Assembly (NCBI GenBank): GCA_013792075.1
Contig: VMSR01000029.1
Span: 1-45,983 of the forward strand
From: Desulfobacula sp.
GTDB taxonomy: Bacteria > Desulfobacterota > Desulfobacteria > Desulfobacterales > Desulfobacteraceae
Length of the DNA stretch: 45,983 bases
Direction: 5' to 3'
The position numbers were made by a program, and so were the translations under genes. Below the pieces are notes generated by a model. It had not been told where the DNA came from. It saw only the letters and a program-made list of their open reading frames with translations, and ran no database searches. Positions 1-45,983 of the stretch are shown piece by piece. Within the stretch, counting starts at the first letter, position 1. Each line of letters begins with the position of its first letter.

Positions 1-53
1 CCCTTGTTCAGCACGCTGCCAAATTCCGTCATCTTCTCAAAGTATTGTCGCAT
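1..53 (-). CDS. Probable glutaconyl-CoA decarboxylase alpha subunit, N-terminus only
   Basis: Only the first 17 or so codons lie in the window, starting from an ATG at 53 and running off the left edge. The visible start (MRQYFEKMTEFGSVLNKG) resembles the N-terminus of carboxyltransferase subunits such as glutaconyl-CoA decarboxylase alpha (GcdA), which begin with a YF-x-x-M segment. A GGGAG-like ribosome site lies just upstream. A biotin carrier is encoded divergently next door and a glutaconate CoA-transferase lies beyond it, which supports this assignment. Another acyl-CoA carboxyltransferase of the same family cannot be excluded from so short a piece. Confidence 0.5.
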   Translation of the reverse strand, partial: MRQYFEKMTEFGSVLNK

Positions 54-166
54 TCTTAAACTCCCGGTCCTCTTTTTTGGGTTTCACCGATACAGGCCAT
101 CAAAACACACCCCGATTCTTTGAGACAGGGTGGTATTGCCGTGGCCCTTCCGGTCCATATACTGAC

Positions 167-195
167 TTGACTTTAAATATTTCTTTAAGTATAGA
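167..195 (+). promoter_or_regulatory. Sigma-70-type promoter for the biotin carrier gene
   Basis: TTGACT at 167-172 and TATAGA at 190-195 are separated by 17 bases, close to the housekeeping consensus. Transcription would begin near 202, giving a leader of about 70 bases before the ATG at 274. Confidence 0.55.
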
Positions 196-273
196 CCTAA
201 ACTATCTTGTTTAAAAAAAGTTTGTTTTTTTGCTGACAACCCATCACTTATCTTTTGAACCAAGGAGAATCGA

Positions 274-489
274 ATGAGCACAGAAATTTTAGCCCCCATG
301 CCCGGAACCATCATAGAAGTCCTGGTGAGCCCGGGAGACGAAGTGGTTGAAGGCCAGGAACTGTTGATCCTGGAAGCCATGAAAATGGAAAATCCCATTG
401 TTTCAACCATTGATGGAAAAATCAAAGAAATCAATGTAGCGGTTGACGACAAGGTGGCCACCAAACAGGTAATGCTGACCATTGAATAA
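274..489 (+). CDS. Biotin carrier protein (biotin/lipoyl attachment domain)
   Basis: This 71-residue protein is a complete, free-standing biotinyl domain. The biotin attachment motif EAMKMENP is centred near residue 37, with the lysine between two methionines as the site biotinylated by BirA. In this family the carrier moves CO2 between a carboxyltransferase subunit and a membrane decarboxylase or a biotin carboxylase. It lacks the Pro/Ala-rich linker usual in gamma subunits of Na+-pumping decarboxylases, so it is a minimal form. An AAGGAG ribosome site precedes the ATG. Given the divergent alpha-subunit start at 53 and the nearby glutaconate CoA-transferase, the likely partner is glutaconyl-CoA decarboxylase. 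Methylmalonyl-CoA or oxaloacetate decarboxylase are alternatives. Confidence 0.85.
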   Translation: MSTEILAPMPGTIIEVLVSPGDEVVEGQELLILEAMKMENPIVSTIDGKIKEINVAVDDKVATKQVMLTIE

Positions 490-851
490 ATATCCAATGT
501 CTGCGTTCTGACATTTTTCTCTGCAAAGGGCCTTGTTTCTTTGGCTGGGCTCTTTGCAGGATATCCCTGCCCATATCTCGTTTGTTCCATTTGTTTTATT
601 AAGTTAGAATCCCATAACCATTCTATATGTTTATATTTTTCCAGATTCAGGTTTGTTCCATAATGTAAAACACTGTTCTATTCATTTAAAATAGAAATAA
701 TATAAACCCTTTGTCAAGAAATTTTTTAATCATATTTTTAATCATATTTTATCTTGACTTTGGAAGGGATTTTTAGTTTAGTTGAACCCATTATATGAAA
801 CGGTGTTTTAATAGGCAAGACATAAACAAAAGATAAGATGATGGTTGATCC
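490..851. other. AT-rich intergenic region with hairpin, inverted and direct repeats
   Basis: No gene is seen here. A hairpin (521-532 pairing with 548-559, arms starting CTGCAAAG, one G-T pair) follows the biotin carrier gene but has no T-run. An inverted repeat TTCTATT/AATAGAA (676-682 and 690-696, 7-base spacer) and a 12-base-period direct repeat containing TTAATCAT (about 724-747) lie upstream of the CoA-transferase operon. They are candidate operators, possibly for the IclR regulator encoded in the same operon. A TTGACT at 754-759 could be a -35 element but has no good -10 partner. Confidence 0.4.
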
Positions 852-1835
852 GTGAACACAGGCACACCAGAGAACAAAATAATGTCACTCGCCCAGGCCA
901 TCCGCAGGTATGTGGTAGCGGGTTGCCATATTTCCCTGGGCGGATTCACCGTGAGCCGCAATCCCATGGCGGCCGTCCATGAAATCATCCGTCAGAAAAT
1001 CCGCGGCCTTCACATCTATGCCCACTCCAACGGGCAGGGACTGGACGAACTTATCGGTTCCGGGTGTATCGACCGGGTGGAGATCGCCTATTCCGGCAAC
1101 GGCCGGTTTGCCCCCACCTGTATCTGCTTTAAGCGCCATGTCGTTGAGAACAAGATCGTGGTGGAAGATTATAGTAATTTTCAGATGGCCCTGCGATTCC
1201 TGGCAGGGGCCATGGGCGTTCCCTTTTTGCCCACCTATTCTTCCCTGGGAACCGACATTGTTGAAAAATGGGGATTTGACCCGGCCCTCCGCAACAAGGA
1301 GGCACGACTGCCCAACCAGAAACTGGTGGTCATGGAAGACCCTTTTTCCCAGACAGACCCAAAAGAAAAAATCGTATTGGTGCCCGCCATCTGCCCGGAT
1401 ATCACCATCCTCCATGCCCAGACAGCAGACGCCACCGGCACCACCCGCATTGACGGCCTAACCTTTTGTGATGTGGACCAGGCAAAGGCAGCCCGGCACG
1501 TGATCGTCACCTGTGAAGAAATCGCACCGCCAGGCGCACTTAGCCAGGCCCCCCAGAACAACCAGCTGCCTTCTTTTTGTGTGGATGCCGTTGTACACGT
1601 GCCCTTTGGTGCTTACCCAACCGCCTGTTACGGGCGATATGATTATGATGTTCAATTTTTAAACTGGTACAAGGAGGCGGCCGCAGATCAGGCGGGGTTT
1701 GACGCATTTATATGCGATTATATTCTATCGACAAATGACCATTCCCAAGTAGTTGAAAAAGCCTGCGGCCCAAGGGTTTCACAGATTCTGGCAGACCCTG
1801 TAACCGGATATTCCGACCGGGTAAAAAGAAAATAA
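852..1835 (+). CDS. gctA: Glutaconate CoA-transferase-like, subunit A
   Basis: This 327-residue protein matches the class I CoA-transferase subunit A family, and specifically glutaconate CoA-transferase. It shares the segments ALGGFT-like SLGGFTVSRNP near residue 30, VVEDYSNFQ near 105, and VTCEEI near 220, and ends with a DYDVQFL segment typical of GctA. Subunit A contributes to substrate binding, while the catalytic glutamate is in subunit B. The reaction would transfer CoA from acetyl-CoA to glutarate or glutaconate in the cytoplasm. The start is GTG at 852; an ATG at 882 beginning MSLAQAI is an alternative, because the ribosome site before 852 is weak. The stop overlaps the subunit B start by one base. 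Adjacent glutaryl-CoA dehydrogenase and biotin carrier genes point to glutarate as the substrate, by inference. Confidence 0.85.
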   Translation: MNTGTPENKIMSLAQAIRRYVVAGCHISLGGFTVSRNPMAAVHEIIRQKIRGLHIYAHSNGQGLDELIGSGCIDRVEIAYSGNGRFAPTCICFKRHVVENKIVVEDYSNFQMALRFLAGAMGVPFLPTYSSLGTDIVEKWGFDPALRNKEARLPNQKLVVMEDPFSQTDPKEKIVLVPAICPDITILHAQTADATGTTRIDGLTFCDVDQAKAARHVIVTCEEIAPPGALSQAPQNNQLPSFCVDAVVHVPFGAYPTACYGRYDYDVQFLNWYKEAAADQAGFDAFICDYILSTNDHSQVVEKACGPRVSQILADPVTGYSDRVKRK

Positions 1836-2596
1836 TGGACTATTCCGCCCAGGAAATAATGGTGCTGTCTGCAGCCCGCCTGATCAAAGACAAGGATATT
1901 GTCTTATGCGGTACGGGCCTATCCATGCTGGCGGCAGTGGCGGCCAAGCATATATACGCACCCGGATGCATGGTTTTTTTCGAAAGCGGGGCCATTGATT
2001 CCCGGCTGGAAAAACTGCCCCTGGCTGTTTCCGATTCCCGGGTAATGTACGGGGCATCCATTTTTTGTTCGCTTGTGGAAGCCTTTTCATTCATGCAAAA
2101 CAAGAAGACAGGTGCCAATATCGTGGGCATCATCGGTGCGGCCCAGATTGACCCCTATGGGAACCTGAATTCAACCATGATCGGGGAGTATGGCCATGTA
2201 ACGGCACGATTTGCCGGCAGCGGCGGCGCTTGTGATGTGGGCTCTTTTGTGAATACCAAAATCATTTTTATGAAACTGGAAAAAAGAAAATTTGTGGAGA
2301 AACTCGCCTACATGACCAGCCCGGGCTGGATGGAAGGCGGCACCAGCCGGGCCCAAGCCGGTATTGCGGCCAGGGGTCCTTCCGTTGTTATCACGGACAT
2401 GGGTATTATGGGATTTGAAAAGACAAGCAAACGAATGTTTCTCAAACATACCTATCCGGGTATAGACCCGGAACAGGTGAAAGAAAAGGTAAGTTTTGAC
2501 CTTGATATTTCTTGTGCCACCCAATTGGCAGACCCCATGCCCAGTGAATTAAAAATTCTGAGAGAAAAAACAGACCCGGAAAGATTGATACTATAG
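1835..2596 (+). CDS. gctB: Glutaconate CoA-transferase-like, subunit B
   Basis: This 253-residue subunit carries the ESGAID motif, with Glu50 at the place of the catalytic glutamate that forms the glutamyl-CoA thioester in this family. GTGL near 26-29, IGAAQIDPYGNLNST near 95 and TSPGWM near 160 are all typical of GctB. It pairs with the subunit A gene, which it overlaps in a TAATG arrangement, so translation is probably coupled and the subunits made in equal amounts. It is slightly shorter at the C-terminus than the Acidaminococcus enzyme. Function is well supported at family level; substrate (glutarate versus glutaconate) is inferred from neighbours. Confidence 0.87.
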   Translation: MDYSAQEIMVLSAARLIKDKDIVLCGTGLSMLAAVAAKHIYAPGCMVFFESGAIDSRLEKLPLAVSDSRVMYGASIFCSLVEAFSFMQNKKTGANIVGIIGAAQIDPYGNLNSTMIGEYGHVTARFAGSGGACDVGSFVNTKIIFMKLEKRKFVEKLAYMTSPGWMEGGTSRAQAGIAARGPSVVITDMGIMGFEKTSKRMFLKHTYPGIDPEQVKEKVSFDLDISCATQLADPMPSELKILREKTDPERLIL

Positions 2597-2609
2597 CCAA
2601 AGGAAAACC

Positions 2610-3389
2610 ATGCTTCCAAAAGATCCCAAAAAACTCAATGCCATTGAAAAGGCCCTTGAGATCATGCTCAAATTCCAGGACACCAAACCCAGGTGGGGTA
2701 TCCGGGAACTTTCTTCGGAACTTGAATTCAGCCCGGCAACGGTGCAACGGATACTTCAGGTGCTCAAATCCTATGAATTCATCCGCCAAGATCCCAAAAC
2801 CCGGCAGTATTATATCGGCAATATCTTTTATCGGTTCCTTGAAAACCTGAACACCTCCAACAACCTGACCGGCATCGGTAAAAGCTATATGGAAGAAGTG
2901 GCAAAAGCCACCCTTGAAACCGTTCACCTGAACATCATTGAGGGCAGTATGCGTATCTGTATCGACACCATAGAATCCCACAAAGTCCTTAGGGCAGGTA
3001 TGCCCATAGGAAACCAGTCGCCGCTCTATGCCGGGGCCTCTGCCAAATGCCTTCTGGCTTTTTCTTCGGATGCCTTTAAAAAAGACTATTTTCAAGCCAC
3101 AAAACTTTTGCCCCTGACAGAGAACACCATCGTTGATCCGGCCAAATTGCAGGATGAACTGGACAAAATAAAACGCCAGGGATATGCCATAAGTCTGGGA
3201 GAGCGGACGCCTGGACTTGGCTCCTTGAGTGCCCCTGTTTTTAATTATAAAGGTGACATTCTGGCAAGCCTGAGTCTGGCCATACCGGAAATAAGGATCT
3301 CTGCCCAGGATCACCTTTCAAATTGTACGCGCATATTAACGGGTGCTGCCCGGTCTTTTTCACAGGCCATGGGCAAGACCACCCCCTAA
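2610..3389 (+). CDS. IclR-family transcriptional regulator
   Basis: This 259-residue protein has the IclR layout: an N-terminal winged helix (about residues 8-70, WGIRELSSELEFSPATVQRILQVL as recognition region) and a C-terminal effector-binding domain (about 80-255) with a GMPIGNQSPLYAGASAKCLLAF segment that lines the small-molecule pocket in relatives. It begins 13 bases after gctB with an AAAGGAAA ribosome site and is followed 39 bases later by the dehydrogenase, so it sits inside the operon. IclR proteins often control aromatic and dicarboxylic acid catabolism. The inferred role is control of this cluster in response to glutarate or a CoA intermediate; the operator is not established. Confidence 0.88.
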   Translation: MLPKDPKKLNAIEKALEIMLKFQDTKPRWGIRELSSELEFSPATVQRILQVLKSYEFIRQDPKTRQYYIGNIFYRFLENLNTSNNLTGIGKSYMEEVAKATLETVHLNIIEGSMRICIDTIESHKVLRAGMPIGNQSPLYAGASAKCLLAFSSDAFKKDYFQATKLLPLTENTIVDPAKLQDELDKIKRQGYAISLGERTPGLGSLSAPVFNYKGDILASLSLAIPEIRISAQDHLSNCTRILTGAARSFSQAMGKTTP

Positions 3390-3428
3390 ATTTATAGTTA
3401 CCTGACACCTAACCGATGAGGAGGAAAA

Positions 3429-4592
3429 ATGGATTTTAAATTATCAACCGAGCTTCAGATGCTCCAGAAAGAAGTCCGGAACTTTGCAAAAAAACAGATT
3501 GAACCCTATGCAGACGAATGGGATGAAAAGCACTATCTGCCGATCAAAGAGGTCATGCGCCCCCTGGGAGAACTGGGATATTTCGGTACTGTTATTCCCG
3601 AAGAATACGGCGGAGAAGACATGGGCTTCATGGCGGCCATGATTGTTACCGAAGAACTGGCAAAGGTTTCTTCCTCCTTAAGGGTCCAGGTGAATATGCA
3701 GGTATTGGGCTGCGCCTACACCATCTTCAAATACGGCAATGACGCGGTAAAGAAAAAATACGTGAAGAAACTCTGCACCGCTGAATATATCGGCGGCTTC
3801 GGCATCACAGAATCCGATGCAGGCTCTGATGTGATGGCCATGGCCTCCACAGCAGAAGACAAGGGGGATCACTGGCTTTTAAACGGATCCAAAACATGGA
3901 TCTCCAATGCCAATGTGGCCGACTGCCTTCTTTATTATGCCTATACAGACAAGTCCGCCGGCTCCAAAGGGCTTTCCGCCTTTGTCATTGAACCCAAAAA
4001 CTTTGCCGGCATCAAAACCTCATCCCTTGACAAACTGGGCTCCCATTCCTCCCCCACAGGAGAACTTTTCCTGGACAACGTCAAAGTTCCCAAGGAAAAC
4101 ATTCTGGGAAACCCCGGTGACGGCACAAAAATTGTTTTTTCCTCCCTGAACCAGACTCGGCTTTCAGCTGCGGCCGGTGGTGTGGGACTCGCCCAGGCCT
4201 GCCTGGATGCCGCCACCAAGTATTGCAATGAAAGAAAACAATTTGGCAAAAAAATCGGCGAGTTCCAGATGAACCAGGATATGATTGCCCAGATGACAAC
4301 GGAAATAGAAGCCGCCCGCCTCCTGGTGTACAAGGCCGCCTGGGCCAAGGATCAGGGCAGACTCAACAACGGGTTGGATGTGGCCATGGCCAAATACTTT
4401 GCAGGAGAGGTGGCCACCAAGTGTTCCAATTTTGCCATGAGAATCCTGGGCGCCTATGGATATTCCACTGAATATCCTGTGGCCAGATACTATAGAGATG
4501 CCCCCACCTATTCCATGGTGGAAGGCTCTGCCAATATCTGTAAAATGATCATTGCCCTGGATCAGCTGGGTATCAAAAAAGCCAACAGATAA
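3429..4592 (+). CDS. Acyl-CoA dehydrogenase, probable non-decarboxylating glutaryl-CoA dehydrogenase
   Basis: This 387-residue flavoprotein has the full acyl-CoA dehydrogenase fold: GGFGITESDAGSD (FAD and substrate loop near 123-135), SKTWISNA, and the catalytic base in MVEGSANI (Glu365). Arg85 aligns with the arginine that binds the distal carboxylate of glutaryl-CoA in characterised enzymes. Two positions needed for decarboxylation differ by my alignment: the residue just before the catalytic Glu is Val364 rather than Tyr, and the position of human Glu87 is Ala78. Those changes are the known hallmark of non-decarboxylating glutaryl-CoA dehydrogenase, which releases glutaconyl-CoA. A biotin-dependent decarboxylase next door fits that product. 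A GAGGAGG ribosome site precedes the ATG. Benzylsuccinyl- or other CoA dehydrogenase function is less likely. Confidence 0.78.
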   Translation: MDFKLSTELQMLQKEVRNFAKKQIEPYADEWDEKHYLPIKEVMRPLGELGYFGTVIPEEYGGEDMGFMAAMIVTEELAKVSSSLRVQVNMQVLGCAYTIFKYGNDAVKKKYVKKLCTAEYIGGFGITESDAGSDVMAMASTAEDKGDHWLLNGSKTWISNANVADCLLYYAYTDKSAGSKGLSAFVIEPKNFAGIKTSSLDKLGSHSSPTGELFLDNVKVPKENILGNPGDGTKIVFSSLNQTRLSAAAGGVGLAQACLDAATKYCNERKQFGKKIGEFQMNQDMIAQMTTEIEAARLLVYKAAWAKDQGRLNNGLDVAMAKYFAGEVATKCSNFAMRILGAYGYSTEYPVARYYRDAPTYSMVEGSANICKMIIALDQLGIKKANR

Positions 4593-4600
4593 ATCAATCA

Positions 4601-4687
4601 ATGGGGTCAGCACCAATGGGGTCAGGCTTGTGTTATTGGGTTTTGGATAAAACCCAATAACACAAGCCTGACCCCAAACTGACCCCA
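4601..4687. repeat. Palindromic TGGGGTCAG element (REP/RAYT-like)
   Basis: A perfect 28-bp inverted repeat (4617-4644 and 4649-4676) surrounds a 4-base loop. Its outer end TGGGGTCAG is repeated again outside the palindrome at 4602-4610, with the matching CTGACCCCA at 4679-4687, so the element is nested. The sequence resembles dispersed palindromes associated with REP-associated tyrosine transposases. It lies between the dehydrogenase stop and the next ribosome site and could also weaken read-through within the operon. There is no T-run. Confidence 0.75.
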
Positions 4688-4713
4688 CCCCCCTTTTAAA
4701 CGGAGGAATCCCA

Positions 4714-5100
4714 ATGGATCCCAAAGAAATTGCCAAACGAACAGGCGAAACCGCCAAGCTCTATTTTTCAACGGTACGTGACGAGGACAAACCCTATAAT
4801 TTATGGCGACATTTTGACAAAGACCTTGCAAAGGACATGTCCCTGTACATTACCGGCCAGATGTATGCCAGAAAAAAAATCCCCCATACCACCCGCCAGC
4901 TGATCACGGTTGCAGCCCTGACCGTCCTTTCCAAGCCCGATGAACTCAAGCTCCACACCCATGCGGCCCTGAACGTGGGGTGCACCAGGGAAGAAATTGC
5001 AGAGGTGATCTTCCAGACCAGTATCTACGGCGGTGTGCCGGCAGCCAACACGGCATTGAGCGTACTAAAAGAAGTATTAGAGGAACGGGGGGAAGCATAA
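4714..5100 (+). CDS. Carboxymuconolactone decarboxylase / AhpD-like family protein
   Basis: This 128-residue protein belongs to the AhpD-like CMD family: helical, with TTRQLITVAALTVL near residues 56-69 and ELKLHTHAALNVGCTREEIAEVI near 75-97, ending in the TAANTAL-like AANTALSV segment. The CxxC of peroxidase-type AhpD members is absent; a single cysteine is at about 89, so a redox role is not shown. A CGGAGGA ribosome site lies 8-12 bases before the ATG. It follows the glutaryl-CoA dehydrogenase, separated by the palindrome, and may be part of the same operon. Function in glutarate metabolism is unknown. Confidence 0.8.
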   Translation: MDPKEIAKRTGETAKLYFSTVRDEDKPYNLWRHFDKDLAKDMSLYITGQMYARKKIPHTTRQLITVAALTVLSKPDELKLHTHAALNVGCTREEIAEVIFQTSIYGGVPAANTALSVLKEVLEERGEA

Positions 5101-5296
5101 GCCAGCAGGCGATTAAAATGATTATCGTCACAGGTTTAATATGCACTTGCCTTAGACTTGCATAGCTGATACACATCAAAAATACATGTTGCCGATAGCG
5201 CCATGGCAAAAGATGAAAAATATAAACAATTCATTACGGCACGCACCCCTATAGCGGCTTTGTTTTAACTTTTTATCACTCCCAAAGGAGATACAA

Positions 5297-5716
5297 ATGA
5301 AACTATTTCCCAAATTGCTACTTGCCCTTGCCTTGATCGTTGGCGGCATGGGAATGCCTGCTTTCGCGGGTGACACTGACCCGCTGTTTGTGAATCTGAC
5401 CACCGATGATTCGCACAGAGCCAATATGGCGATTTCCTTCGGAAAGAATCAATTTGAACGTGGACATCCGCTTACAATTTTTCTCAATGATAAAGGGGTG
5501 AATATTGGTTCCAAGGAGAACTCCGCCAAGTTTGCCGACCACCAGAAGGCTCTGGGCGAAATTATGAACAAAGGGGGCACGGTCCTGATCTGCCCCATGT
5601 GCATTAAGCACTACGGTATTAAGGAAGCCGATTTGTTGACAGGATTAAAGGTCGGCAACCCGGACCGCACGGGAGGTGCGCTATTCAAGGACAACACCCA
5701 GACGCTTTCCTGGTAA
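5297..5716 (+). CDS. Periplasmic DsrE-like sulfur-relay family protein
   Basis: This 139-residue protein starts with a signal peptide (residues 1-24, hydrophobic LLLALALIVGGMGM, cleavage after AFA). The mature part has a DsrE/DsrF-like fold signature: LFVNLTTDDSHRANMAISFG, then HPLTIFLNDKGV, then VLICPMCIKHYGI. The CPMC pair sits where DsrE-type proteins often carry their sulfur-transfer cysteine, here near residues 99-102. Cytoplasmic DsrE proteins relay sulfur; exported members are poorly characterised, so a periplasmic sulfur or redox role is only an inference. An AAAGGAGA ribosome site precedes the ATG. The preceding 196 bases show no gene. It appears to be a single-gene unit, followed by a short GTTCGGCCGAAC palindrome. 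Confidence 0.75.
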   Translation: MKLFPKLLLALALIVGGMGMPAFAGDTDPLFVNLTTDDSHRANMAISFGKNQFERGHPLTIFLNDKGVNIGSKENSAKFADHQKALGEIMNKGGTVLICPMCIKHYGIKEADLLTGLKVGNPDRTGGALFKDNTQTLSW

Positions 5717-5749
5717 GTTCGGCCGAACCATTCAGATATATAGCTTGAC

Positions 5750-6571
5750 CTAACATTTGCCCAGGAGGGTGTTCCAGATACCGTCGGGACATCGCCTTTC
5801 AATGACATGGACTTTTTTTGCAGAAAGGGATGCCATGATCTTGGTGGTCTCTGAATTTAAAAGCCCGGACAGGATAAACCATTTTTTTCCTAGAAAAGAG
5901 GGATGTGCGATCAAGTGCTGCATAACATCATAGTGGATATTGGCCACCAACAGGTCGCAGGGGATGGAGATCACCTCTTCCCCCTTTGCCTGGAAGGCAA
6001 GGATTTGATTTTCAAACCCATTGAGGCGTATATTCTTTAGGGTGGTTATCACAGCCAGCAGGTTGAAATCACAGGCCAGAACCCTGTCACACCCAAGGGC
6101 GGCAGCCCCCAGAGAGAGAATCCCCGTACCCGTACCAATGTCCAGAACCGTTTTAATCTTTTCCCGGGTACACAGCCGATGGACCAGTGTCAAACAGTCT
6201 TCCGTGGTCTGATGCCGGCCTGTACCGAAAACCACCCCCGGATCTAAAAGGATTTCCCGAAATTCAGGTTTTGCATCTTTTCCAGGGCGATCCCAGGGCG
6301 GGGCAATGCAAAAATTTTCCACAAAATAGGGTTCGATCTTGTCCCCGTGCCATTGCTCGCAGGTCATTTCATAGGTTTCAACCAGTGTTATCTGGGGATT
6401 TTTGACCTTTATCTGTTCAATCAGGGAGGCTGCCTGGCTGGAAAAAAAGACAAAGGCAGTCTCTTCCTCCACCCAGGTGCCCAAGAACCGTTCATCCTTT
6501 TCCACAAGACCGTCAGGTTCCGGCACACCGTCAAAATTATAAATTATCAACTGGGCATATGGATTTTTCAT
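5750..6571 (-). CDS. PrmA-like class I SAM-dependent methyltransferase (divergent)
   Basis: This 273-residue protein has the methyltransferase half of ribosomal protein L11 methyltransferase PrmA: LDPGVVFGTGRHQTTEDCL near 108-126, SAM motif DIGTGTGILSLGAA near 143-156, ACDFN as the acidic end of strand 2, and a NIHYDVM segment where PrmA has NI(I/L)A. Its N-terminus does not match the usual L11-binding domain closely. A second, more typical PrmA is encoded at 9303-10232, so this copy may have another substrate. It starts ten bases after the sensor kinase stop and is the last gene of a three-gene minus-strand operon, which hints at a role tied to that sensor. Confidence 0.75.
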   Translation of the reverse strand: MKNPYAQLIIYNFDGVPEPDGLVEKDERFLGTWVEEETAFVFFSSQAASLIEQIKVKNPQITLVETYEMTCEQWHGDKIEPYFVENFCIAPPWDRPGKDAKPEFREILLDPGVVFGTGRHQTTEDCLTLVHRLCTREKIKTVLDIGTGTGILSLGAAALGCDRVLACDFNLLAVITTLKNIRLNGFENQILAFQAKGEEVISIPCDLLVANIHYDVMQHLIAHPSFLGKKWFILSGLLNSETTKIMASLSAKKVHVIERRCPDGIWNTLLGKC

Positions 6572-6581
6572 TTAGAATTCT

Positions 6582-8291
6582 CTAAGAAGATTTGCTTTCC
6601 AGGGCAGGCAGATAAACGCAGAATACGCTCCCCTCTCCCGGCCTGCTGTCAACGGTTATTACGCCCCCGTGATTCTCCGTAATACCGAATACAGCTGCCA
6701 GACCCATCCCCGTTCCAACCCCCATCTGCTTGGTGGTAAAAAACGGATCAAAGATTCTTGGGAGTATCTCCTTGTCAATACCCCGGCCCTTGTCTTCTAA
6801 ACAAAAAAGGACAAATCGGCCGGACACCACTTTTTCCAGGGAGACCGGCTTTTTATCAAGAACCACATTCCGGGTTTCCACACGCAAATCCCCTTTTCCC
6901 GGCATGGCCTCGGAAGCGTTGAGCAAAAGGTTCATGATGACCTGCTCCATCTGGGACCTGTCCGCATGAACACTCCACAGGTCAGGGCTATAGACCGTCC
7001 TGATCACCAGGTCTTTTCTGCTGCGGCTAAATATGCCCAGGTTTTGCCTGAGCACCTCGTTAAGGTTCAAAGGGCCCGGGTCGTATTTTCCGCTTCTGGC
7101 AAACCCCAAAAGCTGCTGGATGGACTGGGAACCTGTATCAACCAATTTACGAATTTTTTCCGCTTTTTCAATATTGGGATGACCGGTGTCTGTCAATTTC
7201 TGGATCAGGGAAGCATATCCGGTAATGGCCATGAACAGGTTATTAAACTCATGGGCGATCCCGCCGGCCAGAGTGCCTATGGCCTCAAGCTTCTGAACGG
7301 TTAAAAGCCTGGATTCAATCTCTTTTCTTTCCCGGATCTGGAGGGTTAATTGTTCATTGATTTCATGCAATTCCCTGGTTCTTTTTTCAACCTTCTGCTC
7401 CAGGTTGTGCTGGTGGTCCTCAAGCTGATCCCAACTTGAGACAAACAACTCCCGGATATTATTAAAGGCCAGTTTTAAATTCCGGACCTCTTCTACTTCT
7501 GTCGTATTCCCCTCCAGGCAAATGGATGCCAGATTGGTCCTCAGATTTTTCCCGTCATGGCTCTGGCGGAGCATGGACAATTGTCCCACAAAGGCTGCCA
7601 GAGAGGACATGTTTTTCCGAATCACCAGAAAAATAAGGAACAGGGTGATCAGGAGCACCAGGAATCCGGTTCCCAGCATAATGCCCCCCAGCATCCAAAG
7701 ATGCTGTTTCACATCCTGTCTTGAAAACCCCACGCGAAGTCTCCCCATGGGCTCTCCCATATAGGTGATTTCCCAGATGGCATCAAATATCATTTCCTGA
7801 TTCCGGCCACGGACAGATCCCTTGTCAAAGATATCTGCGGTAAGTGTTGACACATAAATCTTAAACACATCCCGGCTCATATCCTTTTTCACCCGATCCG
7901 TATGGACATACAAAGGGGTATGTTCGTCCATGATCCTTGCCAGGGGGAACTGGTTCCGGCCGATAAAGGTCTCATTGTCTGCAATCAGAATCTTTCCATT
8001 TTGATCGGTGAGTACAAAATACAAAATAGACGGATTTGCCTCTTTTGCATTGGACAATGTCATCATCAGATACCGAAAGTTTCGACCATACATCATGTGT
8101 CCCAGCCTTTTTTTCATGGCATCGGTTTCATAGTAGATCCGATTCAGTTCCGTCTGCTGAAACTGCTGCTTTACAATAATGGTCACCATTGAGGTGATTG
8201 AAAGGATCATGAGGCTTACAATAATAAAGACAGAAACCAACAGCTTTGTCTGGAGTGTTTTTCTAAAGGGTATTTTTTGTAAAAATTTCAC
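6582..8291 (-). CDS. Membrane sensor histidine kinase
   Basis: This 569-residue kinase has a membrane segment at about 17-40, a periplasmic sensor region to about 196, a second membrane segment at about 200-224, a coiled coil at about 285-335, then HisKA with the phosphorylated His347 in GGIAHEFNN, and a HATPase_c domain with [10 protein letters not shown] (Asn458), DKGRGI and GTGMGLA. Hybrid or receiver domains are absent and no response regulator gene is adjacent. The start is GTG, nine bases after the stop of the upstream periplasmic protein gene. The FNN form of the H-box is common in NtrB-like and chemosensory kinases. The partner regulator is unknown; the NtrC-type proteins encoded elsewhere in the window are possible but unproven. 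Confidence 0.87.
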
Positions 8292-8300
8292 TCAAATAGC

Positions 8301-9209
8301 TCACTCAACAATGATTTTCCCCAGGAAAAAAAGGGCACCGGATTCCGGGACCAGGTCTTTGAGCCCAGGGTATTGTTCGACTGGAAAAATAATGGAAAAA
8401 GGCCCGCCAAGGGCCGGATGGAGGGCTTCTTTGCCGCAGCTGATAATGACAAAGGCCGGATAGTCCAAAATTTCCGGCTTGAGTATCATGGGGGCGCCGG
8501 CAAAGGGAACCAGGGTGACCCGATTGATGTTCGCCAACCCAGGGGTTTTGATGAGAGAAGAAAAGGGAACCGCATAAATGATCTTATCCGACTGCTGATA
8601 CAAGAACGCGTTCCGGCACCCCTGGGGGATTGAAAACATACTGGATTCAAGTTTTTCGGCAAAGGGGACCAGATCTTCCCGGGTATAGGAAATCGTTTCC
8701 CTCCCCTTTATCTGAACGGTCAAACTCGCCCGGTCCATGGGCCCTGCCATGAGGGTATCCACATACCAGGTATAACAAGAACCATGTACCTTTGCCTGGT
8801 CCGGAAAAATTATTTTCAATGGACCGCCCTTTAATTGCCCCAGGGGCTGGTCGTTCATTTCCCAGGCCAAAAGGGCAATATCCCGTGATACCTGCTCTTT
8901 GGACAAAAATCCCACATATTGGTCTGCCCCGATAACGGTGATGCCGTTTTCATAGGAAATTCCCGCCTGGTCAAAAAGGGTCTTGACCCCCACACCGGTA
9001 AAGGCTGTGATGCCGTCGTCCTCGAAATTCGGATCAAGGGCGCGGATGGTCCGGGCATGGGGTAAAAGGGATTTCATATCCACACGAAAGGATTGCGGCC
9101 AGGTGAACTTGCCTCCCATCAGCTTGATATCTGCATTGGCAAAGCTGTGGGATGCGGCCAGAAAAAAAATAAGGACGCCTCCAATGGTATTTGCTATTTT
9201 CTTATTCAT
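8301..9209 (-). CDS. Exported protein with tandem molybdopterin-oxidoreductase-like domains
   Basis: This 302-residue protein starts with a signal peptide (about 1-26, cleavage near SFA-NA). Two similar halves can be seen. Each has an adhesion-like beta region followed by a GGP(L/F)xIIFP segment: LLAWEMNDQPLGQLKGGPLKIIFP near 131-154 and ALHPALGGPFSIIFP near 263-277. That pattern occurs in the sulfite-oxidase-type molybdopterin-binding domain (PF00174). The invariant Mo-ligating cysteine context was not recognised, so it may be a non-catalytic descendant used as a ligand sensor. It is the first gene of an operon with a sensor kinase and a PrmA-like methyltransferase. Enzyme activity is not claimed; the domain call is moderate. 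Confidence 0.55.
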   Translation of the reverse strand: MNKKIANTIGGVLIFFLAASHSFANADIKLMGGKFTWPQSFRVDMKSLLPHARTIRALDPNFEDDGITAFTGVGVKTLFDQAGISYENGITVIGADQYVGFLSKEQVSRDIALLAWEMNDQPLGQLKGGPLKIIFPDQAKVHGSCYTWYVDTLMAGPMDRASLTVQIKGRETISYTREDLVPFAEKLESSMFSIPQGCRNAFLYQQSDKIIYAVPFSSLIKTPGLANINRVTLVPFAGAPMILKPEILDYPAFVIISCGKEALHPALGGPFSIIFPVEQYPGLKDLVPESGALFFLGKIIVE

Positions 9210-9302
9210 AATTCCTTTGTTCAGACATAATACTATTTGACAATATGGCGAATTTGCAAAATAATTCTTTTTTACAAAAAATTCAAGAAAGACTTATGAA
9301 AC

Positions 9303-10232
9303 ATGAAATTTAAAAAAATTACAATTGCATTTGAGACAAAAAATATTGTCCTGGCCGAAGAACTGATTTGTGACATTTTTTTTTCCTTGAACCTAAAGGG
9401 CGTGGTCTGCAACATCCCCCTGGAAGAGCCGGACGAAGGATTCGGCACCCACACCCTGCCCCTGCCGGACCAAAATTCTATTGTGGGATATCTTCCGGAT
9501 ATTGATGCCTCGGATATTACCCTTGAAAAAATCAAAGCACGGGCAAAGGATCTGGCCCATTTGGATATCCAGGTAAAAACCCAGGTGGAAATCGTTGATG
9601 AAAAGGACTGGGAAGATGCCTGGAAAACCTATTTCAACGTCACCCGCATAACGGATAGGATTGTGATCAAACCGGAATGGAAAGACCATGAACCGGCCCC
9701 GAATGACATTGTCATTCATCTGGACCCGGGTATGGCCTTCGGCACGGGAACCCATCCCACAACCGCCATGTGCATCCAAATGATAGAAAAATTTCTTATC
9801 CCCGGATCAGATTTTTTGGATGTGGGGACCGGATCCGGAATTCTCATGGTTGCGGCAGCAAAACTTGGGGCCGGAAGGCTGACAGGCATTGATACAGACG
9901 AAGTGGCCATCGGAATCAGCAAAAAAAATCTGGACAAAAACCAGGCAGATCCACTGGTGTTCACACTTTCCTGTGCCACCCTGGATCAGACACCCCAAAA
10001 AACCTATGATCTCATTGCGGCCAACATCATTGCCCAGGTGATTGTTGATATCATGCCGGAACTTGAACGCCGGATGGCCCCAAAGGGAATGGCCATTCTT
10101 TCGGGAATTATCCGGGAACGCAAACCCGATATTGTGGCAGCCCTTCAGGCGAACGCGCTTCACATCGTCCATGAAACAAATGAAGGAGAATGGGTGGCCC
10201 TGGCGGTTACAAGACAAGAACCCTTTTTATAA
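9303..10232 (+). CDS. prmA: Ribosomal protein L11 methyltransferase
   Basis: This 309-residue protein has the classic PrmA layout: an N-terminal L11-recognition domain (about 1-110) and a SAM-dependent methyltransferase domain with LDPGMAFGTGTHPTTAMCI near 140-158, DVGTGSGILMVAAAKLGA near 176-193, and NIIAQVI near 241. It would trimethylate ribosomal protein L11. It is divergent from the sensor operon across a 93-base AT-rich gap, and its 3' end overlaps the convergent pseudouridine synthase gene by six bases. The paralogue at 5750-6571 shares the second half only. Confidence 0.88.
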   Translation: MKFKKITIAFETKNIVLAEELICDIFFSLNLKGVVCNIPLEEPDEGFGTHTLPLPDQNSIVGYLPDIDASDITLEKIKARAKDLAHLDIQVKTQVEIVDEKDWEDAWKTYFNVTRITDRIVIKPEWKDHEPAPNDIVIHLDPGMAFGTGTHPTTAMCIQMIEKFLIPGSDFLDVGTGSGILMVAAAKLGAGRLTGIDTDEVAIGISKKNLDKNQADPLVFTLSCATLDQTPQKTYDLIAANIIAQVIVDIMPELERRMAPKGMAILSGIIRERKPDIVAALQANALHIVHETNEGEWVALAVTRQEPFL

Positions 10233-11108
10233 CAAAAGCCTGCGTTCCGATTCATACCTTACCTGTTTTTTTGAGACAGGGTCCGTAAATTGTATCTTTC
10301 TGGCCAGCAGCTGGAGGGGGGCTGAAAAATCATCCTTGCGCTCGGGCAAAAGCTTGGGATAATACCGGTCATTTAGGATGGCAAATCCCAGCCCGCTGAG
10401 ATGGAGCCGTAATTGATGCTTTTTGCCGGTGACAGGAGACAATCGGAAAAGCGCTCTGTTTCCCCTTGATTCCACAAGATCTATGTTTGAAACCGCATTG
10501 GGTGTACCCGGGACCGCTTTCATCCGAAACCAGGGATCTCCCTTGATGATCCTGTTTTCAATGGTCCATGATGTTCTCTTTGGGTCCCATGGATATGTTG
10601 TGACGGCATCATAGGTTTTTTGTACCTTTCCGTTCATGAACAGCGCCTGGTATCGGCCCCGGGTTTTGGGGTTCATCGAAAACAGAACAAGTCCTGCTGT
10701 TTCCCGGTCGATCCGATTGATGGGCGAAATATTTCTATTGCCCGTTCTTTTTTTCAACCGATGGAGCAGACATTGATTCACATAGGGTCCTGCCGGGGTA
10801 ACAGGAAGAAAGTGGGGTTTACAGGCCACAAGCAATTCATCGTTGCAGAAAACAATTGTTTCGGTAAAGGGGATGACGGATTCTTCAACCACCTCCCTGA
10901 AATACCGAAGTCTTTTTAAGGGCTGATAAGCGGTTTCCAAAGAGATGGGTTCTCCGTCTTCGGTCAGAACCTTTCCCGAACGAATCCTTGCTTCCCAAAT
11001 CTGTGTGTCAATACCGGGAAATCTTTGGATCAAAAACGCCAGAATTGTAGGAAAGGGTTTTTCCATCCCGGGCATTACCACAATGGAATGATATTCGGAG
11101 ATTACCAT
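10227..11108 (-). CDS. RluA-family RNA pseudouridine synthase
   Basis: This 293-residue protein carries the RluA motif INRIDRETAGL, with Asp134 as the catalytic nucleophile, followed by KTYDAVT and the GKKHQLRLHLSGLG segment of the C-terminal part. The N-terminal portion resembles an S4-like segment (about 16-55: TILAFLIQRFPGI, SGKVLTEDGEPI). It would convert a specific uridine in rRNA or tRNA to pseudouridine; the target cannot be told from sequence. It converges on prmA with a six-base overlap of the 3' ends, so the two transcripts are antisense at their ends. Confidence 0.85.
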   Translation of the reverse strand: MVISEYHSIVVMPGMEKPFPTILAFLIQRFPGIDTQIWEARIRSGKVLTEDGEPISLETAYQPLKRLRYFREVVEESVIPFTETIVFCNDELLVACKPHFLPVTPAGPYVNQCLLHRLKKRTGNRNISPINRIDRETAGLVLFSMNPKTRGRYQALFMNGKVQKTYDAVTTYPWDPKRTSWTIENRIIKGDPWFRMKAVPGTPNAVSNIDLVESRGNRALFRLSPVTGKKHQLRLHLSGLGFAILNDRYYPKLLPERKDDFSAPLQLLARKIQFTDPVSKKQVRYESERRLLL

Positions 11109-11308
11109 TTACAACTCCTCTGGCGCAGCCATCGTTTCCTTCCAACAAAAATCCAAGATAGGCCAGTATAACAAACCCCGGGCCGGATTCCCATTGATTC
11201 CTTTCCGCATCTGTGGTTATTATGAAAACCAGGACAGCACAAAAGGCCTCAACCCTTTGCCGCGACGGCAGACCGGCTGCAAAAAGAATTAAAAAAGGAA
11301 AACATCTA

Positions 11309-12082
11309 GTGAAATTTAGACCCTGCATTGACCTGCGCCAAGGGAAAGTGGTTCAAATTATCGGCGGAACCCTGAAAGATTCGGACACAGAACTTCCGGT
11401 CACCAATTTTGAAACCGAAAAATCCCCTGCCCAATTTGCGGCCATGTACCAAAAAGACAAGCTTGCGGGCGGCCATGTCATCTCCCTGGGACCCGGGAAC
11501 ACAGAGGCGGTCCTGTCTGCATTAAGGGCCTATCCCAAGGGACTGCAGATCGGCGGCGGCATCACCCCTTCCAACGCGGAAACTTTTCTGAATGCCGGTG
11601 CCAGCCATGTGATTGTTACCTCCTATGTATTTTCCGATGGCAAAATAGACCTTGCAAAATTAGACACCCTGGTCCGCTGTGTTGGACGAGAAAAGCTGGT
11701 TCTGGACCTAAGCTGCAGACAACGGGAGGGGGAATTCTGGATCGTTACAGACCGGTGGCAAAAATTCACCGATGTTGCGCTCAACCCAAAAACCCTTGCC
11801 CAGCTGGCCTCCTCTTGTGACGAATTTCTGGTCCACGGGGTGGATGTGGAAGGGATGATGCAGGGAATCCAGACAAACCTGGTAAAACTGCTGGGTGCCC
11901 ACTCTCCCATTCCCGTCACCTACGCCGGCGGGGCCAGTCGTTTTTCCGACCTTGAAACGGTGAAGGAGCTCGGCCAGAACAAGGTGGACCTCACCATCGG
12001 CAGCGCTCTGGATATATTCGGGGGAAGCATCTCCTACCAGGATGTGGTCCGCTGGCACCGGGAAAACTGCCAAAACCATTGA
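11309..12082 (+). CDS. hisA: HisA, eukaryote-type phosphoribosylformimino-AICAR-P isomerase
   Basis: This 257-residue (beta-alpha)8 protein catalyses the Amadori isomerisation in histidine synthesis. The catalytic aspartates are in CIDLRQGKV near residue 6 and HGVDVEG near 133. Several stretches match the fungal and plant HIS6 type rather than ordinary bacterial HisA: QIIGGTL, HVISLGPGN, LQIGGGI, VVDLSC-like LVLDLSCRQ, VYAGGA-like TYAGGASR and KVDLTIGSALDIFGG. The start is GTG at 11309, with AAGGA seven to eight bases upstream; upstream in-frame codons to 11213 would add a poorly conserved, Lys/Arg-rich extension. No other his gene is nearby. Confidence 0.87.
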   Translation: MKFRPCIDLRQGKVVQIIGGTLKDSDTELPVTNFETEKSPAQFAAMYQKDKLAGGHVISLGPGNTEAVLSALRAYPKGLQIGGGITPSNAETFLNAGASHVIVTSYVFSDGKIDLAKLDTLVRCVGREKLVLDLSCRQREGEFWIVTDRWQKFTDVALNPKTLAQLASSCDEFLVHGVDVEGMMQGIQTNLVKLLGAHSPIPVTYAGGASRFSDLETVKELGQNKVDLTIGSALDIFGGSISYQDVVRWHRENCQNH

Positions 12083-12141
12083 ATGGGGAATCGGAAATTC
12101 TTTCTGGCAAACGCTATAATTCATTTTGAAAGGGTTGAAAC

Positions 12142-13797
12142 GTGAATTTTGAAAGGCTCAGAATACTCCTGATTGCGGCATTTATGGCTGTTTCACTGGT
12201 GCCCCTGGCCGCCCTGGGATACAAAGTGATATCCCAGGGGGAAAACCTGATCAAAGAAAAAGCATCCTCTTACTTAGAAGGTTTGTCCACAAGAAACGCT
12301 GACGTAATAAACGGATTCATGACGGAAAGAGCAGATGATCTGAAAACGCTTTCCAATATTATTTGTATTTTTGGCTTTAATTCCACAATGCTAAAAACGC
12401 ATTTTGAAGAAATGAAGGAGCAGTACAGCCCCTATCTTGGTTTTTTTGTCCTGGATAAATCTGGAGAGTGTGTTTTCTCTACGACAGGCGTTTCTATAGA
12501 TCCTGCAAAGCTACAGGCCATCGATGAACCGACACATTCAGGTATGGATACGCATGTTAAAGAAATCTTTATGTTTACCATAGGCCAGGATCAAATTCCG
12601 GCCTTGCTGATTTGTACCTCTATCTTGGATGGATCTAAAGAAAACTGTGCACACTTATGTGCCCTGGTTGATTTCAGACTTGTTGACTCACTGCTTAGAA
12701 AAAGCAATATAGAAATTACCGGAGAAGTCTACCTGGTAGACAAAACCGGTAAATTTTTGTCTGCATCACGATTTGGAGCAAAAGCGCTCAAAGACAACAT
12801 TTCCATGAATTTCATAGCCGGAAAGAAACAAGGCATTTATGAAACAATTGATTATAGAGAGGAACGTGTATTACAGGCATATCAAAAAGTTGATGGTTTC
12901 CCATGGTATGTTATCGCAGATCAGGACATGGCGGAAATTTTGAACCGTATCAAAGCCCTGGGAAGGGAAGCTATTGTTTATGGCATGATGACGGCAATGG
13001 TTGTTTTTGGACTTGCCTTTTTTATTTCAACACTAATTGTAAATATTTTAAAAGCCAAATACCAATATGAAAAAGAACTGGAATTTCAAGTCATTCAAAA
13101 AGAAAAACTCGCATCTCTTGGTCTTCTTACATCAGGGATTGCCCATGAATTAAATACACCCCTTGCCAATGCGTTACTCTATACACAGATTGCCAAAGAG
13201 GAACTCCATGAAGCAGGAATTGAAAATAGTATCATCCAGCAAAGACTTTCCACAGTAGTTGATGAAATCAGACAGGGAAGTAAAATCATAAAAAACCTTC
13301 TTGATTTTTCCCGGCATACCCAGAATGATGCACGAACAACGGATGTCAACAAAACCCTGATAAAATTGATGCGTATTGCCGGGCCCCATTGTTCATCCAA
13401 TAAAATTAAAGTAGAAAAAGAATTGGAAAACAATATGCCGAATATAAAAGCGGATGCAAGCACCCTGCAGGCCATCTTGACAAATCTTGTTGCAAATGCC
13501 AGTGAAGCCATGCCAAATGGCGGCATATTAAGATTAAAGACCCGGTATGTGCCGGTTTTAAAAAAAATAAAAATTGAAATTGCAGATACCGGACCAGGAA
13601 TTCCCAAGGATGAACTTAACAAAATATTCAACCCATTTTTTACAACAAAAAAACAGGGGGAAGGAACAGGCTTGGGGCTTTTTATCAGCCATGAGATGGC
13701 AAGAAAGTTGGGTGGAGATATCAAAGTAATCAGTTCAACCGTGAATGATTCAATCAATTCCGGCACAGTGTTTACCGTTGAATTACCGACTGAATAG
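12142..13797 (+). CDS. Sensor histidine kinase with dCache-like extracytoplasmic domain
   Basis: This 551-residue kinase has membrane segments at about 8-28 and 279-301 that flank a large extracytoplasmic domain resembling double-Cache sensors (about 30-275; LVDKTGKFLSAS is typical of the second lobe). A short coiled coil leads to HisKA with His335 in SGIAHELNTP, then HATPase_c with NLVANASEAM, ADTGPGIP and GEGTGLGL. HAMP is absent. The GTG start is preceded by AAAGGG. It is followed 15 to 27 bases later by an NtrC-type response regulator, so the two form a cognate pair. The pair lies directly upstream of the sigma-54-driven transhydrogenase operon and probably controls it. A TATAAT at 12115-12120 may be part of its promoter. 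Confidence 0.9.
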   Translation: MNFERLRILLIAAFMAVSLVPLAALGYKVISQGENLIKEKASSYLEGLSTRNADVINGFMTERADDLKTLSNIICIFGFNSTMLKTHFEEMKEQYSPYLGFFVLDKSGECVFSTTGVSIDPAKLQAIDEPTHSGMDTHVKEIFMFTIGQDQIPALLICTSILDGSKENCAHLCALVDFRLVDSLLRKSNIEITGEVYLVDKTGKFLSASRFGAKALKDNISMNFIAGKKQGIYETIDYREERVLQAYQKVDGFPWYVIADQDMAEILNRIKALGREAIVYGMMTAMVVFGLAFFISTLIVNILKAKYQYEKELEFQVIQKEKLASLGLLTSGIAHELNTPLANALLYTQIAKEELHEAGIENSIIQQRLSTVVDEIRQGSKIIKNLLDFSRHTQNDARTTDVNKTLIKLMRIAGPHCSSNKIKVEKELENNMPNIKADASTLQAILTNLVANASEAMPNGGILRLKTRYVPVLKKIKIEIADTGPGIPKDELNKIFNPFFTTKKQGEGTGLGLFISHEMARKLGGDIKVISSTVNDSINSGTVFTVELPTE

Positions 13798-13824
13798 CTT
13801 TTTTATCATAGAATGGGAGATCCT

Positions 13825-15180
13825 ATGAAAGGGTACAAAATTTTAATTGTTGAAGATGATCAAAAAATGAACCAGGGATTGCTCCATGTTATCTCAAAAG
13901 AGGGTTATATCGCAAAAGCAGTTGATTCCGGAGAAAAAGCCCTTGAAGAAATCAAGAACACCCAATTCGATTTAATCATATCCGACTTCAAACTTCCCGG
14001 TATAAACGGAATGGAGCTTTTAAGGGCCACAAAAAAGTATGATGTTAATATCCTTTTTATAATAATTACCGCCTACGGTACGATTGACACGGCTGTTTCA
14101 GCCATGAAACAAGGTGCTGAAGATTATATTTTAAAGCCATTTGATATGGAAGAGTTGCGGCTTGTCGTAAAAAAAACCATGGAAAAACGCGAGCTGTTTT
14201 TAAATAATATCCGTTTGCAGCATCAACTTGAAAAAAAATATACATTTAAAAATATCATTGGAACCAGTGAACCCATGATGGCTGTTTTCAAAACCATTAA
14301 CCGTATCAAGAATTCAAAAGCGACCGTCCTTATCCATGGAGAGACCGGTACAGGAAAAGAACTGGTTGCCAGGGCAATACACTTTAACAGTGACAGGGCT
14401 TCAAAGCCTTATCTTCCGGTCAACTGTGCAGCACTCAGTGAGAATCTTCTGGCAAGCGAATTGTTTGGCCATGTAAAAGGCGCTTTTACCGGTGCAATAG
14501 CCGACAAGATGGGTCTGTTTGAGGCTGCAAGTGGCGGAACTATATTTCTTGATGAGATCGGGGATATCGGGTCAGGCCTTCAACAGACCTTCCTTCGGGC
14601 ATTGGAAAACGGGGAAATACAGCCGGTGGGTTCTTTTGAGAGGAAAAAAGTTTGGGTAAGAATTATTGCGGCAACAAATAAAAATCTTGAAGCCATGGTT
14701 GAACAGGGCAGTTTCAGAAAAGATCTCTACTACCGATTGAACGTTGTGATTATAGATTTGCCGCCTTTGAGAGACCGTAAAGAAGATATCGGGATACTGG
14801 CATACCATTTTTTAAAACAATATTCAGCTCAAAACAATCAAAGCATAAACCGTATTTCTCAAGAAGCGCTCCGACTGTTGGAAAAATATAACTGGCCTGG
14901 AAATGTGAGAGAACTTGAAAATATAATTGAAAGGGCAACGCTTTTTGAAGTGAGCAATGAAATCACGATAGACAGCCTTCCGTCAGCCCTGACAATGCCC
15001 CCTTTAACCTCAGATCTAAAATCTTCCCCCAAAGATATAGAATCCCTGGAACAATTGAGTAAACATCACATCATGAATGTGCTGGAAATGACCCATCAAA
15101 ATAAAACACAAGCATCAAAGCTACTGGGCATTGACCGATCCACCTTGTGGCGTATCATGAATCGTTTGGAAATGAACTAA
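13825..15180 (+). CDS. NtrC-family sigma-54-dependent response regulator
   Basis: The protein has a receiver domain (about 1-120, phosphorylated Asp54 in IISDFKLPG), an AAA+ domain with Walker A GETGTGKE, the sigma-54 contact loop GAFTGA, DEIGDI, and R-finger region, and a C-terminal Fis-type helix-turn-helix ending in [20 protein letters not shown] place the start at ATG 13825, because GGAG lies five bases upstream; an ATG at 13813 would add four residues. A perfect 16-bp inverted repeat and a sigma-54 promoter lie just after the gene, so the natural target is the operon that follows. It is paired with the kinase before it. Confidence 0.93.
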
Positions 15181-15222
15181 ATTACAATGGCCCAATTCAA
15201 GCAGCCGGGATAAACATCTTCT

Positions 15223-15262
15223 TGCGGTGCAAAGTGCAACAGTTGGTGCACTTTGCACCGCA
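15223..15262. promoter_or_regulatory. Enhancer-like inverted repeat for the NtrC-type regulator
   Basis: A perfect 16-bp inverted repeat (TGCGGTGCAAAGTGCA at 15223-15238 and its complement at 15247-15262, 8-base spacer). Its centre lies about 96 bases upstream of the -24 element of the sigma-54 promoter, a typical enhancer distance. The regulator gene ends 43 bases earlier, so it is the likely binding protein. Confidence 0.75.
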
Positions 15263-15336
15263 TCGTTTTCTAACTATCGAACCGTTTTTGTCCATATCTC
15301 CTGTAGTTACGACACCTTACCCTTGCACCCTCTCCA

Positions 15337-15352
15337 TGGCACACTCTTTGCT
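15337..15352 (+). promoter_or_regulatory. Sigma-54 promoter of the transhydrogenase operon
   Basis: TGGCACACTCTTTGCT matches the -24/-12 consensus TGGCAC-N5-TTGCW exactly. Transcription should start near 15363, about 79 bases before the first gene of the operon. Confidence 0.85.
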
Positions 15353-15441
15353 CTTGCCATTCCACAATGAGATAGCCTGCATCTCCATATGATCGGCATT
15401 GCAGGGCTAAATCATATACGTTTTATAACAGGAGAGGACTT

Positions 15442-15891
15442 ATGAAAGATTATATTTTCGGGAATTTAAATGACTGGGGAATCGTTTTAGAAAAACTGGA
15501 AAACCTATCACAGACCAGGGAACTGGATCATTATCAAGATGAATTAATCCGTCTGCTACGTTTTGACCAGAATTGGCGCTTGCGTGAAGCCGCAATTGAA
15601 TATTTGCCTTCTATAAAGAACCCGAGTCTTACGCTGGCAAGGGAAGTGACCGCATTAATAAAGCGAAAGGATCTTTATTATGATGTCAGAATACTGGCCA
15701 CTGACGGTCTTGAAAAACTGGCAACAACCATTGTTGGCAATAAAGCCTTTGACAAAGACATCTTGAAACAATTCATCCAGGGAATTGTGAAAGACATGGA
15801 TGATTTGCTGGCCTCACCTGAACCGCCAATCTTTCACGATGCTTTGCAAAACTCAATGTGCCAGGTCAAAAAAATTGAAGCACAAATTTAA
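15442..15891 (+). CDS. HEAT-repeat-like protein, first gene of the transhydrogenase operon
   Basis: This 149-residue, soluble, helical protein is not a recognised named family. It has helix pairs that resemble HEAT-like repeats: DELIRLLRFDQNWRLREAAIEYLPSI near 32-57 and YDVRILATDGLEKLATTIVG near 78-97. Such proteins usually mediate protein contacts. An AGGAGAGGA ribosome site precedes the ATG. It is the first gene after the sigma-54 promoter and is followed by the alpha subunit of transhydrogenase 52 bases later. An assembly or regulatory partner of the transhydrogenase is a guess from position only. Confidence 0.7.
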   Translation: MKDYIFGNLNDWGIVLEKLENLSQTRELDHYQDELIRLLRFDQNWRLREAAIEYLPSIKNPSLTLAREVTALIKRKDLYYDVRILATDGLEKLATTIVGNKAFDKDILKQFIQGIVKDMDDLLASPEPPIFHDALQNSMCQVKKIEAQI

Positions 15892-15943
15892 ATAAAGGTC
15901 CGCACAAATTAATGGATAGTAAAAATACAAGAGGAGTCTGATC

Positions 15944-17101
15944 ATGCTGATTGGAATACCCAAAGAAATAATGCACAAAGAAAACAGGGTTGCAGCACTT
16001 CCGGAAACCGTTGCAAAATTTAAAGCTCTTGGATTTAATGTGATTATAGAGACAACGGCAGGGACAGGTGCCTTTACGGATGATGAAGCTTACCTAAAAG
16101 CCGGGGCTGTAATTGCAAAGGATGCTGTCGAAGTTTTCGACAAAGCAGATATCATCTTAAAGGTTAAGGAACCCATGTTCAATAAGCAGTTCGATAAGCA
16201 TGAAATCGATATGTTAAAAGAAAACCAGATGCTTATCACCTTTCTGCACCCGGCAGCGCCTTCAAACCATGGTGATGTTAAAAAACTGCAGGACAGGAAC
16301 ATTACGGCATTTACAATGGATGGAATCCCCAGGATTTCAAGGGCACAGCGCATGGACCCCTTAACCTCCATGAGTGCCATCACAGGATATAAAGCCATCA
16401 TTATTGCTGCAGCTAATTTTCCAAAATTTATTCCCATGATCGGCACATCCATTGGAATGATAAAGCCGGCCAATATTTTGGTGATAGGTACCGGTGTTGT
16501 AGGACTTCAGGCAATTGCAACGGGAAAAAGACTGGGAGGGGTTGTAAAGGCCATCGATATCCGGCCGGATGCCAAAAAAGAGGCAGAAAGCTTAGGCGTC
16601 AAAGTAGTGGGTTTTGATGCACCGCCGGAGCTTGCAGTTGGAGAAGGAGGTTATGCCAAAGCACTTCCGGAAGAATGGATTGAAAAGGAAAGACAAGAAC
16701 TGGCACCTTTGGTTGCAGATTCTGATATCATTGTTTTAAGTGCTCTTGTCCCGGGTGAAGTTGCCCAGCATTTGATCACTAAAAAGATGGTTGAATCCAT
16801 GAAACCCGGATCTGTCATTATTGACGTATCCATTGATCAGGGAGGAAATTGTGCTATGACCGACCCTGGAAAAGAAATAATTCATGAAGGCGTTTACATC
16901 TGCGGGATTAAAAATATACCCGGATCACTGCCGGTTCACTCTTCCTGGCTCTACGCCAATAATCTTTATTACTTTGTTGAAAACCTGTTTAAAAACGGCT
17001 CAAATGAATTTGATCTGTCAGATGAAATCGTCAGGGGAGCTCTTGTGACACACAAGGGCAAACTATATCATGAAGGCACGCTCAAGGCCATGGGTCACTA
17101 A
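15944..17101 (+). CDS. pntA: NAD(P) transhydrogenase alpha subunit, domain I
   Basis: This 385-residue protein is domain I of the proton-translocating transhydrogenase, which binds NAD(H) on the cytoplasmic side. Visible motifs are the N-terminal GIPKEIMHKENRVAALP, the mobile-loop segment PRISRAQRMDPLTSMSAITGY near 127-147, and the nucleotide fold VIGTGVVGLQAIATGKRLG near 181-199 with the acidic AIDIRPD that favours NAD. It ends with IPGSLPVHSSWLYANNL, as in PntA. It has no membrane helices; these are in the separate 98-residue gene that follows, so the alpha subunit is split as in Rhodospirillum rubrum (PntAA/PntAB). Confidence 0.93.
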   Translation: MLIGIPKEIMHKENRVAALPETVAKFKALGFNVIIETTAGTGAFTDDEAYLKAGAVIAKDAVEVFDKADIILKVKEPMFNKQFDKHEIDMLKENQMLITFLHPAAPSNHGDVKKLQDRNITAFTMDGIPRISRAQRMDPLTSMSAITGYKAIIIAAANFPKFIPMIGTSIGMIKPANILVIGTGVVGLQAIATGKRLGGVVKAIDIRPDAKKEAESLGVKVVGFDAPPELAVGEGGYAKALPEEWIEKERQELAPLVADSDIIVLSALVPGEVAQHLITKKMVESMKPGSVIIDVSIDQGGNCAMTDPGKEIIHEGVYICGIKNIPGSLPVHSSWLYANNLYYFVENLFKNGSNEFDLSDEIVRGALVTHKGKLYHEGTLKAMGH

Positions 17102-17129
17102 TCACTAAAAAATTTCCAGGAGCAGTTCC

Positions 17130-17426
17130 ATGACAAATCTTTTATTGATGGCAGGTGTTTTTCTATTCTCCTTTGTGGTGGGGTATTTTCTCATTTCCCG
17201 GATTCCCACATTGCTTCATACACCACTGATGTCCATGACAAATGCCATCTCTGCCGTCACCATATTAGGCGTTTTGATTCTTTTTTCAGTTTCATCAACA
17301 AGGACCGAGCAGATAATTGGGTCAGTGGCATTTATCATGGCCGCGTTCAACCTTGTTGGCGGGTTTGCGATTACCGACCGGATGTTGCGGTTGTTTAAAA
17401 AAAAAGGGGTAGCGAATAATGACTGA
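17130..17426 (+). CDS. NAD(P) transhydrogenase alpha subunit 2, membrane part
   Basis: This 98-residue protein has three hydrophobic segments (about 3-20, 42-55 and 62-82) and the family sequence SMTNAISAVTILGVLILF, followed by GFAITDRMLRLFKKK at the C-terminus. It is the PntAB part of membrane domain II. It starts 28 bases after the alpha-1 gene with a CCAGGAGCAG ribosome site and overlaps the beta gene by eight bases, so the three subunits are translated together. Confidence 0.93.
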   Translation: MTNLLLMAGVFLFSFVVGYFLISRIPTLLHTPLMSMTNAISAVTILGVLILFSVSSTRTEQIIGSVAFIMAAFNLVGGFAITDRMLRLFKKKGVANND

Positions 17427-19398
17427 AACATACCCTGCCATGAACCTGCTCCTGGATTTTTGTGTCATCGCTATCCTGATACTGGGAATCTGGCTGTTTC
17501 ATTGGCCCCACAGGGCAAAATTCGGCAACCTTACAGCGGCTTTTGCTTTGGCGTGTGCGGCAGCTCTGGTTCTTTATCGAAACGGAAGCATGCATCCCAA
17601 TATTTTGCTGATATCCCTTGTTATCGGTTCTGTAGCAGGATTCTGGGTGGCCAGGAAAATCACAATGATCCAGATTCCTGCCATGGTTGCCTTTCAGCAT
17701 GGTGCCGGCGGGGTTGCTGCTTTCTTTCTTTCCCTTGCCGAACTGATGCGGGGATCTCAACACCTTGGAATTGTGAATGAAATTTCCGGCCTCTTAGGTC
17801 TTGCAATCGGATCATTGACCTTTAGCGGCAGCATGATCGCCGGTGGAAAGCTGTCCAACAAACTTGGACAGGCCCAGCAGATCCTTCCAAAACATACCTT
17901 GCTTGTCCTGGCAAATTTTATCAGCATTGTTGTGCTGATCATCGCAGCAATTATAGCGCCCATGGAAAGCCGAATATACCTTTATATTCTAATTATTTTC
18001 ATGTCGGTGCTGTTCGGCATTATCTTTTCCATTCGCATTGGCGGAGCTGATATGCCGGTTTTAATTTCATTTTTAAATGCCACAGCAGGTGTGGCTGCAG
18101 CCTTTTGCGGAATGATTATCGAAAACAAGCTGTTAATTTCCTGCGGGGCAACCGTGGCGGCATCAGGATCAATATTGACCCATGTTATGTGCAAAGGAAT
18201 GAATCGCAGCCTTTACAGGGTTTTTGTCCCTGTTCAGAATATTTCATCCAAAAAGAAAATTTCCAAGACGGATACAACTGATATGGAAATTATCGAGCCG
18301 GAAACCAGCCATCCGTTCATTGGGAAAGACAATTTTCAAAAAGCACTTGGGTATGCACGGGAAGCAAAAAACGTCATTATCGTTCCAGGATATGGGATGG
18401 CTGTTGCACAGGCACAGTTTGCAGTCATTGCGCTTTCCAATATCCTGCTTGATATGGGAAAGGATGTCAAGTTTGCCATCCATCCGGTGGCTGGCCGAAT
18501 GCCGGGGCACATGAATGTGCTTCTTGCCGAAGCAGGTATTGACTATGATCTGCTCAAAGAGATGGATGAAATCAACCCTGACTTCCCAAAGACAGATTTG
18601 TCTTTGGTCATTGGGGCATGTGATGTGGTCAATCCGGCTGCCATAGCGGTTGACGGTTCTCCCATATCAGGAATGCCGATCCTGCACACCCATGAATCAA
18701 AACATGTTGTGTGTTGTAACCTGGATGGCAAACCCGGATATTCAGGTGTTGAAAATCCCTTGTATGAAAACAGCAACACAACCCTGCTGCTTGGAAATGC
18801 AAAAGAAACAATCGAACGACTGGTTGAAGATCTTTCAAAGCCAGCGTCTGATAGTGATGCGTCTTCAAACAAAATGGATCAGAAAAACCCCTTGGATTTA
18901 GCCGTTGCTGCACTTTTGTCTGCCCAAAAAATAATCATCATACCCGGATATGGCATGGCGTTGGCACAGGCACAGTTCAAGGTGGTTCAACTGGCTTCAA
19001 TGCTTGAATCAATGGGTGCGGATGTGAAGTTTGCCATTCACCCGGTGGCGGGGAGAATGCCGGGACACATGAATGTGCTTCTTGCCGAAGCCGATATCGA
19101 TTACGACAAGCTTTACGAGATGGATGATATCAATTCTGAATTCAAACAGACAGATGTTGTAATCGTTTTCGGTGCTTGCGACGTGGTCAACCCGGCTGCA
19201 ATGAATACCAAAGGGACTCCCATCTCCGGAATGCCGATACTGATGGCCCATGATGCAAAAAGAATACTCATCTGTAATTTTGATGCAAAACCAGGTTATT
19301 CCGGGGTTGAAAACACCTTATATGAAAACCCTAAAACGATAATGCTATTAGGCGATGCAGCATCAACAGCAAAAGATTTGATAGCGGCATTAAATTGA
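17419..19398 (+). CDS. pntB: NAD(P) transhydrogenase beta subunit with duplicated domain III
   Basis: At 659 residues this is about 200 longer than usual PntB. Residues 1-265 form membrane domain II, with His94 in QHGAGGVAAFF at the place of the proton-channel histidine. Two tandem domain III copies follow (about 300-470 and 490-659), both with GYGMA(V/L)AQAQ (324, 510), HPVAGRMPGHMNVLLAEA (355, 541) and GACDVVNPAA (399, 585), offset by 186 residues. In well-studied enzymes GANDTVN and KRS contact NADP(H); here N is C, and the KRS segment reads NLD or NFD before KPGYSG in copies 1 and 2. This suggests altered recognition of the 2'-phosphate. The gene is otherwise an uninterrupted operon member followed by a terminator at 19497. 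Confidence 0.92.
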   Translation: MTETYPAMNLLLDFCVIAILILGIWLFHWPHRAKFGNLTAAFALACAAALVLYRNGSMHPNILLISLVIGSVAGFWVARKITMIQIPAMVAFQHGAGGVAAFFLSLAELMRGSQHLGIVNEISGLLGLAIGSLTFSGSMIAGGKLSNKLGQAQQILPKHTLLVLANFISIVVLIIAAIIAPMESRIYLYILIIFMSVLFGIIFSIRIGGADMPVLISFLNATAGVAAAFCGMIIENKLLISCGATVAASGSILTHVMCKGMNRSLYRVFVPVQNISSKKKISKTDTTDMEIIEPETSHPFIGKDNFQKALGYAREAKNVIIVPGYGMAVAQAQFAVIALSNILLDMGKDVKFAIHPVAGRMPGHMNVLLAEAGIDYDLLKEMDEINPDFPKTDLSLVIGACDVVNPAAIAVDGSPISGMPILHTHESKHVVCCNLDGKPGYSGVENPLYENSNTTLLLGNAKETIERLVEDLSKPASDSDASSNKMDQKNPLDLAVAALLSAQKIIIIPGYGMALAQAQFKVVQLASMLESMGADVKFAIHPVAGRMPGHMNVLLAEADIDYDKLYEMDDINSEFKQTDVVIVFGACDVVNPAAMNTKGTPISGMPILMAHDAKRILICNFDAKPGYSGVENTLYENPKTIMLLGDAASTAKDLIAALN

Positions 19399-19496
19399 TT
19401 TAAAACAAATCAAAATATTCTTTTCCTAGCCGGGTGCCGGCTGGGGATGGTTGGGATAATTGAGTTGATCGGACAATTTTAACTATCCCTTAAGCA

Positions 19497-19550
19497 GAGG
19501 ACTCTGTCTTGAACCCACAAGGGCAGAGTCCTCATTGCTTATTTTTTTTA
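19497..19550 (+). terminator. Rho-independent terminator after pntB
   Basis: Stem GAGGACTCTG (19497-19506) pairs with CAGAGTCCTC (19524-19533), followed shortly by a T-rich run. It ends the transhydrogenase operon. Confidence 0.75.
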
Positions 19551-19655
19551 AATCCGGTCTTGATGTCAGCTTTCGACAATGGACTGGCAAAAGGATGTGT
19601 TCATTGGAAAAAAATATTTCTAATCATAGATTGTGCCCCTATTTAAAGAGAAAAT

Positions 19656-19829
19656 ATGCTTAAAAAAGATCAAAAAATAGAAACCACCCCAAAATGGAAA
19701 TCATACTATTGTCCACATTGTCAAAAAATTTTAATGAAAGGTGAGGTGAAATATTTGAACATGACTTGCCAGCATTGTTATCGGTTGATTACTGCGGAAG
19801 AGGATGAACTTTTAAAGACTGAAAATTAG
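19656..19829 (+). CDS. Small Com-like zinc-ribbon protein
   Basis: This 57-residue reading frame has two knuckles, CPHC at 19-22 and CQHC at 38-41, spaced as in the Mu Com family of small zinc fingers. Com proteins are translational regulators, but many relatives have no known role. The start is ATG at 19656 with a weak AAAGAG ribosome site. It stands alone between the pntB terminator and a minus-strand gene. The cysteine spacing makes chance unlikely, although expression is unproven. Function is unknown. Confidence 0.6.
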   Translation: MLKKDQKIETTPKWKSYYCPHCQKILMKGEVKYLNMTCQHCYRLITAEEDELLKTEN

Positions 19830-19942
19830 TATTATTAATAGATACCGCCCTCAAATACTGGAAATAGTAGGCAAAAAAACGGCTTGGGCGTTTTACCAAA
19901 ACAGCTTACCGCTTTGGCATAAAGGAAGGTTCGGGAGGGCTG

Positions 19943-20206
19943 TTATTTTTTTTCCTGCATTCTCACCTTGAACTGGCTCATGCAGTCAATGACCTCTTCT
20001 GTCTTTCCTTCATCCGTCGACCAGACTACCGTGTCGGGGGCCTCAACTTTCATCAGGCATTCGGGGAAAAAATCATAATAGTCATCGTTGATTTTCAAGA
20101 CGGTAATCTTATCATCCGGAAATTCGGGATCAGGGACATGGTCAATGATTTCCCATTCATCGGGGATCTCGAACTCTGCTGTTATTTTCACTTCAATGGT
20201 TTTCAT
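19943..20206 (-). CDS. Small acidic protein of unknown function
   Basis: This 87-residue protein is not recognised. It is soluble and acidic, with an N-terminal beta-strand-like stretch (KTIEVKITAEFEIPDEWEI) and two cysteines (near 50 and 76). A GGAGAC ribosome site precedes the ATG and codon use matches the neighbours, so it is probably real. It is transcribed away from the XRE-cupin gene across a 240-base gap that holds a good promoter for that gene. No function can be assigned. Confidence 0.6.
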   Translation of the reverse strand: MKTIEVKITAEFEIPDEWEIIDHVPDPEFPDDKITVLKINDDYYDFFPECLMKVEAPDTVVWSTDEGKTEEVIDCMSQFKVRMQEKK

Positions 20207-20388
20207 TTATAGTCTCCAAGACAGGTTTTACCAGTTGTTTTGCATGGGCCCTGGCGGTTTTATTTTTATGGGGTGCCTCGCCTTCAGCCCTGTTATAACT
20301 CCCATGGTATCAGTTTTTTTCTGAAAGATACAAGACAAAGATAAAATGTGTAGACGATTACACCACGATAGCGGCCGCCTTTGTTTTT

Positions 20389-20417
20389 TTGACAAACCGG
20401 TTCCCATATATTATAAA
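20389..20417 (+). promoter_or_regulatory. Sigma-70-type promoter for the XRE-cupin regulator
   Basis: TTGACA at 20389-20394 and TATAAA at 20412-20417, 17 bases apart, a near-consensus promoter. Start near 20424. Confidence 0.7.
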
Positions 20418-20449
20418 GCACCCTTTTTAAAATTTTGCGTGGAGGAATG

Positions 20450-21019
20450 ATGCAGACCGGAAAAGTAAACCAGCGAATCACCTATTTCATGGAACAGCGG
20501 AAAATGGACATCCAGGACCTCTCCCAGAAGACAGGCCTTGATACAGGACTCTTGGATACCATGCTCACAGAGGATGTATATCCGCCCCTGGGACCGCTGA
20601 TGAAAATCGCCCGGGCCCTGGGCGTCCGGCTGGGAACCTTTCTGGATGACCAGGAAAGCTGCGACCCCTATATCGTCCGCAAAACCCAGAGACAGTCGGA
20701 ATTCAGCGTCCTGGCCGGAAAAAACAAACCAGCCGCCTTGAATTTCTTTGCCCTGGGCAAGGGAAAAACCGATCGCCACATGGAACCGTTTTTTGTTGAA
20801 ATTCTTCCGGAATCTGCCCGGGAGAAGAAACTCTCCTCCCATGAGGGCGAAGAATTTATCGCGGTTATCAAAGGCAGTATCGAGGTAAATTATGGTCAGG
20901 AGACCCATATTCTAAATCAGGGAGATTCTGTTTACTATAATTCCATTGTCCCCCATTATGTCAGCTGTGCCGGGGATGACAAGGCGGAAATCCACGCGGT
21001 CATTTATATACCCGAATAA
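20450..21019 (+). CDS. XRE-family regulator with cupin domain
   Basis: This roughly 189-residue protein has an N-terminal lambda-repressor-like HTH (about 5-65) followed by a C-terminal cupin domain (about 110-187; HEGEEFIAVIKGSIEVNYGQET then SVYYNSIVPHYVSC). Such proteins are typical transcription regulators that sense a small ligand in the cupin barrel. GGAGG at 20441-20445 favours the second of two adjacent ATGs (20450 rather than 20447). It is followed ten bases after its stop by an acyl-CoA synthetase gene, a common pairing, so it probably regulates fatty or aromatic acid activation. Confidence 0.85.
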   Translation: MQTGKVNQRITYFMEQRKMDIQDLSQKTGLDTGLLDTMLTEDVYPPLGPLMKIARALGVRLGTFLDDQESCDPYIVRKTQRQSEFSVLAGKNKPAALNFFALGKGKTDRHMEPFFVEILPESAREKKLSSHEGEEFIAVIKGSIEVNYGQETHILNQGDSVYYNSIVPHYVSCAGDDKAEIHAVIYIPE

Positions 21020-21029
21020 AGGAAAACAA

Positions 21030-22682
21030 ATGGACACCCGAAACGGTTTAAAAGAACTGACACTTGGCCAGATCCTGGACCGGACCGTGGCAAATTTTCC
21101 CGACAGCGAAGCCATTGTCTATGTGGATAGAAATTTTAGGATGACCTACCGGCAATTTTCAAGTCAGGTGGATGAAACCGCCAGGGGACTCATGGCCCTG
21201 GGGATTGAAAAGGGCGAAAAAGTGGCCATCTGGGCCACCAACATCCCCTTCTGGGTGACCCTCCAATTTGCCACGGCCAAAATCGGCGCCATCCTTTTGA
21301 CCGTGAACACCAATTACAAGACGGCTGAGCTGGAATACCTTCTCACCCAGTCTGAAACCCAGAATATCTTTCTCATTGACGGGTTCCAGGACACAGACTA
21401 TGTAAACACTTTATACGAACTGGTACCGGAACTGAAGACCTGCCAGCGGGGCAGCCTTGCAAGCCCTAAATTTCCCCATCTCAAACGGGTGGGATTTCTG
21501 GGTCCGGAAAAACACCGGGGCATGTATTCTTTTTCTGAAATCAGGGCCCTGTCGGTCATGGTATCGGATGCGGCTTACAAGGAGCGCCAGACAAGCCTGA
21601 GCCCCCACGATGTGGTCAATATGCAGTACACCTCCGGCACCACAGGGTTCCCCAAAGGGGTGATGCTCACCCACTACAATATCGGGAACAATGGATTCTG
21701 GATCGGAGAGAACCAGAACTTCACACACGAGGACCGGGTCTGCCTGCCGGTTCCGTTGTTCCATTGTTTCGGCTGCGTTTTAGGGGTGCTGGCAGCCGTC
21801 AACCACGGCAGCTGCATGGTGGTTCTGGAGGGGTTTGATCCCCTGCTGGTCATGGCCTCTGTGGAACAGGAGCGCTGCACCTCCCTTTACGGCGTTCCCA
21901 CCATGTTCATCGCCCTTCTGGACCACCCCCTGTTTTCAAAATTTGATTTTTCCTCCTTGCGAACGGGCATCATGGCCGGCTCCAATTGCCCGGTCCATGT
22001 CATGGAGCAGGTCATTGACAGGATGAACATGAAGGACATCACCATCTGCTACGGCCTGACAGAAGCCTCTCCTGTGATGACCTATACTAGGATCGACGAT
22101 GATCTCAGGCTCCGGGTGGAAACCGTGGGCCGCGCCCTTCCCCACATTGAGGTCAAGATCATTGATCCGGAAACAGGAAAAACCCTTGCCCCGGGCGACC
22201 AGGGAGAAGTCTGCTGCAGGGGATACAGCATCATGAAAGGCTATTACAACAATCCTGCTGCCACTGCCCAGGCCATTGACAAGGATGGCTGGCTCCATTC
22301 TGGAGACCTTGGCATCATGGACAAACACGGCAACCTGTCCATCACCGGACGTCACAAGGATATGATCATCCGGGGCGGGGAAAATATCTATCCCCGGGAA
22401 ATTGAAGAATTTCTCTACCGAATGGAAGAGATCAAAGACATCCAGGTGGCCGCTGTTCCCAGTGAGAAATACGGGGAAGAGGTCGGGGCTTTCATCGTTC
22501 TCAAGGAAGGGGCAAGCATTGAACCCAGTGAGGTGAGTGATTTTTGCAGGGGAAAGATCAGCCGGTATAAAATCCCCAGGTATGTCCATTTTGTGGACAG
22601 CTACCCCATGACTGCCTCGGGGAAAATTCAAAAATATAAACTCACCGAGATGTCCACCCGAATCTGGCCGGACAGACGATAG
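21030..22682 (+). CDS. AMP-forming acyl-CoA synthetase
   Basis: This 550-residue adenylate-forming ligase has YTSGTTGFPKGVML (AMP-binding motif near 200), YGLTEASPVMTYTR near 360, SGDLGIMDKHGNLSITGRHKDMIIRGGENIYP (hinge and A8) and the catalytic lysine in TASGKIQKYKL near the C-terminus. It would activate a fatty or aryl acid to its CoA thioester; chain-length preference cannot be read. I choose ATG 21030, just after the GGAAAACAA ribosome site and 10 bases after the regulator stop; the in-frame codons upstream of 21030 overlap the regulator and are not conserved. A GC-rich hairpin follows. Confidence 0.92.
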   Translation: MDTRNGLKELTLGQILDRTVANFPDSEAIVYVDRNFRMTYRQFSSQVDETARGLMALGIEKGEKVAIWATNIPFWVTLQFATAKIGAILLTVNTNYKTAELEYLLTQSETQNIFLIDGFQDTDYVNTLYELVPELKTCQRGSLASPKFPHLKRVGFLGPEKHRGMYSFSEIRALSVMVSDAAYKERQTSLSPHDVVNMQYTSGTTGFPKGVMLTHYNIGNNGFWIGENQNFTHEDRVCLPVPLFHCFGCVLGVLAAVNHGSCMVVLEGFDPLLVMASVEQERCTSLYGVPTMFIALLDHPLFSKFDFSSLRTGIMAGSNCPVHVMEQVIDRMNMKDITICYGLTEASPVMTYTRIDDDLRLRVETVGRALPHIEVKIIDPETGKTLAPGDQGEVCCRGYSIMKGYYNNPAATAQAIDKDGWLHSGDLGIMDKHGNLSITGRHKDMIIRGGENIYPREIEEFLYRMEEIKDIQVAAVPSEKYGEEVGAFIVLKEGASIEPSEVSDFCRGKISRYKIPRYVHFVDSYPMTASGKIQKYKLTEMSTRIWPDRR

Positions 22683-22689
22683 GGTAAGG

Positions 22690-22721
22690 GCCGGGGTCTG
22701 CCAACGAAGGACAGCCCCGGC
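22690..22721. terminator. Hairpin between convergent acyl-CoA synthetase and rocD
   Basis: GCCGGGG (22690-22696) pairs with CCCCGGC (22715-22721). The position between converging genes suggests a bidirectional terminator, but a strong T-run is absent. Confidence 0.45.
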
Positions 22722-22732
22722 AAACTTTAGGT

Positions 22733-23932
22733 TCAGGAAAAGGCGATTTTTATTTTATCCATGATCCAGTCAATGTCCGCCTTTTCAATGATCAGAGGCG
22801 GAGCAAACCGGATGGTATAGGTATGGGTCTCCTTGCACAAAATCCCCATTTCCATGAGGGATTCACAAATGGCCCGGGCACCTCCGGAGGTTCCCTCTTT
22901 CAATTCAATGGCCAGCATGAGCCCGATCCCTCTGACCTCCCGGATGGCCGGGTGGTTTATTTTTTTCAGTTCACCTAGAAAATAGGCCCCCATTTTTTCA
23001 GCGTTTTCAATCATATTTTCTTCCACCAGTACCTTGAGAGCGGCCCTTGCCACGGCACATGCCAGGGGATTGCCCCCGAATGTGCTGCCGTGCTGGCCCG
23101 GCTGGAGAAGTCCCAACACCTCGGCTGTTGACAATACGGCTGACACCGGATAAAAACCGCCGGACAGGGCCTTGCCGATCAGGGTAAGGTCTGCCTGGAT
23201 ACCTTCATGCTCTTCTGCCAGAAGTTTTCCCGTCCTGCCAAGCCCGGTCTGGATCTCGTCCAGGATCAACAGAACATTCTTCTGGGTACAGATCTTACGC
23301 ACCTTTTGTAAATATCCCCTGGGCGGGATAATAACCCCTGCCTCTCCCTGGATGGGTTCCACCATAAAGGCCACGGTATTGGGGCCAATGGCCTTCTCCA
23401 GGGCATCGGCATCCCCAAAGGGAATGGTTTTAAAACCCGGTGTAAAAGGGCCGAAATTCTGCCTGGCATTCTCGTCCGTACTGAACCCGATGATGGACAG
23501 GGTTCTGCCATGGAAATTATCGTTGCACACAATGATCTCAGCCTGGCCATCGGCCACGCCCTTGGACTCATACCCCCATTTTCTGGCACACTTGATCACG
23601 GTTTCCACAGCTTCTGCCCCGGAGTTCATGGGAAGCATCTTGTGGGAGGCGGTCATTTGGCAGAGTTCCTCGTACAAAAGCGGCAACTGGTCATTGCGAA
23701 ATGCCCGGGAGGTCAGGGTCAGTTTTTGGGCCTGATCCATCATGGCCTGGTAAATTTTCGGGTGGCAATGTCCCTGGTTGACGGCTGAATAGGCCGACAG
23801 ACAATCCAGGTATTTATTTCCCTCAACATCCCATACCCAGATACCTTGTCCCCGGGTGAGAACAACATCCAGGGGCTTATAATTTTTTGCGCCAAACCGG
23901 TCTTCCAGCTTGATCAGCTCTTTTGCTTTCAT
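22733..23932 (-). CDS. rocD: Ornithine aminotransferase
   Basis: This 399-residue class III PLP aminotransferase matches ornithine-oxo-acid aminotransferase: [20 protein letters not shown] near 43-62, [14 protein letters not shown] near 139, [16 protein letters not shown] near 221, and the PLP lysine in [16 protein letters not shown] near 254. It converts ornithine and 2-oxoglutarate to glutamate semialdehyde and glutamate. A related acetylornithine or other omega-amino acid aminotransferase is possible but the [12 protein letters not shown] stretch is typical of RocD. The gene is divergent from a LysR regulator 124 bases away, which probably controls it. Confidence 0.9.
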
Positions 23933-24056
23933 TGATATATTCCTTATTCCAGGTTATCCACTCAGTTTTTGGACCCGTGCTTGCTTTTTTAGTATAAACC
24001 AGTATTAATGGATGCCGTCAAACGATTTTAACACATGCCATGGATGAAGAAAACTC

Positions 24057-24956
24057 ATGCAACAAAAAAAACACCAGGGCCTGCCTTCCTTAAATGCACT
24101 CAGGGCCTTTGAAGCGGCCGCCCGCCATTTGAGTTTTACCCTGGCAGCCCGGGAACTGTGTGTGACCCAGGGGGCGGTCAGCCGCCAGATCAAACAGCTT
24201 GAAGACCAGTTGAAGGTGATTCTTTTCCACAGGCGCCATAAACAACTATCGCTTACAGACCAGGGAATGCTCCTGGTCCCGTCTTTAACCCGGGCCTTTA
24301 ATATGATGGCCGATGCCGTGAACAAACTCAAGAACCAGCAGCAGGACCTAAGCCTCAAGGTCCACCCCACCTTTGCCATCCGCTGGCTGATCCCCAGACT
24401 TCACCATTTCCAGACCCTCCACCCGGATATCCAGGTGCGGCTGACCACCTCCGGCGCAAATGTGGATTTTGGCCATGAAAACTTTGACATTGGCATCACC
24501 CATTTGGGAAAAGCGTCCCCGGGCGTTATCCGGGAAAAAATCATGACCGAACAATTGATTCCTGTCTGTTCCCCCAAGCTGCTGACCACTGCTTTTCCCC
24601 TCAAAAGACCTGGGGATCTCAGAGGCCATATGCTGCTCCACAACACCCCGGATTTAAGGGAATGGGCAGCCTGGGCAGACCAGGTGGGCATCAAAAACCT
24701 GTCCCTGGAAAGGGGCCAGGTTTTTGAGGTGGATGATGCAGCCCTCCAGGCGGCAACGGCAGGACTTGGTGTGGCCCTTGGCGACCTCTTTCTTGTCAGG
24801 GATGCGCTTGCGGCCGGCCTTCTCGTGGCCCCCTTTGGATTAACGCCCATCAAAACAGGCAATTATTATTTTTCCAGACCCGAGTCTAACAAAGACCTGG
24901 GGAAGGTAACCGCATTTCAAAACTGGCTGGTAAGCGCACTCAGACAAACAGGATAG
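24057..24956 (+). CDS. LysR-family transcriptional regulator (GcvA-like)
   Basis: This 299-residue protein has an N-terminal winged helix (about 9-65, FTLAARELCVTQGAVSRQIKQLEDQL) and a PBP2-type effector domain (about 95-295), with the GcvA-like sequence LLHNTPDLREWAAWAD near 199. It is encoded divergently from rocD and most likely controls that gene. Effector is unknown. Start chosen at ATG 24057, six codons before the first conserved residues. Confidence 0.87.
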   Translation: MQQKKHQGLPSLNALRAFEAAARHLSFTLAARELCVTQGAVSRQIKQLEDQLKVILFHRRHKQLSLTDQGMLLVPSLTRAFNMMADAVNKLKNQQQDLSLKVHPTFAIRWLIPRLHHFQTLHPDIQVRLTTSGANVDFGHENFDIGITHLGKASPGVIREKIMTEQLIPVCSPKLLTTAFPLKRPGDLRGHMLLHNTPDLREWAAWADQVGIKNLSLERGQVFEVDDAALQAATAGLGVALGDLFLVRDALAAGLLVAPFGLTPIKTGNYYFSRPESNKDLGKVTAFQNWLVSALRQTG

Positions 24957-25067
24957 AGAAATAAGGGTTTAAACTTAATCTCTTGTTGACATTTCTTGTT
25001 CAGTTTCTATCCTAAGACTATACACAATCTTGATTCACAGCAGACCCAAACCATGGAGGTGCATGCC

Positions 25068-25322
25068 ATGAAAACCGTAGAAAGCCGCAGCATCCGGATA
25101 AAACTGGTAGACGGGACCCAAATAAACGGGGAAGTCAATATCAACAGGGGAAACGGCTATGACCGCTTGAGCGATCTTGTGGGGGATTACCAGGAAAACT
25201 TTCTAACCATCTTCAATGCAACGCTCTACGAGAAAAATCTTGATCCCCAAATTAAATATGAAACCATCCTGGTAAATAAAAACCACATCCTCTATTCCAC
25301 CCCCAACGGGCATAAGGACTGA
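25068..25322 (+). CDS. Small conserved-looking protein, function unknown
   Basis: This 84-residue soluble protein has alternating strand-like segments: SIRIKLVDGTQINGEVNI near 6-23, then LSDLVGDYQENFLTIFNATLY, then KYETILVNKNHILYSTP. It resembles small Sm-like or DUF6812-type beta proteins, but the call is weak. The start at 25068 is set by GGAGGTG nine bases upstream; a longer frame begins at 24996. It is followed eight bases later by a 2-hydroxyacid dehydrogenase gene, so the two may be cotranscribed. Confidence 0.65.
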   Translation: MKTVESRSIRIKLVDGTQINGEVNINRGNGYDRLSDLVGDYQENFLTIFNATLYEKNLDPQIKYETILVNKNHILYSTPNGHKD

Positions 25323-25330
25323 CCCTTAAG

Positions 25331-26257
25331 ATGAAAAAAATAGTCATATCGGAATTTATGGACCCAACAGCTGTCAATGGTCTAAAAGATGACTTCACTG
25401 TCGTATACGATCCCGGGTTGGTGGATCAGCCGGATCTTCTATTGGCAGAAATAGAAACTGCCGACGCCATCATTGTCAGAAATCGAACCCAGGTACGGGG
25501 TGACCTGCTCTCCTGTGCAAAAAACCTTAAGGCCGTGGGCCGCCTGGGCGTTGGATTGGACAATATTGATTTAGACGCATGCAAGGCCAGGCAGATTGAG
25601 GTTTTTCCCGCCTATGGCACCAATGGGGCAGCCGTTGCCGAGTATGTCATCGCCTCTATTTTCATCTTATTCCGAAAAGCATACCAATCGACTCTGGAAA
25701 TGGCCGAGGGACAATGGCCAAGAACCGCATTAATGGGGAATGAAACCGCGGGGAAAGTCCTGGGCCTCATAGGCTTTGGGGCCATTGCCCGGGAGACCTG
25801 CACACGGGCAAAAGCAATGGGCATGGCCGTCATTGCCCATAATCCTTCCTTGCCCCCAGACCACCCGGCGTGGCAGGAAGCCCCATCAACGGAGTTTGAA
25901 GAACTATTGGAAACGTCAGATGTGGTCAGCCTCCATGTTCCCTTAACCGATAAAACCCGGCATCTGATTGATGCCAGGGCCATTGCAAGAATGAAGAAAG
26001 GGGCCTTGCTGATCAATACCGCCCGGGGTGGAGTGGTGGATGAAAACGCCTTGATTGCAGCAATGGAATCAGGACATATCGGCGGTGCTGCCATGGACGT
26101 ATTTGAAAATGAGCCCCTGGATGCCGAGATGGGCCAGCGTTATAAAGGATTGTCTAATTTGCTTCTGACCCCGCACATCGCAGGCGTTACCATCGAATCA
26201 AATATTCGTACCAGTGCTGTAACAGCAGACAATGTTCGAAACGCACTGGCCCGTTAA
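25331..26257 (+). CDS. D-isomer-specific 2-hydroxyacid dehydrogenase, SerA-like
   Basis: This 308-residue NAD(P)-dependent dehydrogenase has the family layout: GRLGVGLDNIDLDAC near 71-85, the Rossmann motif GLIGFGAIARE near 146, the catalytic arginine in LINTARGGVVDENAL near 232, and the catalytic histidine in LLTPHIAGVT near 284. It is shorter than full phosphoglycerate dehydrogenase because it lacks ACT domains. It could reduce a 2-oxoacid or oxidise 3-phosphoglycerate; substrate is not readable. It may be cotranscribed with the small gene before it and converges on the alkaline phosphatase. Confidence 0.88.
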   Translation: MKKIVISEFMDPTAVNGLKDDFTVVYDPGLVDQPDLLLAEIETADAIIVRNRTQVRGDLLSCAKNLKAVGRLGVGLDNIDLDACKARQIEVFPAYGTNGAAVAEYVIASIFILFRKAYQSTLEMAEGQWPRTALMGNETAGKVLGLIGFGAIARETCTRAKAMGMAVIAHNPSLPPDHPAWQEAPSTEFEELLETSDVVSLHVPLTDKTRHLIDARAIARMKKGALLINTARGGVVDENALIAAMESGHIGGAAMDVFENEPLDAEMGQRYKGLSNLLLTPHIAGVTIESNIRTSAVTADNVRNALAR

Positions 26258-26302
26258 TCTTTCCTGGAAAAAAATTTTGCCCTAAACCAAAGTAGCGGGT
26301 TT

Positions 26303-27928
26303 CTATTTTTTTGACACCGCATCCATAAGATATTGCCCCAATTGGGTATGGTGGAGAACACCGCTAAAAGGAGCCCGGGCGGCATCTGTTCCCTTTGCAA
26401 ATACAAGGACCGGCGTATTGGTGTGGGCACCGGTATTCCAGACAGCAAGTTGATCCGAAGCCACTGCCAGGGCCAGAAGGGCATGCTGGTTGCTGGTTTT
26501 CTGATAAATATAAAATTCGTCTTTGTTGTCCAGTTTGGGCACCGTCTTTGCGTTAAACCTGCGGTCATCTGCCGCATAAAGGGGATTGTCCTCTGTTTCA
26601 AGGATTCTTTCGGCCTGGGACAGGGTGATGGGAAAATCGGTATACCGATTCACAACCAGGGCCAGGTTTCCGGGGGTTTGTGCCTCTTTTGACAATTGAT
26701 AAAATTTGTCAAAAATATCCCCATAGCTCAGTTTCTGGCTGTAAAGCTTATCCAAAACCCCGGGGTCGCCAAAATTATACCCGGGGTTGTAGACGGTATC
26801 CTTAAACAGTTTACCGGACAATTGCCTTGCCGCGGGCTGGTCCTTGCCCGTATAGCTGAAGCCAAACCCGCCCGTGGTATGGTCGGCCGTGAGGATGATC
26901 AGGGTATCTTCCCGGTTTTCTGCCCAGTTGAGAATATGGTTGACCGTTTCATTGAGCCGGAACATCTCGTGGAGCATGAGCCCGGCATCATTGGAATGGG
27001 CTGCCCAGTCGATTTGCCCCGCCTCAATCATCAGAAAAAAGCCCTGTTCATTTTGGGACAAAATCTCAATGGCCTTGGCCGACATCTCCTTTAACGTCGG
27101 GATGGATCTTTTAGGATCATCCAGGGTGTTGGACACTGCAATGGCATTGGGAAGGGCTGAATCGGAAAACAGGCCCAGCAATTTGCCGGAGGCAGCGTTC
27201 ATCTGCGACCGGTTAAAGGCCAGTTTATATCCTTTTTCCCGGGCGGTTGTTAAAAGATTCCGGCTGTCCTTGCGTTTTGAGCGTATGGGAAATGCCCCCT
27301 GGGTGAGTTTTTCCAGTTCACCCCTGACCCCAGCCTCTTTGGTATTGGCTTCTTCGGGTATCCAGACATCCAGCCCCCCGCCCAGAAGGACATCAGGCCC
27401 AGCCGCCAGCATATCCACGGCAATGGCGGTTTCCATTCCCCGATGGGCCTGGTGGGCGGCAAAGGCGGCAGGAGTGGCATGGGTTATCCGGGTGTCTGTG
27501 ACAAGGCCGGTAGATTTGCCCGCTTGAATGGCCCGCTCAAGAACCGTTATGACCGGATCCCCGTTATAATCCAGGCCGATCATTTCAGAACCCGAAAAAC
27601 GGCCCGTGGCAAGCTGGCTTCCGGAAGCCGCAGAATCCGTGACCAGAACATTGTGGGCATAGGTTAAAGAGACCCCCAGTGACCCGTTTTTATCCATCAT
27701 CCGGTCAAAACAGGTGATCCGGTCTTTGAGTACCGAATGCGGCGCCTGTCTGGCATAGGTCAGCAAAAGCCCCACCTGTTCAGGCCCCATACCATCCCCG
27801 ATAATCAGGATCACATTCTTGGGTTTGACAATGGGAGAAAGGGGCAGCGTTTTCTGTTTCTGGGAACAGGAAAACGCCGGAAATACGAACAAAATTATTG
27901 TAAGTATTGCAACAAGTTTATCTTTCAT
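26303..27928 (-). CDS. Exported alkaline phosphatase
   Basis: This 541-residue protein has an N-terminal signal with a possible lipobox (PAFSC, Cys21), then the alkaline phosphatase fold: LIIGDGMGPEQVGL near 41, the phosphorylated serine in VLVTDSAASGSQLATG (Ser99), ITHATPAAFAAHQAHR near 149, EAGQIDWAAHSND near 300, and ILTADHTTGGFG near 347. These residues ligate two zinc ions and magnesium. It would hydrolyse phosphomonoesters outside the cytoplasm, possibly anchored to a membrane. An insertion of about 110 residues (roughly 370-480) precedes the C-terminal GAHTNTPVLVFAKG zinc-binding histidine. No Pho box was looked for successfully. Confidence 0.9.
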   Translation of the reverse strand: MKDKLVAILTIILFVFPAFSCSQKQKTLPLSPIVKPKNVILIIGDGMGPEQVGLLLTYARQAPHSVLKDRITCFDRMMDKNGSLGVSLTYAHNVLVTDSAASGSQLATGRFSGSEMIGLDYNGDPVITVLERAIQAGKSTGLVTDTRITHATPAAFAAHQAHRGMETAIAVDMLAAGPDVLLGGGLDVWIPEEANTKEAGVRGELEKLTQGAFPIRSKRKDSRNLLTTAREKGYKLAFNRSQMNAASGKLLGLFSDSALPNAIAVSNTLDDPKRSIPTLKEMSAKAIEILSQNEQGFFLMIEAGQIDWAAHSNDAGLMLHEMFRLNETVNHILNWAENREDTLIILTADHTTGGFGFSYTGKDQPAARQLSGKLFKDTVYNPGYNFGDPGVLDKLYSQKLSYGDIFDKFYQLSKEAQTPGNLALVVNRYTDFPITLSQAERILETEDNPLYAADDRRFNAKTVPKLDNKDEFYIYQKTSNQHALLALAVASDQLAVWNTGAHTNTPVLVFAKGTDAARAPFSGVLHHTQLGQYLMDAVSKK

Positions 27929-28214
27929 CTGCTGTTTATCCTTATCTCCTGCCTATATCCCACTGGCGGTTAAATTAAAAAGTGTATTGTTTTTTTTCTT
28001 GTTTGTAAACGGATACTTGGTCCTGATTCAGGGCCAACGCATGCACTTTATAGCGGTATAGTTGTCCATGATACCTGCAACCCGGCCAGGGCCTATCCCT
28101 CATGGGACACCCAATCCTTTTAATCTTCCACTTCAGCACGTATGTTTTGGAATTAAGATTAAGGTTCCCCTCTGGTCTCTGTTGGTAATATATCAGTTGA
28201 GTACATTGCAACTA

Positions 28215-28391
28215 GTTCCGGTTGGATTGCCTTGGCGGCGCATTTTAGGACAGGTTGTTACAGGCTCTGGTGGACGTAACGTTAAGTGGCGGGAATTGTT
28301 TGAGCGCAGCGAGTTTTTCCGCCACAAGTGCAGTCCACCTAGAGCCTGTCACCTGGCCTATCCAGCGACAGAAAGGCACACCGACCGGAAC
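28215..28391. repeat. 177-bp nested imperfect palindrome
   Basis: Successive stems pair inward: GTTCCGGTTGG (28215-28225) with CCGACCGGAAC (28381-28391, one mismatch); TGCCTT (28228-28233) with AAGGCA (28373-28378); CAGGT (28251-28255) with ACCTG (28351-28355); 28260-28275 with 28333-28349 (16 bp, one extra T at about 28340); GTGGCGG (28286-28292) with CCGCCAC (28319-28325). The tip contains TTTGAGCGCAGCGAGTTT. It could be a miniature mobile element, or a structured RNA. No target duplication was recognised. Confidence 0.6.
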
Positions 28392-28603
28392 GGGTATAAG
28401 GCTGGTTATTAAAAAGCTAGATGCGATTGCTCTGGGTCCTGATTTTCCCTTATCTTTAAAGGGGGCGAAACTGCAACAGATCAAGTCTTAATTATCCGAC
28501 CCTTTGTTTCCCAATGGGACTTGCATCCAATTCATTTTTTTTTCAGTGAAATAAGCCACTGAAATTAAAAGGAAATAAATATATTATTTTAATCTTTTAA
28601 CTT

Positions 28604-28619
28604 TGGCATAGGCCTTGCT
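28604..28619 (+). promoter_or_regulatory. Sigma-54 promoter before the FmdB gene
   Basis: TGGCATAGGCCTTGCT fits the -24/-12 consensus with one change in the -24 box and correct spacing. Transcription would start near 28630, about 40 bases before the ATG at 28669. No adjacent enhancer-binding protein gene is present and no enhancer repeat was identified. Confidence 0.6.
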
Positions 28620-28668
28620 ATTTACAGCCCAGTAAACTTAAAATCATTTATAGCCAAAAGGTAGGAAT

Positions 28669-28926
28669 ATGCCCATTTTTGAATTTAAATGCAAGGACTG
28701 TGGCAAGACCTGCGAACTCATAGTGTTCGGGTCCGAAGATACCCCCACCTGCAGTTTTTGCAACAGCCCCCACTTGGAAAAACTATTGTCTGCCCATGCC
28801 GCGGTATCCGGGCTGGTTAAACACACCATGCCAGGGCTTGGAGACACCGGTTGCTGCGGATCAACCCCGGGTCAGGCACCCAATTGTGCCGGCCCCGGCA
28901 GTTGTTGCGGGAGAAATATGGACTGA
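28669..28926 (+). CDS. FmdB-family zinc-ribbon protein
   Basis: This 85-residue protein starts with the FmdB-type zinc ribbon: FKCKDCGKTCELI (CxxC near 8-11) and PTCSFCNSPHLEKLLS (CxxC near 28-31). The C-terminal tail is rich in Gly and Cys (GCCGSTPGQAPNCAGPGSCCG), as in many anaerobe homologues. The name comes from a regulator of formamidase, but for most members the function is unknown. A GTAGGAAT ribosome site precedes the ATG. It lies behind a sigma-54 promoter and ahead of an overlapping frame for a NifU-like fragment. Confidence 0.85.
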   Translation: MPIFEFKCKDCGKTCELIVFGSEDTPTCSFCNSPHLEKLLSAHAAVSGLVKHTMPGLGDTGCCGSTPGQAPNCAGPGSCCGRNMD

Positions 28927-29062
28927 GGAGCTGGCAGATATCACTGGAGAAGATGTTCTCAACGCAATTGGCCAGCTGCCTGAAGGGGAACAACTCTGCG
29001 CTTTTCTTGCAGCCCAGACCATTCAGGATGCAGTGACCCACTTTATGAATGCCGGTAAATAA
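28886..29062 (+). CDS. Short frame resembling the C-terminal end of a NifU/IscU-type scaffold
   Basis: The last 45 or so residues (ELADITGEDVLNAIGQLPEG, then EQLCAFLAAQTIQDAVTHF) resemble the closing helix region of NifU/IscU-type iron-sulfur scaffolds, including the final LC position. The frame overlaps the FmdB gene in another register. An in-frame GTG at 28886 gives 58 residues; no good ribosome site is seen there, and a TGAGGAG straddles the FmdB stop. It may be a small gene with an unusual start, or the remains of a larger gene lost by frameshift. A terminator follows at 29190. Confidence 0.4.
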   Translation: MPAPAVVAGEIWTEELADITGEDVLNAIGQLPEGEQLCAFLAAQTIQDAVTHFMNAGK

Positions 29063-29189
29063 ACCTTAACCGCATTCTCCCTTTCCATTTTAACGTGTTG
29101 CTCTGACTCCGGCTGCCCAAACAGCTTTAAAAAAATCAGAAGAACGGCCTGCCATTGACAGCTCCTGCCGAATCCGTCATAAAGGAGAA

Positions 29190-29222
29190 AAGTCCGCTTC
29201 AAACAGAAAGCGGGCTTTTTTT
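29190..29222 (+). terminator. Rho-independent terminator after the FmdB unit
   Basis: AAGTCCGCTT (29190-29199) pairs with AAGCGGGCTT (29208-29217) with one G-T pair, followed by a T-run. It separates the FmdB unit from the MATE gene and argues against MATE starts upstream of 29223. Confidence 0.8.
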
Positions 29223-29241
29223 ATGGAGCGTAACAAGGTGT

Positions 29242-30606
29242 ATGGAAAAATATTTTAATCAGATCAATATCCGCTTTATCCGTCTGCTGTTCAAGCTGGC
29301 ATTGCCCATTGCATTGCAGACCTTTCTGGGGTCCTCCATGGCCCTTGTCGATACATTGATGATCGGGCAATTGAATGAAGCGGCCATTGCCGCCGTCGGC
29401 ATTGCCAATCAATTTGTCTTTATCTTCATGGTCCTGCAGTTCGGAATTCACGGAGGAGTGGCCATTTTTACCGCCCAATACTGGGGAAGAGGGGATCTGG
29501 TCAATGTCAAAAAACTTTCAGGAATAGGGCTAATGACCGGACTTGCCCTGGGGGCCGTGTTTACATTTGCAACAATGGTCATCCCCGATGCCATGATAGA
29601 ATTGTTTTCAAAGGACACCCGGGTCATTGGTCTGGGGTCTGAATATTTATGGATTGTCGGTTTCAGTTTTGGGATATCGGTATTCACCTTTTCCTATATG
29701 AACAATTTGAGAAGCATGGAGATTGTCAAGGCCCCCATGTACGCAAGCTTGATAGCCGTGGTCCTCAATGTGGCCCTCAATTACATGCTGATATTCGGCA
29801 AAATGGGATTTCCGGCCATGGGCGTCAATGGGGCTGCCATTGCCACCTGTATTTCAAAATTTATCGAAGGGTTTGCCCTCATGGCCATGGTCCATTGGAA
29901 AAAATATCCCATTGCGGCCAGTATTGCGGAAATGCTTGATTTTGATGCGGCCTTTGCCAAACGTGTGCTCAAGACCTGCTGGCCTGTTTTTTTAAATGAA
30001 TTGGTATGGGTGAGCGGGGTCAGTATTTACAATATCGTTTATGCAAGGATCGGTACAGAATCCATTGCTGCGGTGAATATTGTGGTATCCATTGAAAACT
30101 TCATCCTTATTCCGTTTTTCGGCATGTTTTATGCCGGTTCCACCATCATCGGCAACAGCATTGGCGCAGGCAGACCAAAGGATGCCTATTTGTACGGCAA
30201 GTTTCTTTTGGCCATTCAATTTTCCATGGGAATCCTGGCCGGCGGATTGATGATCCTGTCCAGGGATACGATTCTGTCATTTTACAATCTCTCGGAAGGC
30301 GCTTACCGCAACGCCTATCACCTGATGTTTGTGTCCGGCATCATTCTGTGTGTAAAGATTACCAATTTCACAAATATTGTTTCTGTATTACGGGGAGGGG
30401 GAGATACCCGGTTCGGGTTTTTCCTGGACCTGACCGGAGTCTGGTGCATCGGGATTCCCATTGCCTTTTTTGCTGCCTTTTATTTTCACCTGCCCGTTTA
30501 CTGGGTCATGGCCCTGGTTGTGACAGAAGAAATTTATAAACTGGGCCTGGGAATTCCCCGATTTTTCTCCCGCAAATGGATAAAAAACCTGGCCGACCAA
30601 ACCTGA
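29242..30606 (+). CDS. MATE-family multidrug or metabolite exporter
   Basis: This 454-residue polytopic membrane protein has the MATE sequence pattern: LFKLALPIALQTFLGSSMALVDTLMIGQLNEAAIAAVGIANQ in the first half and the matching repeat VFLNELVWVSGVSIYNIVYARIGTESIAAVNIV in the second half. About 12 membrane helices are expected. Such transporters export drugs or metabolites in exchange for Na+ or H+. The start is ATG 29242, because a terminator occupies 29190-29222 inside the longer open frame; an AAGG lies three bases upstream of the ATG and GGAG is 13 bases away. It converges on the ABC permease gene, 11 bases apart. Confidence 0.9.
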   Translation: MEKYFNQINIRFIRLLFKLALPIALQTFLGSSMALVDTLMIGQLNEAAIAAVGIANQFVFIFMVLQFGIHGGVAIFTAQYWGRGDLVNVKKLSGIGLMTGLALGAVFTFATMVIPDAMIELFSKDTRVIGLGSEYLWIVGFSFGISVFTFSYMNNLRSMEIVKAPMYASLIAVVLNVALNYMLIFGKMGFPAMGVNGAAIATCISKFIEGFALMAMVHWKKYPIAASIAEMLDFDAAFAKRVLKTCWPVFLNELVWVSGVSIYNIVYARIGTESIAAVNIVVSIENFILIPFFGMFYAGSTIIGNSIGAGRPKDAYLYGKFLLAIQFSMGILAGGLMILSRDTILSFYNLSEGAYRNAYHLMFVSGIILCVKITNFTNIVSVLRGGGDTRFGFFLDLTGVWCIGIPIAFFAAFYFHLPVYWVMALVVTEEIYKLGLGIPRFFSRKWIKNLADQT

Positions 30607-30617
30607 CCGCCCATGGA

Positions 30618-33173
30618 TCAGGTATTTTTCAGAAGCGTGACCGGTTTTGTGTTCATGACCTTCCAGGAGCCGGTCAGGGCGGTTCCCATGCAGACGCCTG
30701 TGGTCAGAATGAGAATCATAAGACAGGCCAGAAGGTCGAATCGCCAGAGGCTGTCAAAAAAATACCAGGCAATGGCCCTGGAAAACCCGAAACTCAAAAC
30801 AAGGGCAACCAGGGAAGCGGTAAATCCGATAAACCCGAACTCCAGAAGGGTAATGCCCCGGATCATGTCAAAATCGGCTCCCAGCACCTTTAAAAGCGTA
30901 ACCTGGCGTTCATTTTTCCGGGCTTCATGGCGGACAATGGAGAAAATGGAAACAAGGCCGGCGGCAATGGCCAGCCAGGCCATGAACCGTATGGACAGGG
31001 AAAGCCGGTCACTGATATCCAGAAGGGTTCCGGCCATCTGGGTCACATCAATGATGGAAATATTGGGAAAAGCGGTTACAATCTTATTTTTCAAGTTTTG
31101 GCGGTCTTCCGGGGCCACCCGTGAAATCGCCGCCAGATAGGTCTTGGGTGCATCATTTAAGACCCCGTCCTGGAAGAGCAGATAAAAATTGGGCTGAAAA
31201 CTGTTCCAGCGAACCTTGCGGATATTGACCACCCTTCCCTCCAGGGAGATACCCTGGATGTCAATTCCCAGGATATCCCCTATGGACAGGCTATGTTCTT
31301 CGGCAAAGGACTTGGCAACAGAAATCTCAAAGGGCAGACCTGCCTCAAAGTCCCAGGGAGTCTGGGACAGCGCTTTTCCCTGGACAATGGTTTCCGAAAC
31401 ATCCAGAAGGCTGCGATAGGAAAAATTAAACTCCAGCCGTCTTCCCCGGGGCCGGACACCCGAGCCTTTCTCCGCCTTCTCTCCATAAAACGCTTGTTTG
31501 TTCTTCAGGAGAATCCGTCCCCGGACCATGGGAGAGATATTGGCCAGATCCGCATCTTCCTGCCCGATAAACGCCATAAAGGGCTTTTTTTGTTCTTCCT
31601 GGATATCCACCAGGAAAAAAACCGGAATTTTCAGACCTTCGGGCCGCATGATCTCCGTCTGCAGCCCCTTTTGCACCTGGGGAATAATGGAAATCAAAAA
31701 AGTGCCCATGGCAATGGTGACAAAACAGGACAAAGAAGACCACTTGTTTCGGTACAGGTTCCGGAAAGCGATTTTTGCCACCAGATGCCGGGTGCCGAAA
31801 AAAAATTTGCACCCGGAAAAAACACACCAGCCCATTCCGGCCAAAAAGACCATGGCCAAAAGAAAGCCAAGGGCGAAAATACTTCCGTTTACCATGGAAC
31901 CGGCCACTGCAATACAGACCAGAAAAAAAGCGCCAAGTCCGGGCAAAAAACCGATCCCCTGCCAGAATGCCATCCGAAGATTTCCTTGTCCGGCATCTCC
32001 TTTGAGCAAGTGCAATGGTTTTACCCCAAAAATACGGACAAATACGGGCAAGCAGAAAAAAAGACTGCCGACCATGCCCATGCCCACTGCCAATACAAAG
32101 GTGGCAGGATCTGTGGAAAGCCGGATATCCGCAGGAATCAACCCCTTAAAAATAACAGGAAATGCGGGAACCAGGAACAAAGAGAGAAGGACGGCCAGAA
32201 AAGAGGCCAGGGCCCCGAGGGCGATGAGCTGAACGCTCACATACAGATAAATCTCTGATTGCTTTGCCCCGATACTCATGAGAATCGCCATCTCCCGCTG
32301 CTTCATGTTCAGATATCCCCGGAACAGATAGGCCGTGGCAATACCCGCCAGAAACAGGGCCACAATACTGGTAAGGCCCAGGTAGCCGGTAAAATACCCG
32401 GTAATCTTCCCAAGCCGGTTGTTCACATCCCGGCTGCCATAGACACTGACCCGGGGCTGGCCCTGGGAATTATCGGAAAACCCCTGGCCCAGGCGCTCAA
32501 CCAACTTGGAAATATCGGTTCCCGGGCTGAACCGATAATAATACAGATACCGGATTCTGCTGCCGAAGCGGATCAAACCGGTTTCTTCCAATTGCCCCAT
32601 GCCCATATAAATTTTAGGGGCCAGCTCAACCGCAGTCAACGATCTGTCTGGATCTTTTTTAAAAAAATCCTGGACATAAAAGTGTTTATTGCCCAGTGCA
32701 AGGGAGGTATCCACAGAAGCGTTATCCCCTATGCCCAGAGCATGGGCCGTATCCCGGGTCATGAACAGACCGGGATTTTTCTGGATATCTTTTTGGAAAC
32801 CCCCGCCCTCAAGCAAAAAACTGCCGTACAGGGGATAGGCGTCGTCAATGGCCATCACCATTACCAGGCGGGCATTGTCCGCGGTCCTGACCATGGTGTA
32901 AAACCGGACAAGCCGGGCATGGGCCGTGGTATCCTTTCCCATGATCCCGTCTGCCAGGGCAAGTTCTGACGGCGTCAAGGGGCTGTTGGCCGACAACACC
33001 AGGTCTGCTGTTAAGATTTCCTTTAAATTTTCATCCAGGTGCCGGTCCAGGGAACTGCCAAAGGAATGGATGGCAATAAACCCGGCAAGGCCCAGGGCAA
33101 GGTTGACCATGAAAAAAAAGGCAAAGCCTTTGTTTTCCATCAGCTCCCGGATGCCCAATCGAATCCAGAGCAT
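30618..33173 (-). CDS. FtsX-like ABC transporter permease (YbbP-like)
   Basis: This 851-residue protein has a membrane segment at about 16-36, a large periplasmic domain, and two FtsX-type permease modules: about 270-420 with IVALFLAGIATAYLFRGYLNMKQREMAILMSIGAK, and about 730-851 with RHEARKNERQVTLLKVLGAD. Ten membrane segments fit the YbbP arrangement. With the ATPase before it, it would form a MacB/Lol-type ABC complex that acts on envelope substrates. The ATPase, permease and TesA-like esterase together match the Escherichia coli tesA-ybbA-ybbP neighbourhood. Its ATG overlaps the ATPase stop by one base. Confidence 0.9.
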   Translation of the reverse strand: MLWIRLGIRELMENKGFAFFFMVNLALGLAGFIAIHSFGSSLDRHLDENLKEILTADLVLSANSPLTPSELALADGIMGKDTTAHARLVRFYTMVRTADNARLVMVMAIDDAYPLYGSFLLEGGGFQKDIQKNPGLFMTRDTAHALGIGDNASVDTSLALGNKHFYVQDFFKKDPDRSLTAVELAPKIYMGMGQLEETGLIRFGSRIRYLYYYRFSPGTDISKLVERLGQGFSDNSQGQPRVSVYGSRDVNNRLGKITGYFTGYLGLTSIVALFLAGIATAYLFRGYLNMKQREMAILMSIGAKQSEIYLYVSVQLIALGALASFLAVLLSLFLVPAFPVIFKGLIPADIRLSTDPATFVLAVGMGMVGSLFFCLPVFVRIFGVKPLHLLKGDAGQGNLRMAFWQGIGFLPGLGAFFLVCIAVAGSMVNGSIFALGFLLAMVFLAGMGWCVFSGCKFFFGTRHLVAKIAFRNLYRNKWSSLSCFVTIAMGTFLISIIPQVQKGLQTEIMRPEGLKIPVFFLVDIQEEQKKPFMAFIGQEDADLANISPMVRGRILLKNKQAFYGEKAEKGSGVRPRGRRLEFNFSYRSLLDVSETIVQGKALSQTPWDFEAGLPFEISVAKSFAEEHSLSIGDILGIDIQGISLEGRVVNIRKVRWNSFQPNFYLLFQDGVLNDAPKTYLAAISRVAPEDRQNLKNKIVTAFPNISIIDVTQMAGTLLDISDRLSLSIRFMAWLAIAAGLVSIFSIVRHEARKNERQVTLLKVLGADFDMIRGITLLEFGFIGFTASLVALVLSFGFSRAIAWYFFDSLWRFDLLACLMILILTTGVCMGTALTGSWKVMNTKPVTLLKNT

Positions 33174-33835
33174 CAGACCAGACAGCCTTGATCAAGGGTT
33201 CGGATCTTCTGGCATTGGCGGGCAAGGTTTGGGTTGTGGGTCACCAGAATCAGGCTTTTCTTTTCCTTTTCCACCAGATCGAACAATAGTTGGGCCACTT
33301 TTTCCCCGGTTGCAATATCCAGGTTTCCCGTGGGCTCATCTGCCAGCAACAGGGCGGGCTTGATGACCAGAGCCCGGGCAATGGCCACCCGCTGGCATTC
33401 TCCTCCGCTGAGCTGTCCGGGCAGATGATGCTGGCGATCGCTTAACCCCACCTGCTCCAGCAGGAGGTCGGTCCGTTCTTTAATGCAGTCCTGCCGGAGA
33501 ATCTCCAGGGGCAGACTGATATTTTCCCTGGCAGACAAATGGGGCATCAGATGAAACTGCTGGAAAATCATCCCGATCTTCAGCGCCCTGTACCGGGCAA
33601 GAAGGCTTTCCTTCATGGCGGACAAATCCTGCCCCTCCAGAATCACCTGGCCTGAGTCCGGATTGTCCAGGCCTGCAATCAGGGAAAGAAGGGTGGTTTT
33701 TCCGCTGCCCGACTGACCGACGATGGCAGTGGTTTCACCGGCATCCAGCGTGAAGCTCACTTGCTTTAAAACCGCAAGGGGCTGGGACCTTACCTGGTGA
33801 AAGGATTTACAAACTGCCTTGATCTCAAGTATCAT
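33173..33835 (-). CDS. ABC transporter ATP-binding protein (YbbA/LolD-like)
   Basis: This 220-residue ATPase carries Walker A GQSGSGKTTL near 39-48, Q-loop, the LSGGECQR signature near 140, Walker B LLLADEPTGNLD near 157-168, and the H-loop in LVTHN near 198. It belongs to the LolD/MacB/YbbA branch, which works with FtsX-type permeases. Its start overlaps the esterase stop by four bases (ATGA) and its stop overlaps the permease start by one base, so the three genes are one translational unit. Confidence 0.93.
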   Translation of the reverse strand: MILEIKAVCKSFHQVRSQPLAVLKQVSFTLDAGETTAIVGQSGSGKTTLLSLIAGLDNPDSGQVILEGQDLSAMKESLLARYRALKIGMIFQQFHLMPHLSARENISLPLEILRQDCIKERTDLLLEQVGLSDRQHHLPGQLSGGECQRVAIARALVIKPALLLADEPTGNLDIATGEKVAQLLFDLVEKEKKSLILVTHNPNLARQCQKIRTLDQGCLV

Positions 33836-34470
33836 AATTGCTCCAGAATATAGGGAAAAACCGTGGCTGCAATGATTTTGTGTCCTTCCTGGTTGGGATG
33901 GATGCCGTCGGCCTGGTTCAGGGACGCTTTGCCTGCAACATCCTTTAATAAAAAAGGAATAAAAGACAGGTGATATTTTTCTGCCAGCGCCACAAACACC
34001 TTGGCAAAATCATTTGAATACTCCGGCCCGTAATTGGGTGGAATTTTCATGCCGGCCAGAACAACCCGGATATGGTTCTTTTTTGCCAGGACAATGGTCT
34101 TGTCCAGATTTTGGGCCATTTCATCAGTAGAAAGCCCCCGCAAGCCGTCATTGGCTCCCAGGGCCAGCACCAGAATTTTTGGCTTTGCCCTTAAAAACCA
34201 CTTGAGCCGGGAAAGCGCCCCTGCGGTTGTGGAACCGCTGATACTGCCGTTGGTAATTTTAACGCTGTAATCCCCCCGGACTTTGAGCATATCTTCAATC
34301 AAGGCCGGGTAGGCCTGTTCCGGTTCCACCCCCAGTCCTGCGGTAATGGAATCCCCAAGGAACAAAACTTGGATCTGGCCCTCCTGGGCCCAGGAGACAG
34401 ATGCAGACGGGGACAAAGCATAGGTAAACCATATAAAAAAAACGAAAACAAATCCTTTGAAAAGTTTCAT
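33832..34470 (-). CDS. tesA: Exported GDSL esterase/lysophospholipase (TesA-like)
   Basis: This 212-residue protein has a signal peptide (about 1-28, cleavage near SWA-QE). The SGNH hydrolase blocks are complete: FLGDSITAGLG (catalytic Ser near 41), the Gly block in SGSTTAGAL, LGANDGLRGL (Asn), and DGIHPNQEGH (catalytic Asp-His). It would hydrolyse acyl esters, thioesters or lysophospholipids in the periplasm. As in E. coli, it sits with a YbbA/YbbP-type ABC transporter, here in the same direction and with a four-base overlap. RarD precedes it by six bases. Confidence 0.9.
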   Translation of the reverse strand: MKLFKGFVFVFFIWFTYALSPSASVSWAQEGQIQVLFLGDSITAGLGVEPEQAYPALIEDMLKVRGDYSVKITNGSISGSTTAGALSRLKWFLRAKPKILVLALGANDGLRGLSTDEMAQNLDKTIVLAKKNHIRVVLAGMKIPPNYGPEYSNDFAKVFVALAEKYHLSFIPFLLKDVAGKASLNQADGIHPNQEGHKIIAATVFPYILEQL

Positions 34471-34476
34471 GGGGTG

Positions 34477-35361
34477 CTAATTTCCTGTTTTTTGTTTTTT
34501 CCGGACCATGGACTCCCCGGTATAAAGGACCACCCCGATCCAGATACACCCAAAGGTGATCAAATTGTGGCGGGTAAAGGGTTCTTTGTAAACAAACACG
34601 CCCAGGGTAAAGGCAATGGAAGGCGCCAGATATTGCAGGATACCAACAGTTGAAAGATTAAGCCTTTTGGCCGCTGCTGCAAACCACAGCAATGGCAGGC
34701 TGGTGACAACCCCTGCCCCGATCATCCAGAACGTTAATATCGGATCCTTCATAAAAGCACTGCCGGCGATTGTCAGCTTGAAGAGAATATACGCCAGGGC
34801 CGGGACAAACAAAACAATGGTCTCGATGAACAGACCGGGGATGGCGGCTGCGGCAATCTTTTTCCGGGCATATCCGTAAAAGGCAAAGCTCAGGGCCAGG
34901 GTCAGGGCGAACAGGGGCAGACTCCCATAGGACACCAGCGAATACCCCACGCCGGCCAGGGCAAAAAGGACGGCAACAAACTGCTGGCGGCTGAAAGTCT
35001 CCCCCAATAAAAGATATCCGATCAGCACATTGATCATGGGATTGATATAATACCCCAGACTTGTCTCCACCACCCGGCCCGAGTTCACGGCCCAGATATA
35101 GACAAACCAGTTTGCCCCGATCAGCAGCCCGCTGAGGATAAGGCCCTTTAATTTTCCGGGTGTTTTAACCAGATCGCCCACCTCTTCCCATCTTCTCTGG
35201 AGGCAGATAATCAGGCCCAAAAAAATGCAGGACCAGACAATTCGATGGCAAAGAATCTCAAAGGGGCCGACCGCCTGGAGCTGTTTCCAATAAGCCGGCA
35301 GAAATCCCCATGCCGTAAACGCAGCCAACCCGAACAGGACGCCGCCAAGTTTTTGATTCAT
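34477..35361 (-). CDS. rarD: RarD/EamA-family drug-metabolite transporter
   Basis: This 294-residue membrane protein has about ten helices in two EamA repeats and the RarD sequence FLPAYWKQLQAVGPFEILCHRIVWS near 19-43 and GYYINPMINVLIGYLLLGE near 100. I place the start at the ATG at 35361, preceded by GGGGAG; the open frame extends to 35415 but the extra residues are not conserved. The substrate of RarD is unknown. It is the first gene of the minus-strand unit that continues into the TesA-like esterase. Confidence 0.9.
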   Translation of the reverse strand: MNQKLGGVLFGLAAFTAWGFLPAYWKQLQAVGPFEILCHRIVWSCIFLGLIICLQRRWEEVGDLVKTPGKLKGLILSGLLIGANWFVYIWAVNSGRVVETSLGYYINPMINVLIGYLLLGETFSRQQFVAVLFALAGVGYSLVSYGSLPLFALTLALSFAFYGYARKKIAAAAIPGLFIETIVLFVPALAYILFKLTIAGSAFMKDPILTFWMIGAGVVTSLPLLWFAAAAKRLNLSTVGILQYLAPSIAFTLGVFVYKEPFTRHNLITFGCIWIGVVLYTGESMVRKKQKTGN

Positions 35362-35455
35362 GTCTTCTCCCCATCGCAAAAAACATAAGTGTACCAACAA
35401 AGAGCGTATTGGCAATCAAAAAATGCGTTGCCCATAAAAAAAAGAATAGGACCGC

Positions 35456-36640
35456 CTATTTTAAGAATTCGGATATGCCCTTGTCTTTAAGGAGGCTGTT
35501 CATAATCCGTTGCTGATAAAAAGCCTTTTCCTTTAGGCCTGCAAAAGAGGCTGGAAAATAGAGCAATAAAAGGGTTGCCTTGTTCTCCTGGAGATCCATA
35601 TCATCCAGCACAACGGCAAAGCGTTCCTGGTCGGACAAAACCGTATTGTCCACCAGGGGAAAATCAAAAAATCCAACCCAGAATTCCTTTGTTTCTGTTT
35701 TTTTACCCGATGGATCTGTTTTGCACTCTTTCCGGGTTTTGTTTGTGACCACCTTGACCCTTACATTGTTCCAGTTGGGAAATGAATGGCTGACGGAAAG
35801 GGTGAAGTCTCTTTTGGCCTTTCCATTGGGCAGGGACAAGAATTTTTTAAATGTCTGGCCTTTTTTATCGCAATCGGCTCCGGAAAAAACCGCGTTGGGT
35901 TTTTTGTTCTGGCATGTCTGATCCAGCTCTATTTCAATTTCAAAGCAGGCTTCAACACCGCTTAAGCTCTCCATTTGTTTGCTTGTAATCCGCCTGCCTA
36001 TTTGAATCAGTTCGTATTTTTTTCTCTCTTTTAAATCGTCTCTGTATTTTTCCCAGGAAAGCGTTTTGGTTTGTTTATCCTGCCTTTTGTTTCGGTCCTG
36101 GGCACGTTTCCATGACTTGAACAAATTCGCCGAACACATGGCTTTATTGTCTGTTTTTTCCGGTTGCCACGGCAAAGGTTCTTCCAATTGGGGTATTTCC
36201 CTGACAATGTCCAGAAGCACATATAAAAACAATGGCCGGATATCAAGGGTTTCGTGAAAATTCCGAGAGATCAGGTCCAGATACAAAAGATTTTTGTTGA
36301 TACGCTCAATTGCGCAGTTTTTATCCGATTCCCCAGGCAATTCTTTTTTGACACCCGGCTGATCATCTCTCAAAAAAGAAGAAAGAATCTGTTGAAACAT
36401 GTCCTTTCGCACAGCATTTTCCGTGTCTTCCTTCTTGCTTGTCAGTTCGGTGAAAAGCTTGATTCGATTTGAGGCTTCCTGTTGACGTTCTAGCACACAG
36501 GTACCCACGGATCCTGTTAAGAACACGGCAACAGCCGTTGAAACACCTGCCATGGAGCGTACCTTGTCCCAAAAATCTTTTTTCCCAGGGGGTACATTGC
36601 CCATATCTCCCCTGCCACTTTCCGGGTCTGCCTCATTCAT
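35456..36640 (-). CDS. Unrecognised single-pass membrane protein
   Basis: This 394-residue protein does not match a family I know. It has a short cytoplasmic N-terminus, one membrane segment at about 33-50 (VSTAVAVFLTGSVGTCVL), a helical, charged region (about 55-225) and a beta-rich C-terminal part (about 230-370) with several cysteines: TCQNKKP, GADCDKKG and RKECKTD. A GTATAGAGGAGGCG ribosome site lies before the ATG. Topology places the large domain outside the cytoplasm if positive-inside rules hold, but this is uncertain. It stands alone after rarD and before a 307-base gap. Function unknown. Confidence 0.7.
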   Translation of the reverse strand: MNEADPESGRGDMGNVPPGKKDFWDKVRSMAGVSTAVAVFLTGSVGTCVLERQQEASNRIKLFTELTSKKEDTENAVRKDMFQQILSSFLRDDQPGVKKELPGESDKNCAIERINKNLLYLDLISRNFHETLDIRPLFLYVLLDIVREIPQLEEPLPWQPEKTDNKAMCSANLFKSWKRAQDRNKRQDKQTKTLSWEKYRDDLKERKKYELIQIGRRITSKQMESLSGVEACFEIEIELDQTCQNKKPNAVFSGADCDKKGQTFKKFLSLPNGKAKRDFTLSVSHSFPNWNNVRVKVVTNKTRKECKTDPSGKKTETKEFWVGFFDFPLVDNTVLSDQERFAVVLDDMDLQENKATLLLLYFPASFAGLKEKAFYQQRIMNSLLKDKGISEFLK

Positions 36641-36947
36641 TTTTAACGCCTCCTCTATACGGGTTTAACCAGTTTAAATGGGATCATCTCCATTGTAATG
36701 GCTGCGACACAGATCAATTGAATAGGGAGGTTGGGTGCTGGAAACAGAAATCTGAACTTGTTACTGGAGTGACGCGTTGATTCTTTGAACCAAAAGAAAA
36801 TTCAACTTCATGCTGTCTGGTGTTTCATGAATATCTGCAAAAAACAATGGATCCCTGAAACACCCTATAACCAAAGTTCACACTTTTTTCAATCGGGGAA
36901 ACCCTGATTTTTGCGAAAAACAGAGGACAAACCAAAAGACGGCCGTC
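36641..36947. other. Intergenic region with inverted repeats
   Basis: No gene is seen. GGTGTTTCA at 36819-36827 pairs with TGAAACACC at 36856-36864. A 14-bp perfect palindrome AAGACGGCCGTCTT (36936-36949) overlaps the stop of the decarboxylase gene and may take part in its termination. The promoter of the unrecognised membrane protein gene should lie here, but no clear boxes were found. Confidence 0.4.
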
Positions 36948-38234
36948 TTAAATCAACACCACCTGGGGCAAGGCTTTTATAAAATTTTGACGCAAGCTAT
37001 AGGTATAGGCCCCCTGGGTGGGGATCAAAAGAACATCGCCAGGGGATATTGATTTGCCAAAATAGGCATAGCCCCATACATCATGGGGGGTGCACAGGGC
37101 GCCCAGAATATGGCAGGGTTTTTCCGTCAGGTCCGGAGCTGACAGGTTCAGTACCGGAAAATAATCGACTTCAAACCGTTCCCAGCCAACGGCATTGGTG
37201 CCGGCATCGGTGATGACCAGATCAGAGGCCTTTTTATCGATGACCTGGATAAGGATATGCATGCTCTCATGGCAGATCCAGCGTCCTAGTTCAAAGCAGA
37301 TTTTGCAGTCAATAAGAGAGAGAATGTGTTCCTTTATACCGGCCCCGATCTCACGGGCAAAGACCTCAATGGGAAGGGCAGGTATTCTGTAATGGAGAAG
37401 GGCATCCCTTTCACCACCCGCGTTTTTTGGGTCATGTCCGGCAACCTCTTTTTCTGTGGGGTCTTCCAGCAGCCATTCCCCCTGGGAGGGCCAAAACCCG
37501 CCGCCGATATCAATAAACGCAATCTTTGCCAGCAATGCTGCAGGCAGGGTTCTGAGCAGGCCTCCCAGCTCAATGATGAAGTCAATCTGGCGGGCGGGCG
37601 TCAGGTTCCAGGACGAATGGAATTGAAGCCCTGTAAACAGCAGGTTGGGAATATGGGAAACTGCCCCAAAGAATGCTGTCAGTTCTTCGGGCAATATGCC
37701 GAATTTTCGCCAGAGGCCGCTGGGGTTATTGTTCAGACGGACACCGATTCTCAGGGTTTTCTGTTTTCCTTCCAGCAATTTTTTCAAGCGTTCAAGCTCA
37801 CCAAAACTGTCCACCAGCAGGATGACCTTCTCCTGGTTATCAATGGCCAGCAGCAATTCCGCGTCTGTTTTGCCCGGACCGCTGAAAATAATATCCCTGG
37901 CGCCCAGGTCCAATGCAATTTGCAATTCGACTCCGCTGGAAACATCCAGCCCAAAGCCCTGTTCCAGCAGAATGCCCGAGATGGCAGGAAGATTGTTGCT
38001 CTTCATGGCATAATAAAAAGAGGTCCTTGGCAGGTTTTTCTCAAAACAGGCCCTGAACCGGTTTGCCTTTTGGCGAAGGACTTCGGGTTCCAGCACATAC
38101 AGGGGGGAAGGGTTTTGTTTGACCGCATCAAGAAATAGGGGGCCTTTGTCAAAATAGGCGGCGACAAAATCACACAAGTCCTCCCGGGGAAACACAAAAT
38201 CTTTGTCCGCCCTGTTCGTTGCCTTCTCGCTCAT
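36948..38234 (-). CDS. Fold-type III PLP-dependent decarboxylase
   Basis: This 428-residue enzyme belongs to the ornithine/diaminopimelate decarboxylase family with an alanine-racemase-type barrel. The PLP lysine is Lys78 in FYYAMKSNN. FIDIGGGFWPSQGEW (phosphate-binding Gly loop near 237), the ELGRWICHES segment, and the C-terminal HILGALCTPHDVWG with Cys and Asp at the active site, followed by GAYTYSLRQNF, are all present. Its substrate is not evident. It is the last gene in a minus-strand unit with a GNAT and an ATP-grasp enzyme and overlaps the ATP-grasp stop by four bases. That context suggests it decarboxylates an amino acid or a peptide C-terminus made by the preceding enzymes. Confidence 0.85.
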   Translation of the reverse strand: MSEKATNRADKDFVFPREDLCDFVAAYFDKGPLFLDAVKQNPSPLYVLEPEVLRQKANRFRACFEKNLPRTSFYYAMKSNNLPAISGILLEQGFGLDVSSGVELQIALDLGARDIIFSGPGKTDAELLLAIDNQEKVILLVDSFGELERLKKLLEGKQKTLRIGVRLNNNPSGLWRKFGILPEELTAFFGAVSHIPNLLFTGLQFHSSWNLTPARQIDFIIELGGLLRTLPAALLAKIAFIDIGGGFWPSQGEWLLEDPTEKEVAGHDPKNAGGERDALLHYRIPALPIEVFAREIGAGIKEHILSLIDCKICFELGRWICHESMHILIQVIDKKASDLVITDAGTNAVGWERFEVDYFPVLNLSAPDLTEKPCHILGALCTPHDVWGYAYFGKSISPGDVLLIPTQGAYTYSLRQNFIKALPQVVLI

Positions 38235-39544
38235 GCCGCTTCAATTTCAATAAAAATGCGGTTGGAAATCAATAAAAATTCGGTTTCAGAATAATTGTCC
38301 TTGCCCGGGCTAATGATCAGATGCCCCAGGTACCAGGAGTCATAATCCTCGGGCGGCAGGGTGATCCCATGGCCCGGTTTTCGGATGATATGGATTTTTT
38401 TAATCCGTGGATCCAACGACAGTTGATCCGTATCAATGCCCTTCAGAATTCCGGCCCGGGGGGCATGGATTCTAAAGCCGATACAGCTGGAAAAATGGTG
38501 ACGGTCTATGAGTGCAACCGGCTTTTTTGCGGCAAAATCAAGGGCCGCTTCCAGGATGTCAAAAGCGCCCGCTTCCCTTAACATAAACGGCAGACAATCG
38601 CCGCCGGGGCGGGGGGTCAGTTCAATCAACACAGGCTGGTCATCTTTCAGGATAAAATCAACCATGCAGATTCCCCTGTGGATTCCCAAAGTGCTTGCCG
38701 CCTGGAACAGCACTTTTTCAAGCTGGGCAACATCAAACCTGCCGGGCAAATCAGCGGTCAGGACATATCCCTGGATGGTGCCAAAGGGTTTGTTGCTGGG
38801 TTTAATTTTCCGGGTAAGCCGGATCAGGGTGGCATGGCCATTTTCAACGATCAGGTCGCAACTATACTCCGGCCCCTCGATCATTTCCTCTGCCAGCATC
38901 TCATGGCCCAGGGAAGACACTTTTTTGAACAGGGGATGGGAAGACTGCTTCTGCAACCCCTTGGCCAGAATATCAAATGAAGTCTCGCACTCACCGGGTG
39001 TCTGGCACTTAAAAACAAGCTCACTGCCGCTGGCCGAAAAGGGTTTTAACACAATGCCCTTTCGGCCGGTTTCCTGGAAAAAAGAAAGCACATCTTCACG
39101 GGTATTCACCGGGAAAACCCTGGGACATGCAATTCCATGGGCCTGCCAGATCTGTTTTGAAACATATTTATCCCTGGCGTTGCAAATCGCCTCAACTGAC
39201 GGATATGCCACCCCCTGGTCTCTGGCCAGGATGGATGCAAGCACCATGGATTCACAATCAAAACAGGCCACACCGATAATTTTCTGGTCATACCGATCAA
39301 GGTGGGCCTCCAGAGCACGTGAAACCGGATCTGCATCTTCCAGACAACACAAAATTTCTTCATCATGGGCAGGCACATCTTCCTTGCCTGCCTTCCGGAT
39401 GGCGGGATCTGTCAGGAACAAAGCCTTCCCGGGAGCTGCCGACCGGATCCAGTCAACATAATCGGTGGTTGTGCCCACAACAAGCACTTTGCCGGCCCTA
39501 GGCACAGGCGAGCACCCCTTCAAAGGCTGTTTTATTATAGCCAT
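38231..39544 (-). CDS. ATP-grasp ligase
   Basis: This protein (437 residues from ATG 39544) has an N-terminal Rossmann-like segment (VLVVGTTTDYVDWI), an ATP-grasp fold with GIVLKPFSASGSELVFKC near 166-183, EEMIEGPEYSCDLIVENG near 229-246, and VLIELTPRPGGDCLPFMLRE near 312-331, which holds metal and phosphate ligands. Such ligases join a carboxylate, activated as acyl-phosphate, to an amine. From the ATG it overlaps the upstream gene by 47 bases; an in-frame GTG at 39505, with GAAGGGG seven or more bases upstream and only 8 bases of overlap, is a better supported alternative. Partners are the GNAT and the PLP decarboxylase. Confidence 0.85.
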   Translation of the reverse strand: MAIIKQPLKGCSPVPRAGKVLVVGTTTDYVDWIRSAAPGKALFLTDPAIRKAGKEDVPAHDEEILCCLEDADPVSRALEAHLDRYDQKIIGVACFDCESMVLASILARDQGVAYPSVEAICNARDKYVSKQIWQAHGIACPRVFPVNTREDVLSFFQETGRKGIVLKPFSASGSELVFKCQTPGECETSFDILAKGLQKQSSHPLFKKVSSLGHEMLAEEMIEGPEYSCDLIVENGHATLIRLTRKIKPSNKPFGTIQGYVLTADLPGRFDVAQLEKVLFQAASTLGIHRGICMVDFILKDDQPVLIELTPRPGGDCLPFMLREAGAFDILEAALDFAAKKPVALIDRHHFSSCIGFRIHAPRAGILKGIDTDQLSLDPRIKKIHIIRKPGHGITLPPEDYDSWYLGHLIISPGKDNYSETEFLLISNRIFIEIEAA

Positions 39545-40463
39545 AGGCAGATTTATCGCAGTGTAGTTTATACAAAGGCCGGGGTATCAGATGAAACCGC
39601 TCTTTCCAGTTAAAATCGCCACATAAAAAATCCACAGATTCCATGTGGTTACGGCAGGACCATTCCATGTGATGCAAATTCATCCCTTTGGCAACCCCCG
39701 GAAACTCGGGATTTGTACCACCGGCCAGCAGGGTATAGGATTTATTGTACACAGCGCCGATATCCACGGCAGCTGTTTTCCCGTTGACAGATATCGTGGT
39801 AATTTTGAGCATCCCCCTTTGATGGAGATAGGCAACCAGGCTTTCAAAGGCACTTAAAAACCGGGAGTCGCTGAAATAGGAATTTTCTCCGAATGCGTCC
39901 AGGTTCATCTGGAACAGGGTCTCAATATCCCCCATTTGATCAAACTGAAAAACCATCTGCTGATCTTCCAGCCTGGACAATTCCGCTCTGATCTTTTTCC
40001 GAAATTTTCCTGAAAAAGACTGCAGATACGATTCATAGGAAAAACCGTATTCCCCCGGATAAAAAAGATACCCGGTCTCATCCGATGCTGCCATCCCATT
40101 TGATACCGACAATACATCGGGTGTCAGATAGTTAAGATGCACAGACCCCGGGACAGAGTCCACCAGCATTTCCAGGATTTCCCGGGTGGGGGCAATGATC
40201 CGGTTTTGCTCCAGCCAGGTTTTTCCATGCCACGTCTCGCCGGGGAACTGGACATATCGCTGGGCATCTTCATCATAGCTCAACGCCAATAAGCCGATGG
40301 GCATATTGTTTTTTTCCAGGGAATGGAAACTTAAAGGCCGTGAAAACCGATTGTGAAAACAGGATCTCACCTCCCACAGATCAAACAAACCTTTTTGGGG
40401 CCACATTTTTTCCCATAAAAACCGACAGGCGTCCGGGTCCTCATATATGATCGTCTTCACCAC
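39498..40463 (-). CDS. GNAT/FemAB-like acyltransferase
   Basis: This 321-residue protein resembles the GNAT-like acyltransferases of the BioF2/FemAB type. An N-terminal part (1-130) is poorly conserved; then YLQSFSGKFRKKIRAELSRLED near 145-166 and the core ITTISVNGKTAAVDIGAVYNKSYTLLAGGTNPEFPGVAKGMNLHHMEW near 222-269 follow, with GDFNWKERF near 283. Relatives transfer an acyl or aminoacyl group to an amine. The start is GTG at 40463, with AGGTG upstream, five bases after the stop of a 44-residue peptide. The next gene, for an ATP-grasp ligase, overlaps its 3' end. Confidence 0.75.
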   Translation of the reverse strand: MVKTIIYEDPDACRFLWEKMWPQKGLFDLWEVRSCFHNRFSRPLSFHSLEKNNMPIGLLALSYDEDAQRYVQFPGETWHGKTWLEQNRIIAPTREILEMLVDSVPGSVHLNYLTPDVLSVSNGMAASDETGYLFYPGEYGFSYESYLQSFSGKFRKKIRAELSRLEDQQMVFQFDQMGDIETLFQMNLDAFGENSYFSDSRFLSAFESLVAYLHQRGMLKITTISVNGKTAAVDIGAVYNKSYTLLAGGTNPEFPGVAKGMNLHHMEWSCRNHMESVDFLCGDFNWKERFHLIPRPLYKLHCDKSAYGYNKTAFEGVLACA

Positions 40464-40468
40464 GACAC

Positions 40469-40603
40469 CTATCGCCTGCAGCTTGCATGGAAAGGGGTAA
40501 ACTCTCTGACCACTTCAGGATAACAATTGATGATATCGCTTGCAAAGGCGATACCCCACGCTTCTTTGGCCGGATCATTTTTTAAAGCAGTATTTTTGTT
40601 CAT
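40469..40603 (-). CDS. 44-residue peptide, candidate substrate of the downstream enzymes
   Basis: The frame runs from ATG 40603 to TAG 40469. It has a charged start (MNKNTALKNDPAKEAW), a likely helix (GIAFASDIINCYPEVVREF) and an Arg-rich end (PFHASCRR). Two cysteines and no membrane segment or classical signal are present. A G-rich element lies about ten bases before the ATG. It ends five bases before the GNAT start, so translation is likely coupled. The position directly before a GNAT, an ATP-grasp and a decarboxylase is that of a precursor or carrier peptide. It could also be only a leader frame for translation. No database match is claimed. Confidence 0.5.
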   Translation of the reverse strand: MNKNTALKNDPAKEAWGIAFASDIINCYPEVVREFTPFHASCRR

Positions 40604-40640
40604 CTGTTTTTACCCCCATTTCAATTATTGAAGGACGTGT

Positions 40641-40913
40641 TTACCATTTTTCTTCGGTTGTCCGGTTGGATTGTTTTCCCCGGTCTTTCTGACGCTTTTT
40701 TTTGCCTTTTTCATTCTCCCGGAACCCACCTTTTTTTTCCGAATCTCTGAATTTGGTCACCTTGGTCCGTGTCCGCGGAAATTTTTTCTTGCTCTCAAAC
40801 CCGTCATCGTCGGTGTCTTCTTCATTTTCAATGTCTTCTTCATTTTCGATGCCTTTTTCTTCAATGCCTTCCTCTTTTTCGATGCCTTCTTCTTCGATGT
40901 CTTCGATATCCAT
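40641..40913 (-). CDS. Low-complexity peptide with acidic half and basic half
   Basis: This 90-residue frame has an N-terminal half of repeated IE/EE/GIE units (about 1-37, such as GIEKEEGIEEKGIENEEDIE) and a C-terminal half rich in Lys and Arg (KKKFPRTRTKVTKF, then KGKKKRQKDRGKQ). The sequence is likely disordered. TAGGTGACGG precedes the ATG. It is the first frame after the minus-strand sigma-54 promoter at 40996-41011, which supports it being expressed. The repeats could also arise by slippage, and no function can be assigned. Confidence 0.5.
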   Translation of the reverse strand: MDIEDIEEEGIEKEEGIEEKGIENEEDIENEEDTDDDGFESKKKFPRTRTKVTKFRDSEKKGGFRENEKGKKKRQKDRGKQSNRTTEEKW

Positions 40914-40995
40914 ACCGTCACCTATATGTAATCATATTTCCGACCCGTAGCGAATGTGTTGAGGGCCGGCATCCTTCTCCTGGTTTTTACAACTT

Positions 40996-41011
40996 AGCAC
41001 ACATCGTGCCA
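40996..41011 (-). promoter_or_regulatory. Sigma-54 promoter for the peptide/GNAT/ATP-grasp/decarboxylase operon
   Basis: Read on the minus strand, TGGCACGATGTGTGCT matches TGGCAC-N5-TTGCW with one change (TTGCT to GTGCT) and keeps the GG and GC dinucleotides at correct spacing. Transcription would start near 40985, about 70 bases before the charged-peptide ATG at 40913. Confidence 0.7.
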
Positions 41012-41098
41012 TATAAAAAAAATTTTTTTTTAATGTGGAAAACATTATAAATAGAGATAGTTAACAAATAGGCGGGTCATGGGTTCTGTGCTAAAAAA

Positions 41099-41141
41099 GG
41101 TAATACAATACCGTTTTATATCAATGCGGTATTGTATTACC
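41099..41141. promoter_or_regulatory. Perfect inverted repeat, likely enhancer for the divergent regulator
   Basis: GGTAATACAATACCG (41099-41113) and its complement (41127-41141) flank a 13-base spacer. The centre is about 110 bases upstream of the -24 region of the minus-strand sigma-54 promoter, a usual enhancer distance, and lies upstream of the gene for an enhancer-binding protein. Confidence 0.7.
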
Positions 41142-41234
41142 GAAATTCTCCAAAATCACACCAAATCGTATGGAATTTCTGTGGAAAATATCCCATACAA
41201 ATGGAAAATTGCCTTGCATTATAGCCTTTACGGG

Positions 41235-41249
41235 TATAGGTAACCTATA
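41235..41249. promoter_or_regulatory. Palindrome upstream of the regulator gene
   Basis: TATAGGT-A-ACCTATA is a perfect 7+1+7 palindrome about 50 bases before the regulator ATG at 41300. It may be an operator or overlap the promoter of the regulator gene. Confidence 0.45.
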
Positions 41250-41299
41250 AACCAATAGGCAAAAACGGTAAAAATTAACCGAAATTTGATGGGGTCCCC

Positions 41300-42712
41300 A
41301 TGCTGATCCGCGTAGCAACGGCAATCAAAGAAAAAAACATGCAGGTATTTCTGGAAAAAAGACTATCGGATTTTGATATCCAGCTCAAGGTCTGCCACAG
41401 AACAGAAGATTCCTGGCAGGAACTGGCCAGAAGTTGTGCCGATGTGGTCATTGTCAGCATAGGCCTTATCCCCGGCCCCTTTGAATCAAGCGTTGCCACG
41501 CTCAACAGTCTTCCTGAAAAACCCACCATTATTGTTTTAAATAACCGAAAACCTTCGGAAGAATATGCCAATCTGCTGGCATCCGGGGCAGATGTGGTTC
41601 TGTATTCCGGAATTGCCTCTGAAAGCCTGGTAGAGGCCATAGAAAGTACCCTTGAAGCCCGGCGGCAATTCTACTACCTGGACCGGTTTGACCAGCGGGG
41701 ACGCATCATCCCCAAACTTTCTGATTTTATTTCCAACAGCGAGGAAATGCAGCTTTTTCTGGAAGAGGTTCGACAGATTGTGCCCAGCAGTTCAACCCTC
41801 TTATTGCTGGGTGAAACCGGCGTGGGAAAAGAGCACCTGTCCAGGGCCATTCATGCGGAAAGCCCGAGGAGTACAGGGCCTTTTATTGCCATCAATACCG
41901 CTGCCATTCCCGAACAACTTTTGGAAAGCGAGCTGTTCGGCCATGAGCAAGGGGCATTTACCGGTGCGGTGCGCTCCAGGCGAGGGGCCTTTGAGCTGGC
42001 CCACGGGGGCACCATTTTCTTAGATGAAATCGGAGACATGCCGTTTTATATGCAGTCCAAGGTGTTGCGGGTTCTTCAGGATTTTGAGTTCACGCCGGTT
42101 GGCGGGGAAACCCCCATATGGGTGGATGTGAGGGTCATCGCCGCCACCAACAAGAACCTGGAACAGGAAATCATTAAGGGAAATTTCCGCCAGGACCTCT
42201 ACTACCGCTTAGGCGTTATTACCATGACCCTGCCGGCCTTGCGGAATCGGAAAGAGGATATTCCGGCCATGGCCAACTATTTTCTCAATGTCTATCGAAC
42301 TAAAATCGGACGCGAAATAAAATCCTTTTCCCGGACCGCAATGGAAGCCCTGTGTCAATACAGCTGGCCCGGGAACATCCGGGAGCTGATGAATGTCATT
42401 GAAAGAGCCATCCTTTTGTGCAAGTCAGACACCATTACCACCGAAAATCTGCCCAGCAATTTCCAGGACAACCTGTCTGAATCAGCCAGAATGTTTGGGA
42501 TTCCGGAGTCACACCTGATATCATGGGAAAACAAGTCCATGGCCGAGGTGATTGAACAGGTAATACAGGCTGTTGAAAAAAAATATCTTGAAATGGTGCT
42601 TAAAAAGACCCGGGGGAAAGTGGGAGAAGCCGCTAAAATTGCCGGTATCCATTCCAGGGGTCTGTATGGAAAAATGAAAAAACTGGGGCTGCACAAAGAA
42701 GCGTTCAAATAA
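41300..42712 (+). CDS. Sigma-54-dependent regulator with degenerate receiver domain
   Basis: This 470-residue protein has a receiver-like N-terminus (about 1-120), an AAA+ domain with Walker A GETGVGKE (171-178), GAFTGA (218-223) for sigma-54 contact and FLDEIGD Walker B, and a Fis-type HTH at the end (KVGEAAKIAGIHSRGLYGKMKKLGL). At the phosphorylation site the receiver has VVIVSIGL, with Ser53 where the aspartate is expected, so it is probably not regulated by phosphotransfer. It likely answers to a ligand or partner. It is encoded divergently from the peptide/GNAT/ATP-grasp operon, whose promoter is of the sigma-54 type and has an inverted repeat at enhancer distance. It is the probable activator. 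Confidence 0.92.
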   Translation: MLIRVATAIKEKNMQVFLEKRLSDFDIQLKVCHRTEDSWQELARSCADVVIVSIGLIPGPFESSVATLNSLPEKPTIIVLNNRKPSEEYANLLASGADVVLYSGIASESLVEAIESTLEARRQFYYLDRFDQRGRIIPKLSDFISNSEEMQLFLEEVRQIVPSSSTLLLLGETGVGKEHLSRAIHAESPRSTGPFIAINTAAIPEQLLESELFGHEQGAFTGAVRSRRGAFELAHGGTIFLDEIGDMPFYMQSKVLRVLQDFEFTPVGGETPIWVDVRVIAATNKNLEQEIIKGNFRQDLYYRLGVITMTLPALRNRKEDIPAMANYFLNVYRTKIGREIKSFSRTAMEALCQYSWPGNIRELMNVIERAILLCKSDTITTENLPSNFQDNLSESARMFGIPESHLISWENKSMAEVIEQVIQAVEKKYLEMVLKKTRGKVGEAAKIAGIHSRGLYGKMKKLGLHKEAFK

Positions 42713-42748
42713 CCACAAAACCAGATTAGTTGACAGCGCCCATAGACA

Positions 42749-43267
42749 CTAGGATACATCCCGCATCTGTTTTTTGACTTGGGCAACCAATTCCCGATGT
42801 CGATAATTATCAGGGTCTTCCGAAAGTGCTTTTTCCCCCCAATGAAGTGCATTTGGAAAATCCTTTTGCTGGCGGTAGTTTTCCGCAATAGCATACAGCA
42901 CATGCTGCAACGGTGCATTCCTGCTTTCAGGCGGAATCTCCAATACCTTTTTGAAATCGGCTAGGGCGCCTTCGTGATTCTTTTTAACTGTATAACAACT
43001 TCCCCGGCCAATAAGGCTCTCCTCGTCATACGGGTCCAATATCAAAGCGCGCGAATAAAACAGAATCGCGTCATCAATCCGACCTTCTATTTCGGAAATC
43101 TTACCCAGATAAAAATAAGGGTTATCACCATCTTCGTGACGATAGGCAGGGTCAATCTTGACAACTGTCTCAAATGCCCGGACAGCACCAATCCCGTCTG
43201 GTTTATTGAAACAATTTATACCTTCATTAAACCAATCGGTCGCAGAAAATGTACTCTCTTTATCCAT
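42749..43267 (-). CDS. TPR-repeat protein
   Basis: This 172-residue protein has about four tetratricopeptide repeats (WFNEGINCFNKPDGIGAVRAFETVVKIDP; PYFYLGKISEIEGRIDDAILFYSRALILDP; SLIGRGSCYTVKKNHEGALADFKKVLEIPP; AENYRQQKDFPNALHWGEKALSEDP) and no signal peptide. It should act as a protein-binding scaffold. ATG 43267 is chosen, because AGGGAA lies about six bases upstream; the longer frame to 43300 is not supported. Its start overlaps the stop of a short winged-helix frame by eight bases, so the two could be coupled. Confidence 0.8.
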   Translation of the reverse strand: MDKESTFSATDWFNEGINCFNKPDGIGAVRAFETVVKIDPAYRHEDGDNPYFYLGKISEIEGRIDDAILFYSRALILDPYDEESLIGRGSCYTVKKNHEGALADFKKVLEIPPESRNAPLQHVLYAIAENYRQQKDFPNALHWGEKALSEDPDNYRHRELVAQVKKQMRDVS

Positions 43268-43418
43268 TATATTCCCTGCCCTTACGCCAATCAAGATCAT
43301 AGCTTGAACTTCTTTTGCCCCCAGAGAGTTTGATAAGAATCCCTTTTTCTACAAGATCGGACACTTCCCTTTGTACGGTTACAACGGCTGGTATGGGCCA
43401 TTCCCATATATTTTTCAT
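43260..43418 (-). CDS. Short winged-helix frame, possibly a Fic-family C-terminal remnant
   Basis: This 52-residue frame (ATG 43418, AGGGGGGGTG upstream) contains VTVQREVSDLVEKGILIKLS and ends GGKRSSSYDLDW, which resemble the recognition helix and wing of the C-terminal winged helix of Fic-family or DeoR-type proteins. No catalytic Fic motif is present upstream. It may be a small regulator, but a remnant of a truncated gene is as likely. It overlaps the start of the TPR gene by eight bases. Confidence 0.5.
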   Translation of the reverse strand: MKNIWEWPIPAVVTVQREVSDLVEKGILIKLSGGKRSSSYDLDWRKGREYNG

Positions 43419-43513
43419 TTTTCACCCCCCCTAAAAAACCTTCTGGTCCCCTTTATTAACAGCCACTGTGCCCGAGGTAAACTCGAGCATAACGCGTCTT
43501 AATCTGGCTTAGG

Positions 43514-44716
43514 CTATGCGCTTTCGGCTTTACTTCCTGTTTGTTCATTTTTCGTTTCTACCACCACTGCAGGTAACTGATTCAACCTATTATGAATGGC
43601 ATGATGAATAAAGGACAATTTTGTGCGTACCGATTGTGTTAACACAAACGGATAGGCATCATCCAGACCCATACTGCGATTTAATGAATTGAGGATCACG
43701 GAAAAATCCATCCAGGTATCTAAAATATTGGCAATCGGTGTTTGCACAGAAAAATAGTATTCGTCTTGGGGCAAATTTAATTCTCCGACTTCTTCATTGT
43801 CAATTGCATTACCAGAGGTTGAACCGGTGATGGAAAAATTTTGTGCTGTCTCTAATGTGTCGATGATGTGCATGTAATGCGCCCAGGTTTCTGCCCAGTC
43901 TTCATAGGGATGCATGGTGGCATATTCGCTGATAAACGTTTCGTGCCAATTTGCTGGTGCGCCTTTATCGTAATGTTGATCCATCGCTTTTTGGTAATCT
44001 AATTCATCATCCCCAAAATATTGTTTGCATAAGGCGTGTTTTTTCGGATCGTTTGCAATTAATTGGTCAAAATAATAATGGCCCAATTCATGGCGAAAAT
44101 GCCCGAGTAATGTTCGATACTGTTCGCCCATGGCCATTTTTGTGCTAGAACGGGCAACATCGTCTGCTTCGGCCAAGTTAATGGTTATGTGACCATAATC
44201 GTGACCCGTAAATACCGCTTCATGATGTGTTAATTTGCTGACAAAGTGATCTTTCACATTACGGTCGGTCGTAAAATCAAAACTTAAGCCACTTTCTGGA
44301 TCTTGACGAATATTACGCAACGGTACGGGTAATGCGTTTAGGGTATATAAAGCGCGGCGTTTGGCCGTTTCCATTTTTTTCCACAACGGGATGTGGTCAA
44401 CAATGCTTAAATCCGGAATGGTTTCATTAAAACGACAAGCAAAGCACAACACCTCATCTTTATCGGCGACAGGCACAAAGGTGTTTAAATTAACCATGCC
44501 ATTACAGGCTTTGAAATGCGCATTGTTATCGCATTTTTGATACCGAATTTCTGGCTGTGCTGCTTTAAAAAATTGCCCACTTACTTCATCTAAATCATAA
44601 GGCTCCACTTGGTTAAACGCGTCATCAAGCCCAACCGTTCTGCTGCAAGCAATACAATGGTTACTTTCAAAAAATAAAGTCGGCTGATCTTTGCAATTAC
44701 ATTGAAATGTTTTCAT
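43514..44716 (-). CDS. Zinc-ribbon and metallopeptidase-domain protein
   Basis: This 400-residue protein has an N-terminal zinc ribbon (CNCKDQ, CIACSRTVG) and a second set of cysteines (CFACRFN), followed by a metallopeptidase domain with FRHELGHYYFD. HELGH gives two zinc-binding histidines and the catalytic glutamate, near 209-213. Later FISEYATMHPYEDWAETWAHYMHI supplies the usual further acidic ligands. It fits the putative zinc-binding metallopeptidase family with a zinc-ribbon N-terminus. I chose ATG 44716 beginning MKTFQCNC; a longer frame from a TTG at 44755 has no family-like N-terminus. Codon use (TTA, CAA, AAT, GAT) differs from the rest of the window and suggests transfer. Confidence 0.8.
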   Translation of the reverse strand: MKTFQCNCKDQPTLFFESNHCIACSRTVGLDDAFNQVEPYDLDEVSGQFFKAAQPEIRYQKCDNNAHFKACNGMVNLNTFVPVADKDEVLCFACRFNETIPDLSIVDHIPLWKKMETAKRRALYTLNALPVPLRNIRQDPESGLSFDFTTDRNVKDHFVSKLTHHEAVFTGHDYGHITINLAEADDVARSSTKMAMGEQYRTLLGHFRHELGHYYFDQLIANDPKKHALCKQYFGDDELDYQKAMDQHYDKGAPANWHETFISEYATMHPYEDWAETWAHYMHIIDTLETAQNFSITGSTSGNAIDNEEVGELNLPQDEYYFSVQTPIANILDTWMDFSVILNSLNRSMGLDDAYPFVLTQSVRTKLSFIHHAIHNRLNQLPAVVVETKNEQTGSKAESA

Positions 44717-44903
44717 ATAAATATTTTTTCCAAAAAGAGGTGGATGGACAGACAATTTGAGCAGAAAAATTACGATTCAGCATAAAAAAAATCATCATTA
44801 CAAAATTTATAGCGAAAAGATAATATTACAGAATTTAAAGTTCGTTGGCAAGATAAAGTCAGATGAAAACGGGGTTTGTCCTTTTTCCACTTAACACGAA
44901 AAT

Positions 44904-44920
44904 CACCGGCTCGTCCGGTG
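44904..44920 (-). terminator. Possible terminator after the antitoxin gene
   Basis: CACCGG (44904-44909) pairs with CCGGTG (44915-44920). On the minus strand the hairpin is followed by ATTTT, downstream of the toxin-antitoxin genes. The stem is only six bases. Confidence 0.4.
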
Positions 44921-45024
44921 CATTTTTAAGTTGAGGTTGTAAAATTTCCAGATGTTGCAGATATATTATGTATACTCTAATTCTATTAAAGATTAAGAAA
45001 ATACTGAGAATTATGATTCATGGA

Positions 45025-45306
45025 CTATGCAAATTGAAGTTTGAGCTTTTTACCAAGGGCCACGGCAACGCTTTCCAGAGTTAGAAGTGTTATTGAAGAA
45101 TTTTTAGGGTCCAGCAGTCTATCTACTGAAGAGCGGCTTGTTTTCATTTTTTTTGCCAACGCTGTTTTTGAAATATTGCGTAATTCCATTTCCTGCTTGA
45201 TCTGATAAGCGAGTATGCGTTTGAGAGCAGTTGCTTCAGCCACTGCCATCAAACCTTCCTCTTGAAGGAAATCATCAAAACTACTTCCAATATGTTTATC
45301 TATCAT
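45025..45306 (-). CDS. HigA-like XRE antitoxin
   Basis: This 93-residue protein has an XRE-type HTH (LRNISKTALAKKMKTSRSSVDRLLDPKNSSITLLTLESVAVALGKKLKL, about 42-90). It lies immediately downstream of a HigB-type toxin gene, the HigBA order in which the toxin is translated first. GGAGG lies eight to nine bases before the ATG and would sit inside the restored toxin C-terminus. As an antitoxin it should bind and repress its own operon. Confidence 0.87.
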   Translation of the reverse strand: MIDKHIGSSFDDFLQEEGLMAVAEATALKRILAYQIKQEMELRNISKTALAKKMKTSRSSVDRLLDPKNSSITLLTLESVAVALGKKLKLQFA

Positions 45307-45328
45307 GCTTAATCCTCCTGATATTGTT

Positions 45329-45664
45329 TTAACCTTGAAAGAGCTGTTTTAAGCTCATCCTTGGGAATTTCTGCGATTTTTTAATAAAACCGTGCAATAG
45401 GATCATGATATTTCCGTCAACAGTGAATAAAACTCTTGCAATTCCATCTGGAACCCTTGACCTTACTTCCCATAGAAAGGGTTTTATTTTTTCAACCAAA
45501 GGCATGCCAAGCGGCCATCCAAACTGAACTGTTTTAATATCTTCTCCAATAACTTTCTTGTGCCCCAGGGGTAATAATTTAAGCCATTTTCTTACAGGTT
45601 CCGCCCCTGAATTTGCTTTATAAAAATGAACTTTTAATTTAATGTCATCATAATCCATACGCAA
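45329..45664 (-). pseudogene. HigB/Gp49-like toxin with frameshifted C-terminus
   Basis: The 111-residue frame has the phage Gp49/HigB core: HFYKANSGAEPVRKWLKLLP near 13-32, PLVEKIKPFLWEVRSR near 56-71 and RVLFTVDGNIMILLHGFIKKSQK near 77-99. The last residues (FPRMSLKQLFQG) do not fit the family. If one base is added between about 45367 and 45383, the frame continues as PKDELKTALSRLKQYQED and stops at 45309, two bases before the antitoxin start, as expected for this family. A natural deletion or a sequencing error are both possible. Family members inhibit translation by mRNA cleavage; this copy may be impaired. Confidence 0.75.
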
Positions 45665-45983
45665 AGTGTACCAAAATTGGGGCGATTGTCAATCGTTTTA
45701 ATTCATCCTTTTCACCGACTTAATGTTTTTACTATTCTATATCCGTTCAAAGCACCTATCCCTCGCATCAATCAGTGGTTTTCCAATATAGGATTATGCC
45801 ATAGTATCCGCTTATTGCAGATTTTTCGAAATTTATTGTCAATGCCAAATGAACCTGATATTCTGTTGGGCTTCTGGCTCAAATTTTTAATAAGGAGCAT
45901 AAAAATAATGTACCGGGTGTTCATCCGGCTGTTGACTTTTCAGTTCGTAATAATTCAGATCCTGTTCAAATCAAAAAATAACC
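45665..45983. other. Right end without an identified gene; possible partial frame
   Basis: No supported gene is seen. A short frame starts with ATG 45908, with GGAG ten bases upstream at 45894-45897, and runs off the window (visible start MYRVFIRLLTFQFVIIQILF). Its hydrophobic residues and the ribosome site make it a possible gene start, but another frame in the same stretch also stays open until a TAA near the end, so no call is made. Confidence 0.3.

Follow-up and report, generated by a model that had tools for sequence, protein, structure and literature searches.

A transhydrogenase-family branch with one to four domains III per beta subunit and alanine dehydrogenase-type residues in its partner subunit

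What does a transhydrogenase beta subunit do with two nucleotide-binding domains III (dIII)? The question is raised by a pntB gene in a 45,983-nucleotide stretch of Desulfobacula sp. DNA (contig VMSR01000029.1; the whole analyzed stretch is called the window below, and all features given here lie on its + strand). Transhydrogenase serves as a model of how a moving domain can link hydride transfer with a proton channel: passages of two papers (PMC8551311, PMC9529548) propose that dIII swings between domain I (dI) and the membrane domain (dII), and that the proton channel is linked to the exchange of the nucleotide in dIII. Since natural enzymes exist with one to four such moving domains, this model can be tested directly. 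We place the window enzyme in a clade marked by an N-x-D motif where canonical enzymes carry K-R-S, and we give a probability of roughly 40% to our main reading, in which this clade would be a proton-coupled hydride-transfer complex with tethered, NAD(H)-binding dIII carriers and a dI pocket like that of alanine dehydrogenase (Ald).

The pntB gene (17419..19398) is one unbroken frame of 659 codons plus a stop, encoding a single membrane domain followed by two copies of dIII, and the Pfam PNTB profile matches it in two stretches (729 bits). Copy a covers about residues 303-475 (18325..18843), with GACD starting at residue 399 and NLD in place of K-R-S at residues 434-436 (18718..18726); copy b covers about residues 491-658 (18889..19392), with GACD starting at residue 585 and NFD at residues 620-622 (19276..19284). 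Open reading frame, self-alignment and Pfam matches thus bear out the claim of a first-pass annotation of this DNA that two dIII, offset by 186 residues, lie in one uninterrupted frame, and a reading of the individual positions agrees with the replacements it gave for K-R-S and for GAND. An AlphaFold2 model, a check that the annotation had proposed, shows the identical series of helices and strands in both copies (28-sequence alignment, mean pLDDT 78.5, pTM 0.56). Its pLDDT falls below 50 at residues 273-302 and, in the linker between the copies (18844..18888), at residues 477-488; a Foldseek search with the model matched PntB holoenzymes and isolated dIII structures.

The copies are identical at 104/176 protein positions (59%) and 335/528 DNA positions (63%). 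Since their third codon positions agree at only 45%, the duplication must be old, and the divergence at all three levels suggests that both copies have probably long been held under protein selection. The source genome is a draft of 308 contigs that gave a single pntB match, and a draft of this kind leaves some room for an assembly or sequencing artefact. We nevertheless rejected an assembly duplication and consider an artefact of either kind to have a negligible chance, because the copies diverge at the codon level, tandem homologues occur in independent assemblies, and multi-dIII arrays lie inside contigs of 3.4-5.6 Mb. Ten other open reading frames of the window were scanned and contributed nothing to the question.

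Homologues with two dIII, which the annotation had suggested looking for, were found with two to four copies in Desulfobacterales, in one further family of their phylum and in Firmicutes (here, the phylum of a Desulfosporosinus genome), and the canonical K-R-S lineage also has double-dIII PntBs. The idea that the tandem is unique to the source genome was dropped in view of these many relatives, and the annotation's premise that known PntB has one dIII holds for the solved PntB chains but not for PntB generally. Matches came from 19 of 58 genomes (the window's own and those closest to it), 12 of the 19 with a two-dIII frame. A sample of 394 genomes spread evenly over the phylum gave 43 matches, and two or more dIII are present in at least 7 of these, frames being counted where loci were returned and the remaining genomes judged from their match rows. 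Family f67, to which genome G177 belongs, gave matches in 19/247 genomes, of which 14 were fetched; four-copy genes occur in nine genomes of this family, three-copy genes are found in G335 and G452, and G624 and G662 have a three-copy gene as a second locus. Four-copy genes lie inside contigs of 3.4-3.7 Mb in G638, G662, G624 and G959. The Firmicutes sample matched in 34/299 genomes, with two to four dIII in 12 of the 28 loci looked at (27 longer regions that were fetched, plus L043; six matching genomes were left aside). The class of G204 matched in 17/63 genomes, and 8 of the 9 fetched have two-dIII enzymes with K-R-S or K-R-G. The tandem form is also carried by G021.

For residue and copy counts we assembled 152 loci (L001, the best 80 of 331 relatives and 71 of 72 fetched regions, the remnant L148 having been excluded beforehand), reduced to 146 once repeated proteins and one locus lacking pntB had been removed. 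The N-x-D loci comprise 22 with single, 30 with double, 5 with triple and 12 with quadruple dIII, the K-R-x loci 65 single and 8 double, and 4 loci have broken or partial dIII; these are not population frequencies, as the set was gathered mainly with N-x-D queries and includes two loci each from two genomes. Linkers joining the dIII of proteins with one to four copies are 15-63 residues long. Those of the window PntB are not Ala/Pro-rich (8% and 20% Ala+Pro, the latter between the copies), while between-copy linkers reach 30-60% in the nine four-copy f67 proteins and span 5-42% in Firmicutes four-copy proteins. Within a protein, the copies share 59-68% identity in the group to which the window belongs and 73-99% in the others, except for one case of 60%. 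The annotation had known of no description of such an arrangement, and we likewise found none of a PntB with several dIII in the open-licence literature searched; this branch of the PNT family, with up to four dIII, appears to have been overlooked.

The locus belongs to the PNT fold family, with AlaDh_PNT, PNTB_4TM and PNTB (PF02233) domains in the gene order pntA1 (dI, 385 residues; 15944..17101; PNT-type domain by Pfam, PDB and Ald alignment), pntA2 (98 residues; 17130..17426; the membrane part of the alpha subunit, by Pfam) and pntB. With PntAB (EC 1.6.1.2; structures 4o9u, 6qti and 9l76) it shares this subunit order, the dI/dII/dIII plan, the proton-path residues and the nucleotide-loop motifs of dIII; it differs by its two dIII in place of a single one (relatives have one to four), by N-x-D replacing K-R-S, and by a Lys, a His and an Asp of Ald type in dI. 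Its proteins score below the NCBIfam equivalog cut-offs (PRK09444 519.4 of 689; PRK09424 369.4 of 383; TIGR00561 336.7 of 444.4), which for PntA is weak evidence because PRK09424 and TIGR00561 model one-piece alpha subunits, so that a split alpha subunit scores low anyway, and no canonical control was scanned. In the model and alignment, dII (17419..18234) carries His94 and Asn220 at the positions of E. coli beta-H91 and beta-N222. Across the N-x-D rows the proton path is retained (E. coli numbers: D213 73/73, S139 73/73, N222 72/73, R265 70/73), and position 91, in TM9, is H in 36 rows and N in 37.

The K-R-S motif that is missing from both window dIII copies corresponds to K424-R425-S426, which according to passages of PMC9529548 is part of the site where E. 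coli PntB binds NADP(H); the same source attributes selectivity for NADP over NAD to loops D and E. N-x-D in its place marks the whole clade, single-copy and tandem enzymes alike. We sorted dIII copies longer than 140 residues with a readable motif by its first letter (N or K), so that the other positions alone count as a result. Asp stands at the Ser position in 144/144 N-x-D copies, the Arg of the motif is invariant in K-R-x copies (81/81), and the Lys of GDAK is Lys or Arg in 99% of K-R-x versus 31% of N-x-D copies. No new invariant basic residue has appeared in N-x-D dIII; four residues after the N, 81% of copies have Lys or Arg, which could in principle hold a phosphate, and several Desulfobacteraceae copies have Asn or Gln. 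From this pattern, dIII of the N-x-D clade probably binds NAD(H), and the annotation's suggestion of an altered NAD(H)/NADP(H) preference stands as a well-supported prediction. The motif change is nevertheless independent of the tandem arrangement: single-copy N-x-D enzymes and tandem K-R-S enzymes both exist, on which ground we also rejected the idea that the N-x-D change caused the tandem. The accompanying change of GAND to GACD holds for the window copies but not for the clade, as GAND is kept in many Firmicutes members and in the four-copy f67 enzymes.

The partner subunit had been left aside in the first-pass annotation, and dI changes the functional question. Aligned with Ald, the window dI has R15, K75, H102, M143, D298 and N324 at the positions of Ald R15, K75, H96, M133, D270 and N300 (the last of which we take to be a pocket position), and it equals the two true Ald proteins of its own genome at all six; the catalytic and carboxylate residues R15, K75, H96 and D270 are thus all present. 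Passages of PMC10401832 report that alanine dehydrogenase activity is abolished by Ala at R15, K75, H96 or the Asp, and passages of PMC4691113 report the same for H96 and D270 and describe M133 as touching the nicotinamide ring. Among the 131 of 146 loci with at least 300 residues of dI, the string RKHMDN occupies these positions in 64/64 complete N-x-D dI and 0/60 K-R-x dI, as against 2/2 true Ald; three further N-x-D dI that lack the N-terminal stretch read KHMDN, and dI of the four loci with broken or partial dIII reads RKHMDN. In K-R-x dI the Lys occurs in 0/60, the His in 0/60 and the Asp in 1/60. R15 is found in every row that covers it, N300 is common in K-R-x dI and M133 occurs in about half of them, so the argument hinges on the Lys, the His and the Asp.

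This dI also differs from Ald. The window protein shares with Ald the AlaDh_PNT N and C families as well as the six positions, but it aligns with PntA along its whole length and is overall much nearer to it, and its score against the Ald model TIGR00518 is 179.3 bits, below the cut-off of 391.85. Two PNT features that neither Ald protein has set it apart, namely the G-Y-A loop motif (66/67 N-x-D dI) and the R-Q-D segment PRIS-RAQ-MD-L, which is kept in the window dI; as judged by eye, the window dI also retains the motifs of the PntA NAD site, and membrane partners are a further difference from Ald. N-x-D dI also has a two-residue insertion directly after the His that Ald lacks (N-H in 59/67; N-R, N-K or N-Y in the other 8), and for this reason the substrate, or ligand, of dI may be something other than alanine. 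A true Ald above the cut-off coexists in 20/50 N-x-D genomes, and the source genome encodes two, which counts against our main reading; with 0/10 genomes of genus g107 having one, the absence of a stand-alone Ald gives mixed support. The pocket may also be a relic of an ancestor or a binding site for an effector.

A mechanism can be proposed from these residues. If dIII held NAD(H) instead of NADP(H), exchange from NAD to NAD would lack a redox driving force and would amount to a mere proton leak, and it is for this reason that we propose a live Ald-type pocket in dI. A small 2-amino or 2-oxo acid would trade a hydride with NAD held in dI, where a working alanine dehydrogenase-like pocket would be retained; the hydride would then move from this dI-bound NAD, acting as a relay, to NAD in a dIII, the exchanged product. 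Hydride transfer would take place at dI and nucleotide exchange at dII, where the movement of a proton would be coupled to the loss of NAD(H) by dIII. The net reaction would be that of a substrate:NAD+ oxidoreductase coupled to the proton motive force, in either direction. Several dIII on flexible linkers would act as parallel tethered hydride carriers, one docking on dI while another docks on dII. Tandem lipoyl domains of pyruvate dehydrogenase E2 and tandem acyl carrier proteins, whose repetition raises throughput, are likewise small domains on linkers in variable number; their folds are unrelated to dIII, and the analogy is one of working only. The annotation had spoken of competing or alternating dIII, which is compatible with the data, but copy numbers from one to four are easier to reconcile with tethered carriers that are interchangeable than with a pair of specialised sites.

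We put forward only tentatively the stronger claim that the clade is a new ion-coupled dehydrogenase, in which redox chemistry between a small amino or oxo acid and NAD would drive or use proton translocation through the transhydrogenase membrane domain by way of one to four swinging NAD(H)-dIII, and which would possibly be ancestral to NADP-linked transhydrogenase. The open-licence literature searched yielded no description of a proton-coupled alanine dehydrogenase or a dehydrogenase of like kind. If dIII is NAD-specific and the dI pocket live, a new energy-coupling reaction exists, and the customary annotation of these proteins as suppliers of NADPH is wrong for the clade in many anaerobes.

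The most serious competitor, possible though doubtful, is an ordinary proton-translocating NAD(H)/NADP(H) transhydrogenase in which other residues hold the 2'-phosphate and the tandem merely raises the local concentration of dIII. Such an enzyme would account for the remaining dIII motifs and the PNT features of dI; PntAB is, moreover, listed for sulfate reducers such as D. autotrophicum in a passage of PMC4969296. The basic residue that most N-x-D copies have four places after the N would be a candidate for the phosphate contact, but it is not invariant and gives way to Asn or Gln in the Desulfobacteraceae copies mentioned above. Loss of all three K-R-S letters together with gain of an invariant Asp also speaks against this explanation, which leaves the Ald-type Lys, His and Asp of dI without a role. 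These three residues are equally unexplained if dI and dIII each bind NAD(H) and nothing else reacts, giving a proton-coupled NAD/NAD exchange that would serve as a regulated valve or balance device for the proton motive force. The PntA-like NAD-site motifs of dI and the lost K-R-S fit this exchange, and a sigma-54 promoter match (below) suggests conditional expression; the proton motive force would be wasted, however, and conservation across two phyla argues for some gain, and we regard the exchange as improbable.

Slightly better, though still unlikely, are the prospects of specialised copies, one dIII being catalytic and the other regulatory or structural, for instance always docked on dII. 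Five nearly fixed differences distinguish copies a and b across 19 tandem Desulfobacterales enzymes, and on a dIII tree the two form separate groups with moderate support (80-89; 97 for the core of a), in keeping with their identity of only 59-68%. Against such a division of labor, the nucleotide-site motifs are kept in both copies, within-protein copies outside this group are nearly all far more alike, and one single-dIII relative, which groups with copy b on the tree, keeps a b-type copy alone.

Trees suggest that the arrays are labile. On a quick tree of dI+dII from 67 loci, with dIII left out and three broken or truncated loci not counted, the state changes between single and multiple dIII at least 10 times, 9 of them within N-x-D, where the starred branches force 8 changes of the multiple label; a change could be either a gain or a loss. 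In the tree of dIII, copies often cluster within their own protein. Together with the varied identity between copies, these patterns indicate that dIII arrays grow, shrink and perhaps homogenise. The f67 enzymes, although from the window's phylum, group with Firmicutes enzymes on the dI+dII tree, which suggests transfer between phyla. One fully supported branch of the dIII tree divides N-x-D from K-R-x, so the perfect co-variation of dIII motif and dI residues may rest on a single evolutionary event. In an Ald-rooted quick tree of dI, K-R-x forms one clade placed inside N-x-D; an AU test did not reject N-x-D as one clade (p 0.73), and a better tree was found with N-x-D monophyletic.

The surroundings of the operon bear on when the enzyme is made. 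A search for a common metabolic gene that might hint at the substrate saw none in the N-x-D neighbourhoods, where Pfam was run on ten chosen neighbours. Upstream of the window operon lie a sensor histidine kinase (12142..13797; dCache_1, HisKA and HATPase_c), which by its position possibly senses for the pnt operon, and a sigma-54 response regulator (13813..15180; receiver, Sigma54_activat and HTH_8). They are followed by a predicted sigma-54 promoter, TGGCACACTCTTTGCT (15337..15352), which agrees at 11/11 positions with the -24/-12 consensus. Between this match and pntA1 is a gene for a 149-residue protein (15442..15891) that has no Pfam or NCBIfam match and whose family occurs at 10/73 N-x-D loci examined, the window included. 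A gene of the kinase/regulator-type family adjoins the operon in 28/73 N-x-D loci examined, and in the Firmicutes set a sigma-54 activator stands beside three operons (L268, L269 and L271). Requiring the GG and GC and at least 9/11 positions, with the expectation taken from 50 letter shuffles per operon, we found a sigma-54 site upstream of pntA in 21/68 N-x-D operons versus 3.2 expected, the loci being mutually related and the 21 sites thus not independent cases, and in 4/58 K-R-x operons versus 4.1 expected. With sites and activators both beside the operon, the N-x-D enzyme looks conditionally expressed, as opposed to a constant supplier of NADPH.

Two tandem copies of the nucleotide-binding domain III (dIII) were also found in canonical transhydrogenases carrying the K-R-S (or K-R-G) motif, at pntAB loci L143, L144 and L248-L253 from the class of genome G204; these enzymes represent a second tandem lineage, whose cofactor is likely the ordinary one. 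Two genomes (G624 and G662) have two pntAB loci each (L238-L241), one with four dIII copies and the other with three.

Some loci contain decayed or fragmented copies. At L260 (G811), an intact two-dIII pntB is followed, on the minus strand (about 3697-4133), by a decayed third dIII copy whose reading frame shifts and is interrupted by stop codons, a sign that the array has shrunk. Approximately three dIII copies are split among several frames at L281 (G884) and L282 (G734), reflecting either decay or sequencing errors. A degenerate second dIII-like stretch at L148 (G044; 5878-6330), with 37% identity to copy b, the second dIII of the window PntB, is apparently a pntB remnant. At L147, in a genome assembled as one contig of 4.96 Mb (G030), pntB is broken after the dII part, close to the dIII start; the intervening stretch resembles an insertion element carrying a transposase frame, probably of the IS256/Mutator family.

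In the dI+dII tree, the N-x-D enzymes of family f67 (L139, L140, L244, L245 and L247), which belongs to the same phylum as the window, cluster with Firmicutes enzymes, and this placement suggests transfer between phyla.

A 149-aa protein of unassigned family is encoded in the window (15442-15891) between the predicted sigma-54 promoter match and pntA, and is present in 10 of the 73 N-x-D loci examined.
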